Below, in pieces: positions 1-64,000 of a stretch of DNA of 64,000 nt. Origin of the DNA: Psychrobacillus sp. FSL K6-4046 (GTDB taxonomy: Bacteria; Bacillota; Bacilli; Bacillales_A; Planococcaceae). Position 1 is the stretch's first letter; each line of letters begins with the position of its first letter. Location: positions 2,535,312 through 2,599,311 of the forward strand of contig NZ_CP152020.1 of NCBI RefSeq assembly GCF_038624605.1. The letters are read 5' to 3'. The translations under genes and the position numbers were made by a program. The notes beneath the pieces are model-generated. The model was not told the DNA's origin and ran no database searches. It was given only the letters and a program-made list of their open reading frames with translations.

Positions 1-618
1 TTCAACTGAAGGAGAAGATTTAATAACATCTCCCATTTTTTCAAGTAGCTCAAAAACCATATACACGCGGGCAGCTTTAAGCAAGCAATCTTCTCGAAGT
101 TTGATAGATATCTCATATGAAAAATAATTTTGTTCTGCAGATTGCTGTATGACAGTCATTTCATAATCGTCATAAGTTAAGTAATTTTCTAGCGAGGTTG
201 AAGAAACATTATTTACAACAGTAGCAGCAACTTCTATTTCCCCGGTTTCAATCTCATGAAGCTTTCTTACAGTCTCTTCTACATTCAGTTTTCCATCTCC
301 GCCTTCAGCAATGTTAAAGACCATTTCTTCTAGCTGGTCCACCGCTACGAAAACTACGTCAAGAAGCTCTGGAGTAACATTTAAACGGCTATTTCGAATT
401 TCGTCTAGAACATTCTCCATCTTATGAGTAAGATTAGCTATGTCCTCGTAACCCATTGTTGCAGACATACCTTTTAATGTGTGAGCAGAACGAAATACTT
501 CATTAACAATAGAAAGATCCTGGGGATTTTTCTCTAGTTCTAGTAAATGATCATTACATGCCTGTAAATGCTCCTTACTTTCTTCTATAAACATCTCTAA
601 ATATTGATTGATATCCAT
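1..618 (-). CDS. cheA: Chemotaxis histidine kinase CheA, N-terminal part (runs off the window)
   Basis: This is the first 206 codons of the CheA sensor kinase, which phosphorylates CheY and CheB in response to chemoreceptor signals. The translated start begins MDINQYLEMF, and an HPt domain follows with the phospho-accepting histidine at H46 in the motif SAHTLKGMSA. H46 is also the phosphorylation site of B. subtilis CheA. The visible part covers the HPt domain and the start of the linker/P2 region; the dimerization, ATPase and CheW-binding domains lie beyond the left edge. It follows cheB by 15 bases and is the last visible gene of the fla/che operon. The reading frame is open to base 1. Confidence 0.96.
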   Translation of the reverse strand, partial: MDINQYLEMFIEESKEHLQACNDHLLELEKNPQDLSIVNEVFRSAHTLKGMSATMGYEDIANLTHKMENVLDEIRNSRLNVTPELLDVVFVAVDQLEEMVFNIAEGGDGKLNVEETVRKLHEIETGEIEVAATVVNNVSSTSLENYLTYDDYEMTVIQQSAEQNYFSYEISIKLREDCLLKAARVYMVFELLEKMGDVIKSSPSVE

Positions 619-633
619 GAACTTAACTCCCCT

Positions 634-1701
634 TTAAGGTAAATACCGTGTGATTGTGTTTGCAATTCTCTCTAAATCTACCACTTCATTCACTAATTTT
701 GTTTCTACCGCTGCTTTAGGCATGCCATAAACAATACATGTATTCGAGGATTCAGCAATTGTTACTACGTTACCAGCCTCAACTAACCGCTTCAGGCCTT
801 TAGAGCCGTCCGAACCCATACCAGTCATAATGATTACGATTTTATCAAAGTCATTATAGCTGCTATTGTCTTCCAATAGAACGTCCACAGACGGTCTATG
901 TCCTCCTCTAGGAGGCTCTACATCATCAAGTTTTATCGTATAAGCCGTTCCTACTTTTTTTATGCGCATATGATATCCACCTGGAGCTATATAAGCATGT
1001 CCATTCCTAATAATATCTCCTTCACTTGCTTCCTTTACCTCTATCTCGGATAGTTGGTTTAAACGATCCGCAAGTGATTTAGTAAACCCAGGAGGCATAT
1101 GCTGAACTATTAAAACAGGAGCCTTTAAATCCCCTGGTAAACTGGGTAGAACCTCTTGTAAAGCTCGTGGTCCCCCTGTAGAAGTACCGATCAATACCAT
1201 CTTTTTTTTGTTTAGCAACCTATGTGTAACAGATTGGTTCATCACTACCTTTGGCTCTTCTCTTGTTGGTAGTTGTAATTTTTTTAATTTACTTATAGTG
1301 ATTTTTGAAGCATGTTCTACTTTTTCTACTAATTCATCTTTAATCTTATGTAAATCTAAAGATATGGTGCCACTAGGTTTAGCTACAAAGTCTACTGCAC
1401 CATATTCCATAGCTAGTAAAGTACTTTCCGTACCCCGTTGCGTGGTACTAGAAAGCATAATGATTGGAACAGGCGAATCAATCATTATTTGTTTTAGGGC
1501 TTCTATTCCATTCATCTCTGGCATTTCTACATCCATCGTAATAACATCAGGACGTAGTGTTTTAATTTTTCTAAGGGCATCTGATCCATTTCGGGCTATA
1601 CCAACTACTTCAATTGTTTTGTTTTCCTTAAAAAAGTCTCCGATTAATTTACGCATAAAAGCTGAATCATCCACGATAAGTAATTTTTTCTTTGGTTCCA
1701 T
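634..1701 (-). CDS. cheB: Protein-glutamate methylesterase/glutaminase CheB
   Basis: CheB removes methyl groups from, and deamidates, chemoreceptors during adaptation. The 355-residue protein has an N-terminal receiver domain (about 1-125) with acidic residues D11/D12 and phospho-acceptor D57. A linker follows, then a C-terminal esterase domain with the GTSTGG motif (catalytic serine near residue 174), H201 and the aspartate-containing TGMGSDG motif. Both domains have normal length, so it looks intact. An AAAGGAGG ribosome binding site lies inside the last codons of flhG, suggesting coupled translation. The order flhG-cheB-cheA matches B. subtilis. Confidence 0.96.
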   Translation of the reverse strand: MEPKKKLLIVDDSAFMRKLIGDFFKENKTIEVVGIARNGSDALRKIKTLRPDVITMDVEMPEMNGIEALKQIMIDSPVPIIMLSSTTQRGTESTLLAMEYGAVDFVAKPSGTISLDLHKIKDELVEKVEHASKITISKLKKLQLPTREEPKVVMNQSVTHRLLNKKKMVLIGTSTGGPRALQEVLPSLPGDLKAPVLIVQHMPPGFTKSLADRLNQLSEIEVKEASEGDIIRNGHAYIAPGGYHMRIKKVGTAYTIKLDDVEPPRGGHRPSVDVLLEDNSSYNDFDKIVIIMTGMGSDGSKGLKRLVEAGNVVTIAESSNTCIVYGMPKAAVETKLVNEVVDLERIANTITRYLP

Positions 1702-1702
1702 C

Positions 1703-2569
1703 CTACTTACCGCCTCCTTTAAATAAGCTTTTCAATTTATCAATAAACTTACTCGGATTAGACGGAACTGCTACCAACTGTTCTTCTGTAAACTTGCTAA
1801 CAATAGAGGAAAGCTTTTTAGAGATTTCACTTTGCGGATACAAAATGGAAAAAGGTACTTGCTGTTGGACTGCTTTACGTACTGTGGGATCCTCTGGTAA
1901 GCTCCCTAGAACAACAACATCCTTCGAAAGGAATTTGGACATAGCCAACTTCAATCTAGCCGTAGTATCTTCACCCTCTTCTTTTGAGAAAGCTCGATTG
2001 CATAATAGAAAGAAGCTTTTCTGTGGATCTTTAAGATATATATATTTCATCATAGAGTAGGCATCAGTGATTGATGTAGGCTCAGCCGTTGTTATGACGA
2101 TAATGTCATCTAATGCAACTAACAAGTCTAATGTTTGAGATGTTGCCCCAGCACCCATATCGAAAATAATATAATCATAGGACTTTTGAAGGAATTCAAA
2201 CGCTTCAATTAGCCTTTCAAACATACTGTCCGACCACTCTAAGACTCCATTTAGCCCTGAACCTCCAGATATATATTTCAGTCCGTTTGGTCCATCAAAC
2301 ATGACACTTTCTAATAATTTTTCTCCCACTAAATAATCTTTTAAATTATGAGGCGCTGATTTTCCAAGTAAAATGTGAATATTACCCATTCCAATGTCCA
2401 TATCGATTAAGACTACTTTTTTCCCTTGCGCACTTAGCATCGATGTGAAGTTTGTAGAAAAATTACTTTTCCCTACGCCCCCCTTTCCGCTAACTACTGC
2501 AATTGAACGGCCTAACTGACTATGATTGCGAAGCATTCTCAATCGTAATTCCTCAGCTTGATCTCTCAT
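1703..2569 (-). CDS. flhG: MinD-like ATPase FlhG (YlxH)
   Basis: FlhG is a ParA/MinD-family ATPase that works with FlhF to control flagellar placement and number and interacts with C-ring components. The 288-residue protein has the deviant Walker A motif SGKGGVGKS near residues 27-35, the MinD-type switch region VLIDMDIGMGN, and YIIFDMGAGA as Walker B. The N-terminal stretch RDQAEELR resembles the FlhG activator segment that stimulates FlhF GTPase activity (family knowledge). It overlaps the end of flhF by 17 bases and precedes cheB by one base, so it is tightly coupled within the operon. Confidence 0.94.
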   Translation of the reverse strand: MRDQAEELRLRMLRNHSQLGRSIAVVSGKGGVGKSNFSTNFTSMLSAQGKKVVLIDMDIGMGNIHILLGKSAPHNLKDYLVGEKLLESVMFDGPNGLKYISGGSGLNGVLEWSDSMFERLIEAFEFLQKSYDYIIFDMGAGATSQTLDLLVALDDIIVITTAEPTSITDAYSMMKYIYLKDPQKSFFLLCNRAFSKEEGEDTTARLKLAMSKFLSKDVVVLGSLPEDPTVRKAVQQQVPFSILYPQSEISKKLSSIVSKFTEEQLVAVPSNPSKFIDKLKSLFKGGGK

Positions 2570-3653
2570 TATGAATCCCCTTTAATAGCAACTCGACTAT
2601 TCCATCTTGACTAGCCTCTACAATATCTTCCGGTACTTCTTGCCCATCTGTATAGTAAGCAAGTCCCTTGTTATATTTAACCATTAAATTAATCATCGAG
2701 CCAATAGAATTTGTTTCATCGATTTTAGTAAATATCAGTTTTTCAATTGGAAACTCTGTAAATTGCTCTATTATTACTTCCATATCTCTTTCTTTAGAGG
2801 TAGAAGAGAGTACAAGAAAAGTTTCCGTGTTGTCCTTAAAATCGATTAACTTTTGTAAGTCCTCTACAAATTTAACTTCTTTATAGTTTCTACCTGCCGT
2901 ATCGATAAAGACCAGGTCCAATTTCTCAAATTGATGAACAGCTTGTTGGAAGTCTTTTTGACTGTAGACAATTTCAATAGGTGCCTGTAGAAGACCCGCA
3001 TATGTTTTTAATTGTTCTATTGCAGCAATGCGGTAAGTATCGGTTGTGATAAACCCTACTTTTTTCTTCTTTTCAAGAACTGCACGAGCGGCCATTTTTG
3101 CTATCGTCGTTGTTTTACCAACACCCGTGGGTCCTAGCACATTAATAAATTTTCTTTCGTAGGAGATTCCTCCAAATGAAAGATCACTCAGGAGATTATT
3201 TAAATAGTTTTTTGTGAAATCTAATTGTTCTTCAATCGTTGTTTTACCATGCACAAAAAGCTCATCACTTACTCGCGTGATAAGCTCCTCTGCTAGTTCC
3301 TGTTGCTTAAGGTGGTGAATAAGTGTATGAAGTTCTTCCGAATATTGTTGTTCCAACTGTGGACGTTGAATCGATTTAACCATATTCTTTATATCTTCTA
3401 ATTCTTTTTTTATCTCTGAAGTTTGATTAGAATCTGAATCAATCTGAACAGTCGGTAAATTTGGTGTTTTATTTGGAAGCTCTATACTATCCATTCCAGC
3501 TAAAACCTCAATAGATTTCTTTTTAAACATTCCTAGAAAACCCTTTGAGTATACAACCTTAGAACTTAGAATTACTGCTTCGTCTCCTAATTCCTTACGA
3601 ATAGCCTTCATTGCTTCAGGCATAGTGGCTGCGATATATTTTTTCATTTTCAT
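2553..3653 (-). CDS. flhF: SRP-type flagellar GTPase FlhF
   Basis: FlhF is the third SRP-family GTPase beside Ffh and FtsY and helps position the flagellar base. The 366-residue protein has a basic N-terminal B domain, a helical N region and a C-terminal G domain with P-loop GPTGVGKT at residues 174-181 and a DTAGR motif near 252. The start MKMKKYIAA aligns with B. subtilis FlhF (MKIKKF...). Its start overlaps the flhA stop and its end overlaps flhG. All three SRP GTPases of the cell are present in this window. Confidence 0.94.
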   Translation of the reverse strand: MKMKKYIAATMPEAMKAIRKELGDEAVILSSKVVYSKGFLGMFKKKSIEVLAGMDSIELPNKTPNLPTVQIDSDSNQTSEIKKELEDIKNMVKSIQRPQLEQQYSEELHTLIHHLKQQELAEELITRVSDELFVHGKTTIEEQLDFTKNYLNNLLSDLSFGGISYERKFINVLGPTGVGKTTTIAKMAARAVLEKKKKVGFITTDTYRIAAIEQLKTYAGLLQAPIEIVYSQKDFQQAVHQFEKLDLVFIDTAGRNYKEVKFVEDLQKLIDFKDNTETFLVLSSTSKERDMEVIIEQFTEFPIEKLIFTKIDETNSIGSMINLMVKYNKGLAYYTDGQEVPEDIVEASQDGIVELLLKGIHNERSS

Positions 3654-5683
3654 TCAACATTCACCACCCCAACGCTTTGTACCTCAATAGATGATTCTAG
3701 CTCGTTATATGAAAGAATCGGGATTTGAGGGAAATATCTTTCGGTCATTTGTCTTAAGTACATTCTTACTGCTGGTGAACATAATATTATCGGAGACTGC
3801 TCCATCAGAGAAGCTCGTTCCACCTCTCTTGCCATAGATTCCAATATAGCTTGCGAATCAGTAGGATCAATTGAAAGGTAGTTACCATGCTCAGTTTGTT
3901 GAATACTATCAGCAACCATTTTCTCTACTCTACCAGACACCGTTAAAACTTTGAGCGTATTACTGTTCCCAGCATATTGAGAAGTTATTTGTTTTGCTAA
4001 AGCTTGTCTAGTGTATTCAGTTAATATATCGACATCGGATGTCATTTTTGAATAATCTGCAAGTGTTTCGAAAATAATTGGCAAGTTTCTGATTGAAACA
4101 TGCTCTCTTAGTAAGTTTCCTAGTACCTTTTGAATCTCTCCTATCGTCATCGGAGTTGGAGTCAATTCGTCCACTAGAATTGGAGATGTTTCACGAATAT
4201 GATCAATGAGCTGTTTCGTCTCTTGTCTACCAAGTAACTCATGGGCATGGTTTCTGATGATTTCTGTCATATGAGTAGAAACAACGCTAGGTGGGTCTAC
4301 GACTGTATATCCCATAATCTCTGCTTCTTCCTTGACCGCTTCAGATATCCATTTAGCCGGCAATCCAAAAGAAGGTTCAATCGTGTCAATCCCTTCGATC
4401 GTATCGTCATCTCCAGGGCTCATAGCAAGATAGTGATCTAATAGCAATTCCCCTCGAGCCATTTCATTTCCTTTTATTTTAATCCGATACTCATTTGGCT
4501 GAAGTTGAATATTATCACGTATCCGTACTACCGGAATGACTATACCGAGCTCTAACGCCAGCTGTCTGCGAATCATTACTACACGATCAAGTAAATCTCC
4601 ACCTTGTGCTGTATCAACAAGTGGTATTAAGCCGTAGCCAAATTCAAATTCTATTGGGTCTACGTTTAATAGATTAATAACATTCTCAGGGCTCTTCATA
4701 TTATCGGTAGCTGCTTCCTCCTGGAACTCCTCTAGTTCTTCCGGATCCTCTTTTTCAGTTTTACCCATCATGTAAGCACCAATAACTAAAATAGCTGAGA
4801 TAGGAAAAGTAAGAATCACTCCTATAGGGGTCACAATCCCCAGAAGTGCAATTGAGGCAGCTGCTACATAAAGTAGCTTAGGCTGACTTAATAGCTGACC
4901 TGTAATATCTCCACCTAAATTACCTTTAGATGCAGCTCTTGTAACAACAATCCCTGTAGCAGTCGATATTAGTAAAGCCGGAATTTGGGACACAAGTCCA
5001 TCTCCAACAGTCATTGTGGAGAATAAAACTGCAGCCTCACCAAAAGGTAGTTCAAACTGAACTACACCAATGATAATACCAAATAGTAAGTTAATAATTA
5101 CGATAATGATACCAGCGATCGCATCACCCTTTACGAATTTGGTTGCACCATCCATCGCACCATAAAAGTCGGCTTCTCCACTTACCTTTTCACGTCTCTC
5201 TCTTGCTTCCTTTTCCGAAATCATTCCGGCATTTAAGTCAGCGTCAATACTCATTTGTTTACCAGGCATGGCATCCAAGGTAAAACGGGCAGCAACCTCT
5301 GATACACGTTCCGCTCCCTTAGTGATTACGATAAATTGGATTATAACTAAAATTGCAAAAACTACTAACCCAACTAACATATTCCCGCCTGTAACAAATG
5401 TTCCAAACGTTTCTACTACTTTCCCCGCATCCCCTTCAGCTAAAATCGCGCGTGTAGTGGAAACATTAAGCGCAAGTCTAAATAAGGTTACTAATAATAA
5501 TAATGTTGGGAAGACAGAAAATTGTAATGCCTCTTGCATATTCATTGCCGTCATTAAAATTAAAAGAGCAATAGTAATATTAACAATGATTAGAAAACTC
5601 AATAACCAATGAGGAAGAGGTATCACGAGCATAGCCACAATAGAAATTACTGCTGCTAAAACGGATATATCGCGGACTTGCAT
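3650..5683 (-). CDS. flhA: Flagellar export gate protein FlhA
   Basis: FlhA is the large gate subunit of the flagellar type III export apparatus. About eight membrane segments occupy residues 1-310, followed by a cytoplasmic domain that forms a nonameric ring binding substrate-chaperone complexes. The conserved region between membrane segments (ERVSEVAARFTLDAMPGKQM) is visible. I chose the ATG giving MQVRDIS, which has GAGGTG about 8 bases upstream. It yields 677 residues, which as I recall equals B. subtilis FlhA. A TTG five codons earlier would extend it to 682. It follows flhB by 18 bases. Confidence 0.95.
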   Translation of the reverse strand: MQVRDISVLAAVISIVAMLVIPLPHWLLSFLIIVNITIALLILMTAMNMQEALQFSVFPTLLLLVTLFRLALNVSTTRAILAEGDAGKVVETFGTFVTGGNMLVGLVVFAILVIIQFIVITKGAERVSEVAARFTLDAMPGKQMSIDADLNAGMISEKEARERREKVSGEADFYGAMDGATKFVKGDAIAGIIIVIINLLFGIIIGVVQFELPFGEAAVLFSTMTVGDGLVSQIPALLISTATGIVVTRAASKGNLGGDITGQLLSQPKLLYVAAASIALLGIVTPIGVILTFPISAILVIGAYMMGKTEKEDPEELEEFQEEAATDNMKSPENVINLLNVDPIEFEFGYGLIPLVDTAQGGDLLDRVVMIRRQLALELGIVIPVVRIRDNIQLQPNEYRIKIKGNEMARGELLLDHYLAMSPGDDDTIEGIDTIEPSFGLPAKWISEAVKEEAEIMGYTVVDPPSVVSTHMTEIIRNHAHELLGRQETKQLIDHIRETSPILVDELTPTPMTIGEIQKVLGNLLREHVSIRNLPIIFETLADYSKMTSDVDILTEYTRQALAKQITSQYAGNSNTLKVLTVSGRVEKMVADSIQQTEHGNYLSIDPTDSQAILESMAREVERASLMEQSPIILCSPAVRMYLRQMTERYFPQIPILSYNELESSIEVQSVGVVNVE

Positions 5684-5701
5684 ATACTTCCACCTCAATC
5701 T

Positions 5702-6787
5702 TTAAATTTTTTGTTTAATGCGATACACATAAGCTAATACCTCAGCTACCGCCTTAAAGAATTCATCGGGAATTCGTTGACCAATTTCAACCTGGTCATA
5801 CATCCCTCTAGCCAGTGGCCGATTTTCAACCATTACCACGTCATTTTCCTTAGCAATCATTTTAATCTTTTGAGCAACGTAATCTGCACCTTTGGCCACT
5901 ACGATTGGGGCTTCCATTGATTGGTCATCGTACTTTAGTGCAATAGCATAATGAGTAGGATTCGTAATGACAACATCAGCTGTAGGAATTTCCTGCATCA
6001 TTCGACGCATGGCCATTTCTCTTTGTCTCTGTCGAATACGTGATTTAATAATAGGATCTCCTTCTGAGTTCTTATGTTCGTCCTTTATATCCTGCTTAGA
6101 CATCTTCAAATTTTTCTCGTAATCAAAACGCTGATAGAAGAAATCTAAGATCGATATAAACAACAAGACAAGGGAAGCGACAATACCCATCATCCCTGTG
6201 AGCCAGCCTATCGTTGATAAGGTGTCCCAAGCAGTTTTGAAGGACAAAGAGAGTACTTGCTCAAGGTTCATCCATAAAATCATCGTTGTAACAGATCCTA
6301 TAAATGTAATCTTAAGAATGGATTTTAATAGTTCAATGACCGCCCTCATCGAGAAGATTCGCTTAAGTCCCTTTATCGGATCTATTTTCTTCAAATCAAA
6401 TTTCAAAGGCTCCGTCGTAAAGAGCAAGCCAAACTGAAAGAAATTTGCAGCAACAGCAGCAACTACCGCTACTAACATGATAGGAAGCAAAATCATAGCC
6501 ATTTCCATTAGCATATCCTTATAAATCTCAATGGCTATGGGGATGGAAATTGAATCCATTAACATATACTTTGTAAAAGTAACATTGAAGAAAGTAAAAA
6601 TCTCATTTCGTAAAAAACCTGCAAAGAAAAACATAAAGACGAATACTGCTAGTAACACAATGGCACTTGTAACATCCTGACTTTTTAGCACTTGTCCTTT
6701 TTTTCGAGAATCCTGTCTTTTTTTAGGAGTAGCCTTTTCTGTCTTTTCTCCTGCGAAGTACTGTAAATCCAATCGGAGCATTAACAT
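5702..6787 (-). CDS. flhB: Flagellar export switch protein FlhB
   Basis: FlhB is the export-gate subunit that switches substrate specificity from rod/hook to filament proteins when the hook is complete. It has four membrane segments in roughly residues 35-220 and a cytoplasmic domain with the autocleavage motif NPTH at about 276-279. The ATG giving MLMLRLDLQYFAGEKTEKA is preferred because AGGTGG lies 8 bases upstream and the N-terminus then matches B. subtilis FlhB. The start sits right after the fliR stop. Its C-terminal domain has a stand-alone homologue in this window at 33761-34042. Confidence 0.95.
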   Translation of the reverse strand: MLMLRLDLQYFAGEKTEKATPKKRQDSRKKGQVLKSQDVTSAIVLLAVFVFMFFFAGFLRNEIFTFFNVTFTKYMLMDSISIPIAIEIYKDMLMEMAMILLPIMLVAVVAAVAANFFQFGLLFTTEPLKFDLKKIDPIKGLKRIFSMRAVIELLKSILKITFIGSVTTMILWMNLEQVLSLSFKTAWDTLSTIGWLTGMMGIVASLVLLFISILDFFYQRFDYEKNLKMSKQDIKDEHKNSEGDPIIKSRIRQRQREMAMRRMMQEIPTADVVITNPTHYAIALKYDDQSMEAPIVVAKGADYVAQKIKMIAKENDVVMVENRPLARGMYDQVEIGQRIPDEFFKAVAEVLAYVYRIKQKI

Positions 6788-6788
6788 A

Positions 6789-7565
6789 TTAGCCACCACC
6801 TAAAATTATCATTAAATCTCGCATAGCGATGATCATCATCTCGAATACTTTTTGCATAACAGCCAGTAAGACTCCCATCATGACTAATAACACGATAAAC
6901 GTAACCCCAATTTTTATAGGGAATCCCACTACAAAAATATTTAACTGAGGAACTGTACGAGCTGTTATTCCTAACGCGATATCCACTAGAAATAGAGTCG
7001 CCACGATAGGAATAGACATCTGGAAGGCAACTGCAAAAACTCCCGCAAATGTTTTCATAATGAATTCCACATAATTTTCTTGTCCAAAAGCAAGCCAAGT
7101 CGTTTCCATAGGGATAAACTGATAGCTATAAAAAATTCCATCTAAGAGCAAATGATGACCATTTAAAGCTAACAGTAATAAAAGTGCAATAATATTTAAA
7201 AATTGTCCTATCAACGGACTTTGCGCTCCAGTTTGAGGGTCTATTACATTGGCAATTGCAAACCCCATTTGGAAGTCGATAAATCCGCCAGCAATTTGAA
7301 TTGCAGAAAGAATGATATAGGCTAGTAACCCTACAAATAAGCCTACCATTACTTCCTTGATGATTAATAATATGTATTCTCCGTTAATTTCAAAAGGACT
7401 CACATCCATCGTGTAATACATCATCCAAGAGAGAATCACGGCAAAGGCAATTTTGTGTGTAGCTGGAATAGTACGATGTGAAAACAGTGGCAATGTAATC
7501 ATGAACGCTGAAACTCTAGCAATAATTAATAGTAATACAGTTAGTCTAGGTATGATCTCTTCCAT
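6789..7565 (-). CDS. fliR: Flagellar export gate protein FliR
   Basis: FliR is a membrane subunit of the export gate that assembles with FliP and FliQ into the helical protein channel. The product is very hydrophobic with several membrane segments and contains the family stretch LPLFSHRTIPATHK. The ATG giving MEEIIPRLTV was chosen because it places the conserved arginine at residue 17 as in B. subtilis FliR; length is then 258 residues. This ATG has no clear ribosome binding site and lies 4 bases after the fliQ stop, so translation is probably coupled to fliQ. A TTG four codons upstream is an alternative. Confidence 0.93.
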   Translation of the reverse strand: MEEIIPRLTVLLLIIARVSAFMITLPLFSHRTIPATHKIAFAVILSWMMYYTMDVSPFEINGEYILLIIKEVMVGLFVGLLAYIILSAIQIAGGFIDFQMGFAIANVIDPQTGAQSPLIGQFLNIIALLLLLALNGHHLLLDGIFYSYQFIPMETTWLAFGQENYVEFIMKTFAGVFAVAFQMSIPIVATLFLVDIALGITARTVPQLNIFVVGFPIKIGVTFIVLLVMMGVLLAVMQKVFEMMIIAMRDLMIILGGG

Positions 7566-7569
7566 TGAA

Positions 7570-7839
7570 CTAACCAATATATCTCACTAAGTTTTCAAAA
7601 ATATCTGCAGCATAGGAGGTCACTTGTGATAGCATCCATGGTCCAAAAAAGACGATAGCCACTAAAACTGCAATAATTTTAGGAACAAATGCAAGAGTCT
7701 GCTCTTGAATTTGTGTTGTTGCTTGAAAGATAGACACTGCAAGACCTGTTATTAAAGCCACTAACAAAAGAGGACCTGATGCAAGAAGAATGACCCAAAT
7801 GGCTCTTTCTGCAATTGATATTACCATTTCATTACTCAA
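7570..7839 (-). CDS. fliQ: Flagellar export gate protein FliQ
   Basis: FliQ is the small 89-residue export-gate subunit with two membrane helices, part of the FliPQR channel. The conserved core ALITGLAVSIFQATTQIQEQTL between the helices is present, and length is typical. It is 12 bases downstream of fliP and just upstream of fliR, the universal order fliP-fliQ-fliR. Confidence 0.95.
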   Translation of the reverse strand: MSNEMVISIAERAIWVILLASGPLLLVALITGLAVSIFQATTQIQEQTLAFVPKIIAVLVAIVFFGPWMLSQVTSYAADIFENLVRYIG

Positions 7840-7851
7840 TACAATCAGCTC

Positions 7852-8517
7852 CTAAAAACTTTGTAGGATGGACTTCATAACTAAATACCATCCGTCCACT
7901 AATACAAACAATAAAATTTTAAATGGTAAGGATATCATTACCGGTGGCAACATCATCATCCCCATCGACATCAGGACACTAGCCACAATCATGTCGATTA
8001 CTAAGAAAGGAATAAAGATCATAAAACCTATTTGAAAGGCTGTTTTAATTTCACTTAAAGCAAAAGCAGGTACCATTACTGTCAATGGAATATCATCAAT
8101 TGATTCTGGTCGCTCTGCTTCGGTATATCTTAAAAATAGTTCTAAATCCTTTTGCCTTGTATGCTCACTCATAAAATCCTTAAATGGTCCACTAGCATTT
8201 TCATAAGCCTGTTCCAACGTAATCTCTTCATCAAAGAGAGGAGTCAAGGCAGTTTCATTCACTTCCTGAAGTGTTGGTGCCATGATAAAAAACGTTAAGA
8301 ATAAGGCTAAACCAACTAATACTTGGTTAGGCGGCATTTGTTGGGTTGCTAAAGCTGTACGTACGAAAGACAAAATAATCATAATTCTAGCAAAGGAAGT
8401 CATTAATATTAAAATACTTGGTGCCAAAGATAAAACCGTTAGTAAAAGCATTAATTTGATAGAAGTGGAGACATTTGACGGATCACTGTCCGAGAAGAAT
8501 TGGACGAAATCATTCAT
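7852..8517 (-). CDS. fliP: Flagellar export gate protein FliP
   Basis: FliP forms the core pentamer of the export channel. The 221-residue protein contains the family signatures MTSFARIMIILSFVRTAL and PPNQVLVGLALFLTFFIM, a loop and two more C-terminal membrane helices with the MGMMMLPPVMISLPFK motif. The N-terminus MNDFVQFFSDSD is not an evident cleavable signal peptide. It overlaps the end of fliO by 8 bases. Confidence 0.95.
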   Translation of the reverse strand: MNDFVQFFSDSDPSNVSTSIKLMLLLTVLSLAPSILILMTSFARIMIILSFVRTALATQQMPPNQVLVGLALFLTFFIMAPTLQEVNETALTPLFDEEITLEQAYENASGPFKDFMSEHTRQKDLELFLRYTEAERPESIDDIPLTVMVPAFALSEIKTAFQIGFMIFIPFLVIDMIVASVLMSMGMMMLPPVMISLPFKILLFVLVDGWYLVMKSILQSF

Positions 8518-9202
8518 TGTTTTTGCGCTCCTTTGTCTTCCAATCCTTTAATACTTCACTACGGTCTCTTTTTATATCTTCTAGCTTTTTTTGAAACGTT
8601 TCATTAAATGAAGGATTTTCGTTATTTTTTGCCTTATGAGTCTTGTTTTTTGTTAGTTTATTCATTAACTCCATAATATAAGGAAGCGTTTGAGCAGTTC
8701 CAAGCTTATCCTCATATAGTTTTGTTAACACTTCTATTTCTTGAGGATCTGTAATTTCTTTCAGTAAATTTATATTTTCTCCAATCCCTACTAAATAGAG
8801 AGAGTTGCCAATTTGCATTAACTGAATTGACTTGCCTTGTCCAACCCCAACTCCTCCAAGATTATGGATGAGCTGGTTATGCTGAAAGCTTCTATTTCGT
8901 TTATTTAAAAAGCGTAATAACCCATACAACAAAGCAATGACAAATAACAAGGCAAAAATCATTTTAATGTAATCCCAGGCTGTAATAGATACTCCACTTG
9001 AACTTGCTTCTTGTGGAGTATTCTTTTCTTGTTCAACTGGTGTATTACTATCGGTTTCTTTAGATGGATCAGAGTCGTTCTTTTCTCGTTCTAAATAATC
9101 CTTAATACTTTCATTTGAATCTACAGATGCCTCAGTACCTAACGGAAAAGATATCAATAGAAAACATGCCATACAAATATTTAGGTAAAGCTTCCACATC
9201 AT
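8510..9202 (-). CDS. fliO: Flagellar biosynthesis protein FliO (FliZ of B. subtilis)
   Basis: FliO helps assemble FliP into the export gate. The 230-residue protein has an N-terminal signal-like hydrophobic segment (about residues 4-25), a low-complexity acidic region rich in S, E and P, a transmembrane helix near 75-100 (WDYIKMIFALLFVIALLYGLL), and a cytoplasmic tail with the GVGQGKSIQLMQIG FliO-domain motif. It lies between cheY and fliP, as in B. subtilis. Its ribosome binding site is weak (AGGG), so translation may depend on coupling to cheY, which ends 3 bases upstream. Confidence 0.92.
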   Translation of the reverse strand: MMWKLYLNICMACFLLISFPLGTEASVDSNESIKDYLEREKNDSDPSKETDSNTPVEQEKNTPQEASSSGVSITAWDYIKMIFALLFVIALLYGLLRFLNKRNRSFQHNQLIHNLGGVGVGQGKSIQLMQIGNSLYLVGIGENINLLKEITDPQEIEVLTKLYEDKLGTAQTLPYIMELMNKLTKNKTHKAKNNENPSFNETFQKKLEDIKRDRSEVLKDWKTKERKNNE

Positions 9203-9205
9203 TTC

Positions 9206-9568
9206 TTACCCTATCGCTTTAGAGATTGCTTCAATTACTCGGTCAGCTTGGAATGGTTTTACGATAAAGTCATTTGCTCCTGCTTGAATGGCATCTATAA
9301 CCATAGCTTGTTGCCCCATGGCAGAACACATTATAATTGTTGCACTCGGATCTTTTTCTTTAATTTTTTTTAAAGCTTCGATACCGTCCATTTCGGGCAT
9401 CGTGATATCCATCGTCACTAAATCTGGTTTTAATTCAGCGTACTTTTCTACAGCTTGTACACCATCTGCCGCTTCACCTACTACTTCAAAACCATTTTTA
9501 GATAAAATATCTTTAATCATCATGCGCATGAACGCAGCATCGTCCACTATTAAAATTCTTTTCGACAT
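9206..9568 (-). CDS. cheY: Chemotaxis response regulator CheY
   Basis: CheY is the diffusible regulator that, when phosphorylated by CheA, binds the motor switch proteins FliM and FliY. It is a single 120-residue receiver domain with D9/D10, phospho-acceptor D54 in TMDITMPEMDG, and the conserved lysine K104 in VKPF. It lies between fliY and fliO, as in B. subtilis. Confidence 0.96.
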   Translation of the reverse strand: MSKRILIVDDAAFMRMMIKDILSKNGFEVVGEAADGVQAVEKYAELKPDLVTMDITMPEMDGIEALKKIKEKDPSATIIMCSAMGQQAMVIDAIQAGANDFIVKPFQADRVIEAISKAIG

Positions 9569-9587
9569 AATATGTCTCCTCCATTAC

Positions 9588-10754
9588 TTATCGTAAATTA
9601 TTTATACGTTCTGCCTGACTTAGTATATCTGTAATTCGAACACCAAAGTTCTCGTCAATTACAACGACTTCCCCTTTGGCAATATGACGATTATTTACAA
9701 GGATGTCTACAGGTTCTCCAGCTAATTTATCCAACTCTAGGATAGAACCGCTGGTAAGTTCCAAAATTTCCTTCACAGTCCTTCTAGTACGACCTAATTC
9801 TACTGTTACTTGTAGCGGAATATCAAGAAGTAAATTTAAATTTCTCGACTCATTAGGTGTTAGTTTTGTTGCTTCAAAGCTAGCAAATTGAGCTTGTTGC
9901 ACCTCTACAGGTGGTGTATTACTTTGTCTTGGTTGATGCTGCGGTGCAACTGGCTGTTGAACTGGTGGTGTTTCATAATAGTCTGGCACTGGAACGGATA
10001 CGTGATTGCTTTCTACTCTTTCTTCATACACTGTTGCCGCAGCCTCTAGTTCAGTTTCATCCTCACCCAATAGTGATTTAACTAGGCTCAGTCCAAACTC
10101 TAATGGTATAAGCTGCATAATATTAGAATCTATTAAGCTTCCTACTCGTAGTCTAAAAGATATTTTAATAAGTAAATCATCATTAGGGATCGCTTCCTCG
10201 CCTTCCCCTTCGATAAGATTTAAAATATCTATGGATGGTGGAGAGATATCTACCTTTTTATTGAACACAGTGGACATTGAAGTAGCGGCAGAGCCCATCA
10301 TTTGGTTCATAGCTTCTTGTACGGCACTTAATTGAATTTCACTTAGCTGAGGACTTGGATCTATTCCATCTCCACCTAGCATTAAGTCTGCAATTACAGC
10401 AGCGTCTGATTGCTTAATAACTAGTAGATTCATACCTATTAGTCCAGCAGTATATTTGACTTGTACCGCCACATAAGGATGTGGAAACTCCTCCACTAAT
10501 CTACTTCTATTAATCATGCTAATATGTGGAGTAGTTATATCCACTTTTTGACCTAATAATGAAGATAGAGCGGTAGCAGAGCTTCCAAAGGAAATATTAC
10601 CGATTTCTCCTAAAGTATCTATAGCAAAAGAGTCTAAGTAATCTTCAATATTCGATGTACCCTTGTTTGCTTTTTCTTCCTTCACATTGTCAACCGTTCC
10701 ACGTAGGAGGGCTTCAATTTCTTCTTGGGAGAGCATATCATCACTCATCATCAT
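9588..10754 (-). CDS. fliY: Flagellar motor switch phosphatase FliY
   Basis: FliY is a C-ring protein of Gram-positive bacteria that combines a CheC/CheX-like CheY-P phosphatase with a FliN (SpoA) domain. The 388 residues show a FliM-like N-terminal CheY-binding segment (LSQEEIEALLRG), a phosphatase core with the duplicated pattern (DTLGEIGNISFGSSATALS and SAVQEAMNQMMGSAATSMS), a Q/P-rich linker around 255-290, and a C-terminal SpoA domain (LLLDIPLQVTVELGRT). Three in-frame ATGs begin the gene after AAAGGAGG; the first or second is the likely start. It overlaps fliM by 14 bases. Confidence 0.95.
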   Translation of the reverse strand: MMMSDDMLSQEEIEALLRGTVDNVKEEKANKGTSNIEDYLDSFAIDTLGEIGNISFGSSATALSSLLGQKVDITTPHISMINRSRLVEEFPHPYVAVQVKYTAGLIGMNLLVIKQSDAAVIADLMLGGDGIDPSPQLSEIQLSAVQEAMNQMMGSAATSMSTVFNKKVDISPPSIDILNLIEGEGEEAIPNDDLLIKISFRLRVGSLIDSNIMQLIPLEFGLSLVKSLLGEDETELEAAATVYEERVESNHVSVPVPDYYETPPVQQPVAPQHQPRQSNTPPVEVQQAQFASFEATKLTPNESRNLNLLLDIPLQVTVELGRTRRTVKEILELTSGSILELDKLAGEPVDILVNNRHIAKGEVVVIDENFGVRITDILSQAERINNLR

Positions 10755-11739
10755 CCTCTCCTCCTTTCAAAGTTTCAATTATTTGTACTGCCATTTTCTT
10801 TTTAAGCTTACCAGGCTGGGCTTTAAACTTAGGTATATCTCCTACTTTGATCGTAAGAGCATCTTCAACTTTTGCATTTAACTGAATCACATCGCCCAAC
10901 TGAAGATATAAAAGATCTTCCATCGTGATTTCAGTAGAACCTAATTCAGTCACAACTGGTATTTCTGCTGATTTAACACGTTTTTTAAGGACTGCTAATT
11001 GTTCCGGTGACACTTCTTTTTTATTTGTTTGCATCCAGTAACGCACAGATAGGTTCGGTACGATTGGTTCTAATACTACATGAGGAATACAAATATTAAT
11101 CATTCCACTTGTTTCTCCAATAACCGTATTAAAAGATATGACAACTACAGTCTCATTTGGAGAAATCATTTGTAAAAATTGCGGATTTATCTCTAATTCC
11201 GTTAAGATTGGATCGATATCCGCTATATTACTCCATGCTTCTCTTAAATTATCAAAGGATTTTTCAAAGAGATTAGTCATTATCTTTGTTTCTATTTCAG
11301 TTAAATTATCTACCTTTGTATGCGTCTGACCCTTCCCTCCCATTAATAAATCCAGCATGGAATATGCGATATTGGGGTTTATCTCCATTAGAATATTACC
11401 TTCTAGAGGCGGAACCTCAAACACATTAATGAGTGTCATATGAGGTACCGAGCGTATAAACTCTTCAAAAGGAATTTGGTCTACGGACACTACAGATATT
11501 TGAACATATGATCTTAACTGGGCAGAAAAAAATGTGGTTAAAAGACGTGCGAAATTTTCGTGTATACGTGTCAAACTTCGTATTTGGTCTTTCGAGAAAC
11601 GCAGAGCTCTCTTAAAATCATAAGTACGAATTTTCTTTGATTCCTGTTCGCTCTTCATTTCGTCCGCTGTCATTTCACCTGTCGAAAGGGCACTTAACAA
11701 TGCATCTATTTCTGATTGAGATAATATATCTCCTGCCAA
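10741..11739 (-). CDS. fliM: Flagellar motor switch protein FliM
   Basis: FliM is the C-ring switch protein that binds CheY-P and couples FliG to FliY. The N-terminal CheY-binding motif (ILSQSEIDALLSAL), the middle CheC-like domain and the C-terminal SpoA domain are all present. I chose a TTG start giving MAGDILSQSE: GGAGGTG lies 6-7 bases upstream, and the 332-residue product matches the N-terminus and length I recall for B. subtilis FliM. An ATG five codons upstream has no ribosome binding site and would add MEVGR. It follows fliL by 28 bases. Confidence 0.95.
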   Translation of the reverse strand: MAGDILSQSEIDALLSALSTGEMTADEMKSEQESKKIRTYDFKRALRFSKDQIRSLTRIHENFARLLTTFFSAQLRSYVQISVVSVDQIPFEEFIRSVPHMTLINVFEVPPLEGNILMEINPNIAYSMLDLLMGGKGQTHTKVDNLTEIETKIMTNLFEKSFDNLREAWSNIADIDPILTELEINPQFLQMISPNETVVVISFNTVIGETSGMINICIPHVVLEPIVPNLSVRYWMQTNKKEVSPEQLAVLKKRVKSAEIPVVTELGSTEITMEDLLYLQLGDVIQLNAKVEDALTIKVGDIPKFKAQPGKLKKKMAVQIIETLKGGEDDDE

Positions 11740-11767
11740 TCTGCCCACCTCCATTCAAAAAATTACT

Positions 11768-12199
11768 TTACTGAATAATATAGGAAGTAATATACACCTG
11801 CTGTACTTCCCCATCATGCATTAATTCATTTATTTTTGTTTTTAAAGAGGACTCTAAGCTTATCTTACCTTGCTTACCTTCTAAATCCTCTGGCGTCATT
11901 TCCGAAAGTTCCGTGATCAAAATATTTTTCACTTGGAAATCTCGTTTTGTAAGTTCCTCTGCCGACTTTGTACTGTCTGTTTGAACTTTCATAGAAATCC
12001 GGATAAATTTGTCGCCTGCTAAATTAGTTGTAATTTCTTGAATGTCCACAGAAGACTCGACAATCTCATCAATTGTAGGTTCGTTGGCTTCTTCACCTTT
12101 ATTAAATTGGAAGTAGAGTAAAATTGCAACCACACCTACCAAAGTAAGAGAAACCAAAATAATTAGCATCATAGTTACTAGCTTATTGTTATTCTTCAT
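11768..12199 (-). CDS. fliL: Flagellar basal-body-associated protein FliL
   Basis: FliL is a single-pass membrane protein near the stators that supports torque. It has a short cytoplasmic N-terminus (MKNNNK), one membrane helix (about 9-30, [23 protein letters not shown] broken here only by description) and an extracytoplasmic domain ending with [16 protein letters not shown]. The ATG chosen has GAGGTGA five bases upstream; a GTG three codons earlier is possible but worse spaced. It overlaps the end of swrD by 11 bases, as in many Bacillales. Confidence 0.93.
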
Positions 12200-12410
12200 C
12201 CTGTTCACCTCTTAAATAAGGATTCGATAAAATATGTATTTCCTTGTAGAACTGAGCGATTTTTTCATACACATCTTCTCGTGTTTCTAACGCCACATAT
12301 TTATGACCGTTCGTTAGCGTTATCGTAGTATCTGGAAAAGATTCAATCGTCTCTATGTATAATGCATTTAACGAAAACTCTTTACCGTTTAAACGAGTTA
12401 AACTAATCAT
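12189..12410 (-). CDS. swrD: SwrD/FlbD-family flagellar protein
   Basis: This is a 73-residue FlbD-family protein, called SwrD (YlzI) in B. subtilis, where it raises flagellar motor power and supports swarming. The N-terminus [16 protein letters not shown] is the family signature. The start codon is secure by homology, yet no Shine-Dalgarno sequence lies in the usual window. The nearest one (AAGGGAGGGG) is about 36 bases upstream, separated by a GC-rich hairpin and a mini-ORF whose stop codon touches this ATG. Translation is therefore probably coupled or reinitiated (inference). Confidence 0.92.
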
Positions 12411-12446
12411 TTATTTAAGGGCCGGGCCATTCAAGGAACGGCCCAC
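12411..12446 (-). other. Possible leader mini-ORF ahead of swrD
   Basis: An 11-codon frame (GTG start, with an internal in-frame TTG at 12432-12434) ends with TAA directly adjacent to the swrD ATG. The only purine-rich ribosome binding site in the gap, AAGGGAGGGG at 12446-12455, sits at its beginning. It could load ribosomes that reinitiate at swrD. The spacing to either start (about 0 or 12 bases) is not ideal, so this remains a hypothesis. Confidence 0.3.
12424..12444 (-). promoter_or_regulatory. GC-rich hairpin between flgE and swrD
   Basis: On the minus-strand RNA, GGGCCGTTC and GAATGGCCC form a 9-bp stem with one G-U pair and a 3-base loop. It is a GC-rich spot in an AT-rich operon. No U-run follows, so it is not a standard terminator. 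It lies between the only ribosome binding site and the swrD start, so it may bring the two closer together or act as a processing or stability element. Confidence 0.5.
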
Positions 12447-12479
12447 CCCTCCCTTACTGTCAAGCTGTTAGACTATTTT

Positions 12480-13442
12480 TTATCGTTTTAAGTTAACTAA
12501 TTCCTCTAAGATTTGGTCTGAAGTCGTGATAATACGAGTATTAGCTTGGAATCCACGTTGCGCTACAATCATGTCCGTAAACTCTTCAGATAAGTCAACG
12601 TTAGACATTTCTAGGAAGCCAGAGTTGACTGTTCCAAGACCATCTTGAGTTCCTACTGAGTTTAACGGAGTACCTGAGTTTGGTGAGGATTTAAAATAAT
12701 TGTTCCCCGCCTTTTCTAAACCTCCTGCATTTGGAAATTTGGCTAAAACCAATTGCCCCGACCATCTAAGTTCTCCACCTTTGTCTACAAATGTCACAGT
12801 ACCATCTTGACTAATACTCATACTTTGAGCGTCAGTAGGAATTTGAATTGGTTTATAAGTAGTAGTAGCTCCGGTTATAAATGTTTTATCAGGAATTCCA
12901 TCATTACCAGTTGCATCTAAATTCCCGCTATTAGGTGTTACAGAAACTAAATTGGCCAATGGGAACTGCGCCGGCGCACCAGTAGTAACTGCTGAGGCAC
13001 CAACTAAGTATTTCCCGTCAGAATTAACTAAGTATCCTTCTTTATCCATATAAAAGTTCCCAGCACGTGTATATAAATAATTTTCAAATCCATTTGGACC
13101 AGCTGTGGCAGTTGCTCCTTTTCCATCTGCTACTTGAAAAAACCCATCTCCAGATATAGCAAGATCTAATGTATTACCTGTAGATTGCAATGAACCTCCA
13201 GAGTGGATAGTATCAATTGCAGATAACTGGGAGCCTAACCCTACTTGTTTAGCGTTTACTCCACCTCGTGTTCCTGTAGGTGCAGAAGCACCTGAAGTCG
13301 TCTGTGAGATTAAATCTTTAAAAACTGTACGACCCTTTTTAAAACCATAAGTATTTACGTTAGAGATGTTGTTACCTATTACGTCTAATTTTGTTTGAAA
13401 GTTTTTAAGTCCTGAGATACCTGAGTACATTGAACGAATCAT
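12480..13442 (-). CDS. flgE: Flagellar hook protein (FlgE; FlgG-like annotation)
   Basis: This is the hook subunit of the flgE/flgF/flgG family, secreted and polymerized into the hook. The N-terminal rod/hook signature (YSGISGLKNFQTKLDVIGNN) and the C-terminal signature (MSNVDLSEEFTDMIVAQRGFQANTRII) are both present. The 320-residue length exceeds the roughly 264 residues I recall for B. subtilis FlgE, with extra sequence in the variable middle (about 150-250). It follows flgD and the small flagellar operon gene, so it is the hook protein rather than a distal rod protein. Confidence 0.92.
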   Translation of the reverse strand: MIRSMYSGISGLKNFQTKLDVIGNNISNVNTYGFKKGRTVFKDLISQTTSGASAPTGTRGGVNAKQVGLGSQLSAIDTIHSGGSLQSTGNTLDLAISGDGFFQVADGKGATATAGPNGFENYLYTRAGNFYMDKEGYLVNSDGKYLVGASAVTTGAPAQFPLANLVSVTPNSGNLDATGNDGIPDKTFITGATTTYKPIQIPTDAQSMSISQDGTVTFVDKGGELRWSGQLVLAKFPNAGGLEKAGNNYFKSSPNSGTPLNSVGTQDGLGTVNSGFLEMSNVDLSEEFTDMIVAQRGFQANTRIITTSDQILEELVNLKR

Positions 13443-13516
13443 TGATGAATTTCTCCCTTCGATTTGTGTGCTAGCTTCAATCAGTCCACTGCACGTAGCA
13501 TCCTTTAAAGGTCCTG

Positions 13517-13897
13517 CTATCCTAGCACTATTGTGCCGTCTATATTGGTAAACAATTGATTGTTTGCTTCCGTACGATCCATTGCAGTAATAACCGTGGC
13601 ATTTTTTGCACTTACGATTAAAGCTGCTTGTTCCATCAATACTAATGAGTCCTTTACACCTTTGGAGCGCGCTTCTGATACTTTGTCACTTACAAGCTGC
13701 CACTGCGCATCTGAAATATGAATATTTCTTTCTAGTAATCGCTGATTGGCATGTTTGCTTACCTTTAGTTCTGTTTTTACCGTGGCTTCATGTAAATGCT
13801 GTAAAAACGCCTGTTTAGGAGGTGTGACTTGCTTAGTTGTTATTGGTTGACGGATACCTGGTTGCAGGGAGACACGGTTAATAGTAACATGGTCCAT
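13517..13897 (-). CDS. Flagellar operon protein of the TIGR02530 type
   Basis: This 126-residue protein resembles the small conserved protein encoded between flgD and the hook gene in many Bacillota (TIGR02530 'flagellar operon protein'). Its core has the pattern SKHANQRLLERNIHISDAQW followed by KGVKDSLVLMEQAALIVSAKNATVITAMDR in separate blocks. It has no signal peptide or membrane segment. Position suggests a role in hook assembly, but its function is not established. It is 21 bases downstream of flgD. Confidence 0.85.
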   Translation of the reverse strand: MDHVTINRVSLQPGIRQPITTKQVTPPKQAFLQHLHEATVKTELKVSKHANQRLLERNIHISDAQWQLVSDKVSEARSKGVKDSLVLMEQAALIVSAKNATVITAMDRTEANNQLFTNIDGTIVLG

Positions 13898-13918
13898 TGC
13901 AAGTCTCCGTTCTATTCT

Positions 13919-14557
13919 TTATTGGATAGAATTAATTTTATCTGCTGTTATCGTAGTACCACCAGAAAGATTCAATAAAATCACACCATCTTTTTTAGAG
14001 ACAGATTCAACAACACCTTTTGTTTCTACGGTATTATCAGTGTATCCAATAGTTTTTCCAATCATCATACTTGCCTCTACTAAACTGTTAGAGTTCCCAT
14101 TGCTTGATAATACTTCCGAAATGTTACCTGGTGTAATTTTCTTTCCATCAGACAGTGTAAATTCTACGCTCCCATTTACGAATTTAACTCCAACAATTTG
14201 GCCAGTTCCTTCGTTAGTGATAGGCTTACCATCTACACCATTTTTGTCTGTCAGCTCGTGCCATTTCACTTGCTTACCAACAAAATTGCTGTATTCAATC
14301 ATTTGGGTTTGTTCTTGTGCCTGCGCAAACTTTTCAAAGGCATTCGTTAAGTTCGTCATTTGCTCTAAGGAAGAAAACTGTGCCATTTGAGCAATGAATT
14401 CGTTATCCTTCATTGGATTAGTAGGATCCTGATTTTGAAGTTGTGTCATCAATATTTTTAAAAATTCATCTTTTCCAAGCGTACTATTACCCGTTGTTTT
14501 AGTCGTTTTTTTAGATGACAGGTACATATTGCTTGTAATTGGTGTTAAATCAGCCAT
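13919..14557 (-). CDS. flgD: Flagellar hook cap protein FlgD
   Basis: FlgD caps the growing hook and is exported. The 212-residue protein has the N-terminal FlgD signature LGKDEFLKILMTQLQNQDP and the stretch MKDNEFIAQMAQFSSLEQM. A C-terminal Tudor-like/FNIII region follows (about 95-210), with VGKQV and GVVESVSKKDG motifs. The gene begins 2 bases after the fliK stop. Confidence 0.95.
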   Translation of the reverse strand: MADLTPITSNMYLSSKKTTKTTGNSTLGKDEFLKILMTQLQNQDPTNPMKDNEFIAQMAQFSSLEQMTNLTNAFEKFAQAQEQTQMIEYSNFVGKQVKWHELTDKNGVDGKPITNEGTGQIVGVKFVNGSVEFTLSDGKKITPGNISEVLSSNGNSNSLVEASMMIGKTIGYTDNTVETKGVVESVSKKDGVILLNLSGGTTITADKINSIQ

Positions 14558-14559
14558 TT

Positions 14560-15768
14560 TTATACCTCTATTTCACTTAGAAATTCTTGGAACGTGGTTT
14601 GTATATCTGAAACTGAAACATCTGAATCTTCTTCTTGTTGATCATGCTGTCTATGTTGTTTAAAAGTAGAGTCTTGGAAACCTTGGTTTTTCTCCTGTTT
14701 TGCTGTGTCTTGCAATGCTTGGGTAATCTCTAGCTTCTCTATTTGTATATTTTGATTTGCCAGTCCTTGTCTTAATTGACCAGAATGCGTATCTAGCATT
14801 TCTTTACCTAAGGCAGTTGATGCAAGCATTTTTGCAGTTAAGATTCCATCCTTTTGTATCAACTCAATGCGGATCGTTCCAAGCTGTTCAGGATATAGCT
14901 TAATCACTAATCTATTAGCCCCTGCTGCTTGTCCAAATTGAACCCGGTTCATCAACTTTTGAAGTTCTTTTATAAACTCCTCTGACTGAGCTGATTTTTG
15001 TGTAGGGAGAGTCATGGACACTGTCTCTACTTTTGTTTGTACAGTGATTGTCTGACCTTGATTTACAGAAGTGGTTTCTTTACTTTCTGTTACTACTTCT
15101 GTACTCATTCCTTTAGTAACTGATTGATTCATTACCACTTGTTGTATAAATGCTTTAGTTACGGGAGTAGAGTTTCTACCTTGTATCAATGATAAATTTG
15201 TTAAGTTTTCCTTTAAAGTTTCCAATGTTTGTTTTAGATCAAAAAGTGTCGTTTCTTGTTTGAAGGTCAAATCACTTTTGTTTCCTATAAGTTGGACTAC
15301 CTTTAAAAGCTCTACTGCTTGTTTTGCTTCCACTGGACTTGTAATCTTATTCGATGCTTGTCCATTTAATGTTAAAAGGATAGAGTCAACAAGCTTTTGA
15401 GGCTGTTCCATTACATTCGCAAGAATTTCCCAAACATCCTGTTTCTGATCTGGGTTCTCCTGTAAATCTTCAAGCTTGCTTAGCAATTTATTTAACAATT
15501 GATGTAAGTCATTTGAATCTACTAGTAGTTCATCCGTTTGAAGTAAATTCTGTGCATCCTCTATGGATTCGGCATCTAATAGAGAAAGTAAATCTTGTAT
15601 AAGATTTTGCTCTGTTTTCACAGGGCTTTCAACATTAACAGATGGTACAGACTGACTGGAAAGAATTTGTCCAAATACATTTCCAAATCCTTGACTGTTA
15701 CCTGTTGGCAACTCTGTTTTAGGTTGCACAGCAGCAGGAGGTCTCATATTAAATATCGCTATGCTCAA
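14560..15768 (-). CDS. fliK: Flagellar hook-length control protein FliK
   Basis: FliK is the secreted molecular ruler that triggers the FlhB specificity switch. It has a long Q/S/T-rich N-terminal ruler region and a C-terminal switch domain with the signature NRLVIKLYPEQLGTIRIEL followed by LRQGLANQNIQIEKLEI. The chosen TTG start follows AGGAGGTGA by 8 bases and gives 402 residues. A GTG four codons upstream overlaps the ribosome binding site, and an ATG (MRPPAAVQ) seven codons downstream is another choice, so the exact start is uncertain. A second FliK-like gene lies at 34039-35877. Confidence 0.9.
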   Translation of the reverse strand: MSIAIFNMRPPAAVQPKTELPTGNSQGFGNVFGQILSSQSVPSVNVESPVKTEQNLIQDLLSLLDAESIEDAQNLLQTDELLVDSNDLHQLLNKLLSKLEDLQENPDQKQDVWEILANVMEQPQKLVDSILLTLNGQASNKITSPVEAKQAVELLKVVQLIGNKSDLTFKQETTLFDLKQTLETLKENLTNLSLIQGRNSTPVTKAFIQQVVMNQSVTKGMSTEVVTESKETTSVNQGQTITVQTKVETVSMTLPTQKSAQSEEFIKELQKLMNRVQFGQAAGANRLVIKLYPEQLGTIRIELIQKDGILTAKMLASTALGKEMLDTHSGQLRQGLANQNIQIEKLEITQALQDTAKQEKNQGFQDSTFKQHRQHDQQEEDSDVSVSDIQTTFQEFLSEIEV

Positions 15769-15804
15769 TTTTTCTTTCACCTCCTCTCACATGCAAAATA
15801 CGAT

Positions 15805-16404
15805 CTACTGCTTGGTCATTAGCTCAGTATATTTAGCAGCATCCTGAGGTGACATTTTTTCATAAATTTTTGCAACAGTATCTGGTTTTAAACTCGCCAA
15901 AATTCTCAATGCCTCTGCATCACTCATATTCGAGATAACAGGAGCTGCTGATTTTGCAGACATTTTTTCGAAGGTAGAAACTACCTCTGCATAATCCCTT
16001 TTTGATTGTTCATTTTGTCTCTTCAGTTCTTCAATTTCCTGTAATAGGCTTTCCTGTTCTGACAACAAGGATTCTTCAGACTTCACAGAGTTTTCTATTT
16101 CGCCCTGAAGCTGATTAATTTGTACTTCTTTTTGCTGAATCTCTGCTTGCAATGAAACAACTCTCTCTTCTAAGCGATTTGATTTTGCATTGTCATCCAA
16201 TGGCTTATTCTCACTAAACGAGGTAAGTTCTTTAGCTTTTTCAAATACATTAATATTTGTTATTTGGGCAAAAGTTAAAAGGAGAGCCAAAGCAAAGAGA
16301 AGCGGTATGATAAACAAATATAATATTTTCTTGCCTAAGCCGATTTTTCTTGGCCCGTTGTCCATCGTATGAAGGCTTTTCTTTTGATTATTCTTTTTTG
16401 CCAT
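15805..16404 (-). CDS. ylxF: MotE/YlxF-family coiled-coil membrane protein
   Basis: This 199-residue protein occupies the ylxF slot between fliJ and fliK. A basic N-terminus is followed by one membrane helix (about 26-48), a coiled coil rich in E, Q, L and S (about 75-140) and a C-terminal MgtE-N-like segment (SDAEALRILASLKPDTVAKIY). Related proteins in other phyla (MotE) act as motility chaperones; a similar role here is inference. Confidence 0.88.
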   Translation of the reverse strand: MAKKNNQKKSLHTMDNGPRKIGLGKKILYLFIIPLLFALALLLTFAQITNINVFEKAKELTSFSENKPLDDNAKSNRLEERVVSLQAEIQQKEVQINQLQGEIENSVKSEESLLSEQESLLQEIEELKRQNEQSKRDYAEVVSTFEKMSAKSAAPVISNMSDAEALRILASLKPDTVAKIYEKMSPQDAAKYTELMTKQ

Positions 16405-16411
16405 GCTTTAC

Positions 16412-16861
16412 TCACCTAATCTCTTTGTTTTGAAACTTTAAGGAAGAAATCTCATCTAAAACAATCGCTTCTAGGCGATACTGTTCTTGTTGAAAACTTT
16501 CAAAATCCTTTTCTTGCATTTTTTCGAACTTCCGAACCTCTAAGCTTTTTTCCAACAGTTTTTCCTCATACCAGTTCATCTTGGACCTAGCCTGTATAAC
16601 CTCTTTTTGTACAACTTCAATTCTTTTTTGTAGGCTCTCTAGAAAATTAGAATAATGATGTATTCCATCAATACTTAATCCATTGGACAGCAAATCGTTT
16701 TGAGTGTCTAGAGTAGACTCTCTTTTTTTCAAAAGATTGTATAGTTCAGTAGCAACCTGTTCAAAGGCATTAACTGACTCTTTGTACGCTATTTCTGTCT
16801 CTGACTTCTCCTGTTCACGAACCGTAAGCACCTTAGCAAATTTATATTGATAAGCAACCAT
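16412..16861 (-). CDS. fliJ: Flagellar export chaperone FliJ
   Basis: FliJ is the small coiled-coil stalk of the export ATPase, analogous to the F1 gamma subunit, linking FliI to FlhA. The 149 residues are almost wholly helical and charged; the N-terminus (VAYQYKFAKVLTVREQEK) aligns with B. subtilis FliJ. It begins one base after the fliI stop with GGAGG about 9 bases upstream. Confidence 0.92.
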   Translation of the reverse strand: MVAYQYKFAKVLTVREQEKSETEIAYKESVNAFEQVATELYNLLKKRESTLDTQNDLLSNGLSIDGIHHYSNFLESLQKRIEVVQKEVIQARSKMNWYEEKLLEKSLEVRKFEKMQEKDFESFQQEQYRLEAIVLDEISSLKFQNKEIR

Positions 16862-16862
16862 C

Positions 16863-18185
16863 TTAAGCTCCTCCGCCTGATAACATCACTAATTCATGAA
16901 CACTATTGTCCAAAGAAACTTTATCCAAATATCCTTGCTTTAAAAAAGCAGTAATTAAAGGTTCATATTGAATGGCCTCATCAATCTCTTTGGAAGTTCC
17001 TCTTTTATATGCCCCTATATTGATCAAATCCTCTGATTTATTGTAAGTAAAGTAAAGCTCACGTAGCCTTTCAGCAGCCTTTACATGCTGTTCATCTGAA
17101 ATATGATTCATTAGACGACTAATACTTTTTAACACATTGATAGCAGGAAACTGCCCCTTGTTGGCTAGCGCTCTATCAAGCACTATATGTCCGTCAAGTA
17201 TCCCACGGACTGTATCAGCAATAGGCTCATTCATATCATCTCCATCTACGAGTACCGTATAGAACGCTGTAATGCTTCCATTTTCATTTGTACCCGTTCG
17301 TTCTAACAGCTTAGGTAAAATAGAAAATACGGAGGGAGTATACCCTCTTGTAGCTGGTGGTTCACCAACTGCTAATCCTATTTCCCGTTGAGCCATCGCT
17401 ACACGGGTAACGGAATCCATCATTAGCATGACATTTAAGCCTTTGTCTCGAAAATACTCCGCAATAGCAGTAGCAGTAAATGCTCCCTTAATACGCATAA
17501 GAGCTGGCTGGTCAGAAGTCGCAGCTATTACGATTGACCTTTCCAATCCTTCTTTGCCAAGATCACGTTCAATAAACTCTCGAACCTCTCTGCCACGTTC
17601 TCCAATAAGGGCAATCACGTTTAAGTCAGCATTCGTATTTCTTGCAATCATTCCTAACAGGGTACTTTTACCTACACCTGAACCAGCAAAAATACCAACC
17701 CTTTGTCCCTTTCCGACTGTAAGCATACCATCAATCGCCTTCACTCCCACCTCAATTTGCTCATGAATAGGTGGTCTTGTTAAAGGATTTGGTGGATCTT
17801 GCTCTGTACCAACTGTGCTCAAGCCTTTCGGTAACACCGTTCCATCAATTGGATTGCCCATGGAATCAAGTACTTTCCCAATTAACTCAGGACCTACTTT
17901 TATTTCTAAAGGACTGTTTGTTCCTTCTACTAAACATCCTGTGGAAATTTCACGTATATTTGTATAAGGCATCAAGACTACAGTTTCTTCTTTAAAGCCT
18001 ACTACTTCAGCAAGAATGACAGAGGGACCATTTTTAGCAGAATTAATATGGATTTTACATACATCTCCAATAGAGCTCTCGGGGCCTTGCGACTCAATCA
18101 TTAATCCAACTACACGATTTACACGGCCGTACTTTTTAAAAGTAGAGACATTTGGTATTTTTTGGATTAAATCGATTGCTTTCAT
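16863..18185 (-). CDS. fliI: Flagellum-specific export ATPase FliI
   Basis: FliI is the hexameric ATPase that energizes and organizes flagellar export. It shows an N-terminal beta-barrel (RVVGLMIESQGPESSIGDVC), Walker A GIFAGSGVGKST, the catalytic GERGREVREFIE, Walker B MLMMDSVTR and a C-terminal helical domain. The ATG giving MKAIDLIQ lies 8 bases after GGAG and yields 440 residues, close to the 438 I recall for B. subtilis. A GTG three codons earlier is less likely. It overlaps nothing but follows fliH by 5 bases. Confidence 0.95.
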   Translation of the reverse strand: MKAIDLIQKIPNVSTFKKYGRVNRVVGLMIESQGPESSIGDVCKIHINSAKNGPSVILAEVVGFKEETVVLMPYTNIREISTGCLVEGTNSPLEIKVGPELIGKVLDSMGNPIDGTVLPKGLSTVGTEQDPPNPLTRPPIHEQIEVGVKAIDGMLTVGKGQRVGIFAGSGVGKSTLLGMIARNTNADLNVIALIGERGREVREFIERDLGKEGLERSIVIAATSDQPALMRIKGAFTATAIAEYFRDKGLNVMLMMDSVTRVAMAQREIGLAVGEPPATRGYTPSVFSILPKLLERTGTNENGSITAFYTVLVDGDDMNEPIADTVRGILDGHIVLDRALANKGQFPAINVLKSISRLMNHISDEQHVKAAERLRELYFTYNKSEDLINIGAYKRGTSKEIDEAIQYEPLITAFLKQGYLDKVSLDNSVHELVMLSGGGA

Positions 18186-18190
18186 TACTC

Positions 18191-18961
18191 TCACTCCATG
18201 CTTTCAAGAATATCAACCAGCTTACGTCTTAATTCTTTTACTTGTTCATCAATACTTACAACAATTCGACCATGATTTGTTTCAATATAACAATCTGTAT
18301 CATTCATTTCCTCGTCTACGAAAATCATAAATGGCACGTCTATCGGGAAGATAGAAGCAAGCTCTTCTCGATTTTTAGATACTAGATTGAAGTAATATGG
18401 GGAAACATATATTTTTATTTCTTTCATTTCACGAGCTTCTTTTAAGCCCCTTTGAACAATAGACAAAAACAAATCGAAATCTTCCTCTAATTTAATCCCA
18501 ATGATTCGCTCTGCATTTCGAATACTCAATTCAAGAATTACTTGTTCTTGTTGCTGTAAATAGGCAGCAGCATTTTCATATGCTGTTTGCATCGCTTCGT
18601 TGGCTGTTTTTAGGGAACTTTGCATGTCAGCCAGTGCCTTTTGTCTTCCTTCTTCTACACCTTGTGCAAATCCTTCTTCGTAAGCACTTTGTTGATAGCT
18701 AAGCTTCTGGTTATTCCATTCATTTAGCTCCTGTTGAATTTGTTGCCGAGTATTTTCCACTTCTAATTGTAACTGCTTTTGTTTATTCCTTATTTCTTGA
18801 TTGACCTCATCCAACATTTTGCTGCGTTCTATATTGAAGCTTTCCTTTATAGCGAGCGGTGTTTTATCGCTTGTCTCTTCTACATTGAGATTTCTTATAT
18901 GAATCGGACGGAATTTTTCTGTATTACAATCCATTTGTACGTTTCGGAAAATTTTAGACAA
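18191..18961 (-). CDS. fliH: Flagellar assembly protein FliH
   Basis: FliH is the peripheral stalk and negative regulator of FliI, linking it to the C-ring. The protein has a long glutamine/glutamate-rich coiled coil (about 60-150) and a C-terminal V-ATPase subunit E-like domain (ELSIRNAERIIGIKLEED). I chose a TTG start (SKIFRNVQM following) because AGGAG lies 9 bases upstream. The ATG three codons earlier is only 2 bases from the ribosome binding site. The start overlaps the fliG stop by 8 bases. Confidence 0.88.
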   Translation of the reverse strand: MSKIFRNVQMDCNTEKFRPIHIRNLNVEETSDKTPLAIKESFNIERSKMLDEVNQEIRNKQKQLQLEVENTRQQIQQELNEWNNQKLSYQQSAYEEGFAQGVEEGRQKALADMQSSLKTANEAMQTAYENAAAYLQQQEQVILELSIRNAERIIGIKLEEDFDLFLSIVQRGLKEAREMKEIKIYVSPYYFNLVSKNREELASIFPIDVPFMIFVDEEMNDTDCYIETNHGRIVVSIDEQVKELRRKLVDILESME

Positions 18962-19967
18962 TAATGTCATCTCCTCCACCACGGGCAATGATAATTTCAC
19001 CAGCATCTTCTAGTCGTCTAATCACAGAAACAATTCTGCTTTGTGCTTCTTCTACATCACGTAATCGGACTGGTCCCATAATATCCATTTCTTCTTTAAA
19101 GGTTTCTGCCATTCTTGTAGACATATTTCGGAAGATAATATCCTTCACTTCCTCGCTCGACACCTTCATAGAAAGAATAAGATCTTCATTTTCACAATCA
19201 CGTATAACTCTTTGAATAGAACGGTTGTCCAACGTAACGATATCTTCGAATACAAACATTCTCTTTTTAATCTCTTCTGCAAGCTCTGGATCTTGAATTT
19301 CAAGAGCATCTAAAATAGTTTTTTCAGTAGTTCGATCGACACCATTTAGTACTTCTACAACTGCATCTACACCGCCAGTTTCTGTAAAGTCCTGAGTTAC
19401 GGTAGAGGAAAGTTTTCTCTCAAGCACTGATTCTATTTCACTAATTACTTCCGGAGAAGTAGAATCCATTGTTGCAATCCTTCTAGCTATATCTGCTTGT
19501 ACTTCCTGAGGAAGGGAAGATAAAATAATCCCCGCCTGCTGTGGTTCAAGATAAGATAAAATTAAAGCAATCGTTTGAGGATGTTCATTTTGTATAAAGT
19601 TAAACAGCTGCGTTGGCTCTGCTCTTCTAGCAAAATCAAAAGGACGAACTTGTAAGGATGACGTCAAACGGTTGATAATTGCTTGAGCATGATCACTACC
19701 AAGTGCCTTTTCAAGAACTGTCCTTGCATAGCCAATACCACCCTGTGATATATAATCCTGCGCTAGGGCAATATGATGGAATTCCTCTATAATACCTTCT
19801 TTTATTTCCGGTTCTACTTTTTTCACTCCAGATATTTCTAGAGTTAATCGTTCAATTTCTTCTTCATTTAAATGCTTATAAATGGAAGCAGACACTTCTG
19901 GTCCTAGAGAAATTAATAGGAGCGCGGCTTTTTGCTTACCTGTTAGTTCTTTCTCTTTTTTATTCAT
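18954..19967 (-). CDS. fliG: Flagellar motor switch protein FliG
   Basis: FliG connects the MS-ring to the C-ring and interacts with the stator to make torque. The 337-residue protein contains three FliG domains. The N-terminal domain starts KQKAALLLISLGPEVS, the middle domain has the EHPQTIALILSYL signature, and the C-terminal charged torque helix includes MKVSSEEVKDIIFRNMSTR. It ends ARGGGDDIIV, as is typical. Confidence 0.96.
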   Translation of the reverse strand: MNKKEKELTGKQKAALLLISLGPEVSASIYKHLNEEEIERLTLEISGVKKVEPEIKEGIIEEFHHIALAQDYISQGGIGYARTVLEKALGSDHAQAIINRLTSSLQVRPFDFARRAEPTQLFNFIQNEHPQTIALILSYLEPQQAGIILSSLPQEVQADIARRIATMDSTSPEVISEIESVLERKLSSTVTQDFTETGGVDAVVEVLNGVDRTTEKTILDALEIQDPELAEEIKKRMFVFEDIVTLDNRSIQRVIRDCENEDLILSMKVSSEEVKDIIFRNMSTRMAETFKEEMDIMGPVRLRDVEEAQSRIVSVIRRLEDAGEIIIARGGGDDIIV

Positions 19968-19979
19968 AGCCGTCCCTCC

Positions 19980-21566
19980 TTAATCCTCTGCAATCCAAGT
20001 ACGTAATAACTTTGCAAATTCCTCTGGCTTGTCTTTAGCCATTTTTTCTAGTTGCTTACGTCTTAAAGTAGATTCTGTTTCTTTCTCATTATTAATATCA
20101 TCAACTTTTGGTATCTCTCTTGCCTCTTCGACAATAAGTAATTCTTCCTCTTCCTCACTTCTTCTTGAACGAATTAAAGTAATGACAAGAAGAATAATGG
20201 AGACTAATAATATTCCACCAATTACATATACCCACCAAGGGATTGTTGAAGAAGATACTTCAGCAACCGAATTTTTCCCTCTCAGCTCCTGAACCGAAAC
20301 TACAATCTTATCTTCCACTTGTTCCTCTGTTAGTTCTCCTACACCTTTGTCGATGGAAGTTCTAACAATTGTAGCAAGCATCTGTTCGATATCTCCTCGG
20401 ATATCTTCCGGTAAGGATGCAACATCTTCTGCATTTGGTGGTTCAACCATTACTTGTATACCTATGTCTCTAATTTTATATGGACTTTCAACAATCTCTT
20501 TTCGGATACGATTCACTTCATTGTTTATTGTATCTTCCGATCTTTCGTAATCTCCATCGGCAGTAGTTCCTTCTACATAGTTGGTGAAGTTATCAGTAGC
20601 ATCCTCTCCTTGAGGAGTACCACCAGCTACCGGATTGTTGCCCGTAAACGTTTCAGAAATACGTTGAGCACTAATTTCAATTCCAGCCATATTTTCTACA
20701 TCGACTGGCTCTACGAGATTCTCTTCTCGATTTTCTTGTTTAAAATCGATATCTGTAGTAATGGATACTACTACTTTATCTTGGCCCATTAAGGTACCTA
20801 GCATGGTTTGTACTTGTCGTTGTAGGTCTCGCTCAATCGTCTTCTTCAATGTCATTTGATCTGTGACAGTTGTACCACCAGAACCATTTGCCTGCTGGAG
20901 GTCGAAATACTCTAGGAATTGGTTTCTTATAACGATATCTTCAGTAGATAAGTTCGGAATAGATTTAGAAACTAAATTGTATAAGGACGCTATTTGCGTC
21001 TCTGAAAATTGATAGCCTGGTTCTGTATTTAGTACAATAGATGCACTTGCTGTTTCATTGCTTTGGGATAAAAATACCCCTTCTTCAGGTAAGGTGATCA
21101 TTACCTTTGCTTCCTTAACACCTTCCACGCTTTTAATCAAATTGGCTAGTTCAGTTTGTGTAGTAGCCAGCTTTAATACATTAAACTCGTTATCTGTCAT
21201 CCCAAAGCCTGCATTTTGAGAGAAGAAGCTATAATCAATCATTCCTGATTGCGGAAATCCCTCTGCTGCCATTTGCACTAATAAAGTATCCTTCTGTTCC
21301 TTTGGAACTAATATAGAAGTCCCTCCAACAGCTATTTCATTTGGTATACCTTTAGAATCTAAATTTTCTTTTATACGTCCTACTTCAGAAGGAGTTACCT
21401 CTGAATATAAAGGAACCATTTCCGTTCTTGTAAGAAAAAAGGTCAGGACCGCAGCAAGAATTATTACACCTAGAAATCCGCCAATCATAGTCCCTTTTTG
21501 ACCTTTAGTACGACTCTTCCAAAATGTTGTTATATCACTTTTAATTTTTGTTATACGCTCATTCAT
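19980..21566 (-). CDS. fliF: Flagellar MS-ring protein FliF
   Basis: FliF polymerizes in the membrane to form the MS-ring, the base of the flagellum. It has two membrane helices (about 27-45 and 442-465), ring-building motif domains between them (YSEVTPSEVGRIKENLDSKGI; VSITLPEEGVFLSQ-type region), and a C-terminal cytoplasmic tail that binds FliG (RKQLEKMAKDKPEEFAKLL). Length of 528 residues is normal. The leader between fliE and fliF contains a weak 7-bp inverted repeat. Confidence 0.96.
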   Translation of the reverse strand: MNERITKIKSDITTFWKSRTKGQKGTMIGGFLGVIILAAVLTFFLTRTEMVPLYSEVTPSEVGRIKENLDSKGIPNEIAVGGTSILVPKEQKDTLLVQMAAEGFPQSGMIDYSFFSQNAGFGMTDNEFNVLKLATTQTELANLIKSVEGVKEAKVMITLPEEGVFLSQSNETASASIVLNTEPGYQFSETQIASLYNLVSKSIPNLSTEDIVIRNQFLEYFDLQQANGSGGTTVTDQMTLKKTIERDLQRQVQTMLGTLMGQDKVVVSITTDIDFKQENREENLVEPVDVENMAGIEISAQRISETFTGNNPVAGGTPQGEDATDNFTNYVEGTTADGDYERSEDTINNEVNRIRKEIVESPYKIRDIGIQVMVEPPNAEDVASLPEDIRGDIEQMLATIVRTSIDKGVGELTEEQVEDKIVVSVQELRGKNSVAEVSSSTIPWWVYVIGGILLVSIILLVITLIRSRRSEEEEELLIVEEAREIPKVDDINNEKETESTLRRKQLEKMAKDKPEEFAKLLRTWIAED

Positions 21567-21622
21567 TTTTATCCTCCGGTTATGGTGAATATTTTAGCTC
21601 GATATATTACAATAACCGAGGT

Positions 21623-21928
21623 CTAAACCTGCATACGCATTATTTCTTGGTATGCTTCTACGACTTTATTACGAATCTCTAATGTTGCATTTAATGCAAT
21701 ACTTGCCTTCTGTGATGCGATCATTACTTCATGAAGCTCAATATTTCCACCACTTATTAGTTTGTTGGTTGCTACATCTGAAGCCTTCTGTGTATCATTT
21801 ACCGAGTTAATAGCACTTTGAAGGAAATCACCAAAGTTTTCTTGTGCTTGAGATGGACTCAACTTATTTGCTGCCAAAGGTGCATTTACTTGGCCAACAT
21901 TAAACATAGATACTGATTCAATAGCCAT
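21623..21928 (-). CDS. fliE: Flagellar hook-basal body protein FliE
   Basis: FliE is the adapter between the MS-ring and the rod. The 101 residues contain the family pattern FGDFLQSAINSVNDTQ and the C-terminal signature HEVMIASQKASIALNATLEIRNKVVEAYQEIMRMQV in its usual position. It is the third gene of the flgB-flgC-fliE start of the operon. Confidence 0.95.
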   Translation of the reverse strand: MAIESVSMFNVGQVNAPLAANKLSPSQAQENFGDFLQSAINSVNDTQKASDVATNKLISGGNIELHEVMIASQKASIALNATLEIRNKVVEAYQEIMRMQV

Positions 21929-21947
21929 TAAGCGTTAAACCTTCTTT

Positions 21948-22409
21948 CTATTTTCCTATTTCAAGTGCCTTTGAAAGCATTGCCTTATTTGCATTAAAAA
22001 CGGTGACATTCGCCTCATATGAACGAGTAGCAGAGATAAGATCAACCATCTCTCTTAAAGGATCGACGTTAGGCATTGCTACATATCCTTCCTCGTTAGC
22101 ATCAATATGTGAAGGATCATATACAAGTTTAAAAGGTGTTTCTGCATCCTCTTTAACTCCCGAGACCTTTACTCCATTTCCTACCCCGCTTTTACTAGAA
22201 GTTCCTCTTGCTACATTTAAAATGCTAGAAAAAGAGCCTTCTATTGGTTGTAGAGTTACCGTTTTCCTTCTATATGCCTGCCATTCTCCATCGACCAATT
22301 TCGCTCGTGTTGTTTCAGCGTTAGCCATATTAGAAGAAATAACATCCATTCGTAAACGTTGAGCTGTAAGTGCTGACGCAGTAGTGTTCATCCCATGAAA
22401 TATTGACAC
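21948..22409 (-). CDS. flgC: Flagellar rod protein FlgC
   Basis: FlgC is a proximal rod subunit exported through the basal body. The N-terminal signature (FHGMNTTASALTAQRLRMDVIS) and C-terminal coil (LISATRSYEANVTVFNANKAM) are present. I selected the GTG start giving MSIFHGMN: AGGAGG lies 9 bases upstream, whereas a TTG two codons earlier is only 3 bases from it. The start lies 3 bases after the flgB stop. The product is 153 residues. Confidence 0.93.
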   Translation of the reverse strand: MSIFHGMNTTASALTAQRLRMDVISSNMANAETTRAKLVDGEWQAYRRKTVTLQPIEGSFSSILNVARGTSSKSGVGNGVKVSGVKEDAETPFKLVYDPSHIDANEEGYVAMPNVDPLREMVDLISATRSYEANVTVFNANKAMLSKALEIGK

Positions 22410-22411
22410 TA

Positions 22412-22804
22412 TCAACCGCCTCCTTTAATAACTGTTTGTAGACTATTTAACTTGCCGCTAACACGATCGACTAAAGCATTATAGTAAAGCTGGTTCGTTG
22501 CTAGATTAGCCTGTTCCTTATCCATGTCTACCCCATTACCATTACTGCTATATCTTAAATTGGAATAGTCGAATGCTCCAGGTGAGGCTTGACTAGCTTG
22601 AAAGTTAAAATGCTTTTCTTCTGTACGGTATGCAGAAATTGAAGACTTCTTTGCATTTTCTAAAAAATCATTAAAGTTAACACTTTTTGCTTTGTAATTT
22701 GGTGTGTCAACATTCGCTATATTTTGCGCTATAGTCTTTTGTTTCATAGATGCGAAATTCAAACCTCGTTCTAAATTCTCAATTGTACCGGTAAAAATTC
22801 CCAC
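22412..22804 (-). CDS. flgB: Flagellar rod protein FlgB
   Basis: FlgB is a proximal rod subunit and the first gene of the fla/che operon. The 130-residue protein shows the rod-family N-terminus (QKTIAQNIANVDTPNYK) and the C-terminal pattern DKEQANLATNQLYYNALVDR. It starts at a GTG 6-10 bases after GGAGGGGAG. A sigma-A-type promoter lies about 70 bases upstream. Confidence 0.95.
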   Translation of the reverse strand: MGIFTGTIENLERGLNFASMKQKTIAQNIANVDTPNYKAKSVNFNDFLENAKKSSISAYRTEEKHFNFQASQASPGAFDYSNLRYSSNGNGVDMDKEQANLATNQLYYNALVDRVSGKLNSLQTVIKGGG

Positions 22805-22846
22805 TTTTATCTCCCCTCCGTTTAACTAAATTGAGTATTTTTTATT

Positions 22847-22861
22847 AATTTTCTATCAAAA
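22847..22861. promoter_or_regulatory. Weak CodY-like half box downstream of the flgB promoter
   Basis: The plus-strand text AATTTTCTATCAAAA matches the CodY consensus AATTTTCWGAAAATT at 10 of 15 positions, with a perfect left half. It lies between the -10 element and the flgB start. Such partial matches occur by chance in AT-rich DNA, so confidence is low. Confidence 0.25.
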
Positions 22862-22874
22862 ACACAATAATCTA

Positions 22875-22903
22875 ATTGTAAAGAAAATGTCACACAGTGT
22901 CTA
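22875..22903 (-). promoter_or_regulatory. Sigma-A-type promoter of the fla/che operon
   Basis: The minus strand reads TAGACA, 17 bases, TACAAT. Both hexamers match the sigma-A consensus at 5 of 6 positions with ideal spacing. The flgB start is about 70 bases downstream. In B. subtilis the fla/che operon also has a sigma-A promoter in this gap; I did not find a convincing sigma-D promoter here. Confidence 0.65.
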
Positions 22904-22947
22904 TTCATTTTTTTGAAAAATATTAGGTCTTTTATCCTTTTTTTATT

Positions 22948-22962
22948 CATTTTCGACAAATT
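22948..22962. promoter_or_regulatory. Candidate CodY box upstream of the flgB promoter
   Basis: The plus-strand text CATTTTCGACAAATT matches AATTTTCWGAAAATT at 11 of 15 positions. It lies about 45 bases upstream of the flgB -35 element. CodY is encoded next door and is known to repress fla/che in B. subtilis, so a site here is plausible. Confidence 0.4.
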
Positions 22963-23030
22963 ATTTGTCACATTTGCTTATCGATGTCTGATTTTGGAAT
23001 AAAAATGTTTCTATCTTAATTAATTTATTA

Positions 23031-23070
23031 AATAAAAAAAAGCCAACCCTAGGATATTCTAGAGTTGGCT
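23031..23070 (-). terminator. Rho-independent terminator after codY
   Basis: The minus-strand RNA forms an 11-bp stem (AGCCAACTCTA with TAGGGTTGGCT, one G-U pair) around an 8-base loop, followed by seven U residues. It separates codY from the fla/che promoter. Confidence 0.9.
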
Positions 23071-23085
23071 CCATTTATTAGGATA

Positions 23086-23865
23086 TTATCGCATTTTAAG
23101 TTGTGCAAGTTCTGCTAAAAATTTATCATTAAGAACTTTAATATAAGTTCCTTTCATACCAAGAGATCTTGATTCGATAACTCCAGCACTTTCCAGTTTA
23201 CGAAGAGCGTTAACAATCACAGAACGAGTAATTCCTACACGGTCAGCAATTTTAGATGCTACTAAAAGTCCTTCGTTTCCGTCTAATTCTTCAAAGATAT
23301 GCTCAATAGCTTCTAATTCACTATATGATAATGAGTTAATAGCCATTTGTACTACTGCTTTGCTTCTAGCTTCTTCTTCAATTTCTTCTGATTTTTCACG
23401 TAGGATTTCCATACCAACTACAGTAGCACCATACTCACCTAAGATTAAATCATCGTTTTGGAACTCATCTTTAAGACGTCCTAGAATAAGTGTACCAAGA
23501 CGCTCTCCACCACCGATAATAGGAACAATTGTAGTTAAACCATCTTTAAACAATTCTCTATTTTCCTCAGGGAATACAGAGTGTTCACTATATACATCTA
23601 AGTTAGATGACGTTTCACTCACGTGGAAAAGATTTTTTGTATATTCCTCAGGGAATTGACGCTCTTCCATCATTTTAATGATACGATCATTTTCGATTTG
23701 TTGGTGTACTTCGTGACCTAATAGCTTTCCTTTTCTGCTAACGATAAATGCGTTACATTCTATTACATCACTTAATGTTGCAGCCATTTCTTTAAAGTTA
23801 ACTGGTTTCCCAGCAGATGCCTGTAACATCGAGTTAATTTTGCGTGTTTTGTCTAATAAATTCAT
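23086..23865 (-). CDS. codY: GTP- and branched-chain-amino-acid-sensing global regulator CodY
   Basis: CodY represses stationary-phase, nutrient-uptake and motility genes when GTP and branched-chain amino acids are plentiful. The 259-residue protein has an N-terminal GAF domain (about 1-150) and a C-terminal winged helix with the recognition motif [20 protein letters not shown] near 205-225. Length is standard. It ends the xerC-hslV-hslU-codY cluster, 87 bases after hslU, with its own possible promoter in that gap and a strong terminator behind. Confidence 0.97.
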
Positions 23866-23906
23866 TTAAATAAAGCCTCCATTGTAATTTTCCTATTTAT
23901 TTTAAT

Positions 23907-23935
23907 ATTCTAAAGGTTTTTAATTGTTTTTGAAA
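23907..23935 (-). promoter_or_regulatory. Possible promoter directly upstream of codY
   Basis: The minus strand shows TTTCAA, 17 bases, TAGAAT in the 87-base gap between hslU and codY. The -10 matches 5 of 6 bases but the -35 only 3 of 6. It would let codY be expressed independently of the upstream xerC-hslVU genes. Confidence 0.4.
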
Positions 23936-23952
23936 GTAATAAGAATCGGATT

Positions 23953-25347
23953 TTAAAGTATAAATTGTGATAAATCTTTATTTTTCACAATATTGTCAAG
24001 TTTAGAGTCAATATAAGCAGGAGTGATCTGTATTTGAGCCGGTGAAATATCTGAAGCCTCGTAAGATAGGTCTTCTAAAATTTTCTCCAAAATCGTGTGA
24101 AGACGTCTTGCTCCGATATTATCGGTTTCTTGGTTTACCTGATATGCTATATCCCCAATTCTTTCAATTCCCTCATCTGAAAAAGAAATAGTTACTTCTT
24201 CAGTTAATAACAATGCCTCATATTGCTTTATTAGAGACTGATGAGGTTCCTTTAGAATTCGGACAAAGTCTTCCTTCGTAAGCTTCTCAAGCTCTACACG
24301 AATTGGAAAGCGTCCTTGAAGTTCAGGTATTAAATCAGAAGGCTTCGACATATGGAAAGCACCAGCAGCAATAAACAATATATAATCTGTTTTTACTGCT
24401 CCATATTTTGTCGTAACTGTTGAACCTTCTACAATTGGTAATATATCTCTTTGTACCCCTTCACGAGATACATCAGCAGAAGAGCTTCCACCATTTTTGC
24501 TAGCGATTTTATCCATTTCATCTATAAAAATAATACCTGTTTGCTCCGTCTTTTCAATGGCAATTTGTGACAACTCATCGTTATCAATTAATTTACCCGC
24601 TTCTTCTTGAATTAATACTTTTCTAGCGTCTCTTACTTTCATTTTTCTTTTTTTCTTTTTCTTAGGCATTAAGTTAGAAAGAGCATCCTGCATATTCATG
24701 CCCATGCTTTCCATTCCTCCACCTTGTAATGCGTCGAATAAAGATGGTGACTGTTCTGTCACTTCTACCGTTACTATTTCATCCTCTAACTTGCCATCTC
24801 TTAAATCTTCGGCAATTTGAGAACGTTTTATACGTACATCTGTATCCTCGGTGTCTGATGAATCATCTTCAGGCTTTCCACCAAATAAAGCTTCAAAGGG
24901 ATTTTGTCCCGCATTCTTCTTTTTAAGAGAAGGTACAAGAAGCTTTACAATAGCATCATTAGCTAAACGTATAGCCTGATCCTTAACTTCTTCCATTTTT
25001 TCTTCTCTTACAATACGAATAGCAGCTTCTACTAAGTCTCTAACCATAGACTCTACATCTCTACCTACATACCCTACTTCTGTAAATTTAGTCGCTTCTA
25101 CCTTTACAAAAGGGGCTTTTGTTAGCTTGGCAATCCTTCTTGCAATTTCAGTTTTCCCTACACCTGTAGGTCCAATCATCAAAATATTCTTCGGGATTAC
25201 TTCTGCTTTCATTTCTTCGTTTAACATTTGTCTTCTATAACGATTGCGTAAAGCAACTGCTACAGCCTTCTTTGCTGTTTCTTGGCCTACAATATATTTA
25301 TTTAAGTGCTCTGTTATTTGTTTAGGGGTTAAGTTAGTTTCCTTCAT
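23953..25347 (-). CDS. hslU: ATP-dependent protease ATPase subunit HslU (ClpY)
   Basis: HslU is the AAA+ unfoldase ring that feeds substrates to the HslV peptidase. Walker A GPTGVGKT lies at 59-66; an I-domain insertion (about 110-240) includes a lysine-rich [10 protein letters not shown] stretch; Walker B is [11 protein letters not shown]; the sensor region and C-terminal tail DLSQFIL, which docks into HslV, are present. The ATG giving [10 protein letters not shown] is preferred over a GTG two codons earlier that is part of the ribosome binding site. It overlaps hslV by 14 bases. Confidence 0.96.
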
Positions 25348-25894
25348 GTTCACCTAATACCTCCACAATTATTTGATGGTTTGTAAACACACAAATGTCT
25401 GCAGCTGTGTTCAAAGCAGCCTCTGCAATTTCCTTTGCAGTCAACTTGTCTCCAGCATATTGTTTTAATGCTCTTCCTGCTGCTAATGCATAATTACCAC
25501 CTGAGCCTATTGCCAAAACACCGTCATCAGGTTCTATAACCTCTCCGGTACCAGAGACAAGCAACAAGTGCTTTTTATCCATTACTAAAAGCATCGCTTC
25601 TAATTGGCGAAGCATTTTATCTCCACGCCATTGTTTAGCTAACTCTACTGCTGCTCGTTGAAGATTACCATTGTACTCTAACAATTTTCCTTCAAACATC
25701 TCGAAAAGCGTAAAAGCATCTGCAACAGAACCTGCAAAACCTGCTATAACCTGACCATTGAATAATCTTCTAACTTTTTTTGCTGTATGCTTCATTACCA
25801 CTTGATTTCCTAAAGTAACTTGACCATCGCCTGCCATTGCATAGCTTCCATTATGACTAACTGCAAATATAGTAGTTGCATGAATTGAACCCAT
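25334..25894 (-). CDS. hslV: ATP-dependent protease peptidase subunit HslV (ClpQ)
   Basis: HslV is the proteasome-like peptidase core that pairs with HslU. The 186-residue protein carries the family sequences [11 protein letters not shown] and [22 protein letters not shown] and [13 protein letters not shown]. The start is well supported by AGGAGG 7 bases upstream. The N-terminus reads Met-Gly-Ser, whereas B. subtilis ClpQ uses the serine exposed at position 2 as nucleophile. Here position 2 is glycine, so the active N-terminus is unclear; the later Thr-Thr pair (T7/T8) is the classical HslV nucleophile position. Confidence 0.96.
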
Positions 25895-25911
25895 TGTATG
25901 ACCTCCTGTAG

Positions 25912-26805
25912 TTACGCCCTTGGGTGGGCATTCATATATGTCTTTCTTAAATGCTCTTTCGTTACGTGAGTATAAACCTGAGTCGAGGAGAGATGAGCGT
26001 GCCCTAGCAGCTCTTGGACACTTCTTAAATCAGCACCATTGTTAAGTAGGTGAGTAGCAAATGTATGGCGAAGCATATGGGGATATATAGTTGTATGCAT
26101 AGAAGCTTTTTTAATCATACTATTCAAGATATAACGCACCCCATCAGTAGTGAGATGCTCACCTCGATTGTTCACAAATAAGTATGGATGAGAAGTTTTT
26201 TTCATCAGCTTAGGTCGGCTATTGTGCATATACTCTTCAACTGCAGCAAGTGCATAGTCTCCCACTGGTATGTATCTCTCTTTTCTTCCTTTACCCATAA
26301 CCCGCACTACACCATAACTACTATCTATATGACTGTTTTCAATGGAAATAAGTTCGCTCACACGCATCCCAGTTGCATATAATAATTCAAGTATGGCAAT
26401 ATTTCGAACAGACAATAGATCTGTCCCTTTATTTTTCTCGAATAACTTTTCCATTTCCTCTTCATAGAAAAATTGTGGTAATCTCGTTTCTTTTTTCGGA
26501 TGATACAAAGACTGAAAAGCATCGTCTCGAATACTATATTCCTTGTTTAAAAATTTGTAATAAGATCGGATTGACGAGATTTTCCTAGAAATAGACGTTC
26601 TTGCTAATTTTTCATCATACAACTTAGTAATATACAACCGAGCATGAATATATTCAACGTCATTTAATTCTTGGACACCCTCCGCCTCTATAAACTTTAA
26701 AAATTGAATAATATCTTTTTCGTACTCTCGAACTGTTAGATTAGAATAATTTTTTTCTAATTGTATATGTGCAATAAAAGAATGAAGTTCCTCTTTACCA
26801 ATCAC
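25912..26805 (-). CDS. xerC: Tyrosine recombinase XerC (CodV)
   Basis: XerC is the chromosome-dimer-resolving recombinase that works with XerD at dif. An N-terminal SAM-like core-binding domain (about 1-90) precedes a catalytic domain with Arg in TGMRVSE, the HMLRH box, a second histidine ([11 protein letters not shown]) and the tyrosine in QVYTHV. I prefer the GTG giving [10 protein letters not shown] because GGAGTGG lies 6-9 bases upstream; a TTG five codons earlier lacks a ribosome binding site. It begins the xerC-hslVU-codY group but has no room for its own promoter after the preceding hairpin. Confidence 0.93.
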
Positions 26806-26831
26806 AAGTAACCACTCCAATTCATCTATTG

Positions 26832-26871
26832 TAAAAGCCTCTAAAAGTATACAACTTTTTAGAGGCTTTTA
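26832..26871 (-). terminator. Perfect 15-bp hairpin between trmFO and xerC
   Basis: TAAAAGCCTCTAAAA and its exact complement flank a 10-base loop. The right arm ends in four U residues on the minus-strand RNA, so it can act as an intrinsic terminator for topA-trmFO; by symmetry it could work on the other strand too. Only 26 bases separate it from the xerC start, leaving no space for a promoter, so it may be leaky or attenuating. Confidence 0.75.
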
Positions 26872-26875
26872 GCAA

Positions 26876-28186
26876 TTATATCGATGTACTTTTCATAAAA
26901 TTTTGAATCGTTGTTAGTGCTCGATTAGCCATCTGCTCTGTGCGTACTTTCTTATCTCTTACTTTAGGTTGTAGCTCTGGGAACAAGCCAAAGTTAATAT
27001 TCATTGGCTGGAAATTTTTCGGGTTGGCTTCTGTTATATAACGGGCCATGCTCCCTAGAGCCGTCTCGGCTGGGAATACAACTAGTTCTTCACCTTTTGC
27101 CAATTTTGCAGCGTTTATGCCAGCTAATAACCCACTTCCAGCTGATTCAACATAGCCTTCAACACCTGTCATTTGACCAGCAAAAAAGATTTGTTCGTTA
27201 GCTTTTAGCTGATATGTTGGCTTTAAAACATATGGCGAATTAATGAACGTATTGCGATGCATTACTCCATATCTTACTATCTCCACATTTTCTAATCCAG
27301 GAATTAGCTTTAGTACTTCTTTTTGTGGGCCCCATTTTAGATGTGTTTGAAACCCTACGATATTGTAAAGTGTGCCAGCAGCGTCATCCTGTCTCAGTTG
27401 GACTACAGCATATGGTCTTTTGCCTGTTTTAGGATCTTCTAGGCCAACCGGCTTCATAGGACCAAATAGCAACGTCTTTCTGCCTCTTGCAGCCATGACC
27501 TCTACTGGCATACAGCCTTCAAAATAAATTTCCTTTTCGAATTCCTTCAATGGTACAACCTCTGCCTCAATAAGAGCATCATAGAAGCGATTAAACTCTT
27601 CCTCAGTCATTGGACAGTTTAAATAAGCTGCTTCCCCTTTGTCATATCTAGATTTCAAGTATACTTTGTCCATATCGATACTATCTTTTTCTACGATAGG
27701 TGCAGCGGCATCATAGAAGTATAGATAATCCTGACCTGTAACCACTTTTACCTTTTCTGCAAGAGCTGGCGATGTTAAAGGACCTGTAGCGATCACTGTA
27801 ATACCCTCTGGTATTTCAGTTACTTCTTCATTTACAATCTCAATTAGTGGATGGTTTCTAATAGAATCAGTAACTCTACCCGCAAAATCATGTCTGTCTA
27901 CGGCAAGTGCACCACCTGCAGGAACACTACTATTGTCCGCTGAGGAGATGATTAGAGAATCCAACATACGCATTTCTTCTTTAATAACCCCAACAGCATT
28001 TGTTAAGTTGTTTGCTCTAAGAGAGTTTGAGCAAACAAGCTCAGCAAATTTATCTGTATGGTGAGCTGGCGTCTGTTTAACAGGACGCATTTCAAAGAGA
28101 CGTACTTTAACTCCTCTGCTAGCTATTTGCCAAGCAGCCTCACTTCCAGCTAAACCTGCTCCAATAACGTTTACTATTTCAGTCAT
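26876..28186 (-). CDS. trmFO: Folate/FAD-dependent tRNA (uracil-54-C5)-methyltransferase TrmFO
   Basis: TrmFO makes ribothymidine at tRNA position 54 using methylene-tetrahydrofolate and FAD. The 436-residue protein starts with a dinucleotide-binding motif ([13 protein letters not shown]), followed by LFEMRP and the conserved cysteine region [12 protein letters not shown]-terminal signatures include [15 protein letters not shown] and INFGLFP. It lies 15 bases after topA, as in B. subtilis (gid). Confidence 0.96.
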
Positions 28187-28201
28187 GTCGTATCCTTCTT
28201 T

Positions 28202-30277
28202 CTAGCTTTGCGGATCTTCCTTATAATCACACGCAACACATTGTATTTGTATTCCTTTTTTCAACTTCTTCTCTACTAGCATTTCATTACATTTTGGACA
28301 CTGTCTACTAATTGGCTTATCCCAAGAAAGAAACTCACATGTAGGATACTGATTGCAGCCATAGAATAAGCGTTTTGTTTTACTTTTACGCTCAACAATT
28401 TGCCCTTCCTCACATGATGGACATTTCACGCCAATCTCTTTAACAATTGCTTTTGTATTTCTACAGTCCGGGAAATTACTACATGCCATGAATTTTCCGT
28501 AGCGACCAAGCTTGTACACCATCGGAGAACCACATTCTTCACAATCCTCACCGGTAGGCTCATCTTTTATTACGATTTTTTCCATCTCTGCTTCCGCATG
28601 TTCCAAGTGTTTTTCAAACTCTACATAGAAAGCATCGATTATTTTCTTCCACTCGACTTGACCTTCTTCTACACTATCCAAATCTCGTTCCATTTGAGCA
28701 GTAAACTCAATATCTACTATTTTGGGGAAGAATTCTGATACAAGCTGATGGATAATTGTTCCTAACTCGGTTGGAACGAACCTCTTTGTTTCTAGAGCAA
28801 CATAGCCTCTTTTTTGAATTGTATCTAAAGTTGGGGCATATGTAGATGGTCTACCTATGCCTAGTTCCTCTAACGTTTTTACAAGTCTCGCCTCTGAGTA
28901 ACGTGGTGGTGGCTGTGTGAAATGTTGCTTAGGCTCTATTTCTGTAGCGCTTACTTTATCTCCTACTTCCATTGCAGGCAACAATTTATCTTTGTCATCT
29001 GTTTGGTCGTCAGAGCCTTCTACATAGACCTTCATAAAACCAGCAAATTTCACTTGAGAACCATTAGCTCTAAAAATGACTTCACCATTTTTCAAATCTA
29101 CTGCAACTGTATCCAAAGTTGCTGGAGCCATTTGACTTGCAACGAATCTTTCCCATATAAGTTTATACAAGCGGAAAAGATCTCGAGATAATATTGCCTT
29201 TAACGAATCAGGTGTTCTTAGTATGTTTGTAGGTCGAACAGCTTCATGAGCATCTTGGGCCTTTTTATCTTGCTTCTCCGCTTTCTTAGTCGAAAGAAAC
29301 TCTGATCCATATTCACTTTTTATAAATTCAGCAGCGTCTGCCTTAGCTGTATCCGAAATTCTAGTAGAATCCGTACGCATATAAGTTATAAGACCAACAG
29401 TACCTTCTTTTTTTCCAAGGTCAATTCCTTCGTAAAGCTGTTGAGCAAGCATCATTGTTTTTCTAGCTCTAAAGTTTAATTTTCTAGCTGCCTCTTGCTG
29501 TAGTGAGGAGGTAGTGAATGAAGGCGCAGGATTACGCTTTCTTTCTTTTTTAGTAACATTAGTAACATCAAACTTTTTACCCTTCATGAGATTTAATACA
29601 GCTTTAACCTCATCTTCATTGGTAAGCTTTGCTTTTTCTTTTTCTTTGCCAAAGTAAAGAGCTTCGAATGCTTTTTTACCTTTTTCAAATTTACCCTCGA
29701 TAGACCAATATTCCTCTGGGATAAATTTTTCGATTTCTCGTTCACGATCAATTATTAGTCGCAGAGCAACGGATTGTACACGACCTGCTGAAAGACCTTT
29801 TTTAACTTTCTTCCATAGAATAGGACTGATATTATATCCTACTAGACGATCTAGAACTCGTCTTGCCTGTTGGGCATCTACTAAATCCTTATCAAGCGGT
29901 CTAGGATGCTTAAATGATTCTAGTATAGCATCTTTTGTTATTTCGTTAAATACAACACGACAGTCTGACTCTAAATCTACGTTTAGAGATTTTGCTAAAT
30001 GCCAGGCGATTGCTTCCCCTTCTCTGTCGGGGTCAGCCGCGAGATAAACTTTCTTTGCTTTTTTGGCCGCATTTTTTAAATCCTGTAGGACTGGCCCTTT
30101 ACCACGTATTGTAATATATTTTGGTTCGTAATTATTTTCTACATCGACACCCATTTGACTTTTTGGTAAATCTATAACATGTCCTATCGATGCTTTTACT
30201 TTATATTTCTTTCCTAAATATCGCTCAATCGTTTTTGCCTTCGCTGGCGATTCTACTATAACTAAATAATCCGACAT
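28202..30277 (-). CDS. topA: DNA topoisomerase I
   Basis: TopA relaxes negative supercoils. The 691-residue protein has an N-terminal TOPRIM domain ([22 protein letters not shown]), the catalytic tyrosine in [12 protein letters not shown], and three C-terminal zinc ribbons with CX2C pairs ([22 protein letters not shown]). Length is usual for Bacillales. It is followed closely by trmFO and preceded by a 124-base gap holding a possible promoter. Confidence 0.97.
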
Positions 30278-30337
30278 AGATGTGCCTCCTTATAGAAGGT
30301 AACTCGCTTCAATCTGCAAAACAAATACCTGTTGCAA

Positions 30338-30366
30338 AATGTATAACAGTTTCTTAATAATTGCAA
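30338..30366 (-). promoter_or_regulatory. Possible topA promoter
   Basis: The minus strand shows TTGCAA, 17 bases, TACATT in the gap between dprA and topA. The match is moderate (3 of 6 and 4 of 6). No strong terminator for dprA is visible here, so readthrough from dprA is also possible. Confidence 0.3.
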
Positions 30367-30401
30367 GACTTTTCATTTTTAAATTTTTAAATTGAAGGTT
30401 T

Positions 30402-31280
30402 TTATATTAATTCTTCAATAATTTGATTGCCGTCCCAAATAGGCTTTGCCCCTTCTAGAATCAAGTGATTCGGACCTTCGGATAGGTCTGAATGAATAGA
30501 TCCTGGAACTGCAAAAATTTCTTTTCCATTTTCTAAGGCGTGCTCCATTGTAGAAACTGTACCACTCTTCTTATGTGCCTCTGTAATAACGACACCTAAC
30601 GACAAACCACTTATAATCCTGTTTCTCATGGGGAAATTCCACTTTTTTGGAGTAATATAGGGAGGATATTCAGTTACTAGTAGGTGGCTCTTCGACATAA
30701 AATTCGCTAAATCCTCATTTTCTTTAGGATAAATATTAGAAAAACCTGTGCCCAATACTCCAATAGTTTTTCCACCCATTTCTATTGTTTTTCTATGGGC
30801 CAGCGTGTCCGCACCTCTTGCAAGACCACTGACAATAACATAATTTTGTTGAATTAGAGGGGGTAGTATTTTTTCTATACTTTTTTCTGAATAGGAAGTT
30901 GCCTTTCTAGAACCAATTATAGCAATCTTTTTAATGTTAGCTAGTAAGCTTACATCTCCTTTAGTATATAAAATCACTGGAGGATCATATAATTTCAAAA
31001 GACTTTCTGGGTAACAATTATCATTATAAGCGATTGGGAAAATATTATGTTTCTCATAGGTTTCAAGTAGAGGATGATAAACTAATTCTTTATACATATT
31101 TTTCAAGTGAATAGCTCTTTCAATGGGAATATTACACAATTTAGCAAGAAGGTTTGGTTGGATGTTTTCTAGTTGGGATAGATCGGGATCTATTTTTAGA
31201 AGTGGAATTACTTTAGGGAGAGGTACAGGAAATACATAATGTAGAGCGAGTAATCTTCTTTGGAAAGTTTGTTCTATCAT
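30402..31280 (-). CDS. dprA: DNA processing protein DprA (Smf)
   Basis: DprA binds incoming single-stranded DNA and loads RecA during natural transformation. The 292-residue protein has the Rossmann-like DprA core with GSRKATSYS, VSGLARGADTLAH, GVLGTG and FPMRNRIISGLS motifs. The ATG giving MIEQTFQ is preferred, 7 bases after AAGGGG; a TTG just upstream is less likely. There is no extra C-terminal winged helix. Confidence 0.95.
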   Translation of the reverse strand: MIEQTFQRRLLALHYVFPVPLPKVIPLLKIDPDLSQLENIQPNLLAKLCNIPIERAIHLKNMYKELVYHPLLETYEKHNIFPIAYNDNCYPESLLKLYDPPVILYTKGDVSLLANIKKIAIIGSRKATSYSEKSIEKILPPLIQQNYVIVSGLARGADTLAHRKTIEMGGKTIGVLGTGFSNIYPKENEDLANFMSKSHLLVTEYPPYITPKKWNFPMRNRIISGLSLGVVITEAHKKSGTVSTMEHALENGKEIFAVPGSIHSDLSEGPNHLILEGAKPIWDGNQIIEELI

Positions 31281-31365
31281 CAATTAACCCCTTTTGTGAA
31301 ATTTTTTATATGAAAAGTATGTGCATGTGTATGCCCTAACAGATGTGGGTAATTATTAGTTTATA

Positions 31366-31401
31366 AAAAGTACGACCCATCATTTGATGAGCCGCACTTT
31401 T
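31366..31401 (-). terminator. Rho-independent terminator after sucD
   Basis: Just after the sucD stop the minus-strand RNA forms a long stem: AAAAAGT pairs with ACTTTTT and CATC with GATG around an AAAT loop, with G-U pairs between. It ends in a U-run contained in the right arm. Confidence 0.8.
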
Positions 31402-31405
31402 TTAA

Positions 31406-32308
31406 TTAATGTGTTTTACAAGCGTCGTAAATTCCTGCTTCTTTAATAGCTTCGATTAACGTTTCGCCAATTACAGATGGAGTAGCAGCTACTTTCATTC
31501 CAGCAGCTTCCATTGCTTTAATTTTACCTTCTGCCGTACCTTGGCCACCAGAGATAATTGCTCCAGCATGACCCATACGTTTTCCAGGAGGTGCAGTCTG
31601 ACCACCGATAAATCCTACTACCGGTTTCTTCATGTTAGCTTTGATCCATTCAGCAGCTTCTTCTTCAGCAGTACCACCGATTTCTCCGATCATTACTACA
31701 GCATAAGTATCTTCATCTTCGTTAAATTCTTTTAACACGTCGATAAAGTTTGTACCATTTACAGGGTCCCCACCAATACCTACAGCAGTTGTTTGACCGA
31801 TGCCTGCTTGAGTCAATTGATGAACCGCTTCATATGTTAACGTACCAGAACGTGAAACTACACCTACATGTCCTTTTGTATGGATATATCCAGGCATGAT
31901 CCCGATTTTACACTCATCAGCTGTAATAACACCTGGGCAGTTTGGTCCCACTAAACGTGTTTTCTTGCCTTCCATATAGCGCTTAACTTTTACCATATCC
32001 AATACAGGAATATGCTCAGTAATACAAATAGCCATATCTAGCTCAGCGTCAACAGCTTCCATGATTGCATCAGCAGCAAATGGAGCAGGTACGTAGATTA
32101 CAGATACATTAGCACCTGTCTCTTTAACAGCGTCCGCTACTGTATTGAATACAGGTACGCCTTCTACTTCTGTTCCACCCTTACCAGGAGTAACCCCAGC
32201 AACGATTTTAGTGCCGTATTCTAGCATTTGTTTTGTATGGAAAAGAGCAGTTGAGCCCGTAATTCCTTGAACAATTACTTTAGTATCTTTATTAATATAT
32301 ACGCTCAT
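31406..32308 (-). CDS. sucD: Succinate-CoA ligase, alpha subunit
   Basis: SucD is the CoA-binding, phosphohistidine-carrying subunit of succinyl-CoA synthetase in the TCA cycle. The 300-residue protein has the nucleotide-fold start [15 protein letters not shown], the CoA-binding region and the active-site histidine in [13 protein letters not shown]. It follows sucC by 18 bases and is closed by a terminator. Confidence 0.97.
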
Positions 32309-32326
32309 TTTATGTCCCTGCCTTTC

Positions 32327-33487
32327 TTATCCTACAAGATTAACGATTTTTTGAGCACCGTCTGCCATTGAATCTGCTGCAACAATATTGATGCCTGATT
32401 CATTTAATAATTTTTTACCTAAATCTACGTTTGTTCCCTCTAAGCGAACAACTAATGGCACTTGAAGTCCAACTTCTTTTGCAGCGATGATAACACCTTC
32501 TGCAATTACGTCACATTTCATGATACCACCAAAGATATTAACAAAAATACCTTTTACATTTTTGTCAGCTAAGATAATTTTGAATGCTTCTGTAACCTTT
32601 TCAGCTGTAGCACCGCCCCCAACGTCCAGGAAGTTAGCGGGTGAGCCGCCGTAGTAGCTAATTGTATCCATTGTTGCCATAGCTAAACCTGCTCCATTAA
32701 CCATACATCCGATGTTTCCATCTAATGAAATATAACTTAGGTCATATTTAGATGCTTCGATTTCTTTTGGATCCTCTTCATCATAGTCACGTAGCTCTAA
32801 GATGTCCTTGTGTTTGTATAAAGCATTACTGTCAAAGTTAAACTTAGCGTCTAATGCTAATACATTGTCATCCTCAGTTACTACTAATGGATTGATTTCA
32901 ACGATAGAAGCATCTTTTTCATTGTAAACTTGATAAAGACCAAGCATAAACTTAGCTGCTTTATTTACAAGTTTCGCTGGAATATTCATATTGAATGCCA
33001 TTCTACGAGCTTGGAATCCAGTTAATCCTACTACAGGATCGATTTCTTCATAGAATAATTTCTCCGGAGAGTTTGCTGCTACTTCCTCGATGTCCATTCC
33101 GCCCTCTTCAGAGCCCATTAATGTTACACGAGAAGTCGAGCGATCTAATACTAAACCTACATAATATTCTTTTTTAATTTTACTACCTTCTTCGATAAGT
33201 AGACGCTTGATCTCTTTACCTTCTGGTCCTGTTTGGTGAGTCACTAAAACTTTACCTAAAAGCTCTTTTGCATATTCACGTACTTCGTCTAAATTCTTTG
33301 CAATTTTAACCCCACCAGCTTTACCGCGTCCACCTGCGTGAATTTGGGCTTTAACAACAATAACGTCAGAACCTAATTCCTTAGCGGCCTTCACTGCTTC
33401 TTCTGGTGAAAAAGCAACGATTCCGTTAGAAACTGCTACGCCATATTGTCTAAGGAGCTGTTTACCTTGATATTCATGGATATTCAT
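32327..33487 (-). CDS. sucC: Succinate-CoA ligase [ADP-forming], beta subunit
   Basis: SucC is the nucleotide-binding ATP-grasp subunit of succinyl-CoA synthetase. The 386 residues start [12 protein letters not shown], contain [18 protein letters not shown] for nucleotide binding and the C-terminal [24 protein letters not shown] ligase domain. It forms a two-gene operon with sucD and has a strong promoter in the 270-base gap upstream. Confidence 0.97.
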
Positions 33488-33533
33488 TTATACATCCTCC
33501 CTCAAACTTATGTCACTATTTGCTACCTTTATC

Positions 33534-33562
33534 ATTGTAATAAAGCTGTCACAAATTGTCCA
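33534..33562 (-). promoter_or_regulatory. sucCD promoter
   Basis: The minus strand shows TGGACA, 17 bases, TACAAT, each 5 of 6 to the sigma-A consensus, about 45 bases ahead of the sucC start. A perfect TATAAT further upstream (near 33570) has only a poorly spaced -35. Confidence 0.65.
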
Positions 33563-33675
33563 TAAAAGTATTATAACTACAAAAAACATAGAATATTCAA
33601 TCTATAGAAATCGACAATGTACTTCCTATTTCACTAAAATATGTGTTCAAAATAAGCTTGTACAACACGATTTAC

Positions 33676-33713
33676 AAAAAGATGATTTTCTACCCGTAGT
33701 TTCTAAATCTTTT
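33676..33713 (-). terminator. Possible weak terminator after ylqH
   Basis: AAAAGAT and ATCTTTT can pair around a long loop, with the right arm ending in a U-run, in the gap between ylqH and sucC. The stem is AT-rich with poor inner pairing, so it would be a weak terminator. The rest of 33488-33760 holds only the sucC promoter. Confidence 0.35.
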
Positions 33714-33760
33714 ATCGAACTCTCTTGCATAATCTATTCTGTGATAAAAAGGACAAAATA

Positions 33761-34042
33761 TTACTTCTCTCCTCTTTCTTTATCTACCCTATACACAAAT
33801 GCAAAAACCTCTGCAACCGCCTGATAAAGTTCTTCGGGTATGGATTGGTTAATATCTAGCTTTCCTAGCAGTTCTACTAGACTAGCATCCTCTTGTATTG
33901 GTACAGAATGCTCCAATGCCTTTTCTAAAATATTTTCTGCTATTTTCCCTTTACCCTTAGCTACTACCGTAGGAGCATCCGATTGACCAGGTTTATATGT
34001 GAGGGCGATAGCCTCTTTCCTTTTATATTTTCCTTCCGTCAT
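33761..34042 (-). CDS. ylqH: FlhB C-terminal-domain-like protein (YlqH family)
   Basis: This 93-residue protein matches only the cytoplasmic C-terminal domain of FlhB. Its EAIALTYKPGQSDAPTVVAKG aligns with FlhB YAIALKYDDQSMEAPIVVAKG, and both share IPEELYQAVAEVFAFVYR-type endings. There is no membrane region, and the NPTH autocleavage motif is replaced by KRKE, so it resembles the already cleaved fragment. It overlaps by 4 bases the FliK-like gene upstream. The same pair (ylqG-ylqH) exists in B. subtilis; the function is unknown to me. Confidence 0.9.
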   Translation of the reverse strand: MTEGKYKRKEAIALTYKPGQSDAPTVVAKGKGKIAENILEKALEHSVPIQEDASLVELLGKLDINQSIPEELYQAVAEVFAFVYRVDKERGEK

Positions 34043-35877
34043 ATCCTTATATCCACTCCTTGCTCTTTAGAAGAAGAGTTATTTTGCCATAGGTTTGACA
34101 TTTTTTGCTGTGCAAAGCTTTTTATAAATATTCCAGATAATTGATAACCCGCAGTAACCAGTCCATCCTTTAATGTAGCTTTAAACTTATTCGCTATCGT
34201 TTCAATTGTCTGGTCATCATTGAAGAGATTAATTGTTACAATTTTATTTTGAACCTGCATATCTATTACTGTTTCCTTAAGGGAATCTAGTTGGAGATAA
34301 AAAATTATTCGGGCAAAATCTGAATCTATTTTCCCATCTTCTTTCATTCTCCCATTCCATTCAAGAGTTGCATCCATTCGTTTACCTAAAAATTCTAAAG
34401 GAACTTGCATTAATAATTGATGTTGGGGACCATTTTCACCCGATAGGAGCTGCAAACCATTCATCCGACTAATAATCGATTCGGCTCCATCTCTAACAAT
34501 AGCCGATATATTAGGCATTTGTAGTAGTTCTACAAGCTGTGGTTTTAGCTGGCTTGCCAGTTGGCGCACTTCATCTTTCCCACTCGCTAAACTTCCTTCA
34601 TAGCTAAATCCAAGCATTTTTAGAGTTTCTTTCATTGCCATTTCAAAGGCTTTACCATCTAGTTGACTTAGTACTGCTTGCTCTGCTTGATTTCTAAATT
34701 GGATAAGAGAAGAGTCCTTATTAATATTGGTTACTTGCTCTAAAGTTTGATTAATGGAATTGATAGTCATTCCTTTTCCCAATATAGAAACTAAATGATC
34801 TTTTGGTGTAAGTCCATTTGAATCTATTTTAAAAACTGCTTGCTGGCTTTGCTCAGAGAAGACCTTAACTAATGAATGAGCTACTAGATTAGGTTTTGCT
34901 TCTCCTTCTTTAATATTCATTAAAACTTGTTCCTTTTGAGATGATGAAAGTAAGGGCTGATTTTGAATCCAGCTTCGCAACTGCTCAACTACTCCCAGTT
35001 TATTTTCTATACTTGGCTGCATTAGTTTGCTAATGATTTCCCCTGCTGTTTGTTTTAATACTGGGTTATTTGAAATTGGCACCGGATTATTCAATGTCGC
35101 CTCAGAAGGTAAGATAGAAGCGGTTATAAGCTGTTGTAATATAGGTAAACGAATAGCAGATGGAAGCTGTGTATTTAGAAGAGTTTGTAGCTGTTTACCT
35201 AATAGAGCACCTGCTACAGGAAGATGAAAAGGTTCTCCTATCTTCTGTAGGTTTTGTACAATAGATTCTTTTTGTGTTGGAGAAAGTTGTTGTTCCTGCT
35301 GTAATGCAGTTTTCAAATTAGTTATTAGTAAAGGGAAACCAGTAGTAGTTTTACCACTCAATAAAGTATCAAACATATTAGATGTCAATGGAATTTTTAA
35401 TTCTATCATTTTTTGAATTGCTTCTAGTCCTCCTTTTAAAGTAGCATTAGGAGGTAAATTCTTAATCAGCTGTTCAGCCTGTATAAGTATTTCCTTAGAG
35501 ATAGGTAATTGTTCCTTTATAAAAAATTGAATGATTGCCTGCATCTCACTCGATTTACTTAAATTCATCGCCTGGAGCAACTGCTGAGACTGTTGTGCAA
35601 TTGAATTCCCTCCACTCAAGGGACCAGTAACTACCTTTAGTTGAATTTCAGGTGCCGACTTTGTTACTTGAAAGAAGTGGGCATCACCTGTTTTTAAAGG
35701 GGTTTCAAGTTTAGCGATGATCTTTTGATTGCCTATTTGCATTTCCGCTGTTTGATTTGGGAATAGTTTTTTTATTGTTCCATGTACGACTTGCCCTTCT
35801 TTCAAAGGAGCCGATACCTTCGATGAAATAACATTTGGTGCGTTCGATTGGATGGACGAAAAAGAAGGCCCACTCAT
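34039..35877 (-). CDS. ylqG: FliK-like glutamine-rich protein (YlqG family)
   Basis: This 612-residue protein is rich in Q, L, S and I, without a signal peptide or membrane helix. Its C-terminal part (about 485-600: VPLEFLGKRMDATLEWNGR and later LKDGLVTAGYQLSGI) resembles the switch domain of FliK-type hook-length proteins. A beta-barrel-like N-terminal region (VHGTIKKLFPNQTAEMQIGN) is also visible. It overlaps rnhB upstream and the FlhB-like gene downstream by 4 bases each, so the three are probably translated together. Family resemblance is moderate and function is unknown. Confidence 0.85.
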   Translation of the reverse strand: MSGPSFSSIQSNAPNVISSKVSAPLKEGQVVHGTIKKLFPNQTAEMQIGNQKIIAKLETPLKTGDAHFFQVTKSAPEIQLKVVTGPLSGGNSIAQQSQQLLQAMNLSKSSEMQAIIQFFIKEQLPISKEILIQAEQLIKNLPPNATLKGGLEAIQKMIELKIPLTSNMFDTLLSGKTTTGFPLLITNLKTALQQEQQLSPTQKESIVQNLQKIGEPFHLPVAGALLGKQLQTLLNTQLPSAIRLPILQQLITASILPSEATLNNPVPISNNPVLKQTAGEIISKLMQPSIENKLGVVEQLRSWIQNQPLLSSSQKEQVLMNIKEGEAKPNLVAHSLVKVFSEQSQQAVFKIDSNGLTPKDHLVSILGKGMTINSINQTLEQVTNINKDSSLIQFRNQAEQAVLSQLDGKAFEMAMKETLKMLGFSYEGSLASGKDEVRQLASQLKPQLVELLQMPNISAIVRDGAESIISRMNGLQLLSGENGPQHQLLMQVPLEFLGKRMDATLEWNGRMKEDGKIDSDFARIIFYLQLDSLKETVIDMQVQNKIVTINLFNDDQTIETIANKFKATLKDGLVTAGYQLSGIFIKSFAQQKMSNLWQNNSSSKEQGVDIRI

Positions 35878-36653
35878 ACTTTCACCTCACTTTTTAATAT
35901 AGATTTAATCGGTTCAAACGTTTTACGATGATGCTCACTTGGACCATGCTGCATAATCATTGCTATATGTTCCTTTGTACCATAGCCTGCGTGTTTATTG
36001 AAAAGATAGACAGGATACTGCTCGTGAAGTTTATCCATATATTCATCTCTTGCTGTCTTTGCCAAAATAGAAGCAGCTGCAATTGCTAAACTTTTAGCAT
36101 CTCCTTTAATAAGGGAGTGATTTTCTATATCTATTGGTAGTTTCATAGCATCTACCAATACAACACTCGGTTGAATCTTTAAGCTAAGCACAGCTTCGGA
36201 CATCGATTGTTTTGTTGCTTCATATATATTTAACGTGTCAATTTTTCCAACTGATTGAAAATGTATGAAGTAACTAATAGCATTTTCTTTTATTTTTAAA
36301 GCTAATTCATTTCTTTTTGCTCTGGATATTTGTTTAGAGTCATTTAATCCTATTAAGTTATTTGTATCTTCGCTTAAAATAACCGCGGCAGTCACAACTG
36401 GACCTGCTAGCGGCCCCCTTCCTGCCTCATCGACTCCGGCTATTAGTCCACTTCGATTAACATCAAAACTTTTATCAAACATTACCTTCTCAATATGAGC
36501 TTCTTTTTCTAGTCTTTGGACTTGTTGTTTTCTCTTCCAGCTTTCCAATAATTTCTTTGCTCCAGCCCGTTGATCTTCTTCAAGTTCTTTAAACCAGTCT
36601 TCTGTGCCATCTGCAACTATTAATTTTTCTTTTATATCTTGTAAACGTAACAA
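35874..36653 (-). CDS. rnhB: Ribonuclease HII
   Basis: RNase HII removes ribonucleotides from DNA and RNA-DNA hybrids. The catalytic region starts GVDEAGRGPLAGPVV and includes KGDAKSLAIAAASILAKTARDEYM and the histidine-rich GPSEHHRKTF end. I placed the start at a TTG (following GAAGTGA by 5 bases), giving 259 residues, near the 255 I recall for B. subtilis. A GTG three codons upstream is an alternative. The open frame continues to a GTG overlapping the rbgA stop, but that would include a terminator hairpin and foreign-looking sequence. Confidence 0.92.
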   Translation of the reverse strand: MLRLQDIKEKLIVADGTEDWFKELEEDQRAGAKKLLESWKRKQQVQRLEKEAHIEKVMFDKSFDVNRSGLIAGVDEAGRGPLAGPVVTAAVILSEDTNNLIGLNDSKQISRAKRNELALKIKENAISYFIHFQSVGKIDTLNIYEATKQSMSEAVLSLKIQPSVVLVDAMKLPIDIENHSLIKGDAKSLAIAAASILAKTARDEYMDKLHEQYPVYLFNKHAGYGTKEHIAMIMQHGPSEHHRKTFEPIKSILKSEVKV

Positions 36654-36701
36654 TAAAATCACTTCAGCTTTCTTTGCTTTATGTATGTATCGGTTAAAAA
36701 T

Positions 36702-36707
36702 ATTATA
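36702..36707 (-). promoter_or_regulatory. Possible -10 element upstream of rnhB
   Basis: A perfect TATAAT on the minus strand lies just after the rbgA terminator and about 50 bases ahead of the likely rnhB start. The -35 region at 17-base spacing (TGGTAA) is weak and falls inside the terminator stem. Confidence 0.35.
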
Positions 36708-36709
36708 AA

Positions 36710-36745
36710 TCGAGAAAACCCTCTTTACCAGAAGGTAAAAAGGGT
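36710..36745 (-). terminator. Rho-independent terminator between rbgA and rnhB
   Basis: The minus-strand RNA forms a 12-bp stem, ACCCTTTTTACC with GGTAAAGAGGGT, one G-U pair, around a UUCU loop, followed by UUUUCUC. It lies right after the rbgA stop and so argues that rnhB starts downstream of it. Confidence 0.7.
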
Positions 36746-36754
36746 AGAATTTTT

Positions 36755-37609
36755 TCACTCATATTCGTCTACAAAATCGAAGGTTAGCTTACCTAGTTGC
36801 TGATTTCTAATATCACGAACAATTAGCTCAGCCACTTGATCATAGTCAATTTCACCGCCCGATGCAAAGCATCTTCTGAGTTTACCAATATGATCAAAAG
36901 TGTCTACTAAATCCTCACTGACTTTTGTAATATTATATCGCTCTTCCATTCTCTTTGGATAATGTTCTTCTAAAAAACGTAGCCCATATACTGCTAAGTC
37001 TTCCATGTTGATAACAGCATCCTTAATGGCACCAGTTAAAGCAAGTTTATAGCCTATTATTTGGTCTTCAAATCTGGGCCATAAAATACCCGGCGTATCT
37101 AATAGCTCTATTTCCTTTTCAACTTTAATCCATTGCTGTCTTTTGGTTACACCTGGAGTGTTTCCGGTCTTAGCAATATTCTTTTTGGCAAAGCGATTAA
37201 TTAAAGTAGATTTTCCAACATTCGGAATTCCTACAATCATAGCTCTAATTGGTCTAGGTTTAATCCCGCGTTCTTTCATACGGTCCCATTTAGGCTTTAA
37301 AAGCTCTTTAGAGGCCTTAAAAACCGCTTGGAGTCCTTTCCCTTCCAAAGAGTTTATCGCAACAGTAGGGTGCCCTTTTGACTCGAAATAAGCTATCCAT
37401 TTTTTGGTTTGCATATCATCAGCCATATCCACTTTGTTTAGAATAAGTAGCCTTGTTTTTTGATGGACTACCTCGTCTAACATAGGATTTCTTGAAGACA
37501 ATGGTAAACGTGCATCTATCAGTTCAAAAATAATGTCTACAAGCTTTAGATTCTCGGTAACTTCTCTTCTTGCTTTGGCCATATGACCCGGAAACCATTG
37601 TATTGTCAT
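36755..37609 (-). CDS. rbgA: Ribosome biogenesis GTPase RbgA (YlqF)
   Basis: RbgA is an essential GTPase for maturation of the 50S ribosomal subunit. It is a circularly permuted GTPase: G4 NKVD at 58-61 precedes G1 GIPNVGKS at 127-134 and G3 DTPG at 171-174, followed by a C-terminal RNA-binding helical domain. The 284-residue length and start ([16 protein letters not shown]) are typical. It lies 77 bases downstream of lepB with no terminator between. Confidence 0.97.
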
Positions 37610-37686
37610 ATTGCACCTCCTTCTTAAAGCACTAGCTATTTTCTAATAGCCGGGAAGAAGAATCACCTTCTTACGCACTACTTTGG

Positions 37687-38247
37687 TTATTTTACAAAAC
37701 CAGCCTCACCAATTGGCCAAAATACTAAATTTGTTTTCCCTATAATTTCATCGATTTCAATTAAACCGATCATTCGGCTGTCTTTACTGTATAAGCGGTT
37801 GTCTCCCATAACGAAAACATATCCTTCTGGGATTTTTTTGTCTCCAGTGATACTTTCAAGCGTAAAGTCCCCAGTTAATGTACCTTCTGTTAACTCGCTC
37901 TTTTTTTGTTCTAAATAAGGCTCAGCAACTTCTTTTCCGTTAATGTAGAGCTGGTCGTTTTTATACTCGACATGATCGCCAGGAAGCCCTATTACACGTT
38001 TTATATAGTTTTTCTGCTCAGGTGCATGAAAAACTACAATATCAAATCGTTTTGGTTCACCGACCACGTAACCAATTTTATTCACTAACATACTATCCCC
38101 ATTTTCTAAGGTCGGCATCATAGATTCTCCGTCCACAATTATAGGGGTAAATAAAAAGAGTCGAATTAATGCTGCAAGTCCAAAAGCTATTAATAACGCT
38201 TTCGACCATTCCCATAACTCATTCTTTTCTTTTTGTGCTTGTCCCAT
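37687..38247 (-). CDS. lepB: Type I signal peptidase
   Basis: This enzyme cleaves signal peptides from secreted proteins at the outer membrane face. The 186-residue protein has one N-terminal membrane helix (about 17-34), catalytic serine S42 in ESMMPTLENGD, catalytic lysine K83 in YIKRVIGLPGD, and the box GDNRLYSKDSR. It is the short Gram-positive SipS/SipT type. In B. subtilis the rplS-rbgA interval lacks such a gene, but other Bacillales carry lepB here. Confidence 0.95.
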   Translation of the reverse strand: MGQAQKEKNELWEWSKALLIAFGLAALIRLFLFTPIIVDGESMMPTLENGDSMLVNKIGYVVGEPKRFDIVVFHAPEQKNYIKRVIGLPGDHVEYKNDQLYINGKEVAEPYLEQKKSELTEGTLTGDFTLESITGDKKIPEGYVFVMGDNRLYSKDSRMIGLIEIDEIIGKTNLVFWPIGEAGFVK

Positions 38248-38274
38248 TCACTTGCCCCCTTTATATACTCTTAT

Positions 38275-38303
38275 ATTGTACAAGGAAAATGTAAGAGTGG
38301 CAA
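38275..38303 (-). promoter_or_regulatory. lepB promoter
   Basis: TTGCCA, 17 bases, TACAAT on the minus strand, both 5 of 6 to the sigma-A consensus, about 27 bases before the lepB start. It should drive lepB-rbgA. Confidence 0.65.
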
Positions 38304-38639
38304 AATAAAATCGTCTAAATTCAGTATATATAGAGAAAATATCTAAAATAAAAAGCTATGTTAAAGGAATCAATAAATGGGAACAGCTTTAGCATCGATA
38401 AAGCGCTAATACATTTACTCGCATAAACAAAGCTGAAAAACTGTCACCCACCCCAATTTCATGCTAGTTCTTAATAACTTTCTATATGCTTCTCAGTTAG
38501 TATATGTATTTTATCTTTACTCTTGTCCGATGCGTTCTGTATGGGCTACGATTAGTCTTCCCTCACTTTACTAACAATGACGGTTACCACTTTAAAAAAT
38601 AGATAATATATATACTTCTCTTAAATACAATAATTATCC
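38304..38639. other. Noncoding interval between rplS and lepB
   Basis: This roughly 340-base stretch shows no open frame with a ribosome binding site and family resemblance on either strand. It contains only a 10-codon ATG frame at 38377 and scattered short inverted repeats. Between the rplS terminator and the lepB promoter I see nothing I can name. Confidence 0.5.
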
Positions 38640-38692
38640 ACAAAGAAAAAAATGTTGCAGCAAAAGTGAGATCACTTTTTCCTGCAACATTC
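38640..38692 (-). terminator. Rho-independent terminator after rplS
   Basis: A strong two-part stem: AATGTTGCAG pairs with CTGCAACATT, and inside it AAAAGTGA with TCACTTTT. The RNA then runs into UUUUUUCUUUG. It closes the rpsP-rplS group. Confidence 0.9.
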
Positions 38693-38722
38693 ACATCAGG
38701 CAATTTTGCCTTACTTACACTA

Positions 38723-39067
38723 TTAGCGACGCTCTTTAATACGAGCAGCTTTACCGCGTAGTTCACGTAGGTAGTACAATTTAGCACGACGAACTTTACC
38801 ACGACGAATAACTTCTAGGTTAGCAATTTTTGGTGTGTGTACTGGGAAAGTACGTTCTACACCAACACCGGAAGAGATTTTACGAACTGTAAAAGTTTCG
38901 CTAATTCCGCCTCCACGACGTTTAATTACAACACCTTCGTACATTTGGATACGTTCGCGAGTTCCCTCAACAACCTTAACGTGTACACGAACTGTGTCAC
39001 CTGGGCGGAATGTAGGAAGATCTGTACGTAATTGATCTTTTGTGATTTCTGAAATAATGTTTTGCAT
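38723..39067 (-). CDS. rplS: 50S ribosomal protein L19
   Basis: L19 sits at the 30S-50S interface. The 114-residue sequence contains [39 protein letters not shown] and the C-terminal [20 protein letters not shown]. Two tandem ATGs follow AAGGAG; the second, 8 bases away, gives the family N-terminus [14 protein letters not shown] structured leader and possible promoter lie between trmD and this gene. Confidence 0.97.
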
Positions 39068-39158
39068 CATTTTCTCTCCTTATATAGAATGCTCTTACAC
39101 ACATAGCTGTTGCAGCGGAACACCCAAAATCAGTACTTCACATAAAAGTACATAGTAA
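39068..39158 (-). ncRNA. Possible L19 mRNA leader (autoregulatory)
   Basis: The 5' leader of rplS contains a hairpin (GTACTT/AAGTAC, 39133-39151) and the stretch GGGTGTTCCGCTGCAACA that resembles my memory of the Firmicutes L19 leader family (Rfam). Such leaders let L19 control its own synthesis. I cannot run a covariance search, so this is tentative. Confidence 0.4.
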
Positions 39159-39187
39159 AATATATCATATTGACTGGCTATATGCAA
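39159..39187 (-). promoter_or_regulatory. Possible promoter in the trmD-rplS gap
   Basis: TTGCAT, 17 bases, TATATT on the minus strand. The -10 is 5 of 6, the -35 3 of 6. It would let rplS be transcribed apart from trmD. Confidence 0.35.
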
Positions 39188-39194
39188 TTATAAA

Positions 39195-39926
39195 TTATAA
39201 CTCTTTTAATTGAAGCATTCTTTTTTCAGAATCTGTTAGTTCTGCATTTTCGAGAAGGTCTTCCCTTCTTTCTAATGTTCGTTTTAAAGACTGCTCTCTT
39301 CTCCATTGATCGATAGCTGCATGGTTTCCAGACAGCAATACATCTGGAACCTTGTAGCCACGATATTCTACTGGTCGAGTGTAATGTGGATGCTCTAGCA
39401 AGCCCGTAGAAAACGAATCTTGCTCATGGGAAGCAGCCTTGCCAAGAACATTGGGGAGTAATCTCACAACACTATCTACTACAGTCATAGCAGCTAATTC
39501 TCCACCGGTTAAAACAAAATCTCCAATTGAAATTTCATCTGTAACTAAATGCTCCCTAATTCGCTCATCGTAGCCCTCGTAATGACCACATATAAAAACA
39601 AGCTCCTCTTCCTTCGCTAATTCCTCAGCTTTTTGCTGATTAAAGCGTTCTCCTTGGGGGCAAAGCAATATAATCCGTCTATTCCCACTAGAGCTAGGAG
39701 GAAGAGCCTCAATAGCGTTAAAAATAGGTTCTGGCTTTAATACCATCCCTGCTCCACCACCATAGGGATAATCATCAACCTGATGATGCTTGTTACCAGA
39801 ATAGTCTCGGAAGTTTACTACATCAATCAACACCTCATTTTTATCCTGCGCTTTTTTCAAAATTGATGAGTTGAACACTCCAGTGAACATCTCTGGAAAA
39901 AGCGAAAGAATATGAATTTTCATCAT
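39195..39926 (-). CDS. trmD: tRNA (guanine-37-N1)-methyltransferase TrmD
   Basis: TrmD methylates G37 of tRNAs to prevent frameshifting. The 243-residue knotted SPOUT enzyme shows [38 protein letters not shown] and [17 protein letters not shown]. Two tandem ATGs begin the gene; the second matches the family start [13 protein letters not shown]. It overlaps the rimM stop by 4 bases. Confidence 0.97.
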
Positions 39927-40438
39927 GACAATAAACCTTCCAGTACCTCAATCGTAATTTCTTTTTTATCCACATCTATTTTTTTCACTACGTCCTCAAT
40001 ATATGGAATATAGTGTGTCTTCCCTTTGACCGGCTGCACAGTCCATACGTCATTTGCTCCAGTTTGAAGTATTTCAGTAACGGTTCCAATTGTCTCACCC
40101 TCGGTAGAAACAATCGTACAGCCAATAATTTCATGATAGTAGTATTCATTTTCTTCTAACTCTGTTAGATACTTCTCAGATACTTTTAACGTTGCATCAC
40201 GAAAGCCTTCTACATCTTTCAGTAAGGTATAACCGTCAAAAGTTAACAAATCAAAATTTTTATGCTTACGGTAGCTGGTAATTTTAACGATGATTGGTTT
40301 AGAACCATCTTTTTTAAAAAGACCAAGCTCATTTCCTACCTGATAACGCTCATCTGGAAAGTCAGTAGTAGAAATGACACGAACCTCTCCCCAAATTCCT
40401 TGGGTATTGACGATTTTTCCAACATTGTACCATTCCAT
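39923..40438 (-). CDS. rimM: 16S rRNA processing protein RimM
   Basis: RimM helps mature the 3' domain of the 30S subunit. The 171-residue protein has an N-terminal RimM beta-barrel ([18 protein letters not shown]) and a C-terminal PRC-barrel ([19 protein letters not shown]). The ATG giving MEWYNVGK follows AGGAGG by 10 bases. An upstream in-frame TTG lies before the ribosome binding site and is unlikely. A terminator-like hairpin ends about 20 bases before the start. Confidence 0.95.
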
Positions 40439-40457
40439 CGAATAAATTCCTCCTATC

Positions 40458-40490
40458 AAAAAAGGAAGAACAAAGTGTTCTCCCTCTTTT
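40458..40490 (-). terminator. Terminator-like hairpin between khpA and rimM
   Basis: The minus-strand RNA forms a 14-bp stem (AAAAGAGGGAGAAC with GTTCTTCCTTTTTT, two G-U pairs) around a 5-base loop; the right arm is itself the U-run. It ends just before the rimM ribosome binding site, so it may attenuate transcription of rimM-trmD. Confidence 0.7.
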
Positions 40491-40548
40491 CATATTACAT
40501 TTACCTCTTTAGAATTTCTTCCCTGAGGTATTAGCTTCACAAGTGAAG

Positions 40549-40779
40549 TTAATCTAATATATCGACATATGTTTTCTTTTGGTGACTGCCTGCTGCTGAG
40601 TAAACAATTGTACGAATAGATTTAGCTACTCGGCCTTGTTTGCCAATTACTTTTCCCATATCTTCAGGATGAACAGAAAGTTTGTAAACTATACGGTTTA
40701 CACTTTCGTCCTTTACCACCTGAACCTTGTCTGGATAATCAACTAATGGTTTAACGATTGCTTCGATCAGCTGCTTCAC
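40549..40779 (-). CDS. khpA: KH-domain RNA-binding protein KhpA (YlqC)
   Basis: KhpA is a small RNA chaperone that pairs with KhpB and affects cell division and translation in Gram-positive bacteria. The 76 residues form a single KH domain with the GKVIGKQGRVAKSIRTI GXXG loop. It follows rpsP by 14 bases. In B. subtilis ylqD comes next; here that gene is absent. Confidence 0.95.
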   Translation of the reverse strand: MKQLIEAIVKPLVDYPDKVQVVKDESVNRIVYKLSVHPEDMGKVIGKQGRVAKSIRTIVYSAAGSHQKKTYVDILD

Positions 40780-40793
40780 AATGTCCCCTCCGA

Positions 40794-41132
<339 letters not shown>

Positions 41133-41168
41133 GTGTTTTTTCTTAACACCTTATTTTTTTAAGGAAAA

Positions 41169-42524
41169 TTACTTAAAAAGAGAATCAAATCCTGGCATTT
41201 TCATCTTTTTCTTTCCTTTTTGTTGCATATTTGTCATTTGCTTCATCATCTTTTTCATCTCTTCAAATTGCTTTAGAAGTCTATTAATGTCTTGAATAGA
41301 TGTTCCTGATCCTTTAGCAATTCTCTTTTTTCGAGCTCCGTTAATAATTTCAGGGTTAGTTTTCTCCTGCGTAGTCATTGAATAAATAATGGCTTCGACA
41401 CGATCCATTTGCTTTTCATCAACTTTCGCATTTTCTAATCCCTTAATTTTATTTGCTCCTGGAAGCATTTTTAAAATCTCGTCAAGAGGTCCCATTTGCT
41501 TCACTTGGCTTAGCTGCTCCAGGAAATCATCGAACGTAAAAGACTGCGTACGGAACTTTTCTTCCAGTTCCTTCGCTTTTTCTTCGTCAACATTAGCTTG
41601 AGCCTTTTCGATTAAGGACATCATGTCTCCCATGCCTAAAATACGGGATGCCATGCGTTCTGGATGAAAAGTCTCTAAAGCATCCATTTTTTCACCCATA
41701 CCTACAAATTTAATAGGTTTTTGAGTAATAGAACGGATTGAAAGGGCTGCCCCACCACGTGTATCGCCATCTAATTTCGTAAGTACGACCCCTGTTATAC
41801 CAATAGAGTCATTAAAATTGTTAGCTACATTGACTGCATCCTGCCCTGTCATTGCATCTACAACTAAGAATACTTCGTCCGGCTCTTTTAATGCACGAAT
41901 ATCTTTAAGCTCTTGCATCAAAGTTTCATCAATGTGTAAACGACCAGCTGTATCGACAATCACTACATCATAATGTTCTTCCTTTGCATGCTCAAGACCC
42001 TGCTTCACTATTTCCACAGGAGAAATGTCCGTACCCTTTTGGAATACTGGTAAGGAGAGTTGTTTTCCAATCGTTTCAAGCTGTTTCACTGCTGCTGGAC
42101 GATAAATATCCGCAGCAATTAACAAAGGCTTCTTGTTATACTTTTTTCGAAGTACATTTGCAAGTTTACCAGTAGTGGTGGTTTTACCAGCACCCTGTAA
42201 TCCGACCATCATAATAACAGTAGGCGGTCTTGAAGAGAAAGCTATCTGGCTCTGCTCGCCTCCCATTAGCTGGGTCAATTCATCTTTTACGATTTTAATG
42301 ACCTGCTGACCTGGAGTTAAGCTTTTCATCACTTCTTGCCCTACAGCCCGTTCAGAGACGTTTTTAACAAATTCTTTTACCACTTTTAAGTTAACGTCCG
42401 CTTCCAGTAGTGCATAACGAACTTCACGCATCATTTCTTTAACATCAGCCTCAGAAATTTTGCCTTTACCTTTGATTTTCTGAATCGTCCCTTGGAGACG
42501 CTCAGCTAAACCTTCAAATGCCAT
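41169..42524 (-). CDS. ffh: Signal recognition particle protein Ffh
   Basis: Ffh binds signal sequences and SRP RNA and targets nascent membrane proteins to FtsY. The 451-residue protein has an N domain, a G domain with GLQGAGKT at 108-115, DTAGRLHID and TKLDGDTRGG motifs, and a C-terminal methionine-rich M domain (about 300-440, including the RNA-binding RIAKGSGTSIQDINRLL). It follows ylxM by 13 bases. Confidence 0.97.
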   Translation of the reverse strand: MAFEGLAERLQGTIQKIKGKGKISEADVKEMMREVRYALLEADVNLKVVKEFVKNVSERAVGQEVMKSLTPGQQVIKIVKDELTQLMGGEQSQIAFSSRPPTVIMMVGLQGAGKTTTTGKLANVLRKKYNKKPLLIAADIYRPAAVKQLETIGKQLSLPVFQKGTDISPVEIVKQGLEHAKEEHYDVVIVDTAGRLHIDETLMQELKDIRALKEPDEVFLVVDAMTGQDAVNVANNFNDSIGITGVVLTKLDGDTRGGAALSIRSITQKPIKFVGMGEKMDALETFHPERMASRILGMGDMMSLIEKAQANVDEEKAKELEEKFRTQSFTFDDFLEQLSQVKQMGPLDEILKMLPGANKIKGLENAKVDEKQMDRVEAIIYSMTTQEKTNPEIINGARKKRIAKGSGTSIQDINRLLKQFEEMKKMMKQMTNMQQKGKKKMKMPGFDSLFK

Positions 42525-42537
42525 GCAAGCTCGCCTC

Positions 42538-42864
42538 CTAATCCCATTCTTTTAATTGCTCAATGAGTTGAGTCAGTTCTTCTGATGATTGTTCATTTGC
42601 TATTTGCATAAGCTGTTTAGTCGTTTCTTGTCTTTTTTCGAATTTGGAAAAAAGATTTAACTTTTCTTCATACTCTTCCAGCATCATTTCAGTGCGACGT
42701 ATATTGTCATAAACAGCCTGTCTGGATATATTATATTCCTCTGCAATTTCGCCGAGTGATAAATCATCTAAATAATAAAGCTGCATATAGCTTCGTTGTT
42801 TATCTGTCAATAAAGCCTGGTAAAAATCGAAGAGAAAATTCATACGAGTCGTTTTTTCAATCAT
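42538..42864 (-). CDS. ylxM: YlxM-family helix-turn-helix protein (SRP-associated)
   Basis: This 108-residue protein resembles YlxM, encoded with ffh in many Firmicutes and linked to SRP function. The N-terminus [18 protein letters not shown] is followed by a sigma-factor-like HTH ([26 protein letters not shown]). The second ATG is preferred, 8 bases after AAGGAG; an earlier ATG is too close. It is likely co-transcribed with ffh from a promoter just upstream. Confidence 0.94.
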
Positions 42865-42899
42865 TCCCATCTCTCCTTACCATGAATGGTTCATCTAAT

Positions 42900-42928
42900 A
42901 GTTTATAAAGACTAGCTTTAACTGTCAA
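42900..42928 (-). promoter_or_regulatory. ylxM-ffh promoter
   Basis: A perfect TTGACA, 17 bases, TAAACT on the minus strand (or TATAAA with 15-base spacing). It lies immediately after the ftsY stop and about 36 bases ahead of the ylxM start. Confidence 0.6.
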
Positions 42929-42934
42929 GTAAAA

Positions 42935-43954
42935 TTACTTGTCTTCTGATGTTTCTTCTAGTTCTAACCCTTCAGCAAATAATCCATAAACATATTTTTC
43001 TGCATCAAATGGCTGTAGGTCATCCATTTGCTCTCCGAGACCAACAAATTTAACTGGTATATGCAACTTATTGCGGATAGCAAGTACTATACCGCCTTTT
43101 GCAGTGCCGTCAAGCTTTGTTAACACAATTCCAGTAACATTGGTCACTTCTTTAAAAGTCTGTGCCTGAACAAGCGCATTTTGTCCTGTAGTGGCATCTA
43201 ATGCTAACAATACTTCATGCGGAGCATTAGGCACTTCTCTAGTAATAACTCGGTGAATTTTTTCCAACTCATTCATCAGGTTTACTTTATTTTGCAAACG
43301 ACCCGCTGTATCACAAATAAGCACATCAGCTTTTCTGTTCTTGGCAGCACGAATAGCATCATACATAACAGCAGCCGGATCAGAGCCCTCTGCCTGTTTT
43401 ATAACCTCTGCACCTACACGATCGCCCCACACTTGAAGTTGATCAATAGCACCTGCACGGAAAGTGTCCCCGGCAGCAAGCATTACTTTTTTTCCTTCTC
43501 CATTTAAACGATGTGCAAGTTTACCGATAGTAGTTGTTTTCCCAACTCCATTAACACCGACGAATAAGATAACTGTTAGTCCTTCTTCTTCGATGTGAAG
43601 CTCAGTTAAATCCTCATCACCAGCCTCATATATCTCAACAAGTTTTTCAGAAATAACAGATTGGATTCCGGCAGTGTCTTTAATGTTTTTACGCTGAACC
43701 TCAAAACGCAATTTGTCCATTAACTCCACTACGGTTTCAAATCCAACATCTGCCTGAAGCAAAATTTCTTCAAGCTCCTCAAAGAAATCCTCATCTACCT
43801 TACGATATTTCGCTACTAAATCATTTACTTTAGAAGTAAATTGATTTCGTGTTTTCGATAGTCCTTCTTTAAATTTATTGGTAATCGAAACTGTTTCTTC
43901 AGCCTCTGGTGTAGAGCCCAACATTTTTTCTTTCATTTTTTTAAAAAAGCTCAC
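42935..43954 (-). CDS. ftsY: SRP receptor FtsY
   Basis: FtsY is the membrane-associated SRP receptor. The 339-residue protein lacks the long acidic A domain of E. coli FtsY and has an N domain plus a G domain with GVNGVGKT at 133-140, [11 protein letters not shown] and [11 protein letters not shown]. It follows smc by 15 bases in the rnc-smc-ftsY group. Confidence 0.97.
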
Positions 43955-43969
43955 AGTAGAACCTCCTAT

Positions 43970-46900
43970 TTAAGTGACTAATTCTTCTTCTAATTTTACA
44001 GATACAAGCTTGGAAATCCCAGATTCCTGCATAGTGATACCATACAGTACATCTGCCCCCTCCATCGTACCCTTACGGTGTGTAATGACGATAAACTGCG
44101 TATCATGACTAAATTTCTTTAAATAGTCGCTATAACGCGTTACGTTAGCCTCGTCTAAGGCAGCTTCCACTTCATCCAGGATACAGAAAGGTACCGGACG
44201 AGTATGAAGAATTGAAAACAACAAGGCAATAGCGGTTAATGCTCGTTCGCCACCCGACAGTAAAGAAAGATTCTGTAGCTTTTTGCCTGGAGGCTGTGCC
44301 ACTATATCTATTCCCGTATCCAACATGGAGGTAGGATCGGTTAAAATTAAGTCTGCCTGTCCGCCACCAAATAACTGTCTAAACACTACCTTAAAGTTTC
44401 TTTGAATGTCATTAAACGTAGATTCGAAGCGTATAGTCATTTCTTCGTCCATCTCTTTAATAACCTCATGCAATGTATCTTGAGCAGAAAGCAAATCCTC
44501 TCTTTGTTCTGTTAAGAACGAGTGACGTTCGCTGACTTGCTCGTATTCCTGTATAGACCCTAAGTTAATAGGTCCCAGCTCTTCTATAGAGCGTTTTAAT
44601 AGCTTTACTTTTTTGCGAGCAAGCTCCTCATCCATGTCAAAAGGATAGTCTCGCTTTGCTTCATCCAGGGACATTTCATACGTCTCTTCTAGATGTGTTT
44701 GAAGTGAATTAGTTTCCACCTCCAGCTTGCTCAACCTTAGTTCTAATGCACGCTCGTCGTTAGAAAAGATACTTAAATGTTGCTGTAGCATCTTTAATTG
44801 ACCTTCAGATTCGTTAACTCTTTGAGAAAGTCCAATTCTTTTCTCTTTGTCCGTCGTTATTTGCCCCTGTAGATAATCTTTTTTCTGTTTGTTAGTGGCA
44901 ATCATTTGGTCAATTTGTTCTGGAGATGGACCTGTTTGGTCATCATTCTCAAACCAGCTGATCTCTTTTTCTAAAGTACCAACTTTTTGAACACAATATT
45001 GAATATCCTGTTCCAGCTGTTTCTTTTCTTTCTCTTGTTGCGTCACTTGCTCATTTACTACAGCAATAGAGGACAACAGTTCGCCAAGTTCATTTTGTAC
45101 TTTATCTTTTTCTTGCATAGACTGTTGCTTTAACAGTTGCAGTTGATCAATAGTTTTTTGAATGGAAGCTAAAGATTCATTGATCTCCGAACTACGCTTA
45201 GCTGTTTGTTCTTTTTTGCGAACAAGATTCTCATGCAGGTTATTCTTTTCAGTTTGAACCTCATCAAATTCAAGCAAGCGATTGGTTAAACGAGAAATTA
45301 TCGCTCCACATTCTCTGTCTTCTGACAATAGTTTATGCTCTTCTTCTCGCAACGCTTCCCCTGAGAGACGCGCTTCCTCTAATGCAATTTTAATCTGCTG
45401 AACTTGCTGTTTTTTATGAGCAACTGATTTTTCTGCTTGATGTACGGATTGTTCTAGCTCTACAAGCTTATCATTTAATTGCTCTAACTCAGCTTTTCGT
45501 GTAAAGACAGATGACTGTTGTTTTACAGACCCCCCTGTCAAGGAGCCTCCTGCATTTACAACATCACCGTCAAGTGTTACGAAACGGTATCTAAATTGAA
45601 GGCGTGCCGCCATTTCGTTAGCGCCCTTTAAATCTGTTGCAATAATAATATTACCTAGTAAACTTTCAATAATTACTTTATAGTCTCTATCGTAATTGAC
45701 AAGCATATCTGCCGTATTCACAAAAGATGGATGCTCCTTAATCGGAGCCAGCGTCTGCTCGCTCAATTTACGTGACTTCATAACCTGAAGTGGAAGGAAG
45801 GTAGCTCTTCCAACTCTTTTCTTTTTCAGCCAATCAATAGCCATCCGTGCATCCTGACTAGTATCAGTAATAATATGCTGAGACTGCTGGCCAATAGCTG
45901 TGTCAATTGCATTCATATAGTTAGATGGAATTTGAATTAGTTCAGCCACTGCGCCATGAATCCCTTTGAGCTCTTTTTTATCACGTGCAACTAATACTTC
46001 CTTAACTCCCTGGAAATACCCTGAAAACTCGGATTCAAGCTCTTGTAAGGAATCCTTTCTAGCCTGCATTTGATGCTTCATTTGATAGGCTTTTTGAAGC
46101 AACGTTTGCTGTTCCTCATAAGAGGCTTCTAAATGCTCCGATGATTCTCGCTTCGTTTTAAAGTCCTGCACCTTTTGCGCTAAGTCTTTCTGACATGCTT
46201 CCAGCTGCTTCTCTATCTCTTTTTTTCGATTTGTAAGCTTTTCTAACTCGTCTTTGATCTCCCGATAATCTTCAATAATTTTCTCAGAAGATACTAGTTC
46301 AAATTGAAGCTGCTGTTCCATATGCTTCATTTCATTCTTCATTGTTGCTTCTTCATTTAACAAATCAATGTAAGTGCCCTTCAAAGTTTCGATTTCCTCT
46401 TCAACCTCTGAAGCTGACCTACTAAGAACATGATCGATTTGTAATTTTTTTGCTCGAAGTTCTTTTAATGACTGTTTCTTTTTAGAGCTAGAAGAAATAT
46501 TTTCTTCTAGCTGTTTTTCAAGTACTTGAAGTCTCGTCTTTTCTTCTTCCAAAGCTCTTCTTAGCTGCGATATTTGCTGACTAGCATTTTGTTTTTTCTC
46601 AGCAAGCAACAGCTTTCTTCCCTCTAGACGTTCTAATTCAGAACTTACCTCAAGTAACTCAGTCTGTTCCTTGTCTAGCTTTTCATCTGTGGAACTAATG
46701 GTTCTTCTTATAGATAAAATATCTGACTCTGCATTACTAATCTTCGTCAAAAGCGACGTTTTTTGCTCTTCTATTTGTTGAAGCTGATTATGTAGCTCTG
46801 TACTTTCTTGCACAAAAAGATTCAAGTCATGAGCAATAACTGCAATTTCAATATCCTTTAGTTCTGTAGACATCTCTAAATAATCTGTAGCAAGAGATGA

Positions 46901-47524
46901 TTGAATTTTGAGTGGCTCCATTCGACCATCTAGTTCATGGAGAATATCAAGCACTCGATTTAAGTTATCATCCGTTTCTATCAGCTTAAATTCTGCTTTT
47001 TTCTTACGTTGTTTATACTTAAGGACGCCAGCGGTCTCCTCAAATATCGTTCTTCTGTCTTCAGGTCTGCTATTTAGTATTTCATCAACACGTCCCTGGG
47101 AAATAATAGAGAACGCTTCTTTTCCAAGACCAGAATCCATAAATAAATCTATAATATCTTTCAATCTACACGTTTGCTTGTTAAGAAGATATTCACTATC
47201 TCCTGATCGGTAAACCCTTCTCGTAACACTTATTTCAGTAAAATCTAATGGAACACGACGATCAGAATTATCCAATATTAAGGTAACCTCTGCAAAGTTT
47301 AATGCCTTTCTTGAATCACTCCCTGCAAAGATAACATCTTCCATCTTTGTTCCACGGAGTGATTTGGCAGATTGCTCACCTAGCACCCATCTGATTGCAT
47401 CTGTAACATTACTCTTCCCACTACCGTTCGGACCTACCACTGCAGTAACTCCTGGTACAAAATCTATCCCAACTCGGTCTGCAAATGATTTAAACCCTAT
47501 AATTTCTAATCTCTTAAGGAACAA
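43970..47524 (-). CDS. smc: Chromosome segregation ATPase Smc
   Basis: Smc condenses and segregates chromosomes with ScpA and ScpB. The 1184-residue protein has an N-terminal P-loop GPNGSGKS at 31-38, two long coiled coils, a hinge domain at about 510-670 (FSGYFQGVKEVL to GGSLTGGS), the ABC signature LSGGERALTAIALLF near the C-terminus, and Walker B FCILDEVEAALDE. Length is standard. It begins 3 bases after rnc. Confidence 0.97.
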   Translation of the reverse strand: MFLKRLEIIGFKSFADRVGIDFVPGVTAVVGPNGSGKSNVTDAIRWVLGEQSAKSLRGTKMEDVIFAGSDSRKALNFAEVTLILDNSDRRVPLDFTEISVTRRVYRSGDSEYLLNKQTCRLKDIIDLFMDSGLGKEAFSIISQGRVDEILNSRPEDRRTIFEETAGVLKYKQRKKKAEFKLIETDDNLNRVLDILHELDGRMEPLKIQSSLATDYLEMSTELKDIEIAVIAHDLNLFVQESTELHNQLQQIEEQKTSLLTKISNAESDILSIRRTISSTDEKLDKEQTELLEVSSELERLEGRKLLLAEKKQNASQQISQLRRALEEEKTRLQVLEKQLEENISSSSKKKQSLKELRAKKLQIDHVLSRSASEVEEEIETLKGTYIDLLNEEATMKNEMKHMEQQLQFELVSSEKIIEDYREIKDELEKLTNRKKEIEKQLEACQKDLAQKVQDFKTKRESSEHLEASYEEQQTLLQKAYQMKHQMQARKDSLQELESEFSGYFQGVKEVLVARDKKELKGIHGAVAELIQIPSNYMNAIDTAIGQQSQHIITDTSQDARMAIDWLKKKRVGRATFLPLQVMKSRKLSEQTLAPIKEHPSFVNTADMLVNYDRDYKVIIESLLGNIIIATDLKGANEMAARLQFRYRFVTLDGDVVNAGGSLTGGSVKQQSSVFTRKAELEQLNDKLVELEQSVHQAEKSVAHKKQQVQQIKIALEEARLSGEALREEEHKLLSEDRECGAIISRLTNRLLEFDEVQTEKNNLHENLVRKKEQTAKRSSEINESLASIQKTIDQLQLLKQQSMQEKDKVQNELGELLSSIAVVNEQVTQQEKEKKQLEQDIQYCVQKVGTLEKEISWFENDDQTGPSPEQIDQMIATNKQKKDYLQGQITTDKEKRIGLSQRVNESEGQLKMLQQHLSIFSNDERALELRLSKLEVETNSLQTHLEETYEMSLDEAKRDYPFDMDEELARKKVKLLKRSIEELGPINLGSIQEYEQVSERHSFLTEQREDLLSAQDTLHEVIKEMDEEMTIRFESTFNDIQRNFKVVFRQLFGGGQADLILTDPTSMLDTGIDIVAQPPGKKLQNLSLLSGGERALTAIALLFSILHTRPVPFCILDEVEAALDEANVTRYSDYLKKFSHDTQFIVITHRKGTMEGADVLYGITMQESGISKLVSVKLEEELVT

Positions 47525-47527
47525 CGA

Positions 47528-48286
47528 TTATTCCCCCTGTTCTTGATCCTTTATTGCGAGTATCGCTAGTCTAGCTGCTTGTTGCTCTGCTTCTTTTTTA
47601 GAACGTCCTATTCCGACGCCAAGTTCCGTTGTATTTAAAATAACACGCGAAACAAAGGTACGGTTATGTGCCGGACCCTTTTCTTCTACAATTTCATAGC
47701 TAAGTGCACCATTGTTTTTTTGTTGAATGACTTCTTGTAGTTGGCTTTTATAATCCATCACATGCGAAAAAGCACCGACTTCGATTTTAGGGAAGACAAT
47801 CTTTTCCAAAAAGGAAACGACTACCTCCAATCCTTGATCCAAATATAAAGCACCGATAAATGCTTCGAATACGTCCGCTAAAAGTGCCGGTCTTTCACGT
47901 CCGCCAGTTAACTCTTCTCCTTTTCCAAGGAGCACATACTTACCAAATCCTAATTCGTTTGCAAACACAACTAAAGAAGGCTCACAAACAATCGCTGCTC
48001 GAAGCTTTGTAAGCTGCCCCTCACTCATAACCTCGTATTGCTGGAATAAGTATTGAGAAACAGATAATTCTAATACGGCATCTCCTAGAAACTCTAAACG
48101 CTCATTATCGGTGAAAAATTTACGTCGATGCTCATTCACATAAGATGAATGGGTAAAGGCTTGATACAATAATGTTGGATTATTGAATTCGATTTCAAAA
48201 TGACTTTGAAATTTTTGAAACTGTTGTTTAACACTCTCTGGGAACCCTGTTTTTTTAGGGTGGTTGCTTTTTCTATTTACTTTCAT
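47528..48286 (-). CDS. rnc: Ribonuclease III
   Basis: RNase III cleaves double-stranded RNA, including rRNA precursors. The 252-residue protein has the catalytic signature [14 protein letters not shown] (about 61-74), a second acidic motif [14 protein letters not shown], and a C-terminal double-stranded RNA-binding domain ([11 protein letters not shown] ... [14 protein letters not shown]). It is preceded by the acpP terminator and a possible promoter. Confidence 0.97.
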
Positions 48287-48323
48287 CCTGATCTGCCTTT
48301 CTTACTTAACATCTATCTGTTTA

Positions 48324-48352
48324 AGTTTACCTGTTTCTATAGCAATGTGCAA
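48324..48352 (-). promoter_or_regulatory. Possible rnc promoter overlapping the acpP terminator tail
   Basis: TTGCAC, 17 bases, TAAACT on the minus strand. The -35 begins inside the U-run of the acpP terminator. Both hexamers are only moderate matches, but rnc-smc-ftsY needs a promoter downstream of that terminator. Confidence 0.4.
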
Positions 48353-48403
48353 AAAGAAATAGAGACGCTTTTAATTATTCATACGAATAGTAAAAACGTC
48401 TCT
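48347..48403 (-). terminator. Rho-independent terminator after acpP
   Basis: AGAGACG and CGTCTCT form the base of a long stem (48361-48403), with inner TTTTA/TAAAA and ATTC/GAAT pairs, followed by AUUUCUUUUU. A second hairpin (12-bp TCACCTTTATAT stem, 48422-48456) lies just before it. Confidence 0.85.
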
Positions 48404-48421
48404 GTTGCTATTTAACTTAAT

Positions 48422-48456
48422 TCACCTTTATATAAAGACTATATATATAAAGGTGA
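48422..48456 (-). repeat. Inverted repeat between acpP and its terminator
   Basis: TCACCTTTATAT pairs with ATATAAAGGTGA around an 11-base loop. No clean U-run follows, so it may protect the acpP mRNA 3' end or assist termination. Confidence 0.6.
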
Positions 48457-48466
48457 CTATTTAATA

Positions 48467-48703
48467 TTAGCCTTGCTTGCTTTCAATATAGCTAACTGCG
48501 TTACCCACAGTAGAAATATTCTCCGCATCCTCATCCGAAATTTCCATATCGAACTCATCTTCAAGCTCCATAACTAACTCCACTACATCTAGTGAGTCAG
48601 CACCTAAATCATCACGGAAAGATGCTTCTAATTTTACTTCGCTCTCGTCTACACCTAGACGATCAACGATCACTTTAGTTACACGTTCTAAAACTGTTGA
48701 CAA
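48467..48703 (-). CDS. acpP: Acyl carrier protein
   Basis: AcpP carries acyl chains in fatty-acid synthesis. The phosphopantetheine serine lies in [15 protein letters not shown] placed the start at TTG ([10 protein letters not shown]), 8 bases after GGAGG, giving 78 residues with the same layout as B. subtilis AcpP (MADTLERVTK). A GTG three codons upstream directly abuts the ribosome binding site. It has a possible promoter of its own besides readthrough from fabG. Confidence 0.95.
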
Positions 48704-48724
48704 ATTTGTCACCTCCCCTCAATG

Positions 48725-48753
48725 ATTATACAAAAAACTTTTAGTCTATGAAA
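48725..48753 (-). promoter_or_regulatory. Possible acpP promoter
   Basis: A perfect TATAAT with TTTCAT 17 bases upstream on the minus strand, in the 113-base fabG-acpP gap. The -35 is poor. Extra acpP transcription would suit its high cellular abundance. Confidence 0.45.
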
Positions 48754-48816
48754 GGCTATTTCACATGAAATCTAAATACTTATATCAGATCGTGCTTATT
48801 AAGTTACAGATGGGCA

Positions 48817-49563
48817 TTACATATACATACCGCCATTAACATGAAGCGTTTGCCCAGTAATATAATTAGCATCCTCTGATGCCAAAAATGCTACTGCTTT
48901 TGCTATATCTTCAGGATTTCCAAACTTCGCTAAAGGAATTTGGCTCAACATTTGACTTTTAACTTCTTCAGGAAGAGCATCCGTCATATCAGTAGTTATA
49001 AACCCAGGCGCAACCGAGTTAACAGTTATATTACGACTCGCTAATTCTTTTGCAGAAGATTTCGTTAGACCAATGACACCAGCCTTAGCCGCAACATAAT
49101 TAGCCTGTCCAGCATTTCCAGAAACTCCAACAATAGAAGTTATATTAATAATACGACCATTTCGTTGTTTCATCATTTGTCTCGTAACAGCTTTTGTGCA
49201 GAGAAATACCCCTTTTAGGTTCGTATTCAATACATCGTCCCATTCCTGTTCCTTCATGCGCATAATTAGATTATCACGTGTGATACCAGCGTTGTTAACT
49301 AAAATATCAATAGATCCGAAGACTTCTAAAGTTTGCTTAACTAAACTTTGAACATCATCGGCTTGGTCAATATTAGCTTGAGCAGCAAAAGCAATTCCTC
49401 CGTGCGCTTTTATTTCTTCCACAACGGCTTCTGCTTTCTCTTTGCTGCCGCTATAATTGACTACTACCTTAGCACCCTCGTTTGCTAAGTAAATAGCTAT
49501 ATCCTTACCGATTCCACGAGAAGCACCTGTTACAATTGCAGATTTGCCTTCTAATTTACCCAT
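48817..49563 (-). CDS. fabG: 3-oxoacyl-[ACP] reductase FabG
   Basis: FabG performs the first NADPH-dependent reduction of the fatty-acid elongation cycle. The 248-residue short-chain dehydrogenase has TGASRGIG for cofactor binding, NNAGITRD, catalytic serine in NITSIVGV, and the YVAAK tyrosine-lysine pair. Its start overlaps the fabD stop by 8 bases. Confidence 0.97.
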
Positions 49564-50506
49564 TGATAACCTCTCCTATTTCCGTAATGGCTTGCTGGAA
49601 GGAAGCCTCGTCATATACACAATAAGTCGTAACAGATCGATCTATTTTTTTGACTAAGCCACTCAGTACCTTACCTGGACCACATTCAATAAAGACATTG
49701 ACACCAAGATCAAGCATTTGTTGAATCGATTCTTCCCAACGAACGGGCGAATATAACTGTTCGACCAATAGGGACTTCACGTCCTCTGCATCCTCTACAG
49801 GAAGCGCCGTAACATTAGAAATTACAGGAGGTTTTGCAGTTGAAAGTTTAATAGAATTGATTGCCTCATCTAATTTATGTGCAGCAGGTCTCATTAATTC
49901 AGAATGGAAGGGACCACTAACAGTTAAAGGAATTGCTCTTTTAGCCCCTGCTTCTTTCGCTTGTTCAGAAGCTTTTTTGACTCCTTCTGCTGTACCAGAA
50001 ATAACAATTTGACCAGGACAATTAAGATTAGCAATTTGTACAATGTCACCAGCTTGCGTAACCTTTTGAGTTACCTCAGCTAAAGAAGTATCATCTAGTC
50101 CTAATATGGCTGCCATTGAGCCTTCTCCTGCCGGTACAGCTTCATTCATGAAAAGACCACGTCTATGAACTAATAATACCGCATCCTCAAAACTAATTGC
50201 CCCAGAGGCAACTAAAGCAGAATATTCTCCCAAGCTATGCCCAGCCGTATAATCTGGAGTAATTCCAGCCTCAATTAATAATCTTGCAATCATTGTACTG
50301 GTTGTAAGTAAAGCAGGCTGTGCATGGTAGGTTTTAGTTAACTCCTCAGCCGGTCCATTCAACATAATATCTGATAAGGAAAAACCTAATTTTTGATCTG
50401 CTGATTCATAAATCTTTTTACTTTCACTGTTGTTTTCAATTAGCTGTTGCCCCATCCCTACTGATTGAGACCCTTGTCCAGGAAATATAAAAGCAATTTT
50501 AGTCAT
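49556..50506 (-). CDS. fabD: Malonyl-CoA:ACP transacylase FabD
   Basis: FabD moves malonyl groups from CoA to ACP. The 316-residue enzyme has [14 protein letters not shown], the nucleophile serine in [10 protein letters not shown], and the catalytic histidine in GPFHSELM. The ATG giving MTKIAFIF follows AAAGGA by 8 bases; an earlier in-frame start would add 15 residues from within plsX. It overlaps plsX by 8 bases. Confidence 0.96.
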
Positions 50507-51494
50507 CGGAAGATTCCTTTCGTAATGTAGTGTAAATAATCTCAGAAACATTATTTTCTACCATTGTCCGTGCTTGTCTTATCGCATGAAAAACCGCTCT
50601 GCTATTAGATGAACCATGTGCTTTAATAACTGGAGCCTTTAATCCAAATAGACCAGCTCCACCGTACTCAGAGTAATCCAATTTATTTTTAATACCTTTT
50701 AACTGTTCTTTTACTAGCAATGCTGATATTTTTGTTTTTGTCGATGTATTAAAAGCTTCTTTCAACAAAGTAAACATCGCCCCGGCCGTACCTTCAATCG
50801 TTTTTAATACCATATTACCTGTAAATCCATCTGTTACAACTACATCAGCTACGCCATTTAAAAGATCTCTAGATTCAACATTTCCAATAAAATTCACCGG
50901 TGTCTCTTTCAACAGTAAAAACGCGGCTTTTGTAAGCTCATTTCCTTTTTTGTCTTCGGTTCCTATATTCAGTAGGCCAACTCGAGGGTTTTGAATACCA
51001 CGAACTTTTTCTGCATATACACTTCCCATTACAGCAAATTGCTGTAGATGTTCCGGTTTGGCATCTGAATTTGCACCAAGGTCAAGCATTACAAACCCTT
51101 TCCCGTCTATTGTTGGGAGGGTGGGAGCAAGCGCTGGACGATCTACTTGATCTATCCTACCAACTACAAAAAGTCCCGCTGCCATTAGAGCCCCCGTGTT
51201 ACCCGCAGAAACACACGCATCTGCCTCGCCACTTTTCACCGATTCAGCCATTTTAACCATTGAGGAATTTTTCTTTCTACGAATAGCTCTAACAGGCTCA
51301 TCAGTTCCTTCAATCACTTCATCGGTATGAACTACGGTCAAGCGGTCATGCTTAGTTACAAGTGATTCTAACTTACTTTCATCACCATATAAGATAATAT
51401 TCAAATCGTCAAAAGCTTCTAGAGCCTCATAGGCTCCCTTTACTATTTCATGAGGGGCATTGTCTCCGCCCATTGCATCTATCGATATTTTCAT
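50499..51494 (-). CDS. plsX: Phosphate acyltransferase PlsX
   Basis: PlsX converts acyl-ACP to acyl-phosphate, the first step of phospholipid synthesis with PlsY. The 331-residue protein starts [20 protein letters not shown] and contains [12 protein letters not shown] and [15 protein letters not shown]. It is the second gene of the FapR-controlled operon, 14 bases after fapR. Confidence 0.97.
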
Positions 51495-51508
51495 TTTTAC
51501 ACACCTTT

Positions 51509-52075
51509 TTACTTCATAGTTTCTCTATACATATTAAATTCTCCAACAAAAACAGTTTCATTTTCTACCTTACTTGTCACTTGAATAACTGTATTTTTCT
51601 TTTCAGTGTCATTAGATAGGACAACTGCTTTTGCAATAACACGATCACCGACTTTTACAGGCTTCACAAATGTAATATTAGATTTTCTAGTTAAGGCCAG
51701 TTCATCATTAATAACAGCTACAGCCAATGAGTTTGCTTGTGCAAAAAGATGATGTCCCCGTGCAATACCATTCCTTGCAAACACATGGTCCTGCTTAATA
51801 TCTAGTAGTGATATTGCCTGTTTGTCTAAATCTATATCTATAATTTCTCCAATAACCTCATCAATTGGGAGAGATTTTACCTCTTCTTCAAAATTATGAG
51901 CTGCAACTGATTTAATCCTCTCACGCAATTCTGGGATGGATAACTCCATTCGATCTAATCGTATGGTTTGCACGCTTACATGAAAAGTTGCCGCCAGGTT
52001 TTCATCTGTTATAAAAGGGTTTTTATCTAGCGTTTCTAGTAAAAGCCTTTGTCTTTCTTTTTTCGTATATTTCAA
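51509..52075 (-). CDS. fapR: Malonyl-CoA-responsive transcription factor FapR
   Basis: FapR represses fatty-acid and phospholipid genes until malonyl-CoA binds its hot-dog domain. An N-terminal DeoR-like HTH ([21 protein letters not shown]) is followed by the effector domain ([17 protein letters not shown]). I chose TTG (following GGTGGTGA by 5 bases), giving 188 residues, equal to B. subtilis FapR. The upstream ATG overlaps no ribosome binding site and sits next to the operator. Confidence 0.95.
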
Positions 52076-52091
52076 GCTATTCACCACCATT

Positions 52092-52108
52092 TTAGCACTT
52101 GGTACTAA
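52092..52108. promoter_or_regulatory. FapR operator
   Basis: The minus strand reads TTAGTACCAAGTGCTAA, a near-perfect palindrome matching the known FapR box pattern TTAGTACCTRRTACTAA. It lies just downstream of the -10 element, about where transcription should begin, so FapR binding would block its own operon. Confidence 0.88.
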
Positions 52109-52112
52109 TATC

Positions 52113-52141
52113 AGTATATAAACAATAAAAAAAGAATGCAA
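52113..52141 (-). promoter_or_regulatory. Promoter of the fapR-plsX-fabD-fabG-acpP operon
   Basis: TTGCAT, 17 bases, TATACT on the minus strand. The FapR operator starts 4 bases downstream. The -35 hexamer lies in the right arm of the recG terminator. Confidence 0.7.
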
Positions 52142-52171
52142 GAAATGATTTAGTTCATCCTTGCATTCTTT
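52132..52171 (-). terminator. Rho-independent terminator after recG
   Basis: AAGAATGCAAG and CTTGCATTCTT form an 11-bp stem around a 17-base loop, followed by a U-run, directly after the recG stop. Confidence 0.85.
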
Positions 52172-54241
52172 TTAATCAATTCTTTCCCCATCTAGTGCTT
52201 TAGAGTCAACCAAGGCATTCCGTAGACCTTCCATTTCATCGGAATTCCAAAAGTGCTCAGATTCCAATAAACGCTCGGCATCTATTTTCGCTGTATTTAA
52301 TGCACGATAATCATGAACTAAATCTGCTATTTTAAACTCAGGCAATCCACTTTGTTTTTTCCCAAAGAAGTCACCAGGTCCTCGTAGCTCCAAATCTTTT
52401 TCTGCCAAGACAAAACCATCATTCGTCTCTGTCATGGACATCATTCGTTCCTTCCCTTCTTCTGTCTTAGGATCAGCAAGAAGGATACAGTACGATTGGT
52501 GTTCTCCGCGCCCAACCCTACCACGTAGTTGGTGTAGCTGTGCTAATCCAAAGCGCTCTGCATCAAATATAATCATAAAGGATGCATTAGGAACGTTTAC
52601 TCCGACCTCAACTACCGTTGTCGAGACTAATACTTGAATATGCCCCTCGGTAAAATTCCTCATCACTTCATCTTTTTCGTCCGGATGCAGCCGTCCGTGC
52701 ATCAAGCCAACCGAATAATCTTTTCCGAGCTCATAAGACATCATATTATAAACATCTACCGCATTTTGGACGTCTAGTTTCTCAGACTCCTCAATTAGAG
52801 GGCAAATGATATAGGCTTGTCTGCCATTAGCCAACTCTTTTTTAAGACGACCTATAAGTTTAGGAAGCTGATCTTCCTTCATCCAGTGAGTATCAATGGA
52901 TTTTCTTCCTGCCGGCATCTGATCAATAACGGAGACATCCATTTCCCCAAACGCCGTTATGGCTAAGGTCCGCGGAATAGGTGTCGCTGTCATAAAAAGT
53001 ACATCTGGATTTTCTCCTTTTTCTTTTAAAACTCTTCTTTGAGCCACACCAAAACGATGTTGTTCGTCCGTAATAACTAAACCAAGATTTTTAAATGAAA
53101 CATCAGGTTGAATCAACGCATGTGTACCTATTAGTAAATCAATATTACCTGCAGCTAAATTTTCTAGTACCATTCTTCTTGCCTTTTGCCTAGTAGAGCC
53201 AGTTAATAGCGCTATTCTTACACCAATGGGTGAGAGCCACTCATCTAATGAAGCTGCATGTTGCTCCGCCAAAATTTCCGTCGGAGCCATCAAAGCACCT
53301 TGATAGCCTGCCGTTATGACAGCATACAAACAGATTGCAGCAACTACAGTTTTCCCTGAGCCTACATCCCCTTGTAAAAGTCTGTTCATTCGATTAGGTG
53401 CTTTCAAGTCACGACAAATTTCATTAACTACTCTCTTTTGAGCATCAGTCAACTCATAAGGTAAGGATTCAATTAGTTTTTTTACTCGCTCATTATCAAA
53501 GGAAACGCCATTTCCAACATTTTGTTCTTTTCGCACCTTTTTAATGGCCTGCATCTTCAACTGAAAGTTAAGTAGTTCCTCGTAAACAAACCGTCTTCTT
53601 GCATTTTTGGAATGTTCAGCATCCTGTGGGAAGTGAATTCCCTCGAGAGCCTCCACCATTTCAGGCAATTTATACATCGATCGGATAGACTCCGGCAAAG
53701 GATCCGTGATATCCCCTTTTAACTCATCTAACGCCTGTCGCATAAATCTCCTAAAAACTTTCTGGCTTATGGAGCCTTTCAACGAATAGACAGGTTCAAA
53801 ATCCTGTTGGTCTGTCTTTGGTCCTACTGAGAACGTCGACACATTAATAACTTGTCGTCCTCTATCCCATTTACCAGTAACAGTAATTACAGAACCTGGA
53901 GTTATTTTTGATTTTAAATAAGCTTGATTGAAAAATACAGCCTTGATCAGATGCTGGCCTGCCAACAATCGAACCTGCAACCTCGATTTATTTTTCCCTA
54001 AAAAAAGAAGAGAAGGTTCACTTTCGACCCTTCCTTCCACAGTTACTCTCTCATTATGGGCGCTCTCTGCAAGGTTTTTTAACCGAAAATCCTCATGCCT
54101 ATAAGGAAAGGTCATTACTAAATCATCTAGTGTAACTATCCCTAGCTCCTCTAAGGCTTTAGCAGTTCCTGCCCCTACACCTTTTAGAGAGATAACTAAA
54201 TCGCTCCCCTTATTTCCCACTGCCGACCACAGCCCCACCAA
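52172..54241 (-). CDS. recG: ATP-dependent DNA helicase RecG
   Basis: RecG remodels stalled forks and Holliday junctions. An N-terminal wedge/OB domain (ITVTGKWDRGRQV) precedes a helicase core with Walker A GDVGSGKTVVA, the DEQH box, and the C-terminal helicase motif QLRGRVGRGEHQSY and TRG-like tail. The start is uncertain: only TTG and GTG codons (TTG at the listed end, GTG one codon later, GTG near 54220) are available upstream of the conserved region, and the best ribosome binding site (AAGGGGAG) is followed by no standard start. It overlaps sdaAA. Confidence 0.93.
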   Translation of the reverse strand: MVGLWSAVGNKGSDLVISLKGVGAGTAKALEELGIVTLDDLVMTFPYRHEDFRLKNLAESAHNERVTVEGRVESEPSLLFLGKNKSRLQVRLLAGQHLIKAVFFNQAYLKSKITPGSVITVTGKWDRGRQVINVSTFSVGPKTDQQDFEPVYSLKGSISQKVFRRFMRQALDELKGDITDPLPESIRSMYKLPEMVEALEGIHFPQDAEHSKNARRRFVYEELLNFQLKMQAIKKVRKEQNVGNGVSFDNERVKKLIESLPYELTDAQKRVVNEICRDLKAPNRMNRLLQGDVGSGKTVVAAICLYAVITAGYQGALMAPTEILAEQHAASLDEWLSPIGVRIALLTGSTRQKARRMVLENLAAGNIDLLIGTHALIQPDVSFKNLGLVITDEQHRFGVAQRRVLKEKGENPDVLFMTATPIPRTLAITAFGEMDVSVIDQMPAGRKSIDTHWMKEDQLPKLIGRLKKELANGRQAYIICPLIEESEKLDVQNAVDVYNMMSYELGKDYSVGLMHGRLHPDEKDEVMRNFTEGHIQVLVSTTVVEVGVNVPNASFMIIFDAERFGLAQLHQLRGRVGRGEHQSYCILLADPKTEEGKERMMSMTETNDGFVLAEKDLELRGPGDFFGKKQSGLPEFKIADLVHDYRALNTAKIDAERLLESEHFWNSDEMEGLRNALVDSKALDGERID

Positions 54242-55109
54242 AGATTTTAGCTTCTAACCATTTTCCTGTAGGTGTAGCTGCTAAGCCTCCTTGAGCAGTT
54301 TCTTTTAATGCTGTTGGCATCGTTTGACCAATTTTATACATAGCATCTATTACTTCATCACAAGGAATACGACTTGTTACTCCCGCAAGTGCCATATCTG
54401 CTGCCACTAAGGAATTAGAGGCTCCCATCGCATTTCTTTTCACACATGGTACTTCTACTAGCCCTGCAACTGGATCGCATACTAATCCAAGCATATTTTT
54501 TAAAGTTATAGCAAATGCCTCAGAGCTTTGGGCAGGAGTCCCTCCAGCCATCTCTACTATCGCCGCGGCAGCCATACCAGCCGCTGATCCAACTTCTGCC
54601 TGGCAGCCTCCTGCAGCGCCAGATATAGAAGCGTTGTTCGCTACAACAAATCCAAATGCCCCTGCTGTAAATAAATATCTGATCATTTGCTCACGAGTCG
54701 GGTTCAGCTTGTTTTTTACCGCAAATAGAGTTCCTGGGACTACTCCTGCCGAGCCCGCTGTAGGTGTAGCACAAATAGTTCCCATCGCCGCATTTACTTC
54801 ATTCGTAGCTACAGCTTTACTTACAGCATCAAGCATCAGTTCTCCAGAAAGAGAATTTCCTTTTTTCATATAAGCTTGCAAAAGAACAGCGTCCCCACCA
54901 GTTAATCCAGAAGTGGAACGAACTCCCTTTAGTCCCTTTTCTACTGCTTCTTCCATAACTGTCAGATTACGATCCATTTGTGACATGATTTCTTCACGAG
55001 TGCGTTCTGTAATAAGAATTTCTTGTTCTATCATAATCTCAGATATAAGCTTATTTTCTTTTTCAGCTTTTTCTACTAATTCTCGCACATTGCGAAATAA
55101 GACTTCCAT
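54210..55109 (-). CDS. sdaAA: L-serine dehydratase, alpha subunit
   Basis: This is the catalytic iron-sulfur subunit of the two-part L-serine deaminase (serine to pyruvate and ammonia). Cysteines for the cluster lie in ICATPTAGSAG, GGCQAEVGSAAGM and LVCDPVAGLVEVPC. Two tandem ATGs follow AAGGAGG; the second, 6 bases away, is favored and gives MEVLFRNVREL. It follows sdaAB by 11 bases. Confidence 0.96.
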   Translation of the reverse strand: MEVLFRNVRELVEKAEKENKLISEIMIEQEILITERTREEIMSQMDRNLTVMEEAVEKGLKGVRSTSGLTGGDAVLLQAYMKKGNSLSGELMLDAVSKAVATNEVNAAMGTICATPTAGSAGVVPGTLFAVKNKLNPTREQMIRYLFTAGAFGFVVANNASISGAAGGCQAEVGSAAGMAAAAIVEMAGGTPAQSSEAFAITLKNMLGLVCDPVAGLVEVPCVKRNAMGASNSLVAADMALAGVTSRIPCDEVIDAMYKIGQTMPTALKETAQGGLAATPTGKWLEAKIFGGAVVGSGK

Positions 55110-55120
55110 CATAACCCTCC

Positions 55121-55783
55121 TTAATCTACAATTCTCGTAACCTTCGTTATGTTAGGTAGAGTTGTAATTTCATCTAAAATATCTTTACTCACATTTTGAT
55201 CCACTTCAATTACCATCAATGCCATATTTCCTTTCTCTTTTCGAGAAACCTCCATATGACCGATATTAATATTGTGCTTAGCTAAACAATTGGCAACGCT
55301 TGCAATACATCCCGAACGGTCATTGTGAACAACTAATATCGCAGCCAAGTTGCCTGACAATCTTAACGGAAAACCATTTAGCTCTGTTATTTCTGTTTTC
55401 CCGCCACCAATAGAAATACCAACCACCGACATTTCACGTTCGTCGTCTCCTAATACAATTCTAGCTGTATTTGGATGCTCAGTATGTCCTGTCTCAGGTA
55501 TAAACTCATAGGATAGACCGACCTTTTCTGCTTCACTAAACGACGTTTTAATACGCTCATCAAAGGTATCATAGTCCAATAAGCCACCGATGATCGCCAC
55601 ATCTGTACCATGGCCTTTATATGTTTCGGCAAAAGAGCCATAAAGATGGATTTTTGCCCAAGTAGGTTGCTTTCCAAATAAATCTCTTGCTACCCTTCCT
55701 ATTCGAGCTGCTCCAGCAGTATGGGAAGAGGACGGTCCAATCATAACGGGTCCAATAATGTCAAAAACAGACTTAAATTTCAT
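55121..55783 (-). CDS. sdaAB: L-serine dehydratase, beta subunit
   Basis: This is the regulatory subunit of the bipartite L-serine deaminase. The 220-residue protein has the N-terminal domain signature FDIIGPVMIGPSSSHTAGA and a C-terminal ACT domain (LVVHNDRSGCIASVAN-type sequence, about 148-215), likely for serine sensing. It heads sdaAB-sdaAA-recG with its own promoter. Confidence 0.96.
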   Translation of the reverse strand: MKFKSVFDIIGPVMIGPSSSHTAGAARIGRVARDLFGKQPTWAKIHLYGSFAETYKGHGTDVAIIGGLLDYDTFDERIKTSFSEAEKVGLSYEFIPETGHTEHPNTARIVLGDDEREMSVVGISIGGGKTEITELNGFPLRLSGNLAAILVVHNDRSGCIASVANCLAKHNINIGHMEVSRKEKGNMALMVIEVDQNVSKDILDEITTLPNITKVTRIVD

Positions 55784-55815
55784 TTGACAGACCTCACTTT
55801 CATGTTGATATTTCT

Positions 55816-55844
55816 ATTTTACACTTTTAGGGAACTTTAAACAA
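55816..55844 (-). promoter_or_regulatory. sdaAB promoter
   Basis: TTGTTT, 17 bases, TAAAAT on the minus strand, about 32 bases before the sdaAB start and after the fakA terminator. Confidence 0.5.
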
Positions 55845-55889
55845 AAGTATTGTACGAAAGGATTACAAAGAACTCTGAAATTTCTTGCT

Positions 55890-55918
55890 AAAAAAAAAGC
55901 GTGGGATTTCTCCCACGC
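55890..55918 (-). terminator. Rho-independent terminator after fakA
   Basis: An 8-bp GC-rich stem (GCGTGGGA with TCCCACGC) capped by a GAAA tetraloop and followed by nine U residues. Confidence 0.95.
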
Positions 55919-55933
55919 GGAGTATTACTAGTT

Positions 55934-57586
55934 TTATTCTACTGATAAAATATATGGGTACAATGGTTGTTTACCATTATAAAGCTCTACTTCCACATCT
56001 TCGAAGGTCTCTTCAATAAACGAAGCAAATTTCCCAGCTTCCTCTTCCGTGACATCTTCTCCGTAAATAACTGTCACAATTTCAGAATCCTCGTCAATCA
56101 ATTCTGTTGCTAGCTTTGTTGCAGCTTCCACTCTAGATGGCTGTGAAAGTATAATTTTCCCTTCAGCTAAAGACATAAAATCATCTTTTTTAATCTCTAC
56201 ACCGTCAATTGACGTATCACGTACAGCAAAAGTAACTTGACCAGTTTTAACGTGTGCAAAAGCATCGGTCATATTCTTTTGGTTTTCTTGAACAGTCGCT
56301 TGAGCGTTAAACGCTAAAATCGCTGCCATTCCTTGAGGAATTGTTTTTGTAGGCACTACCGCAGCCTCAATCCCCAGAACCTCTGCAGCTTGTTCAGCAG
56401 CCATTACGATGTTTTTGTTATTAGGAAGGATTAGTACACGCTCAGCTCCTACAGACTCAATCGCCTTTACAATGTCTTCAGTAGAAGGATTCATTGTCTG
56501 ACCACCTTCTATCACTGCTGAAGCTCCAAGACTCTTCAATAATTCAGCGACACCTGTTCCCATTGCAACTGTTACTACTGCATAAGGATGAACTTCTGCT
56601 TTCTTAGCAGTATTAGAAGAATGGCCTTCACCTACGATATCTGTATGCTGTTGACGCATATTTTCAATTTTAATTTTAATTAGGTCCCCATATTGTTGAC
56701 CATAAGTTAAGACTTCACCTGGTGTTTCAGAATGGATATGAATTTTAGCAATCTCATCATCGGAGATAACTAAAAGTGAGTCACCATACTCGCTTAAATC
56801 ATTACGGAAGTCATTTTCGATAAAGGCTTTCTTGCCCTCTTCAAAACGGACCATGAACTCTGTACAGAAACCAAATTCAATGTCAGCAGTATCCATATAT
56901 CCTTGAACACTTTTATGATGCTCAGCACTAACCAAATCGTCCATAGAGGAACTAATTGTTCTCTCAGGAAGAGCTTCTCCCTTTAAGCTTGCAAGGAAAC
57001 CTTCATAAACAAATACTAAGCCTTGTCCGCCACTATCAACTACGCCTACTTCTTTCAAAACAGGTAATAGATCTGGAGTTCTGTTTAGTGATAGTTTAGA
57101 CTCTTCTACAACAACTGCCATTAGTTCTGATATATCTGTAATCGTTTCACTAGCTTCCACTGCTTTTTTAGCTGAATCTTTTGCTACAGTTAAAATAGTG
57201 CCCTCAACTGGTTTCATAACAGCTTTGTAAGCCGTTTCTACTCCATACTGTAAAGCTTGGGCAAATTGTTTTGCATCTAAGGTTGCATGCTGCTCAATCG
57301 ACTTTCCAAAGCCTCTAAAAAGTTGCGATAAAATAACTCCAGAGTTTCCTCGAGCACCCATTAGCAAACCTTTGGACAATGCTTGAGCTGTTTTGCCAAT
57401 ATGCTCACTAGTATGAGCAGCTGTCTCTTTAGCCCCTGAAGTCATTGAAAGATTCATGTTTGTGCCTGTATCACCATCGGGTACAGGGAATACGTTTAAT
57501 GCGTCGACATAGTCAGCGTTTTGGAAAAGATGATGTGCTCCCATCTTGACCATATCCGCAAATTGATTACCATTGATTGATTTCAT
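55934..57586 (-). CDS. fakA: Fatty acid kinase subunit FakA (YloV)
   Basis: FakA phosphorylates fatty acids bound to FakB proteins, feeding them into phospholipid synthesis. The 550-residue protein has an N-terminal DhaL-like nucleotide domain with metal-binding aspartates in NVFPVPDGDTGTNMNLSM, a middle domain, and a C-terminal DegV-like domain. It follows yloU by 16 bases and ends at a strong terminator. Confidence 0.96.
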   Translation of the reverse strand: MKSINGNQFADMVKMGAHHLFQNADYVDALNVFPVPDGDTGTNMNLSMTSGAKETAAHTSEHIGKTAQALSKGLLMGARGNSGVILSQLFRGFGKSIEQHATLDAKQFAQALQYGVETAYKAVMKPVEGTILTVAKDSAKKAVEASETITDISELMAVVVEESKLSLNRTPDLLPVLKEVGVVDSGGQGLVFVYEGFLASLKGEALPERTISSSMDDLVSAEHHKSVQGYMDTADIEFGFCTEFMVRFEEGKKAFIENDFRNDLSEYGDSLLVISDDEIAKIHIHSETPGEVLTYGQQYGDLIKIKIENMRQQHTDIVGEGHSSNTAKKAEVHPYAVVTVAMGTGVAELLKSLGASAVIEGGQTMNPSTEDIVKAIESVGAERVLILPNNKNIVMAAEQAAEVLGIEAAVVPTKTIPQGMAAILAFNAQATVQENQKNMTDAFAHVKTGQVTFAVRDTSIDGVEIKKDDFMSLAEGKIILSQPSRVEAATKLATELIDEDSEIVTVIYGEDVTEEEAGKFASFIEETFEDVEVELYNGKQPLYPYILSVE

Positions 57587-57602
57587 TGTTTTCTCTCCTT
57601 AA

Positions 57603-57965
57603 TCACACGTTTGCCACGCGAACTCCTTGTACGTAAACATTTACGGATTTCACCGACATACCAAGAGATTTATTTAGCGTGTATTTAACTTTAGACTGGA
57701 CTTGATAAGCGATCTCAGAAATTTTTGTTCCGTAACTTACAACTATATACATATCGATATGTAAATCATCTTTTTCCTGTCTAACAATTACACCTTTTGT
57801 AAAGTTCTCTTTTCTTAATATATCTGTTAAACCATCTCTGATTTGATGCTTTGATGCCATACCAACAATTCCATAGCATTCAATCGCTGCTCCGCCTGCA
57901 ATTTGAGCAATAGTATCTTGTGATATATCAATGTGCCCAAATTCATTTGTTAATTCTATTGACAT
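57603..57965 (-). CDS. yloU: Asp23/Gls24 family envelope stress protein YloU
   Basis: This 120-residue protein belongs to the Asp23/Gls24 family of cell-envelope stress proteins and is usually next to fakA. It shows IAQIAGGAAIECYGIVGMAS and the beta-rich DMYIVVSYGTKISEIAYQVQ in separate blocks. The ATG giving MSIELTNEFG follows GGGAGG by 8 bases. Confidence 0.95.
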   Translation of the reverse strand: MSIELTNEFGHIDISQDTIAQIAGGAAIECYGIVGMASKHQIRDGLTDILRKENFTKGVIVRQEKDDLHIDMYIVVSYGTKISEIAYQVQSKVKYTLNKSLGMSVKSVNVYVQGVRVANV

Positions 57966-58020
57966 GTTGAAACCTCCCAAGTCCTTTTTGACTATCCCTT
58001 ATTGTACTACACCCTTTAAA

Positions 58021-58049
58021 ATTATAAAAGACACGTTTCTATTCGTCTA
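58021..58049 (-). promoter_or_regulatory. yloU-fakA promoter
   Basis: TAGACG (4 of 6), 17 bases, a perfect TATAAT on the minus strand, about 55 bases before the yloU start. Confidence 0.6.
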
Positions 58050-58454
58050 CTTTTTGCAAAAGTGGTTTTTATTTAGCGCTTCCTTTTCAAAAAAAAGATG
58101 GTTTGATTTATACATTATACGTTATTTTCTATACAACCTGTAATTATAGCAATAAGGTGCTCTATGACTTGAATAAAAATAATTCAGAATTGCTTTCGAG
58201 TATGCTAATGACGGGCATCCATATTGCTCATCAAGCAGAAAGTGAAAATCAGCAATTTCTTCTCCTGCTTTTTTATCTTATTTTTCAAGTAACCTGAAAC
58301 CTCTTAGTTTCTTAAATTCATTTATGCAGTTATTTTTTAGTAAAATATTTTTCCAGTATAAACGCCATCTGTTACTATAGTAACTATGTAAACCCCGACA
58401 CTGCAAGTAACTACTGAAGCTAAACTGTTATTTTATAGTGTAAAGGTTTTTTTC
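58050..58454. other. Divergent intergenic region between yloU and rpmB
   Basis: About 400 bases between two divergent promoters. The only coding-like stretch is a 42-codon plus-strand frame at 58169-58297. A weak stem (AAGCAG/CTGCTT with a U-run) lies inside that frame. I see nothing else I can name. Confidence 0.5.
58169..58297 (+). CDS. Possible small membrane peptide (unrecognised)
   Basis: A 42-residue frame begins at TTG 9 bases after AAGGTG. It encodes a polar N-terminal half (NKNNSELLSSMLMTG...) and a strongly hydrophobic end (FLLLLFYLIF). I do not recognise it. Its composition looks protein-like, but short frames like this occur by chance and no strong promoter is evident. Confidence 0.3.
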   Translation: MNKNNSELLSSMLMTGIHIAHQAESENQQFLLLLFYLIFQVT

Positions 58455-58463
58455 TTGATATAC

Positions 58464-58492
58464 TTGCTTATCAAAAGAGTCTGTGGTAAATT
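58464..58492 (+). promoter_or_regulatory. rpmB promoter
   Basis: TTGCTT, 17 bases, TAAATT with a TGG extended -10 on the plus strand, about 65 bases ahead of rpmB. Confidence 0.5.
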
Positions 58493-58556
58493 ATTAAAGT
58501 ATGTGAAATATCGAACTGAAAATCTTTCAGCTTCTTTTTTAAAGGAGGAAATTATA

Positions 58557-58745
58557 ATGCCAAAAGTATGTGCAATCACTGGGCGTAAAGCTCGTTCTGG
58601 TAATGCTCGTTCTCACGCAATGAACGCTACTAAGCGTACATGGGGGGCAAACCTTCAAAAGGTCCGTATTCTTGTAGACGGTAAACCTAAACGCGTATGG
58701 GTTTCTGCTAGAGCTTTAAAATCAGGAAAAATTGAGCGCGTATAA
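58557..58745 (+). CDS. rpmB: 50S ribosomal protein L28
   Basis: L28 is a small 50S protein. The 62 residues begin [19 protein letters not shown] and end with [16 protein letters not shown]. The ATG follows AAAGGAGGAA; an upstream in-frame ATG would add 34 unrelated residues and is not used. It is the only confident plus-strand gene in this window and stands alone between its own promoter and terminator. Confidence 0.97.
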
Positions 58746-58758
58746 TCGCTCTCATAAT

Positions 58759-58800
58759 TAATGCCAGGCCGACAAATTGTCGACCTGGCATTATTTCTTT
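58759..58800 (+). terminator. Rho-independent terminator after rpmB
   Basis: AATGCCAGG pairs with CCTGGCATT and CGAC with GTCG inside, around a 5-base loop, followed by AUUUCUUUUU on the plus strand. On the minus strand no U-run follows, so it mainly serves rpmB. Confidence 0.9.
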
Positions 58801-58806
58801 TTAAAA

Positions 58807-58899
58807 CTATTTTTTTTCCTCATCCTTTTTAAAAAGACGAATACAAACCTTCATTAAACTACTAACAGATTTAGGTAATTTAAATGTGTAGACCTTCAC
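58807..58899 (-). CDS. spoVM: Stage V sporulation protein SpoVM (short amphipathic peptide)
   Basis: SpoVM recognises the curved forespore membrane and anchors the SpoIVA coat layer. This 30-codon frame begins at GTG, 7 bases after GGGAGG, and reads MKVYTFKLPKSVSS near the start. It aligns with B. subtilis SpoVM (MKFYTIKLPKFLGG), including the key proline at position 9, then an amphipathic basic helix. The C-terminus is a few residues longer and ends DEEKK. It sits 16 bases after thiN, the same place as in B. subtilis. It implies an endospore-former. Confidence 0.85.
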   Translation of the reverse strand: MKVYTFKLPKSVSSLMKVCIRLFKKDEEKK

Positions 58900-58915
58900 A
58901 CGAATTTCCTCCCTT

Positions 58916-59569
58916 TTAGTCACTGCTTCTTATCATTAAACATATGCCTGACTTAAAGGAGATAGTACTTGTTCGCTCTACTTGTTCATTACTAGTAAAC
59001 TTTGCATGGCCATAATTTATTGGTTCTTCTTCCACATTATACAAAAATCCGTCTAGTGTAACGTCTTCCAGTCCTTCACCAAAAGGATAAAAAGATATAT
59101 ATTTGTATTCTTGTTGATCTATTTTATGTGTTCCAGGAAGTAGAAATTGAAGCTTATTTTTGTTGTTCTGGATATAAAAGGAGACTTCAGGATGCAATCG
59201 TTGAAAGTGGTATACATCATGAAGAGCTGCTTGATAGTGATCCAAACGAGAACCACTTACACCAGTTAAAATAACTTCGTTTGGTTTATATTTCATTGCT
59301 TCTAATAAAGCCAAACGCGTATCTGTCTCATCCTTCTCAGAAGGCATTATAGATACATGTGTCACGTGTTTACGTAGTGTATCCAACTCTTTATAACTAA
59401 TAGAATCAAAATCTCCAATAATCTCAGTTGGAACAATATCAGCATTCAGCAAATGATAGGCACCTCTATCAGCCCCAATAAAGATTGTTTCCTCTTGTAA
59501 AAAAGGAAGCTGTCTAAGATCAACAACTTCCTCTACAGGACCACCTGCGCAGATGAAGACACGCTTCAT
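58916..59569 (-). CDS. thiN: Thiamine pyrophosphokinase
   Basis: ThiN converts thiamine to thiamine pyrophosphate. The 217-residue protein has the catalytic-domain signatures FIGADRGAYHLLN, IIGDFDSI, KDETDTRLALLEAM and LTGVSGSRLDHYQAAL, and a C-terminal vitamin-binding domain. Its end is 16 bases before spoVM and its start overlaps the rpe stop by 4 bases. Confidence 0.96.
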   Translation of the reverse strand: MKRVFICAGGPVEEVVDLRQLPFLQEETIFIGADRGAYHLLNADIVPTEIIGDFDSISYKELDTLRKHVTHVSIMPSEKDETDTRLALLEAMKYKPNEVILTGVSGSRLDHYQAALHDVYHFQRLHPEVSFYIQNNKNKLQFLLPGTHKIDQQEYKYISFYPFGEGLEDVTLDGFLYNVEEEPINYGHAKFTSNEQVERTSTISFKSGICLMIRSSD

Positions 59570-60234
59570 TTTGAAGCCACACTCAATCCTGCAGCTTTTA
59601 TTCTTTGAAGTGCCTTTCCTTTGTCAGGTGCATTATAAACAGCGGATCCAGCGACTAAAATAGTTGCTCCTGCTTCCACACAAGGAATAATTGTCTCCTC
59701 GTTGACTCCTCCATCAATCTCAATTTCAATAGAAAGATTTCTTTCCTGTATAATCTGAGAAAGTTGTTTTACTTTAGGAATGACCGAATGTATAAATTTC
59801 TGACCACCAAATCCAGGGTTGACAGTCATAAATAAAACCATATCAACATCCTCTAATACATGCATAATTGATTCGACAGGTGTATGTGGATTTAACACAA
59901 CTCCTGGCTTCACTCCAAATGAACGAATCAGCTGAATTGTACGGTGAAGATGTGGTGAAGCCTCTACGTGAACTGTTATATAATCAGCTCCAGCTTTAGC
60001 AAATGCCTCAATGTATTGATCTGCATTTTCAATCATAAGATGTACATCCAATGGAAGGCTCGTAAGTGGTCGCAAAGCCTCTACGACAATCGGTCCCATC
60101 GTTATGTTTGGAACAAAATGACCATCCATCACATCTATATGAATAAGCTCAGCTCCAGCTTTTTCTACCTCTAATACTTCTTCTCCAAGTTTTGCAAAAT
60201 TTGCTGCTAAAATAGAAGGTGCAATCTTTACCAT
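59566..60234 (-). CDS. rpe: Ribulose-phosphate 3-epimerase
   Basis: Rpe interconverts ribulose 5-phosphate and xylulose 5-phosphate in the pentose-phosphate pathway. The 222-residue TIM barrel has IAPSILAANFAKLGEEV, HIDVMDGHFVPNIT, MTVNPGFGGQKF and EIDGGVNEET. It follows rsgA by 3 bases. Confidence 0.97.
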   Translation of the reverse strand: MVKIAPSILAANFAKLGEEVLEVEKAGAELIHIDVMDGHFVPNITMGPIVVEALRPLTSLPLDVHLMIENADQYIEAFAKAGADYITVHVEASPHLHRTIQLIRSFGVKPGVVLNPHTPVESIMHVLEDVDMVLFMTVNPGFGGQKFIHSVIPKVKQLSQIIQERNLSIEIEIDGGVNEETIIPCVEAGATILVAGSAVYNAPDKGKALQRIKAAGLSVASK

Positions 60235-60237
60235 AAG

Positions 60238-61119
60238 TTAGTACCTCGGCTTTCTATCTACTATTTCTTCATAAAATTGTAAATAATGTTTGTATCGGTA
60301 TTCTTTAATTTCTCCAAGCTCTACTGCTTTTTTTACAGCGCATTTTGGCTCATTAACATGTAGGCACCCACGGTACTTACATTCGTCCTGTCGTTTTACA
60401 AAGTCAGGAAAGCAACTAGAGAGCTCTTCTTTTTCCATTAAATCAAATTCAAAAGAACTAAAACCAGGGGTATCAGCTAGAAGCCCATCACAAACCTCGA
60501 TTAGTTCTACATGTCTGGTTGTATGCTTCCCACGTCCTAAAGCATCCGATATGACTCCTGTTTTTAAATCTAAGGAAGGGAGAATTGTATTTAATAAAGT
60601 AGATTTCCCTACCCCTGATTGTCCTGCTAGTACAGTAGTTTTCCCTTTTAAAATAGGGGTTATTTTATCGTTAAAATCTGGATCATCCTTGTAGGTCATT
60701 AATATTTCATAACCAATATTTTCATAATCGTTGATATAATCCTTCATTGTTTGTTCCATCTTAGTATCCATCAAATCACTTTTCGTCAAGCATATGATTG
60801 GCTCAATGTAAAAGGATTCTAGCACTACTAGAAAACGGTCTAATAATATCGTATTGAAGTCTGGTTCTTTAATAGAAAAAACTAAAATGGCCTGATCAAT
60901 ATTCGATATCGGTGGACGAACTAAGTTATTTTTTCTTTCGTGGATGACAGTTATAGTACCATCGTTCTCTCCCTCGACTGTATAGTCAACAAAATCACCA
61001 ACTAGAGGAGATTCGCCTCTATTTCTAAAGACCCCTCTCCCTCTACATTGAATCACTTTACCATTATCATATACATAATAGAAACCACTAAGTGCTTTTC
61101 TTATTTGACCATTTGGCAT
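60238..61119 (-). CDS. rsgA: Ribosome small-subunit GTPase RsgA (CpgA)
   Basis: RsgA is a late-stage 30S maturation GTPase. It is circularly permuted: an N-terminal OB fold, then G4 LTKSDL, G1 GQSGVGKSTLLN, switch residues and G3 DTPGFSSFEF, then a C-terminal zinc finger with CKYRGCLHVNEPKC. The 293-residue length is normal. Confidence 0.97.
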   Translation of the reverse strand: MPNGQIRKALSGFYYVYDNGKVIQCRGRGVFRNRGESPLVGDFVDYTVEGENDGTITVIHERKNNLVRPPISNIDQAILVFSIKEPDFNTILLDRFLVVLESFYIEPIICLTKSDLMDTKMEQTMKDYINDYENIGYEILMTYKDDPDFNDKITPILKGKTTVLAGQSGVGKSTLLNTILPSLDLKTGVISDALGRGKHTTRHVELIEVCDGLLADTPGFSSFEFDLMEKEELSSCFPDFVKRQDECKYRGCLHVNEPKCAVKKAVELGEIKEYRYKHYLQFYEEIVDRKPRY

Positions 61120-61130
61120 CCTATGCCTCC

Positions 61131-63125
61131 CTAATCTATATCTTCATATTTTATTGTTTTCTGTTCGAGTACCTCTTGATTTCTTTTAATAAGATATCCG
61201 CCAGCCTCGCCTTCCACAATTTCTAGTGAAATCTTTTTCTCTACTGCCGATGTAATTTCAAACTCTTCAACTGGAGGGTCAGTAAATTTATGCGTTTTGT
61301 CTTGAATGTAAATTTGAATTATTTGAGGAACAACTTCCTGTTCAGGATTTTCCTCATCTTCTCCTTCTTCCCCTTCACCATCAAGTTCTTGCTCCAAATA
61401 AGGAATTGGCACAATTCTTACAAACGTCTTAGTTGGCTTAGCTTTTGGCCCCGAAGAAATCACTACCTGAACCGTACTTCCCTTTGCCACTTTCGAGTTT
61501 GGCCCAGGAGATTGTTCTACAACTGCTCCTTTAGGAATTGTATCGTGGTTTACTTCTTTTGTTTTAACGACCTTTAATCCAGAGTTTGTTGCATATTCGT
61601 TTAAATTCTTTTCATTGTATTCCCTTAAGTCTCTCAAAGTAATCATTTCTGGTCCAAGACTTACTTGAAAACGGACAACTGTTTCTTCTGGAATTATTTC
61701 TTGTCCAGCTTCAGGCTCCTGCTTTAAAATGGTACCCGCCGTTGTAGAAGAGTAGATTTTATCTTCCTCAATTTTAAAGCCTTGTTTTTCAAGCAAAGCT
61801 ATAACCTGGGTGATATCCTGATTTTCGTAGTCACCCATTACAGAAGTTTCCTTCCCTTGGGATACAATTATATCTACCTCAGTTTCTACGTCACGCATTT
61901 TTCCTTCTTCTGGTGTTGTACCTATGACATGATCTTTTTCGACCTCATCATCAAATTCTAAAATTTGTTCTCCAATGATAAAGCCTTCTGACTCAAGTAG
62001 CTTTATAGCATCTTCGACCGCTAAGCCAGCTACAGGAGGAACTTCTATCTTGTCCGGTTTAAACAACCCAGGGAAAGCTACGATGATGATTAATGCTAGC
62101 AAGATAAGGCCAGCTATTATCCCTGTTATTATTTTCCATTTACTTCTTTTCTTCTTTGGTTTTGTTTGTTCAGGAGGCTTATCCTCCGTTTGTAATTTTT
62201 TAGTTTCTGCAACATCTTCAAAAGAAACAGGCTCTTTAATAACCGGAAGAACCTTCGTAGCTCCATCGTCTACAGGAACAACAAATTTTGGTTCATTGGA
62301 CCTTTCTGGTGACATGGCAGTTGATAAGTCTCTTTCCATTTCCTCTGCAGAACGGTACCTGTTTCTAGGATCTTTTGCAGTTGCCTTTAGGACAACATTT
62401 TCTAGGCTTTGTGGTATGACTGGATTGATAGCTCTAACCGATGGAGTTTCCGCCTGTAAATGCTTCAATGCAATGGATACAGCTGACTCTCCTGAAAAAG
62501 GAAGCTGTCCAGTTAATAACTCAAACAACACAATTCCTAGCGCATAAATATCCGATTCCCTAGTAGCAGTACCGCCACGGGCTTGTTCTGGAGACAAATA
62601 ATGCACGGTTCCTAAAACGGAGTTAGTTTGTGTATAGGAAGTCGCACTTAAAGCCATCGCTATGCCGAAATCAGTTATTTTCACGTTTTCTTGTTCATCC
62701 AATAAAATATTTTGTGGTTTTATATCCCGATGAATAATATGATTATTGTGTGCATTAGAAATAGCCGAAGTTAGCTGCTTCATAATCGTAATTGTTTTAA
62801 CGGGCGAAACCGGGGCATTATGCTGTATGTATTGTTTTAATGTTTCACCTTTAACATGTTCCATAACTATATAGTGAATATCTTCATCTTCTCCTACGTC
62901 GTAGATATTAACTATATTAGGGTGAGTAAGGCTTGTGGCAGAAAGTGCTTCTCGCTGAAAGCGACGACGCAGTTCTTCTTCATTAGAAAAATCATATCGC
63001 AAAACCTTAATTGCGACGTCTCTGTCTAAGATCATATCATGTCCCAAATATACGTTGGACATGCCGCCTCCACCAATCATCTCTAGCAACTTATACCTGC
63101 CGCTAATTCTTTTGCCGATTAACAT
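61131..63125 (-). CDS. prkC: Serine/threonine kinase PrkC with PASTA repeats
   Basis: PrkC senses muropeptides and phosphorylates proteins involved in growth, cell wall and spore germination. The 664-residue protein has an intracellular Hanks kinase domain with lysine K40, HRD at 132-134 and DFG at 152-154, a basic juxtamembrane segment, one membrane helix at about 331-351, and three extracellular PASTA repeats (about 359-425, 427-493, 494-562). A final acidic linker and domain follow. It follows prpC by 2 bases. Confidence 0.96.
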   Translation of the reverse strand: MLIGKRISGRYKLLEMIGGGGMSNVYLGHDMILDRDVAIKVLRYDFSNEEELRRRFQREALSATSLTHPNIVNIYDVGEDEDIHYIVMEHVKGETLKQYIQHNAPVSPVKTITIMKQLTSAISNAHNNHIIHRDIKPQNILLDEQENVKITDFGIAMALSATSYTQTNSVLGTVHYLSPEQARGGTATRESDIYALGIVLFELLTGQLPFSGESAVSIALKHLQAETPSVRAINPVIPQSLENVVLKATAKDPRNRYRSAEEMERDLSTAMSPERSNEPKFVVPVDDGATKVLPVIKEPVSFEDVAETKKLQTEDKPPEQTKPKKKRSKWKIITGIIAGLILLALIIIVAFPGLFKPDKIEVPPVAGLAVEDAIKLLESEGFIIGEQILEFDDEVEKDHVIGTTPEEGKMRDVETEVDIIVSQGKETSVMGDYENQDITQVIALLEKQGFKIEEDKIYSSTTAGTILKQEPEAGQEIIPEETVVRFQVSLGPEMITLRDLREYNEKNLNEYATNSGLKVVKTKEVNHDTIPKGAVVEQSPGPNSKVAKGSTVQVVISSGPKAKPTKTFVRIVPIPYLEQELDGEGEEGEDEENPEQEVVPQIIQIYIQDKTHKFTDPPVEEFEITSAVEKKISLEIVEGEAGGYLIKRNQEVLEQKTIKYEDID

Positions 63126-63127
63126 CC

Positions 63128-63865
63128 TTACACCTCCTCATCCTTATTCGTTAACAAGATCAGGGATATATTATCTTCTCCGCCTGACTTATTAGCTTCC
63201 TCTACTAATTCATCTCCCATTTCGTAAAGAGATTTCTTTGAGTATAGCAAGTGCTGTATATAGGATTCACTTATTTTGTTACTTAAACCATCTGTGCAAA
63301 AAAGAAAATATGAATTCGCTGCAAATTCTACTTCAAAAAAATCAGGGTGAATAGTTCGTTCGGTTCCGACTGCTTTCATAATTGCATTCTTCATAGGGTG
63401 TGTTTTTGCTTGTTCTTCATTTATCTCCCCAGAGTCGAGTAAGACATTTACAAAAGAATGGTCTCTTGTAATTTGCCGAACCAAGTTTTGTGTAATTTGA
63501 TAAACGCGACTGTCCCCAATATGAGCTATAATCCCTTTGCTGTTTTCAAACAAACCTGCAATTAAAGTTGTTCCCATACCCTCACACCCTGTATTAGAGG
63601 ATGAATGTTGGGCGATTAGTTGGTTAATGGTTTGAAACGTGTACATTAACCAATCTTTTGCTGGAACAACAGAAGGATTGTAAGCATGAAAATACTTTTC
63701 GAACTCAGTAATAGCCATCTCACTAGCTACATCTCCAGCATTATGACCACCCATTCCGTCCGCTACAACAGCTAAAATACGACCATCCTCACGTTTAAAT
63801 ACACCTACACGATCCTCATTAATGGTTCTTTTCAAGCCTACATCAGTTTTAACAACGAACCTCAT
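63128..63865 (-). CDS. prpC: PP2C-type protein phosphatase PrpC (Stp)
   Basis: PrpC dephosphorylates PrkC and its targets. The 245-residue PP2C enzyme has the metal-binding motifs NEDRVGVF, VADGMGGHNAGD, HIGDSRVYQI, LFCTDGLSN and GGEDNISLILL. It lies directly upstream of prkC as in B. subtilis. Between it and rsmB only 38 bases remain, so the rlmN gene normally found here is absent. Confidence 0.96.
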   Translation of the reverse strand: MRFVVKTDVGLKRTINEDRVGVFKREDGRILAVVADGMGGHNAGDVASEMAITEFEKYFHAYNPSVVPAKDWLMYTFQTINQLIAQHSSSNTGCEGMGTTLIAGLFENSKGIIAHIGDSRVYQITQNLVRQITRDHSFVNVLLDSGEINEEQAKTHPMKNAIMKAVGTERTIHPDFFEVEFAANSYFLFCTDGLSNKISESYIQHLLYSKKSLYEMGDELVEEANKSGGEDNISLILLTNKDEEV

Positions 63866-63903
63866 TTATCCCTTCACCTCTTCATAGATAGAGCCCGTTG
63901 CAA

Positions 63904-64000
63904 TCAGCTCTTTTTTTGAAAAACTGCCACAAAAAATCCATCACTTCTCAGGTCTTGAGGAAACAGCTGTAACATACCATCCTCTTCTTGTTGCTTTATA
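63904..64000 (-). CDS. rsmB: 16S rRNA m5C967 methyltransferase RsmB, C-terminal end (runs off the window)
   Basis: The last 31 codons and stop of a gene entering from the right edge. The visible text includes DGMLQLFPQDLRSDGFFVAVF, shown here in short form, which matches the typical C-terminus of RsmB (Fmu) methyltransferases. It does not resemble the end of RlmN. It sits 38 bases ahead of prpC. Confidence 0.85.
   Translation of the reverse strand, partial: IKQQEEDGMLQLFPQDLRSDGFFVAVFQKKS

What the first reader, a model, noticed from the sequence alone, without database searches (positions are those of the whole stretch)
33761..35877. FliK-like and FlhB-C-like gene pair outside the flagellar operon
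In flagella, FliK acts on the C-terminal domain of FlhB. Here a large Q-rich protein with a FliK-like C-terminus overlaps by 4 bases a 93-residue protein equal to FlhB's cytoplasmic domain. The small protein lacks NPTH, so it looks like a permanently cleaved fragment. Both partners of a known interaction therefore occur as a linked, membrane-free duplicate beside rnhB. The pair also exists in B. subtilis (ylqG/ylqH), yet I know of no defined function.
Basis: partly seen in the sequence, partly recalled or inferred. Interest (0 to 1): 0.6.

Follow-up and report, generated by a model that had tools for sequence, protein, structure and literature searches.

The report
Paired spare parts of flagellar switch
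Next to the flagellar genes lies a conserved gene pair, a second FliK-type switch protein plus a free copy of the FlhB piece that FliK acts on; the two are almost never apart and are lost with the native flagellum, so they are probably a built-in accessory of the flagellar export switch whose exact job is still unknown.

Summary
33761-34042(-) is a free FlhB C-terminal fragment (FlhX; YlqH-type) without NPTH. It overlaps by 4 b the 612-aa YlqG-type gene 34039-35877(-). That protein has no direct Pfam hit, but profile comparison, Pfam hits in its relatives and two predicted models of relatives show a FliK-type switch (T3S4) domain. The pair is a strict unit: 46/46 and 40/40 YlqG-like loci have flhX next door; starting from FlhX, 65/80 loci do, over several phyla. 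FlhX is an old paralogue, not a local copy. The pair follows the native flagellum, not sporulation: in 151 family genomes FlhX never occurs without FlhB. It was cleanly co-deleted in 12/12 losses examined, and every FlhX-less FlhB sampled is foreign. New details: YlqG ends in Phi-D-Phi-x-Phi-COOH (86/88; background 2/564), the same end as classical FliK (E. coli GVDIFA) and like the FlhB strand that FlhX lacks. Two predicted models place this tail near that empty slot, at low confidence. Native FliKs of this family have lost the tail. Best reading: an accessory of the FliK/FlhB switch in which YlqG binds FlhX. FlhX and flhX-fliK neighbours were already known; the job is untested.

The parts
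33761..34042 (-). flhX (ylqH-type): 93-aa free FlhB_CC-like protein, no NPTH, no transmembrane part
   Evidence: PF01312 positions 262-335, 75.3 bits; best NCBIfam match TIGR00789 flhB_rel 109.2 bits, just under its cut-off 117.35; FlhB/EscU/YscU cytoplasmic domains in PDB; substrate-pocket residues conserved in the family
34039..35877 (-). ylqG-type gene: 612-aa second FliK-type (T3S4) protein
   Evidence: single unit with flhX in 46/46 and 40/40 loci; alignment A1
34105..34317 (-). FliK_C (T3S4) domain of the ylqG-type protein, residues 521-591
   Evidence: HHalign probability 97%, E 9.4e-11 against FliK C-domains; PF02120 above cut-off in relatives
34042..34059 (-). conserved C-terminal tail GVDIRI-COOH (residues 607-612)
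   Evidence: pattern Phi-[DN]-Phi-x-Phi at the C-terminus in 86/88 non-redundant relatives against 2/564 unrelated ORFs; E. coli FliK ends GVDIFA
35623..35814 (-). conserved N-terminal beta-rich segment of the ylqG-type protein, about residues 22-85 (GQVVHGTIKK..LKVV)
   Evidence: one of the two conserved blocks in alignment A1; no known family matched
35874..36758 (-). rnhB (RNase HII), upstream neighbour, 4-base overlap with the ylqG-type gene
   Evidence: PF01351; rbgA-rnhB-[ylqG-flhX]-sucC synteny
14560..15780 (-). fliK of the fla/che cluster (comparator); lacks the C-terminal tail (ends FLSEIEV)
   Evidence: PF02120 50.5 bits; sequence
5702..6799 (-). flhB of the fla/che cluster (comparator), with ADVVITN-PTH
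   Evidence: PF01312 1-335, TIGR00328 439 bits

Best explanation
[quoted passage not shown] FlhX is a ready-made FlhB_CC: it keeps the pocket that holds early export substrates, but starts after the autocleavage point and so lacks the strand that FlhB_CN contributes. YlqG is a second FliK-type protein: the T3S4 switch domain and the FliK C-terminal pentapeptide, joined to a different, beta-rich N-terminus instead of the hook ruler. Proposed mechanism: YlqG binds FlhX through the T3S4 domain, and its C-terminal tail lies in the sheet position that FlhB_CN's strand occupies in FlhB. Together they supply or remove an exchangeable FlhB_CC at the export gate and so tune the switch from rod/hook to filament export. 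Shown here: linkage, co-loss, dependence on the native flagellum, T3S4 homology, conserved pocket, conserved tail. Weakly supported: docking of the tail (low-confidence models). Inferred: direction and purpose of the regulation.
For: Linkage 46/46 and 40/40 from the YlqG side and 65/80 from the FlhX side, across several phyla. FlhX without FlhB: 0 of 151 family genomes (117 both, 18 FlhB only, 16 neither; hypergeometric 1.4e-12, phylogeny ignored) and 1 fragmentary case of 249 in the phylum. Clean co-deletion between rnhB and sucC in 12/12 genomes lacking the pair. All 14 sampled FlhX-less FlhBs lie in a foreign clade. T3S4 domain; predicted fold of relatives matches PscP SS 5cuk (Foldseek prob 1.00, rmsd 2.4 over 67) and FliK 2rrl. 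Pocket residues 286/287/341/344: A/G 79/89, P 89/89, A 88/89, L/F 86/89. Tail: 86/88, same as E. coli FliK GVDIFA. FliK's last five residues are proposed to engage FlhB_CC and flip the switch in Salmonella (PMC13344023). In two read-through models the first aligned tail residue falls on EscU 255 / FlhB 262, i.e. the strand before NPTH.
Against: No functional data for the pair in the papers held. The tail has pLDDT under 50 in both models, the chains were joined by reading stops as Gly, and only aligned ranges, not coordinates, could be inspected. Half of the pair-bearing relatives outside the window's family (6 of 12) and most pair-bearing genomes of the phylum also keep a tail on FliK, so the pair is not simply its replacement. 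Some Selenomonadaceae, Lachnospiraceae and Eubacterium loci have FlhX without a recognisable YlqG. Three genomes (G027, G108, G069) keep the pair with a foreign FlhB. No sigma-D promoter was evident.
Confidence: 0.52

Rival explanations
1. Spare part only: FlhX backs up FlhB_CC when that is lost or degraded, and YlqG merely stabilises it; no regulatory role.
For: H. pylori HP1575 acts as a 'spare part' when FlhB_CC is deleted (title of Wand et al. 2006, seen in the reference list of PMC3040844; the paper itself is not held). FlhX keeps the FlhB_CC pocket.
Against: A pure back-up would not need an obligate FliK-type partner with the switch tail, nor stay a distinct lineage over several phyla.
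Confidence: 0.22
2. Decoy or brake: YlqG-FlhX titrates early substrates or the FliK tail and so delays switching, as Flk and FlhB_CC hold the early state in Salmonella.
For: Conserved substrate pocket without membrane anchor; FlhB_CC acts as an inhibitor of late secretion in PMC13344023.
Against: Needs amounts comparable with the substrates; expression is unknown.
Confidence: 0.2
3. The pair serves another secretion process (sporulation channel, nanotubes) that borrows flagellar parts.
For: Gene position in a housekeeping gene row next to rnhB.
Against: Non-sporing flagellate relatives without SpoIVA (G022, G024, G025, G028, G032, G051) keep the pair; spore formers without FlhB (G020, G036) lack it.
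Confidence: 0.05

Closest known systems
FlhX / HP1575-type FlhB C-terminal homologue (TIGR00789 flhB_rel; COG2257; B. subtilis YlqH, the last from memory)
   Same: Short soluble FlhB_CC-like protein in flagellate bacteria; COG2257 was already tied to flagella by phyletic pattern (PMC1489924); FlhX is listed as a flagellar export component in PMC9321776 and PMC10746217
   Different: Here shown to be locked to a FliK-type partner; the window protein scores just under the TIGR00789 cut-off
FliK (T3S4 domain; PF02120)
   Same: C-terminal switch domain and C-terminal pentapeptide
   Different: Different N-terminus, not in the fla/che cluster, present in addition to FliK; in this family FliK itself lacks the tail
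flhX-fliK neighbours of Nitratiruptor (Campylobacterota)
   Same: The two gene types are named together as lying outside the flagellar cluster (PMC9321776)
   Different: Named there as fliK itself; here it is a paralogue beside a normal fliK elsewhere
FlhB / EscU / YscU cytoplasmic domain
   Same: Fold and substrate pocket
   Different: No membrane domain, no NPTH, no strand before the cleavage site
PscP substrate-specificity domain (5cuk)
   Same: Predicted fold of the YlqG-family C-domain
   Different: Injectisome ruler, not linked to a free PscU fragment here

Membership tests
FlhX (TIGR00789 flhB_rel) | Score above the curated cut-off | tested here: not met
   109.2 against 117.35 bits, full profile covered 1-82/84
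FlhX (TIGR00789 flhB_rel) | Short FlhB_CC homologue separate from FlhB, in a genome that has FlhB | tested here: met
   one side of a branch with FlhX of several phyla
FlhX of the HP1575 'spare part' type | Replaces FlhB_CC in export | not testable with these tools
   needs complementation of an FlhB delta-CC strain
FlhB | Membrane domain and NPTH autocleavage site | tested here: not met
   93 aa, match only at profile 262-335, no NPTH
FliK | PF02120 above its cut-off in the protein itself | tested here: not met
   no hit at E<=1 in the window protein
FliK | T3S4 (FliK_C) homology by profile comparison | tested here: met
   HHalign prob 97%, E 9.4e-11, residues 521-591; relatives pass PF02120
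FliK | C-terminal switch pentapeptide Phi-[DN]-Phi-x-Phi | tested here: met
   GVDIRI; 86/88 relatives; E. coli FliK GVDIFA
FliK | FliK-type fold in the window protein's own model | not tested
FliK | N-terminal hook ruler, secretion and hook-length control | not testable with these tools
   N-terminus is a different conserved block; function needs experiment
FliK | Place in the fla/che cluster as the genome's FliK | tested here: not met
   the cluster has its own fliK at 14560-15780

The most novel reading that the evidence does not exclude
The FliK/FlhB switch works by strand exchange: the FliK tail takes the place of the FlhB_CN strand on FlhB_CC. In the window's family this last step has been handed over in trans from FliK, which lost its tail, to YlqG, with FlhX as a pre-cut FlhB_CC that YlqG's tail completes.
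Probability: 0.2. Interest if true: 0.78.

Novelty: new variant of a known kind. Interest (0 to 1): 0.56.

Why it matters
How FliK turns hook completion into a change of export specificity has been open for decades; recent work has FliK's last five residues engaging and ejecting FlhB_CC (PMC13344023). A natural, free, pre-cut FlhB_CC that almost always travels with its own FliK-type protein carrying the same five residues is a soluble, separately deletable version of that interaction. It makes the FliK-FlhB contact accessible to binding and structure work, gives a widespread unassigned gene pair a concrete hypothesis, and predicts a division of labour between FliK and YlqG in Bacilli.

Tried and rejected
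Direct Pfam, NCBIfam, PDB and BLAST comparisons of the 612-aa protein gave no FliK match; the homology rests on profiles and relatives. Two mixed alignments for folding (A3, A4) misaligned the YlqG rows onto FlhX and were dropped in favour of natural same-frame read-through rows (A5, A7). A model of the window's own YlqG was not made because both model jobs went to the pair. Sporulation link rejected. A simple rule 'FliK lacks its tail wherever the pair exists' was rejected: in the phylum 41 of 53 FliKs of genomes counted as FlhX+ still match the tail pattern. A tail kept only as ribosome-binding sequence for flhX was considered and rejected, since it persists where the genes do not overlap (L062, L067). 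Sigma-D promoter scan uninformative. Papers: no functional study of ylqG/ylqH found in the library; only an incidental ylqG P457Q mutation in evolved B. subtilis.

Full report
Observation. The small protein (93 aa) matches only the last 74 positions of the FlhB family and is 43% identical to the end of the window's own FlhB. FlhB there reads ADVVITN-PTHYAIALKY; the small protein begins MTEGKYKRKEAIALTY. So it lacks NPTH and also the strand just before the cleavage site. The large protein has no direct FliK hit.

Is it FliK-like? Yes, by three routes. Relatives that clearly align with it pass the PF02120 cut-off in their C-termini (G053, G046, G055, G047). A profile of about 90 such C-domains against a profile of true FliK C-domains gives probability 97%, E 9.4e-11 over 71 columns, residues 521-591 of the window protein. 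Predicted models of two relatives match the PscP specificity domain (5cuk, Foldseek prob 1.00, rmsd 2.4 over 67) and, more weakly, FliK_C (2rrl). The window protein itself was not modelled.

The pair is a unit. Searching with the large protein only, all 46 distinct loci fetched among relatives had flhX next door. At phylum level 40 of 40 did, 38 in the order ylqG-flhX and 2 reversed. Searching instead with FlhX only among 84,980 species genomes, 65 of the 80 loci kept had a YlqG-like gene next door, in Bacillota, Nitrospirota, Desulfobacterota, Chloroflexota, Fibrobacterota and Methylomirabilota, going by the record titles. Some genomes carry two pairs.

It belongs to the flagellum. In 151 genomes of the family, counted from the table: FlhB and FlhX 117, FlhB alone 18, neither 16, FlhX alone 0 (chance 1.4e-12 if genomes were independent, which they are not). 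In 249 genomes of the phylum the only FlhX-like hit without FlhB is one assembly in about 220 contigs (G413); there a second match was taken as FlhX, which miscounts a few broken FlhBs. In all 12 genomes lacking the pair that were examined, rbgA-rnhB-sucC is intact and both genes are gone together. The FlhBs of all 14 FlhX-less genomes sampled lie in a clade outside the native FlhBs of this and other families, and none lies near its genome's rnhB locus (G149, G082 and G070 on the same contig at 0.4 to 1.8 Mb). The simplest reading is that the native flagellum and the pair were lost, and a foreign flagellum came without the pair. Non-sporing flagellates keep the pair and spore formers without flagella lack it.

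Age. FlhX and FlhB_CC separate by a single branch with support 100/99 (84 columns, FlhB sampled from Bacillota only). FlhX is therefore an old paralogue and not a local duplicate.

Anatomy and mechanism. FlhX conserves the FlhB_CC pocket for early substrates (A286, P287, A341, L344 in Salmonella, pocket named). The YlqG family ends in Phi-[DN]-Phi-x-Phi-COOH (GVDIRI in the window): 86 of 88 non-redundant members against 2 of 564 unrelated ORFs. Classical FliK ends the same way (E. coli GVDIFA), as do FliKs of 26 of 27 FlhX-less genomes in the phylum. In Salmonella the last five residues of FliK are proposed to engage FlhB_CC and drive its ejection (PMC13344023). The 12 native FliKs of the window's family that were read lack the tail, as does the window's own; the two foreign ones have it. 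The tail also resembles the FlhB strand A-D-V-V-I before the cleavage site, which FlhX lacks. In two models of natural same-frame read-through pairs (stops read as Gly, linkers of about 28 and 47 residues) the first tail residues align with EscU 255 / FlhB 262, the start of that strand. Confidence there is under 50, so this is a lead and not a result.

What is known. FlhX as a family, its tie to flagella by co-occurrence (PMC1489924), its listing as an export component, the HP1575 'spare part' title, and flhX-fliK outside the flagellar cluster of Nitratiruptor are prior knowledge. What seems new is the strictness of the pairing, the co-loss, the shared FliK tail and the loss of that tail from FliK in this family.

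Verdict. A real, old and conserved flagellar module, a variant of the FliK/FlhB switch with an untested role.

Noticed in passing
window 14560-15780 and loci L083-L101: FliK of the window and its family ends in an acidic stretch (..FLSEIEV) and lacks the C-terminal tail found in E. coli FliK and most Bacillota FliKs.
   Followed up: partly
L237-L245, L252-L262, L268-L270: Several genera of the family carry a foreign FlhB clade away from the native locus: apparent replacement of the whole flagellar system.
   Followed up: partly
L026, L248, L249, L237, L238, L239: Three genomes of genus g11 keep the ylqG-flhX pair although their FlhB is of the foreign clade.
   Followed up: no
L063, L067, L068, L103, L104, L106, L108: A second pair in some genomes forms its own FlhX subclade (support 100/91).
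   Followed up: no
L146, L163, L167, L178, L202: FlhX preceded by a short gene that looks like rnhB and not by a YlqG-like gene (Lachnospiraceae, Eubacterium, Defluviitaleaceae).
   Followed up: no
window 35623-35814: Conserved beta-rich N-terminal block of the YlqG family without a known family match.
   Followed up: no
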